From contig JAQGOW010000674.1 of the NCBI GenBank assembly GCA_028293405.1, positions 1 through 10,404 on the forward strand: a DNA stretch of 10,404 nucleotides. The letters run 5' to 3'. This DNA is from Verrucomicrobiales bacterium (lineage in GTDB: Bacteria; Verrucomicrobiota; Verrucomicrobiia; Limisphaerales; Palsa-1400). How positions within the stretch are numbered: the first letter of the stretch is position 1; every line of letters begins with the position of its first letter. Shown piece after piece: positions 1-10,404 of the stretch. The position numbers were made by a program, and so were the translations under genes. The notes beneath the pieces are model-generated. The model saw nothing but the letters and a program-made list of their open reading frames with translations, was not told the origin of the DNA and made no database searches.

Positions 1-666
1 GCCCCCATGCGCACCGCATTGGCCGACATCCTCTCCGACGAAGGCTACCGCGTCCTCACCGCAGCAGATGGCGAGAGTGGACTCAAACGTGCCGTCGACG
101 AAAAGCCCGACCTCATTCTGCTCGACATCATGATGCCGCGCCTCGACGGCTATGCCGTATGCACCGAATTGCGCCGGTTATCGAATGCAGTGCCAGTGCT
201 GATGCTGACCGCGAAAGGGATGGTTGAAGATCGGGTGAAAGGGCTCGATGTAGGCGCGGACGATTATTTGGTCAAGCCGTTCAGCACCGAAGAACTCTTG
301 GCACGAGTCCGCGCACTTTTGCGTCGCTCCCAAAAACAATCCAAAACACCCACGACATTGGAACTAGGCGAAATCAAAATCGACTTCGCCCGCCAGGAAG
401 CGTCCCGAAAAAACAAACCAGTTCACCTCACCGCCAAAGAACTGGCGATGCTGCGCCTGCTGGCCGAGTCGAACGGTGAACCGATTTCGCGCGAGCGATT
501 TTTAGATTTAGTCTGGGGTTACGCTTCCTTTCCCACGACGCGCACCGTCGACAATCACATCGCCAGTCTTCGCGCCAAAATCGAAACCAATCCCGACGAT
601 CCAAAGTTTATCAAAACCGTACACGGCGTCGGCTATCGCCTGGAGCAACCAAAACAAAACTCGTAG
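1..666 (+). CDS. OmpR/PhoB-family response regulator, N-terminus cut by window edge
   Basis: DNA-binding response regulator of a two-component system: a partner histidine kinase phosphorylates the receiver domain, which then lets the C-terminal winged helix bind promoters. The frame is open to base 1 and the first ATG (base 7) falls inside the receiver domain, so beta-1 and the acidic DD pair are missing; the true start lies upstream. Numbering from that ATG, the phospho-acceptor is D40 in LLDIMMP, the switch Thr is T68 in LMLTAKG and the invariant Lys is K90 in YLVKPF. A linker follows, then an OmpR-type winged helix at about residues 115-214, with the recognition-helix signature TRTVDNHIASLRAKIE and the wing VHGVGYRLE close to the stop. 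No kinase gene follows; if there is a cognate one it is probably upstream. The family is certain; the regulon cannot be read from the sequence. Confidence 0.95.
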   Translation, partial: APMRTALADILSDEGYRVLTAADGESGLKRAVDEKPDLILLDIMMPRLDGYAVCTELRRLSNAVPVLMLTAKGMVEDRVKGLDVGADDYLVKPFSTEELLARVRALLRRSQKQSKTPTTLELGEIKIDFARQEASRKNKPVHLTAKELAMLRLLAESNGEPISRERFLDLVWGYASFPTTRTVDNHIASLRAKIETNPDDPKFIKTVHGVGYRLEQPKQNS

Positions 667-761
667 CAGCCGACGTGAGGAAGCTCTAACGCGATTTTAC
701 AAAAGCGTGACAACGCAACGGCAAATCTTCAGGCACAGTTAGCCGGCAACAAGATACGGCT

Positions 762-3700
762 ATGAAAACACTACTTTCAAAATCCAACACAGAGACGCCA
801 ATGACACAGAAATTTACATGGAAAAAACATCGGATTGTTCTTATTGCGTCTTTGCGTCTTTGCGTTGAAATCTTTCTCCTAACGATCACAGCTTGCTCAT
901 TCGCACACGCGGCAACGACCAACGACATCACCTCACTCGTCCAACGCGGCCTCTTCGAAGAAGAAGCCAACCACAACCTCGACGCCGCGATGCAGTCTTA
1001 CGAGACCGCAATCAAGCTTCATGACAAAGATCGCAAGCTCGCCGCGACCGCGATCTTTCGTTTAGGCGAATGTTATCGCAAGCAAGGCAAGACCAACGAA
1101 GCGAACGCCTACTACAAACGCATCATCACCGAGTTTGCCGACCAACCACAACTCGTCGAGCTAAGCCGGTCTTACGTTGGCAACATAGCCGACACCAACA
1201 GCGATGCATTTGCCGAACGAGCCCGAAAGAATTTTCGTGGAAACACCTCCGACTCAAAGGCTGCCCAGCAAGATTCCGGGAACGAAATTTTGGTCGCCAG
1301 CCTTCGCAGCGTGCAACTCGAAACCGCGCAGGCCGAAGCCCAGTGGAAACATGTCAGTCAACTCGCTGGCGACGAGCTTGTGAACTTCTTTACGACAATT
1401 CAGCCGGACCAGCTTGTCATCGATTTGGACCGCGAACGAAGGGACGCAGAATCAAAACTGCAGGTTCTCGCGACACAATTTGGCGAGCAGCATCCTGAAT
1501 ACAAAGCCCAGGATAAGGTTGTCCAGACCACGGCAAAACGTCTCCAGCAACGCGCCCACACTGTCGCGTGGGGCGTCGAACAAAAATACAAAATGCTCAA
1601 AGAGCAGGAAGGCGCGCTCAAAAAGCAATTGGATGCAGATCGAGGAGATCAACTCGCATCCAACGCAAAGAAATCTCTCACGGCGACGACTTCGGAAGAA
1701 GACGAAGATATTCGCAAAATCAAAGATATGATCCAGAACAGTCCGGACCTCATCAATGTTGCGGTGAATAGCGACGACGGCACTCCGTTGCAAAAAGCCT
1801 GCATCCATGGCCACCTCAAAGTTGCAGAGTTTCTTTTGGCGAACGGTGCCAACATTAACGTTCGAACAGAGAAAGTTTCTCCGCCCTTGATCTGCGCTGC
1901 CGTGCACGGCCACAAAGCGCTGGTCGATCTGCTCCTCAGTAAAGGCGCAGACATCGAAACCCAAAGCACCGTCACCTACCACTACCAGACTGCTCTCATG
2001 TGCGCTGCTTTTCGTGGGTTTAAAACCATAACCCAAACCTTGTTGGAACATGGAGCCAAGGTGAACGCGACCGATGACACGGGGCGTACTGCGGTGCATC
2101 GTGCCGCTGAAAACGGCTATCCCGAGATCGCCGAATTGCTTCTAACCAACAAAGCCCGTGTAGATGCAACCACTCTGGAAAAGAAAACTCCTCTGCATCT
2201 CGCTTGCGATGCCAATCGTGTTGACGTCGTCAAGGTGCTGGTCGACCACGGCGCCGACGTAAACGCAAAAAGCGACGGCGGCTTCACTCCCCTTCTGAAC
2301 GCTTCCGAACACGGTCAACTAGACGTCGCGAGCTTTTTGCTTGAGCACGGTGCAAACATTGATGACGCAGTCTCGAATAACTGGACTCAGGCCGAATTCC
2401 GCGGCTTTCGGCCCATCAATTTCGCCATTTCTCGCAACGACGTGAAGTTGCTCAAACTTCTGCTAGAGCACCATGCAAACCCCAATTCAACTTTTACTCG
2501 AGAGAACGTGAACGCCTTTCCTCGTTCTACTACCCATGGCCTCACTCCGTTGCTAACAACATTGAATCGTGAACTTGTGGAAATGTTACTGAACCACGGC
2601 GCCGACCCAAATCTCGCCGACGAAAATGGCAAAACCCCGTTGCATTTGGCCGTTGAGAGCCGGGAAAAAGCGCTCGTCGAATTGTTGATAGCACACGGTG
2701 CAAAGGTGAATGCCACCAACAAACAAGGCACTCCACCCATCGCCTACGTTCGAGGCGCCACAACAGGCGTCCCCAGCGAAATCCGCCAACTCCTCGTCAA
2801 AGCCGGCGCCAACGAAAACTTTGTGCGCCTTAAACAAATCTCCATTCGGCGCAACGGTCAGGATAACGTGATCTTCAGCAAAGGTTCAAACGACTGGAAC
2901 CACTACACACTTCTCGAACTCATCTCTGTTGTTTACGGAAACAATCGGCCACCGAGTTCAGACGGTGGAAATCCGGAATTGGCTCTGCGGTTGATTCCGA
3001 ACAGGGGCGTACGTGGGATCGATTCAAGTGGTTTCATTCCGCCACCACCTCTTTCGATTAGCAGCGGAGTTCCTGCTCCCGCTTTTCAATTTCCCGACGT
3101 CGCGCACATAAAAGTTAAGCGCATTTCCAAATTACCGTTCACAACAGTGGGGAATCACGACCGGGTGGGGGCGGCATCTCGTAATTATGACAATGAAGCT
3201 ATCAACGCGTCATCGAAACCAGAGGCAGAACACACTGAAAATGTAAAAGTTCTCCTGGAAGCCGGTTTACCATCGAACGACCTCCAATTGGAATGGGGCG
3301 ACATCGTTGAAATCCCGGAACAAGACCATCCGATCAATAGTGCTTGGCAAGGTCTCTCAGGAGAAACACAACGGCAACTCATGCTGATGCTCAGGCGTGA
3401 AGTTCAGATCAAAATCAAAGGTGGATTTACCAACCTGACCATTCTTCCACCAATGGTAAACTATGGGAGCTTATCTGCGATGCGCGCGAATTATCAACAC
3501 TTCTTCAACAGCACCATGCCCAAGGTTTCAATGCCTGAGAACTACATCGTGTCGCCCTTTGGTTTGCGCGAGGTCGTGGACGCTGCTGGAATCCTTCGCT
3601 CATCCTCCGACACAACGCACGTCAAAATACTACGCAACCAGGACGAGAACACCCGCAGCATCACCGTCAATCTGGCCGAAGGCGAAGAACCATGGATCGA

Positions 3701-3770
3701 ACCCGGCGACACCATCGAAATCCCCGATCGCGACCCAGCTGCGGCAGCTTCAGGCGCGCAAAAGCCCTGA
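762..3770 (+). CDS. Exported TPR / coiled-coil / ankyrin-repeat protein with SLBB-like C-terminus
   Basis: A 1002-residue exported protein of unknown specific role. The start is uncertain: ATG 762 or in-frame ATG 801 (M14), and neither has a clear Shine-Dalgarno. M14 gives the more normal signal peptide (KKHR, then a hydrophobic core to about residue 50). Two cleavage options overlap: a signal peptidase I site after AHA (A50) and a lipobox ITAC with Cys45, so it may be a lipoprotein. Residues 55-140 are TPR-like (LGECYRKQGKTNEA). Residues 180-292 are charged and probably coiled coil; FGEQHPEYKAQ recalls the YGPKHP region of Wzz/GumC chain-length proteins. Residues 338-685 form about ten ankyrin repeats with clear TPLHLA and LLxxGAxxN motifs; repeats 6-8 are irregular. 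Residues 688-990 contain SLBB-like segments: two related endings, WGDIVEIPEQD (845-855) and PGDTIEIPDRD (981-991), and the segment 931-990 resembles the ligand-binding beta-grasp of polysaccharide-export proteins. Ankyrin assignment is firm; SLBB and Wzz resemblance is by eye. It follows the response regulator after 95 bp with no visible terminator. Confidence 0.9.
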   Translation: MKTLLSKSNTETPMTQKFTWKKHRIVLIASLRLCVEIFLLTITACSFAHAATTNDITSLVQRGLFEEEANHNLDAAMQSYETAIKLHDKDRKLAATAIFRLGECYRKQGKTNEANAYYKRIITEFADQPQLVELSRSYVGNIADTNSDAFAERARKNFRGNTSDSKAAQQDSGNEILVASLRSVQLETAQAEAQWKHVSQLAGDELVNFFTTIQPDQLVIDLDRERRDAESKLQVLATQFGEQHPEYKAQDKVVQTTAKRLQQRAHTVAWGVEQKYKMLKEQEGALKKQLDADRGDQLASNAKKSLTATTSEEDEDIRKIKDMIQNSPDLINVAVNSDDGTPLQKACIHGHLKVAEFLLANGANINVRTEKVSPPLICAAVHGHKALVDLLLSKGADIETQSTVTYHYQTALMCAAFRGFKTITQTLLEHGAKVNATDDTGRTAVHRAAENGYPEIAELLLTNKARVDATTLEKKTPLHLACDANRVDVVKVLVDHGADVNAKSDGGFTPLLNASEHGQLDVASFLLEHGANIDDAVSNNWTQAEFRGFRPINFAISRNDVKLLKLLLEHHANPNSTFTRENVNAFPRSTTHGLTPLLTTLNRELVEMLLNHGADPNLADENGKTPLHLAVESREKALVELLIAHGAKVNATNKQGTPPIAYVRGATTGVPSEIRQLLVKAGANENFVRLKQISIRRNGQDNVIFSKGSNDWNHYTLLELISVVYGNNRPPSSDGGNPELALRLIPNRGVRGIDSSGFIPPPPLSISSGVPAPAFQFPDVAHIKVKRISKLPFTTVGNHDRVGAASRNYDNEAINASSKPEAEHTENVKVLLEAGLPSNDLQLEWGDIVEIPEQDHPINSAWQGLSGETQRQLMLMLRREVQIKIKGGFTNLTILPPMVNYGSLSAMRANYQHFFNSTMPKVSMPENYIVSPFGLREVVDAAGILRSSSDTTHVKILRNQDENTRSITVNLAEGEEPWIEPGDTIEIPDRDPAAAASGAQKP
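788..867 (+). repeat. Degenerate dispersed-type repeat inside the signal-peptide coding region
   Basis: Two short repeat motifs lie within the first 35 codons of the ankyrin gene. ACACAGAGAC (788-797, last base G) and ACACAGAAAT (804-813) form a loose 16-bp repetition. TTGCGTCT occurs twice and TTGCGTTG once at an exact 8-bp period (844-867). From memory, sequences of the type 'CTTTGCGTCTTTGCGTT', often near 'ACACAGAGACACAGAG', recur in intergenic DNA of several phyla including Verrucomicrobiota. When translated they give the peptide ASLRLCVE, which is present here at residues 29-36. The repetition is seen directly; the link to a dispersed family is recollection. Confidence 0.55.
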
Positions 3771-3822
3771 TTTCGTTCGTCCCAAAATGTAACGCCTCCG
3801 CAGAGGGTCTGTAACGCCTTTT

Positions 3823-3888
3823 GTAACGGGTAAAACCGCGAAAATCACCAATGTTTACAAGGGTTGTAACGGTGTAACGGGTCAACCC
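3823..3888 (+). repeat. Module A: 66-bp repeat carrying the word GTAAC
   Basis: First of two diverged 66-bp direct repeats. It aligns with 3938-4003 without any gap at 45 of 66 positions by hand count. The five-base word GTAAC, always followed by G, occupies offsets 1, 44 and 52 (3823, 3866, 3874). The shared core includes ACGGGT at both ends and GTTTAC in the middle. Two further GTAACG copies lie just upstream at 3789 and 3811, so this word occurs five times in about 90 bp. Function unknown. Confidence 0.8.
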
Positions 3889-3924
3889 CCCTGGAAGGGT
3901 GCCCCTGTCCATCGTGGGACGCTC

Positions 3925-3948
3925 TGACCCGTCCCACGGGACGGGTCA
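3925..3948. repeat. Perfect 11-bp inverted repeat
   Basis: TGACCCGTCCC (3925-3935) is separated by AC from its exact reverse complement GGGACGGGTCA (3938-3948). The right arm is the beginning of module B, so the palindrome is made of the module's own word in opposite orientation. The two-base spacer is too tight for an ideal RNA hairpin without opening the top pairs, and no T-run follows on either strand, so it looks more like a protein-binding or recombination-type palindrome than a terminator. Confidence 0.7.
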
Positions 3949-4003
3949 AACCTGCAAAAACCTCAAGGTTTACGGGCCTTGGGACGGTGGGACGGGTCAA
4001 GAG
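3938..4003 (+). repeat. Module B: 66-bp repeat carrying the word GGGAC
   Basis: Second copy of the 66-bp module. In exactly the slots where module A has GTAAC (offsets 1, 44, 52) it has GGGAC (3938, 3981, 3989). One more GGGACG lies 22 bp upstream at 3916, mirroring the 22-bp spacing of the two GTAACG copies ahead of module A. The reverse complement GTCCC occurs at 3931 as part of an inverted repeat. The same two-base change, TA to GG, in every slot is more than expected from independent drift. Function unknown. Confidence 0.8.
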
Positions 4004-4021
4004 GGGGGGAGGTGGGGGTGG
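3974..4021 (+). other. G-rich tract with a G-quadruplex-type pattern
   Basis: Four GGG runs at 3974, 3981, 3989 and 3994 are separated by loops of 4, 5 and 2 bases, which fits the usual G3 with 1-7-base-loop rule. They are followed by a run of seven G (4003-4009) and one of five G (4014-4018). The tract overlaps the end of module B and abuts the decamer array. Module A does not keep the pattern, because its GTAAC word removes the G runs, so a quadruplex is not a conserved feature of the module. Confidence 0.55.
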
Positions 4022-4030
4022 ACGTTGGCG

Positions 4031-4140
4031 CCTAAAGGTAAGTAAAGGTAGCTAAAGGTAGCTAAAGGCACCAAACGGCACCAAACGGCACCTAACTGCA
4101 GTTAAATACACCTAACTGCACCTATCCGCAGTTATCTGCG
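4031..4140 (+). repeat. Tandem array of about eleven 10-bp units, exactly in register
   Basis: Units follow each other every 10 bp with no insertion or deletion. Examples: CCTAAAGGTA (4031), GCTAAAGGTA (4051), GCTAAAGGCA (4061), CCAAACGGCA (4071 and 4081), CCTAACTGCA (4091 and 4111), CCTATCCGCA (4121), GTTATCTGCG (4131). A decayed twelfth unit may be at 4141. Neighbouring units resemble each other most and the sequence drifts along the array, from AAAGGTA through AAACGGCA to TAACTGCA. Inside the later half TAACTGCAGTTA (4093-4104) is a perfect palindrome, and TAACTGC (4113) pairs with GCAGTTA (4128) across 8 bases. The period is close to one DNA helical turn, so all units would present the same face. 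The array ends about 130 bp before the cyclase start. Confidence 0.85.
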
Positions 4141-4271
4141 CCTCTATGGAATTTCGGCTGACACGAACTGCCATGAATAATGCACTCATATTTTCCCTGA
4201 GTTGATAAAAGCCCTTTCCCCATTGCGCAAAATGACTTTACACAACTGTTTAACATCCCCAAATTAGGGCC

Positions 4272-6329
4272 GTGCCTGTTCAGAGAATTGACAACGATCA
4301 GGTCGCAAAACCCAGAGCTACAGGGAACGGAAATGGAACTTCCGCGGAGAGCCTGTTTTCCTTGCGCGATGTAGAACGCGCTATCGAACAGTCTCAAAAC
4401 TACCTGCTCAGTGTCCAGCGACCTGACGGCCATTGGGTCGGTGAATTGATCGTCGATGTGACGCTCGTCGCCGACACCCTTGCCTACCATCATTGGAATG
4501 GGAAGGTGGACCCGGAATGGCAACGTAAAGCCGTCAACCACATGTTCGCCTCCCAGTTGCCTTCCGGCGGCTGGAGTATCTATTACGGTGGCCCGGCCGA
4601 AGTGAACGCGACGGTCAAAGCGTATCTCGCGCTCAAACTCGCCGGCGTGCCCGTGACCGATCCCCGGATGTTGCGCGCGCGCCAAATGGCCTTGAGCCTC
4701 GGCGGTGTGCCGCGCATGAACACTTTTTCGAAGCTGTATCTCGCGTTGCTTGGACTTTACCCATGGAAATACGTCCCGACCATTCCGTGCGAGGTCATCC
4801 TGATCGGTAAATGGTTCTACGTGAACTTCAACGAGATGAGCAATTGGAGCCGATCCATGCTCGTCCCGCTGTCGATCATCAATCATTACAAGCCGACGCG
4901 GCCCTTGGATCACGGCACGAACCTGGATGAGTTATATCCAGAAGGCTTTCACGAGCGCGACCTGATGTTAGCGCGCGACCCGGGCAAGTTGACCTGGCGC
5001 AATTTCTTTTTGGAACTGGACGGCCTGCACAAGTTCGCGGAATGGTTCGCGCAAAACGGAATCCATCCCTTCCGCAAACGCGCCTTGAAACGCGCCGAGC
5101 AATGGATGTTAGAACGCTTTGAAGGTACAGACGGTCTCGCGGCGATTTTCCCGGCGATGTTGAATTCGTTGATTGCGCTGAAGGCGTTGGGCTATCCCGA
5201 CGACCATCCGCAGGTTAAACGCGCTGAGCTCGAACTGAAGAAGCTCGAGCACGAGACAGCCGACAGCGTGCGAATCGAGCCATGTTTCTCGCCCGTATGG
5301 GACAGCGCCATTGTGGCTATTGCGCTTCATGAATCAGGTTTGCCGAGCAATCATCCCGCGCTCGAGAAGTGCTGCAATTGGATCATGGAGCGTGAGATCC
5401 GGTTCAAAGGGGATTGGACTTACAAGAATCCGTCGAACGTAGAACCGAGCGGTTGGGTATTCGAATACAACAACAAGTGGAACCCGGACGTCGACGACAC
5501 GGCCATGGTGCTACTGGCCTTGCGCAAGATCCCGACGAAAGACCGCAAGAAGCGCGACGAATGTTTCCAGCGCGGTTTGAATTGGATGCTGACCTTCCAA
5601 TGCAAAGACGGCGGTTGGGCGTCGTTCGATAAGGATTGCACGAAGGGCATTTTGGAGAAGGTGCCGTTCGCGGACCACAACGCGATGTTGGACCCTGAAT
5701 GCGCGGATATTACGGCGCGTATTTTGGAGTTGCTCGGTTACGAGAATTTTAGCCTGGATAATCCGCAGGTGGTGCGCGGGCTGGATTTTGTGCGCGATCA
5801 TCAGGAGCCGGACGGCTCGTGGTATGGTCGTTGGGGCGTGAATTATATTTACGGCACATGGCAGGTGTTGCGCGGTTTGCGCGCCCTCGGCATCAACATG
5901 AAGCAGGATTGGTTGCTCAAAGCCCGTGACTGGCTCGAAAGCGTCCAGCACGAAGACGGCGGTTGGGGCGAGCGCTGCAATACTTACGACGACCCAGTGT
6001 TCAAAGGCCAGGGCCCGAGCACAGCATCGCAAACGGCTTGGGCCGTGATGGGGCTATGCGCCTTCGATGATCCGAATCGCGAAAGCGTCCAACGCGGTAT
6101 TGATTACTTAATCCGCACACAACAGCCGAACGGCGAGTGGGCTGAATTGGAAACAACCGGCACCGGTTTTCCACGCGTGTTTTATTTGAAGTACGACATG
6201 TATCGGAACAGTTGGCCGTTGCTGGCACTGGCGACCTATCGCAATTTGCTGACGCGTTCTGTGATCAAACGCAACGGTCACGCGCAAAAGCTCGAGACCG
6301 AAGGCGAACTTGTCGGCGTGGCGCGGTAG
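4272..6329 (+). CDS. shc: Squalene-hopene cyclase
   Basis: Catalyses the acid-initiated one-step cyclisation of squalene to the pentacyclic hopene (and hopanol), the first committed step of hopanoid synthesis, on the cytoplasmic membrane. 685 residues, in the normal family range. The catalytic acid motif DVDDTA is intact at 406-411. Six QxxxGxW (QW) repeats of the family's alpha-alpha barrels are visible, at residues 49-55, 95-101, 443-449, 511-517, 559-565 and 617-623. The start is GTG 4272, the first possible codon after an in-frame TAA at 4251; the only purine run, AGGG (4266-4269), is too close for a normal ribosome site, so a start a little downstream is possible, since the conserved fold begins near residue 32. 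The last 25 residues are a poorly conserved tail. No other hopanoid gene (hpnCDE, hpnH) is in the window. A repeat array lies directly upstream and might affect its expression. Confidence 0.96.
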   Translation: MPVQRIDNDQVAKPRATGNGNGTSAESLFSLRDVERAIEQSQNYLLSVQRPDGHWVGELIVDVTLVADTLAYHHWNGKVDPEWQRKAVNHMFASQLPSGGWSIYYGGPAEVNATVKAYLALKLAGVPVTDPRMLRARQMALSLGGVPRMNTFSKLYLALLGLYPWKYVPTIPCEVILIGKWFYVNFNEMSNWSRSMLVPLSIINHYKPTRPLDHGTNLDELYPEGFHERDLMLARDPGKLTWRNFFLELDGLHKFAEWFAQNGIHPFRKRALKRAEQWMLERFEGTDGLAAIFPAMLNSLIALKALGYPDDHPQVKRAELELKKLEHETADSVRIEPCFSPVWDSAIVAIALHESGLPSNHPALEKCCNWIMEREIRFKGDWTYKNPSNVEPSGWVFEYNNKWNPDVDDTAMVLLALRKIPTKDRKKRDECFQRGLNWMLTFQCKDGGWASFDKDCTKGILEKVPFADHNAMLDPECADITARILELLGYENFSLDNPQVVRGLDFVRDHQEPDGSWYGRWGVNYIYGTWQVLRGLRALGINMKQDWLLKARDWLESVQHEDGGWGERCNTYDDPVFKGQGPSTASQTAWAVMGLCAFDDPNRESVQRGIDYLIRTQQPNGEWAELETTGTGFPRVFYLKYDMYRNSWPLLALATYRNLLTRSVIKRNGHAQKLETEGELVGVAR

Positions 6330-6375
6330 ATTTCCGTTTTCAGTCCTGGTTATTCAGAATATTGATTACTGAACA

Positions 6376-7401
6376 TTGTCATTCCTTTATCGCAACGTTG
6401 TTCGTCCAGTCCTCTTCCTGCAGGACTCTGAAGCCATTCACAATTGCACGGTGCGCATGCTCGCGTTTGCGGCTCGGCACAGAAGTTTGCGTGCTGTCGC
6501 GCAGAGTATCTATGGCGCACCACCGAAGCCTGTTGAAGTTTTCGGCCTGAAGTTTCCCAATCCCGTCGGCCTCGCGGCGGGCATGGACAAGTTCGCGGCG
6601 GCGTTGCCGATTTGGGAATGTCTCGGATTTGGCTTCACCGAACTCGGCGGCGTCACGTGGCACGCACAGCCCGGCAATGACATGCCGCGCATGTTCCGCG
6701 CCGTTCCTGATCGCGCGCTGATTAATCGGATGGGTTTCAACAATCCCGGCGCGGAAACAATGGCGCGCACGCTCGCCGATTGGAAACGTTCCGGCGATTG
6801 GCCCAAGCATCCCGTTGGCATGAATCTTGGCAAATCCAAGATCACGCCGTTGGACAAGGCGGCTGAGGATTACGCGAACTCGTTTCGACTATTGCGCGAC
6901 TTCGCAGATTTTTTTGTCGTCAATGTCAGTTCCCCAAACACGCCGAACCTACGGCAGTTGCAGGACAAGTCGGCACTCGATGAGATTTTAGCCGCACTCC
7001 AACAAATCAACACCACACCGAAAAAACCGATTCTGGTGAAGATCGCACCGGACCTGTCGTTGGAAGCGGTTGATGAAATTATTGAACTAGCGATGCAACG
7101 GCAACTTGCTGGTATCGTCGCGACCAACACCACCATCACGCGACCGCAAAGCAACAATTCTGTCTACGCCCAGACCGGCGGATTAAGCGGCGCTCCGTTG
7201 CGACAACGCAGCACGGAAATGATTCGCCACATTCACAAACAAACCGCTGGCAAACTGCCAATCATCGGTGTGGGTGGAATTTTCAGTGCAGCGGACGCGG
7301 CCGAAAAAATCGAGGCCGGTGCATCTCTATTACAGATCTACACCGGCCTCGTTTACGAAGGCCCGGCGATCGTCAAATCGATCGTCTCGGGCCTGCGCTA
7401 A
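6376..7401 (+). CDS. pyrD: Dihydroorotate dehydrogenase (quinone), class 2
   Basis: Oxidises dihydroorotate to orotate, the fourth step of pyrimidine synthesis, using FMN and passing electrons to membrane quinone. 341 residues, typical of class 2. The N-terminal helical extension (LYRNVVRPVLFLQDSEAIHN) that docks class 2 enzymes on the membrane is present and separates it from soluble class 1. Key sites: GLAAGMDK at 65-72, GFNNPG at 120-125, the catalytic-base serine S186 in NVSSPNTPNLR (class 2 enzymes use Ser, class 1 Cys), K222 in VKIAPD, N251/T252 in ATNTT, and the FMN phosphate loop GVGGI at 298-302. The start is TTG 6376, directly after an in-frame TGA at 6370; it gives the usual N-terminal length, but no Shine-Dalgarno is visible. 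It lies 46 bp after the cyclase stop in the same direction and may be cotranscribed; no terminator is seen between them. Confidence 0.96.
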   Translation: MSFLYRNVVRPVLFLQDSEAIHNCTVRMLAFAARHRSLRAVAQSIYGAPPKPVEVFGLKFPNPVGLAAGMDKFAAALPIWECLGFGFTELGGVTWHAQPGNDMPRMFRAVPDRALINRMGFNNPGAETMARTLADWKRSGDWPKHPVGMNLGKSKITPLDKAAEDYANSFRLLRDFADFFVVNVSSPNTPNLRQLQDKSALDEILAALQQINTTPKKPILVKIAPDLSLEAVDEIIELAMQRQLAGIVATNTTITRPQSNNSVYAQTGGLSGAPLRQRSTEMIRHIHKQTAGKLPIIGVGGIFSAADAAEKIEAGASLLQIYTGLVYEGPAIVKSIVSGLR

Positions 7402-7406
7402 GCCAA

Positions 7407-10404
7407 TTACGGCAACATCAACACGCGATAGTAGCGGTTGGTCGCGCTGCCCGGGTTGTCCGTCGTCGACGCGCTCGAACCAGACGCGGTGACGTTCGGC
7501 AGGTTCGTCCAACCAATCAAATTACCGGTGAATTGCGGCGTGTAAGTCTTGCCGGAAACAGAACTCCACAACAACGTCACGCTCGACGTTCCTGCGCCCG
7601 ACGGCAACGCGAGCACTGGCGCGGGCGGTGGCGTGCCGCCCACCACACTGAGCGTCACGTCGACGCTCTTCACGATCGCCGAGGCATTGAAGATCAGCAC
7701 GCGGTATGTGCCGGCATCTGACACAGCAGCCGGAGCGATGCTCAATGTGCTGTTGGTCGCGCCTGCGATGCTGGTGCCGTTGTGCTGCCATTGATATTGC
7801 AGCGTTCCTGTGCCCGAGGCGGTCACGGAAAAATTCGCCAGATCACCGGCGTTGACTGTCGTGCTTTGCGGTTGGATCGAGATCAAAGGAGCGAATCCAT
7901 TGGAGCTGAGCAATTCGACGCGCACGTTTGCAATCAGCCCATACTCAAGGTTCGACGCCAGCGAAGTGCTAGCCGCGTTCGTCAAAGCGATGCCGGAGAA
8001 CGGATCGACGTAACCGACCGTGACGTTGTTCCCGGGCAACGTTGCGTTCGTGATTGAGGCGATTGGAAATCCGTCGATCAACCACGTCACCACACCGCCG
8101 CTGTTGCGAAGGATGACTTCGTGCCATGCCAATCCAAACGAACCGGCGGCTTCATTTTCTGTCTGCGTACCGAACAGTGCTTGTTGCGCGACAGGCGCGG
8201 GACGTGCTGGCCATTTCGCTGTGTAATAGGCGTTCGCGCAATCCAGAGCGGTGCCGCCCACTCCGGAGGAATACACACCCGTGTTGCTCGATTGCAACGT
8301 TGCCCCGACATAGATGCCGTAATCGGGATATTTATAGGTTTCAGCGGCCTGGCCATCGCCGTTCATTTGCGCCCAAACACCATCAGCAGCGCTGCCCGCT
8401 TCGACCCATTCAACAACCGATCCGCTCGTGCCGATGCCGCCTGTAATACCTTCAGTTGACCCTGTGCCGCCGACCGGAAATGGTCCAATGGCATTCTGCC
8501 ACGCGTAAAAGCGCAGTTGATAATCGCCGGTGAAGCTCTGGCCGATGGGCGAAAGGCTTTGCGCGGAAATCGCCGCCGTGCCGCTGACGTTGCATTCCAG
8601 TTTCAACGCTTTCGTGCTGCTCGAACCCGGCGCTTGCGGCACGCCCAGTGTGCTGTAATCAAAAGCCCACGTGCGACGATTGTTCACGTTACCTGCGGTG
8701 TTGACCTGCCAGTTTGCCGAAGTATCGGCATCCAGCGGATCCGCAAACGCACCCAGACCAGTGAGAGTGAGAGACGCTTCGGAACTCGTTGTAGAACCAG
8801 CGGCATTTGCAACAACGACTGAATACAATCCGACGTTCGCTTTTTGTGCGCCGACAATCGGGTAAGATGCAGCGGTCGCGCCGCCGATCGGGCTGCCGTT
8901 CAAGAGCCACTGGTAGGTCAGTGTCGGACTGCCGGTCGCGGTCGCAGAGAACGTGACGTTCGCGCCGACAGCGGCGAGTTGGTTGCTTGGTTGAACGGTA
9001 ATGGTCGGACCTTGTGAAACGATGAGCACGCCATTCGAGCTCGTCACCGCTGCGGCGAAGTTTGTGATGACGACACTGAACGAGCCTTGGTCGCCGATGA
9101 CCGGCGTTGCCACGGTGAGCGATGGGGTTGTCGTGCCGGTGTATTTAGTTCCATCAGCGATGACTGTGCCGTTTTTCCTCCATTGAAACGCCGGGGTTGT
9201 GCCTTGGGAGAGAACAACGTTGAACACGACGCTGTTGCTCGCGGTCGTGTTGATCAATGCAGGTTGTGACGAAATAATCGGAGCGTCGAACGCGCTCAAA
9301 GTCGCCGCGGAACTGGTCGTTGAACCATTTCCATTGCTGACCAGGACGGTATACGAACCTTCGTTGGAATGAGAGGCTGGGCCAATTGTCAGGTTCGTTG
9401 TTGTTGCGCCAGCGAGAACGTCGCCGGTTCCATCCACCAAAGCAATGGGGCCGCTGCCTTTGTCGATGCGCCATTGATACGCGAGCGAAGGGCCGACAGC
9501 AGTGATGTTGAATGTTGTGTTCGAGCCAACGGCGACACTGCGGCTGACTGGCTGCAAGGTAATCACCGGTGCGGCATTGCTGATCGTCAATGTAGCTGCA
9601 GTGCTCGTGCCGCCGCCGACGTTGCTGACGGTCACAGTGTAGACGCCGGCATCTGTCGCTTGTGCTCCGGACACACTATATGACGAGCTGTTTGCGCCCG
9701 GAAGTAACACTCCATCGTGATACCACTGGTAACCCAGTTCCGAGCCCGATGCGCTGACATTAAACGTCGCGCTGCCGTTGAGCGTTATCGTCTTGCTGGT
9801 CGGGTTCGCCGAGATTGCCGGGATTTGAATGAAGCGCAGGAGCATCGTGGTGCCGGTGTTATCGAGTTGCACACCAAACCCGCCGTTGCCGAGCGGGCTG
9901 GCGATGTTCGTTGTCACAATTGCGACTTTGTTCGAGTCGAATCCGATGATGCCGGTGGTCGTGGTGATGATCGGCCAGTTGTAAGCGGACGCGTTGTTGA
10001 AGTTGGCAATCGGCGCTCCGAGTGAACCCACATCGATCGTGATGGCTTTGTTCGTTGTCGCGTTCAGGTTGAGCGCGCCGTTGATTGCAATTTGATCAAT
10101 GCCATTCGCGCCCGTGGCGTCGACAAGGTCACATTTCAACTTCGCGCCGTTCGTCCAATATTGGTCGGCTGTGATGATTGTTCCGACGCCATTTCCGGGA
10201 GCGATGGTTCCAGCATTCGTAAGCATGCCTGTGGAGTTCACGGTGCCGAGCAACGTGCTCCCCGCGCCGATGTTGATATTGCCACTGCCGAGGGCTGTGC
10301 CCGTTGCGCTGAGATCCTGTAACGTTCCCGCGCTAATTGTTGTGGTACCGGCAAAACTATTATCAGAGGAAATGGCGAGTGTACCAGTGCCCGATTTGGT
10401 GAGA
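7407..10404 (-). CDS. Giant Ig-like/LamG-like surface protein with autotransporter-type repeat, N-terminus beyond window
   Basis: The frame is open through the right edge, so at least 998 residues of the C-terminal part are present. The TTG at 10253 that would give a 948-residue protein is not a real start. Upstream of it the frame reads LTKSGTGTLAISSDNSFAGT, a textbook autotransporter-associated beta-strand repeat (PATR/TIGR02601 type). Numbering from 10253: residues 1-140 are beta-rich and end the passenger-like part (AGTIAPGNGVGTI). Four Ig-like domains follow at about 143-226, 228-321, 324-414 and 415-498, each with a QP...G...F...YQW...G.Y.V.VSN pattern. A jelly-roll, LamG-like domain follows at 500-785, a fifth Ig domain at 788-871, and a short C-terminal beta module (877-948) ending YYRVLMLP. 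No C-terminal barrel is present. Probably a secreted or surface adhesin-like or glycan-binding protein. The stop is 5 bp from the pyrD stop, tail to tail. The ligand is unknown. Confidence 0.9.
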   Translation of the reverse strand, partial: LTKSGTGTLAISSDNSFAGTTTISAGTLQDLSATGTALGSGNINIGAGSTLLGTVNSTGMLTNAGTIAPGNGVGTIITADQYWTNGAKLKCDLVDATGANGIDQIAINGALNLNATTNKAITIDVGSLGAPIANFNNASAYNWPIITTTTGIIGFDSNKVAIVTTNIASPLGNGGFGVQLDNTGTTMLLRFIQIPAISANPTSKTITLNGSATFNVSASGSELGYQWYHDGVLLPGANSSSYSVSGAQATDAGVYTVTVSNVGGGTSTAATLTISNAAPVITLQPVSRSVAVGSNTTFNITAVGPSLAYQWRIDKGSGPIALVDGTGDVLAGATTTNLTIGPASHSNEGSYTVLVSNGNGSTTSSAATLSAFDAPIISSQPALINTTASNSVVFNVVLSQGTTPAFQWRKNGTVIADGTKYTGTTTPSLTVATPVIGDQGSFSVVITNFAAAVTSSNGVLIVSQGPTITVQPSNQLAAVGANVTFSATATGSPTLTYQWLLNGSPIGGATAASYPIVGAQKANVGLYSVVVANAAGSTTSSEASLTLTGLGAFADPLDADTSANWQVNTAGNVNNRRTWAFDYSTLGVPQAPGSSSTKALKLECNVSGTAAISAQSLSPIGQSFTGDYQLRFYAWQNAIGPFPVGGTGSTEGITGGIGTSGSVVEWVEAGSAADGVWAQMNGDGQAAETYKYPDYGIYVGATLQSSNTGVYSSGVGGTALDCANAYYTAKWPARPAPVAQQALFGTQTENEAAGSFGLAWHEVILRNSGGVVTWLIDGFPIASITNATLPGNNVTVGYVDPFSGIALTNAASTSLASNLEYGLIANVRVELLSSNGFAPLISIQPQSTTVNAGDLANFSVTASGTGTLQYQWQHNGTSIAGATNSTLSIAPAAVSDAGTYRVLIFNASAIVKSVDVTLSVVGGTPPPAPVLALPSGAGTSSVTLLWSSVSGKTYTPQFTGNLIGWTNLPNVTASGSSASTTDNPGSATNRYYRVLMLP

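Follow-up and report, generated by a model that had tools for sequence, protein, structure and literature searches.

Word-uniform modules in a Verrucomicrobiales genome: probable orphan half-origins of DUF3631 replicons

The window, by which we mean the whole stretch of 10,404 nt analyzed here, is contig C13 of a Verrucomicrobiales genome (3.85 Mb in 684 contigs, 67% complete). It raises the question of how two neighboring copies of one framework come to be filled with two different short words, each of which recurs at the same positions within its copy. The features concerned are the following:

762..3770, plus strand: ankyrin/TPR protein gene, its stop 17 bp 5' of module A; outside the element
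3788..3905, plus strand: module A (word GTAAC), in which a 5' word array is followed by the slot word, an A-rich core, the 3' pair of words, and a tail with a C-run and a G-run; 11 more own-genome copies at 80-95% identity; apparent half-module layout as in DUF3631 genes
3822..3828, plus strand: slot word TGTAACG of module A, the apparent equivalent of slot 3; extra words start at 3788 and 3810
3831..3864, plus strand: core of module A, with CACCAATGTTTACAAGGGT; the core of A or B is matched at an identity of at least 18/36 in 11 of 22 gene-embedded modules
3865..3879, plus strand: 3' direct word pair of module A (slots 2 and 1), period 8
3915..4020, plus strand: module B (word GGGAC), in which an upstream word (3915-3921) is followed by the near-palindrome, the slot word (3937-3943), the core, the 3' pair, and a tail with a G-run; 11 more own-genome places
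3925..3948, no strand: near-palindrome of module B, inverted word plus word (TGACCCGTCCCA/CGGGACGGGTCA)
3980..3994, plus strand: 3' direct word pair of module B, period 8
4272..6329, plus strand: squalene-hopene cyclase gene, downstream; outside the element

Aligned without gaps, 3823-3888 and 3938-4003 agree at 45 of 66 positions, as the initial annotation had noted, and the best of 19,766 random 66-mer pairs from the window reaches 38. The positions of GTAAC (3789, 3811, 3823, 3866, and 3874) and GGGAC (3916, 3938, 3981, and 3989) are likewise borne out. Of the idea that each copy carries its own word, the concerted change stands, but the words are better written TG-NN-ACG (TG-TA-ACG and TG-GG-ACG), with two bases (TA or GG) differing per slot; hence, 6 of the 21 differences between A and B fall in slots. 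The 22-bp spacing ascribed to the upstream words is literally present (3789/3811 and 3916/3938) but out of register, as these words lie at -34 and -12 relative to the first slot in module A and at -22 in module B. On the 3' side of module B, arrays of a unit of ~10 bp (CTAAAGGTAG, GCACCTAACT) occupy positions 4032-4124, and comparable decamer arrays of other words are found close to several modules in genomes G000, G001, and G013.

The two modules belong to a dispersed family. The own genome holds 22 further places matching A (11) or B (11) at E <= 2.8e-21, which excludes chance low-complexity sequence as their source. The initial annotation had proposed to search relatives for the framework with the word masked, and this search does recover it elsewhere, in copies that are mostly uniform inside. 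With the pattern GTTTAC N5 TTG NN ACG NN G NN ACGG and one mismatch allowed, 24 places are found in the own genome, both window modules included, and 11 of 320 genomes of the order have matches (G000 24, G001 7, G013 6, G129 3, G131 15, G137 1, G260 9, and G266 1); the single matches in G021, G219, and G302 read as chance, judged by their words. The reversed pattern, as a control, gives single hits in nine genomes (hand count). Among 387 genomes of the phylum, the masked ACG-type framework matches four, three of them by chance according to their words and the own genome alone looking real. With the module itself as blastn query, the plasmid and phage collections yield no matches.

In most copies, a single word (TG-NNN-CG, where NNN is TAA, GGA, TTA, TGA, and so on) occupies the equivalent slots. 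Both 3' slots hold the identical word in 46 of 55 distinct masked matches (GGGAC in 22), and the 100 nt upstream of these 55 contain 146 copies of the own word as compared to a mean of 64 and a maximum of 94 in 2000 shuffles; the set includes two chance matches (L114, L122), the in-gene copy of G137, and copies near DUF3631 genes. A word-agnostic pattern in which the core and the TG...C places are fixed matches 15 of 313 genomes, and among the 48 matches listed, the three bases agree between the two slots in 37, spread over nine genomes, and disagree in 11. The words found include TAA, GGA, TTA, TGA, TAG, and TGG, together with CTGAC in loci L018, L019, and L023 and CTAAC in G024. One G131 module (G131:C659:1024-1053) carries the word GTAGC, all other listed copies of that genome being GTAAC. 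At L018, L019 (reversed), and L023, a CTGAC module is followed 146-163 bp on by a GGGAC module; A-then-B tandems also occur in the window (115 bp) and at L065 of G001 (147 bp), with B second in all five. As composite copies, L018, L019, and L023 were set aside: they sit within larger paralogous segments.

Such copies might be operators or transcript elements of the host genes, that is, regulator sites, terminators or RNA elements. They are mostly intergenic (13 of 58 rows overlap an ORF of at least 90 codons, and 9 of these 13 ORFs have at most 160 codons), module A begins 17 bp past a stop codon, and upstream neighbors on the same strand are mildly in excess (31 same, 21 opposite, and 6 unknown over the 58 rows, among them two chance matches and the in-gene copy of G137). 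The orientation to the neighbors is, however, not fixed, and positions 3700-4300 contain no Rfam family, the only signal being a sub-threshold miRNA match. Moreover, the cyclase genes of three relatives (G002, G003, and G004) have no module on their 5' side. We therefore regard a host-gene role as extremely improbable. Since G001 and G005 have no cyclase match, the window locus also lacks an empty-site pair.

REP/BIME-like or MITE elements, mobilized by a RAYT (Y1) or another transposase, would likewise be short, dispersed, mostly intergenic, and present in tens of copies per genome. Y1_Tnp is found in eight of nine module-bearing genomes, and a module-like same-word cluster lies within 1.5 kb at 2 of 30 Y1_Tnp loci (L130 and L151; a third cluster, at L136, is unlike the modules). 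However, G131, with 15-20 matches, has no Y1_Tnp match (genome 75% complete), and neither inverted ends nor target duplications are seen by eye in the copies inspected. Folding is unusual in module B (z -2.95) but not in module A (z +1.03; its fold is matched by 171 of 200 shuffles), which contains no inverted pair of at least 12 nt, and the four stretches folded share no common single-strand fold. This origin of the family is thus very unlikely.

A different lead comes from G137, where a GTGAC module lies within the 3' end of a gene for a 906-aa Toprim and DUF3631 protein (PF12307, the DUF3631 domain, at 120.6 bits). All nine module-bearing chromosomes tested have PF12307 (G024 as a short piece only) vs. 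none of 14 control genomes, and the domain occurs in 32 of 313 sampled genomes of the order, including all eight with masked matches judged real (P about 5e-9). A word with at least four copies is present in the 3' window of 26 of 37 DUF3631 domains, one of which (L197) is a simple repeat, vs. 9 of 367 control windows. This test omitted the partial DUF3631 pieces L198, L202, L203, and L206 and the too short L195 and L201; five DUF3631 places have no locus (G152:C191, G207:C83, G143:C398, G225:C332, and G232:C336), and the module-bearing L130 and L151 as well as L044 and L045 of the window contig were removed from the controls. The protein is predicted from models to combine an AAA+ (SF3-type) helicase with a C-terminal winged helix.

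The module is absent from the 3' side of the chromosomal-type DUF3631 genes at L190, L191, L192, L196, L197, L199, L205, and L207. At L190, L192, and L199, a module is present on the 5' side of the gene. Of full-length DUF3631 genes, the own genome yielded one (contig C7, 547 aa), with no module in the stretch examined; hence, no cognate was found for GTAAC or GGGAC. At L224 (G141:C74), a DUF3631 ORF with one in-frame TAG adjoins an intact-looking GGGAC module.

Inside DUF3631 genes, the module has a fuller form. In 22 gene-embedded modules, six words follow the layout [W W]-core-[W w']-core'-[w' w'], with inverted halves, over ~130 bp at the 3' end of the gene. Where both pairs were detected (18 modules), the left and the right pair are 112-115 bp apart in 16; L218 and L227 are of other spacing, and L216 and L225 are misregistered yet were kept. 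When the own word is defined from slots 1 and 2, it fills 69 of 88 slots 3-6, as compared to 30 of 1696 for foreign words and to a mean of 9.7 and a maximum of 34 own-word slots in 2000 permutations; because the 22 modules were hand-picked from a list of word pairs, this test covers concert within modules and not module frequency. The gene-embedded modules comprise nine distinct true words, and elements with different words still share a framework identity of 0.45 vs. 0.25 when shuffled (15 in-register elements, 92 pairs).

By their sequence, the window copies resemble halves of this full module. Their slots at 0, +43, and +51 are in register with slots 3, 2, and 1 of the full module, which lie 43-44 and 51-52 bp apart. 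In 11 of the 22 gene-embedded modules, the core is identical to that of A or B at 18/36 positions or more, vs. 0.235% of random frames, the other 11 being less alike. The near-palindrome of module B would correspond to the W:w' pair at the center of the full form, with the central inverted word retained.

Gene-embedded modules such as that of L178 (5946-8666) also encode the C-terminal tail of the DUF3631 protein (e.g., ...HTVTTPVNIED...). Hence, with the module doubling as coding sequence, the protein tail changes along with the word. Covariation of the word with the winged helix is weak (partial Mantel r 0.16, P 0.025; 18 of 21 elements, without L231, L234, and L236, which have no ATPase cover, and with L224 left out of the alignments). 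The recognition helix alone gives r 0.13 (P 0.054), and the ATPase part alone also correlates with the word (r 0.20, P 0.018).

Uniform words might also arise, as the initial annotation had suggested as its second alternative, from a copying process, such as gene conversion, slippage or template switching, that homogenizes them with no word-reading protein involved. The 5' arrays differ in how many words they hold and how these are spaced, much as local duplication would leave them (one to seven matching words in the 95 nt upstream), and the module at L230 (G049:C51) mixes two words, GTCAG (four slots) and GTCAC (two), as if halfway through a word change. Yet the words stand far apart and face either way, separated by conserved cores that are not repeated and that ordinary conversion would carry along too, and copying leaves the near-constant 114-bp layout and the link to DUF3631 unexplained. 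Copying of this kind is thus very unlikely.

Beyond the phylum, DUF3631 genes carry arrays of an own word at their 3' end in two Streptomyces plasmids (which encode Prim-Pol, DUF3631, HTH, and integrase), in Pseudomonas phage Phipami28, and in a Nonomuraea replicon. In phage vB_Pae_U1, the repeat close to a partial DUF3631 match is of another kind, namely palindromic. These five records are all that were found with one query in two collections.

The integrase genes of the Streptomyces plasmids, and the one on the G137 element, point to a further reading, in which the modules are arms of tyrosine recombinase attachment sites, the words being arm-type integrase sites and the crossover lying in the core. 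Integrase arm sites, too, co-evolve with their integrase. On an IMG/VR virus contig (L161, 7555-7684), a GTGAC module lies directly 5' of an integrase gene, with an inverted word pair 113 bp off. On the other hand, among the integrase-like loci from one distant query (L163-L177, and L178-L188 with wider flanks), a module is present only in the G137 element, where it sits in the DUF3631 gene, and the chromosomal copies examined retain both sides of the core, which integration would split. We consider attachment sites unlikely.

Hence, we propose that the window modules are probably orphan half-origins, i.e., dispersed chromosomal copies of the iteron module of DUF3631 (RepAM-type) replicons. 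The family of modules, the concert of words, the common layout and core, and the link to DUF3631 genes are apparent at the level of sequence; we infer from them that the words would be bound, that the module would serve as an origin, and that the orphans would have spread. Iterons co-evolving with a Rep protein had been suggested at the outset, and the own-word modules located at genes for DUF3631/RepAM initiators, inside or next to them, support this and provide a concrete candidate. In the parent form, six 7-bp words in inverted halves, about 114 bp from left to right pair, lie in the 3' end of the DUF3631 gene. The initiator would bind the words via its C-terminal winged helix, and its AAA+ helicase ring would be loaded on the A-rich core, where the DNA is opened. 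As each replicon has its own word, the slots would switch as a set upon a change of specificity, and A and B would be halves that differ in specificity and have ended up between host genes unrelated to them. By analogy, the module would act as an iteron/initiator pair does, which makes it a candidate origin. Against the half-origin reading count the module-bearing IMG/VR integrase contig, which has no DUF3631 match, the 11 of 22 cores that are not clearly window-like, and the published rolling-circle prediction for RepAM, which has no place in the model proposed here; the DUF3631 genes with no module on their 3' side, the failure to find a cognate for either window word, and the weak covariation of word and winged helix likewise speak against it.

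More tentatively, the orphans might be no debris but act in trans, with tens of chromosomal iteron copies titrating or handcuffing the initiator of a replicon, although we hold this to be rather doubtful. If so, the word set of a chromosome would constitute an iteron-based resistance to, or parasitism on, DUF3631 replicons, the two adjacent specificities of the window would be two such entries, and an arms race between replicon and decoy would drive word change.

DUF3631, a large and little-described initiator family reported to act in replication as RepAM (PMC3218068), thereby gains a candidate binding site. Because at least nine words occur in a near-constant frame, this natural series may allow an origin-specificity code to be read from sequence and tested. 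Chromosomes with tens of putative half-origins of mobile replicons pose the testable question of whether these are decoys, parasites or scars.

Among known systems, plasmid Rep/iteron origins are similar in having multiple copies of one short, replicon-specific word beside or in the initiator gene. Unlike plasmid iterons, the six words here form a near-constant inverted layout of ~130 bp inside the 3' end of the gene, are 7 bp long with a variable center, and occur as tens of orphan half-copies in some chromosomes. By domain make-up, the protein is set beside phage P4 alpha, which likewise has a helicase with a C-terminal winged helix and a Toprim primase, whereas the helicase here is of the DUF3631 family. 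To our knowledge, no chromosomal orphan copies of P4 repeats are known. The P4 alpha chain is absent among the best 50 of each of two PDB searches with the winged-helix model, a result that does not argue against a relationship.

In the part of the literature surveyed, no description of such modules was met. GTAG/CGTC REP elements are also short, dispersed, extragenic repeats, but are described as being defined by tagged palindromes (PMC3733652), in contrast to module A, which has no unusual fold. The PLE satellite RepA is closer in that its DNA-binding domain and origin iterons are reported to covary and to be swapped as a module (PMC8263062); it differs in belonging to another protein family and in having semi-palindromic iterons of ~30 bp, with chromosomal orphans unmentioned in the sections consulted (PMC8263062). 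The location at the 3' end of an initiator gene has parallels as well. An origin has been mapped to the 3' end of repB (PMC9455977), and P4 alpha, whose winged helix is reported to bind origin repeats, was discussed together with pRN1, in which the putative origin lies in an element of ~100 bp directly after the gene of a helicase and winged-helix protein (PMC4234260). Like the module, this pRN1 element is inverted, and it is required for replication; unlike the module, it is described as a stem-loop with no iteron structure, and the protein has an archaeal-type primase domain (PMC4234260). Finally, RepAM itself is reported to be responsible for the autonomous replication of the actinobacterial integrative element pMEA300 and is predicted to be a rolling-circle initiator, with a pC194-like nick site reported for RepAM elements (PMC3218068). 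The word "iteron" is absent from the main text of that paper, whereas in the Streptomyces members of the same protein family considered here, the gene has arrays of an own word at its 3' end.
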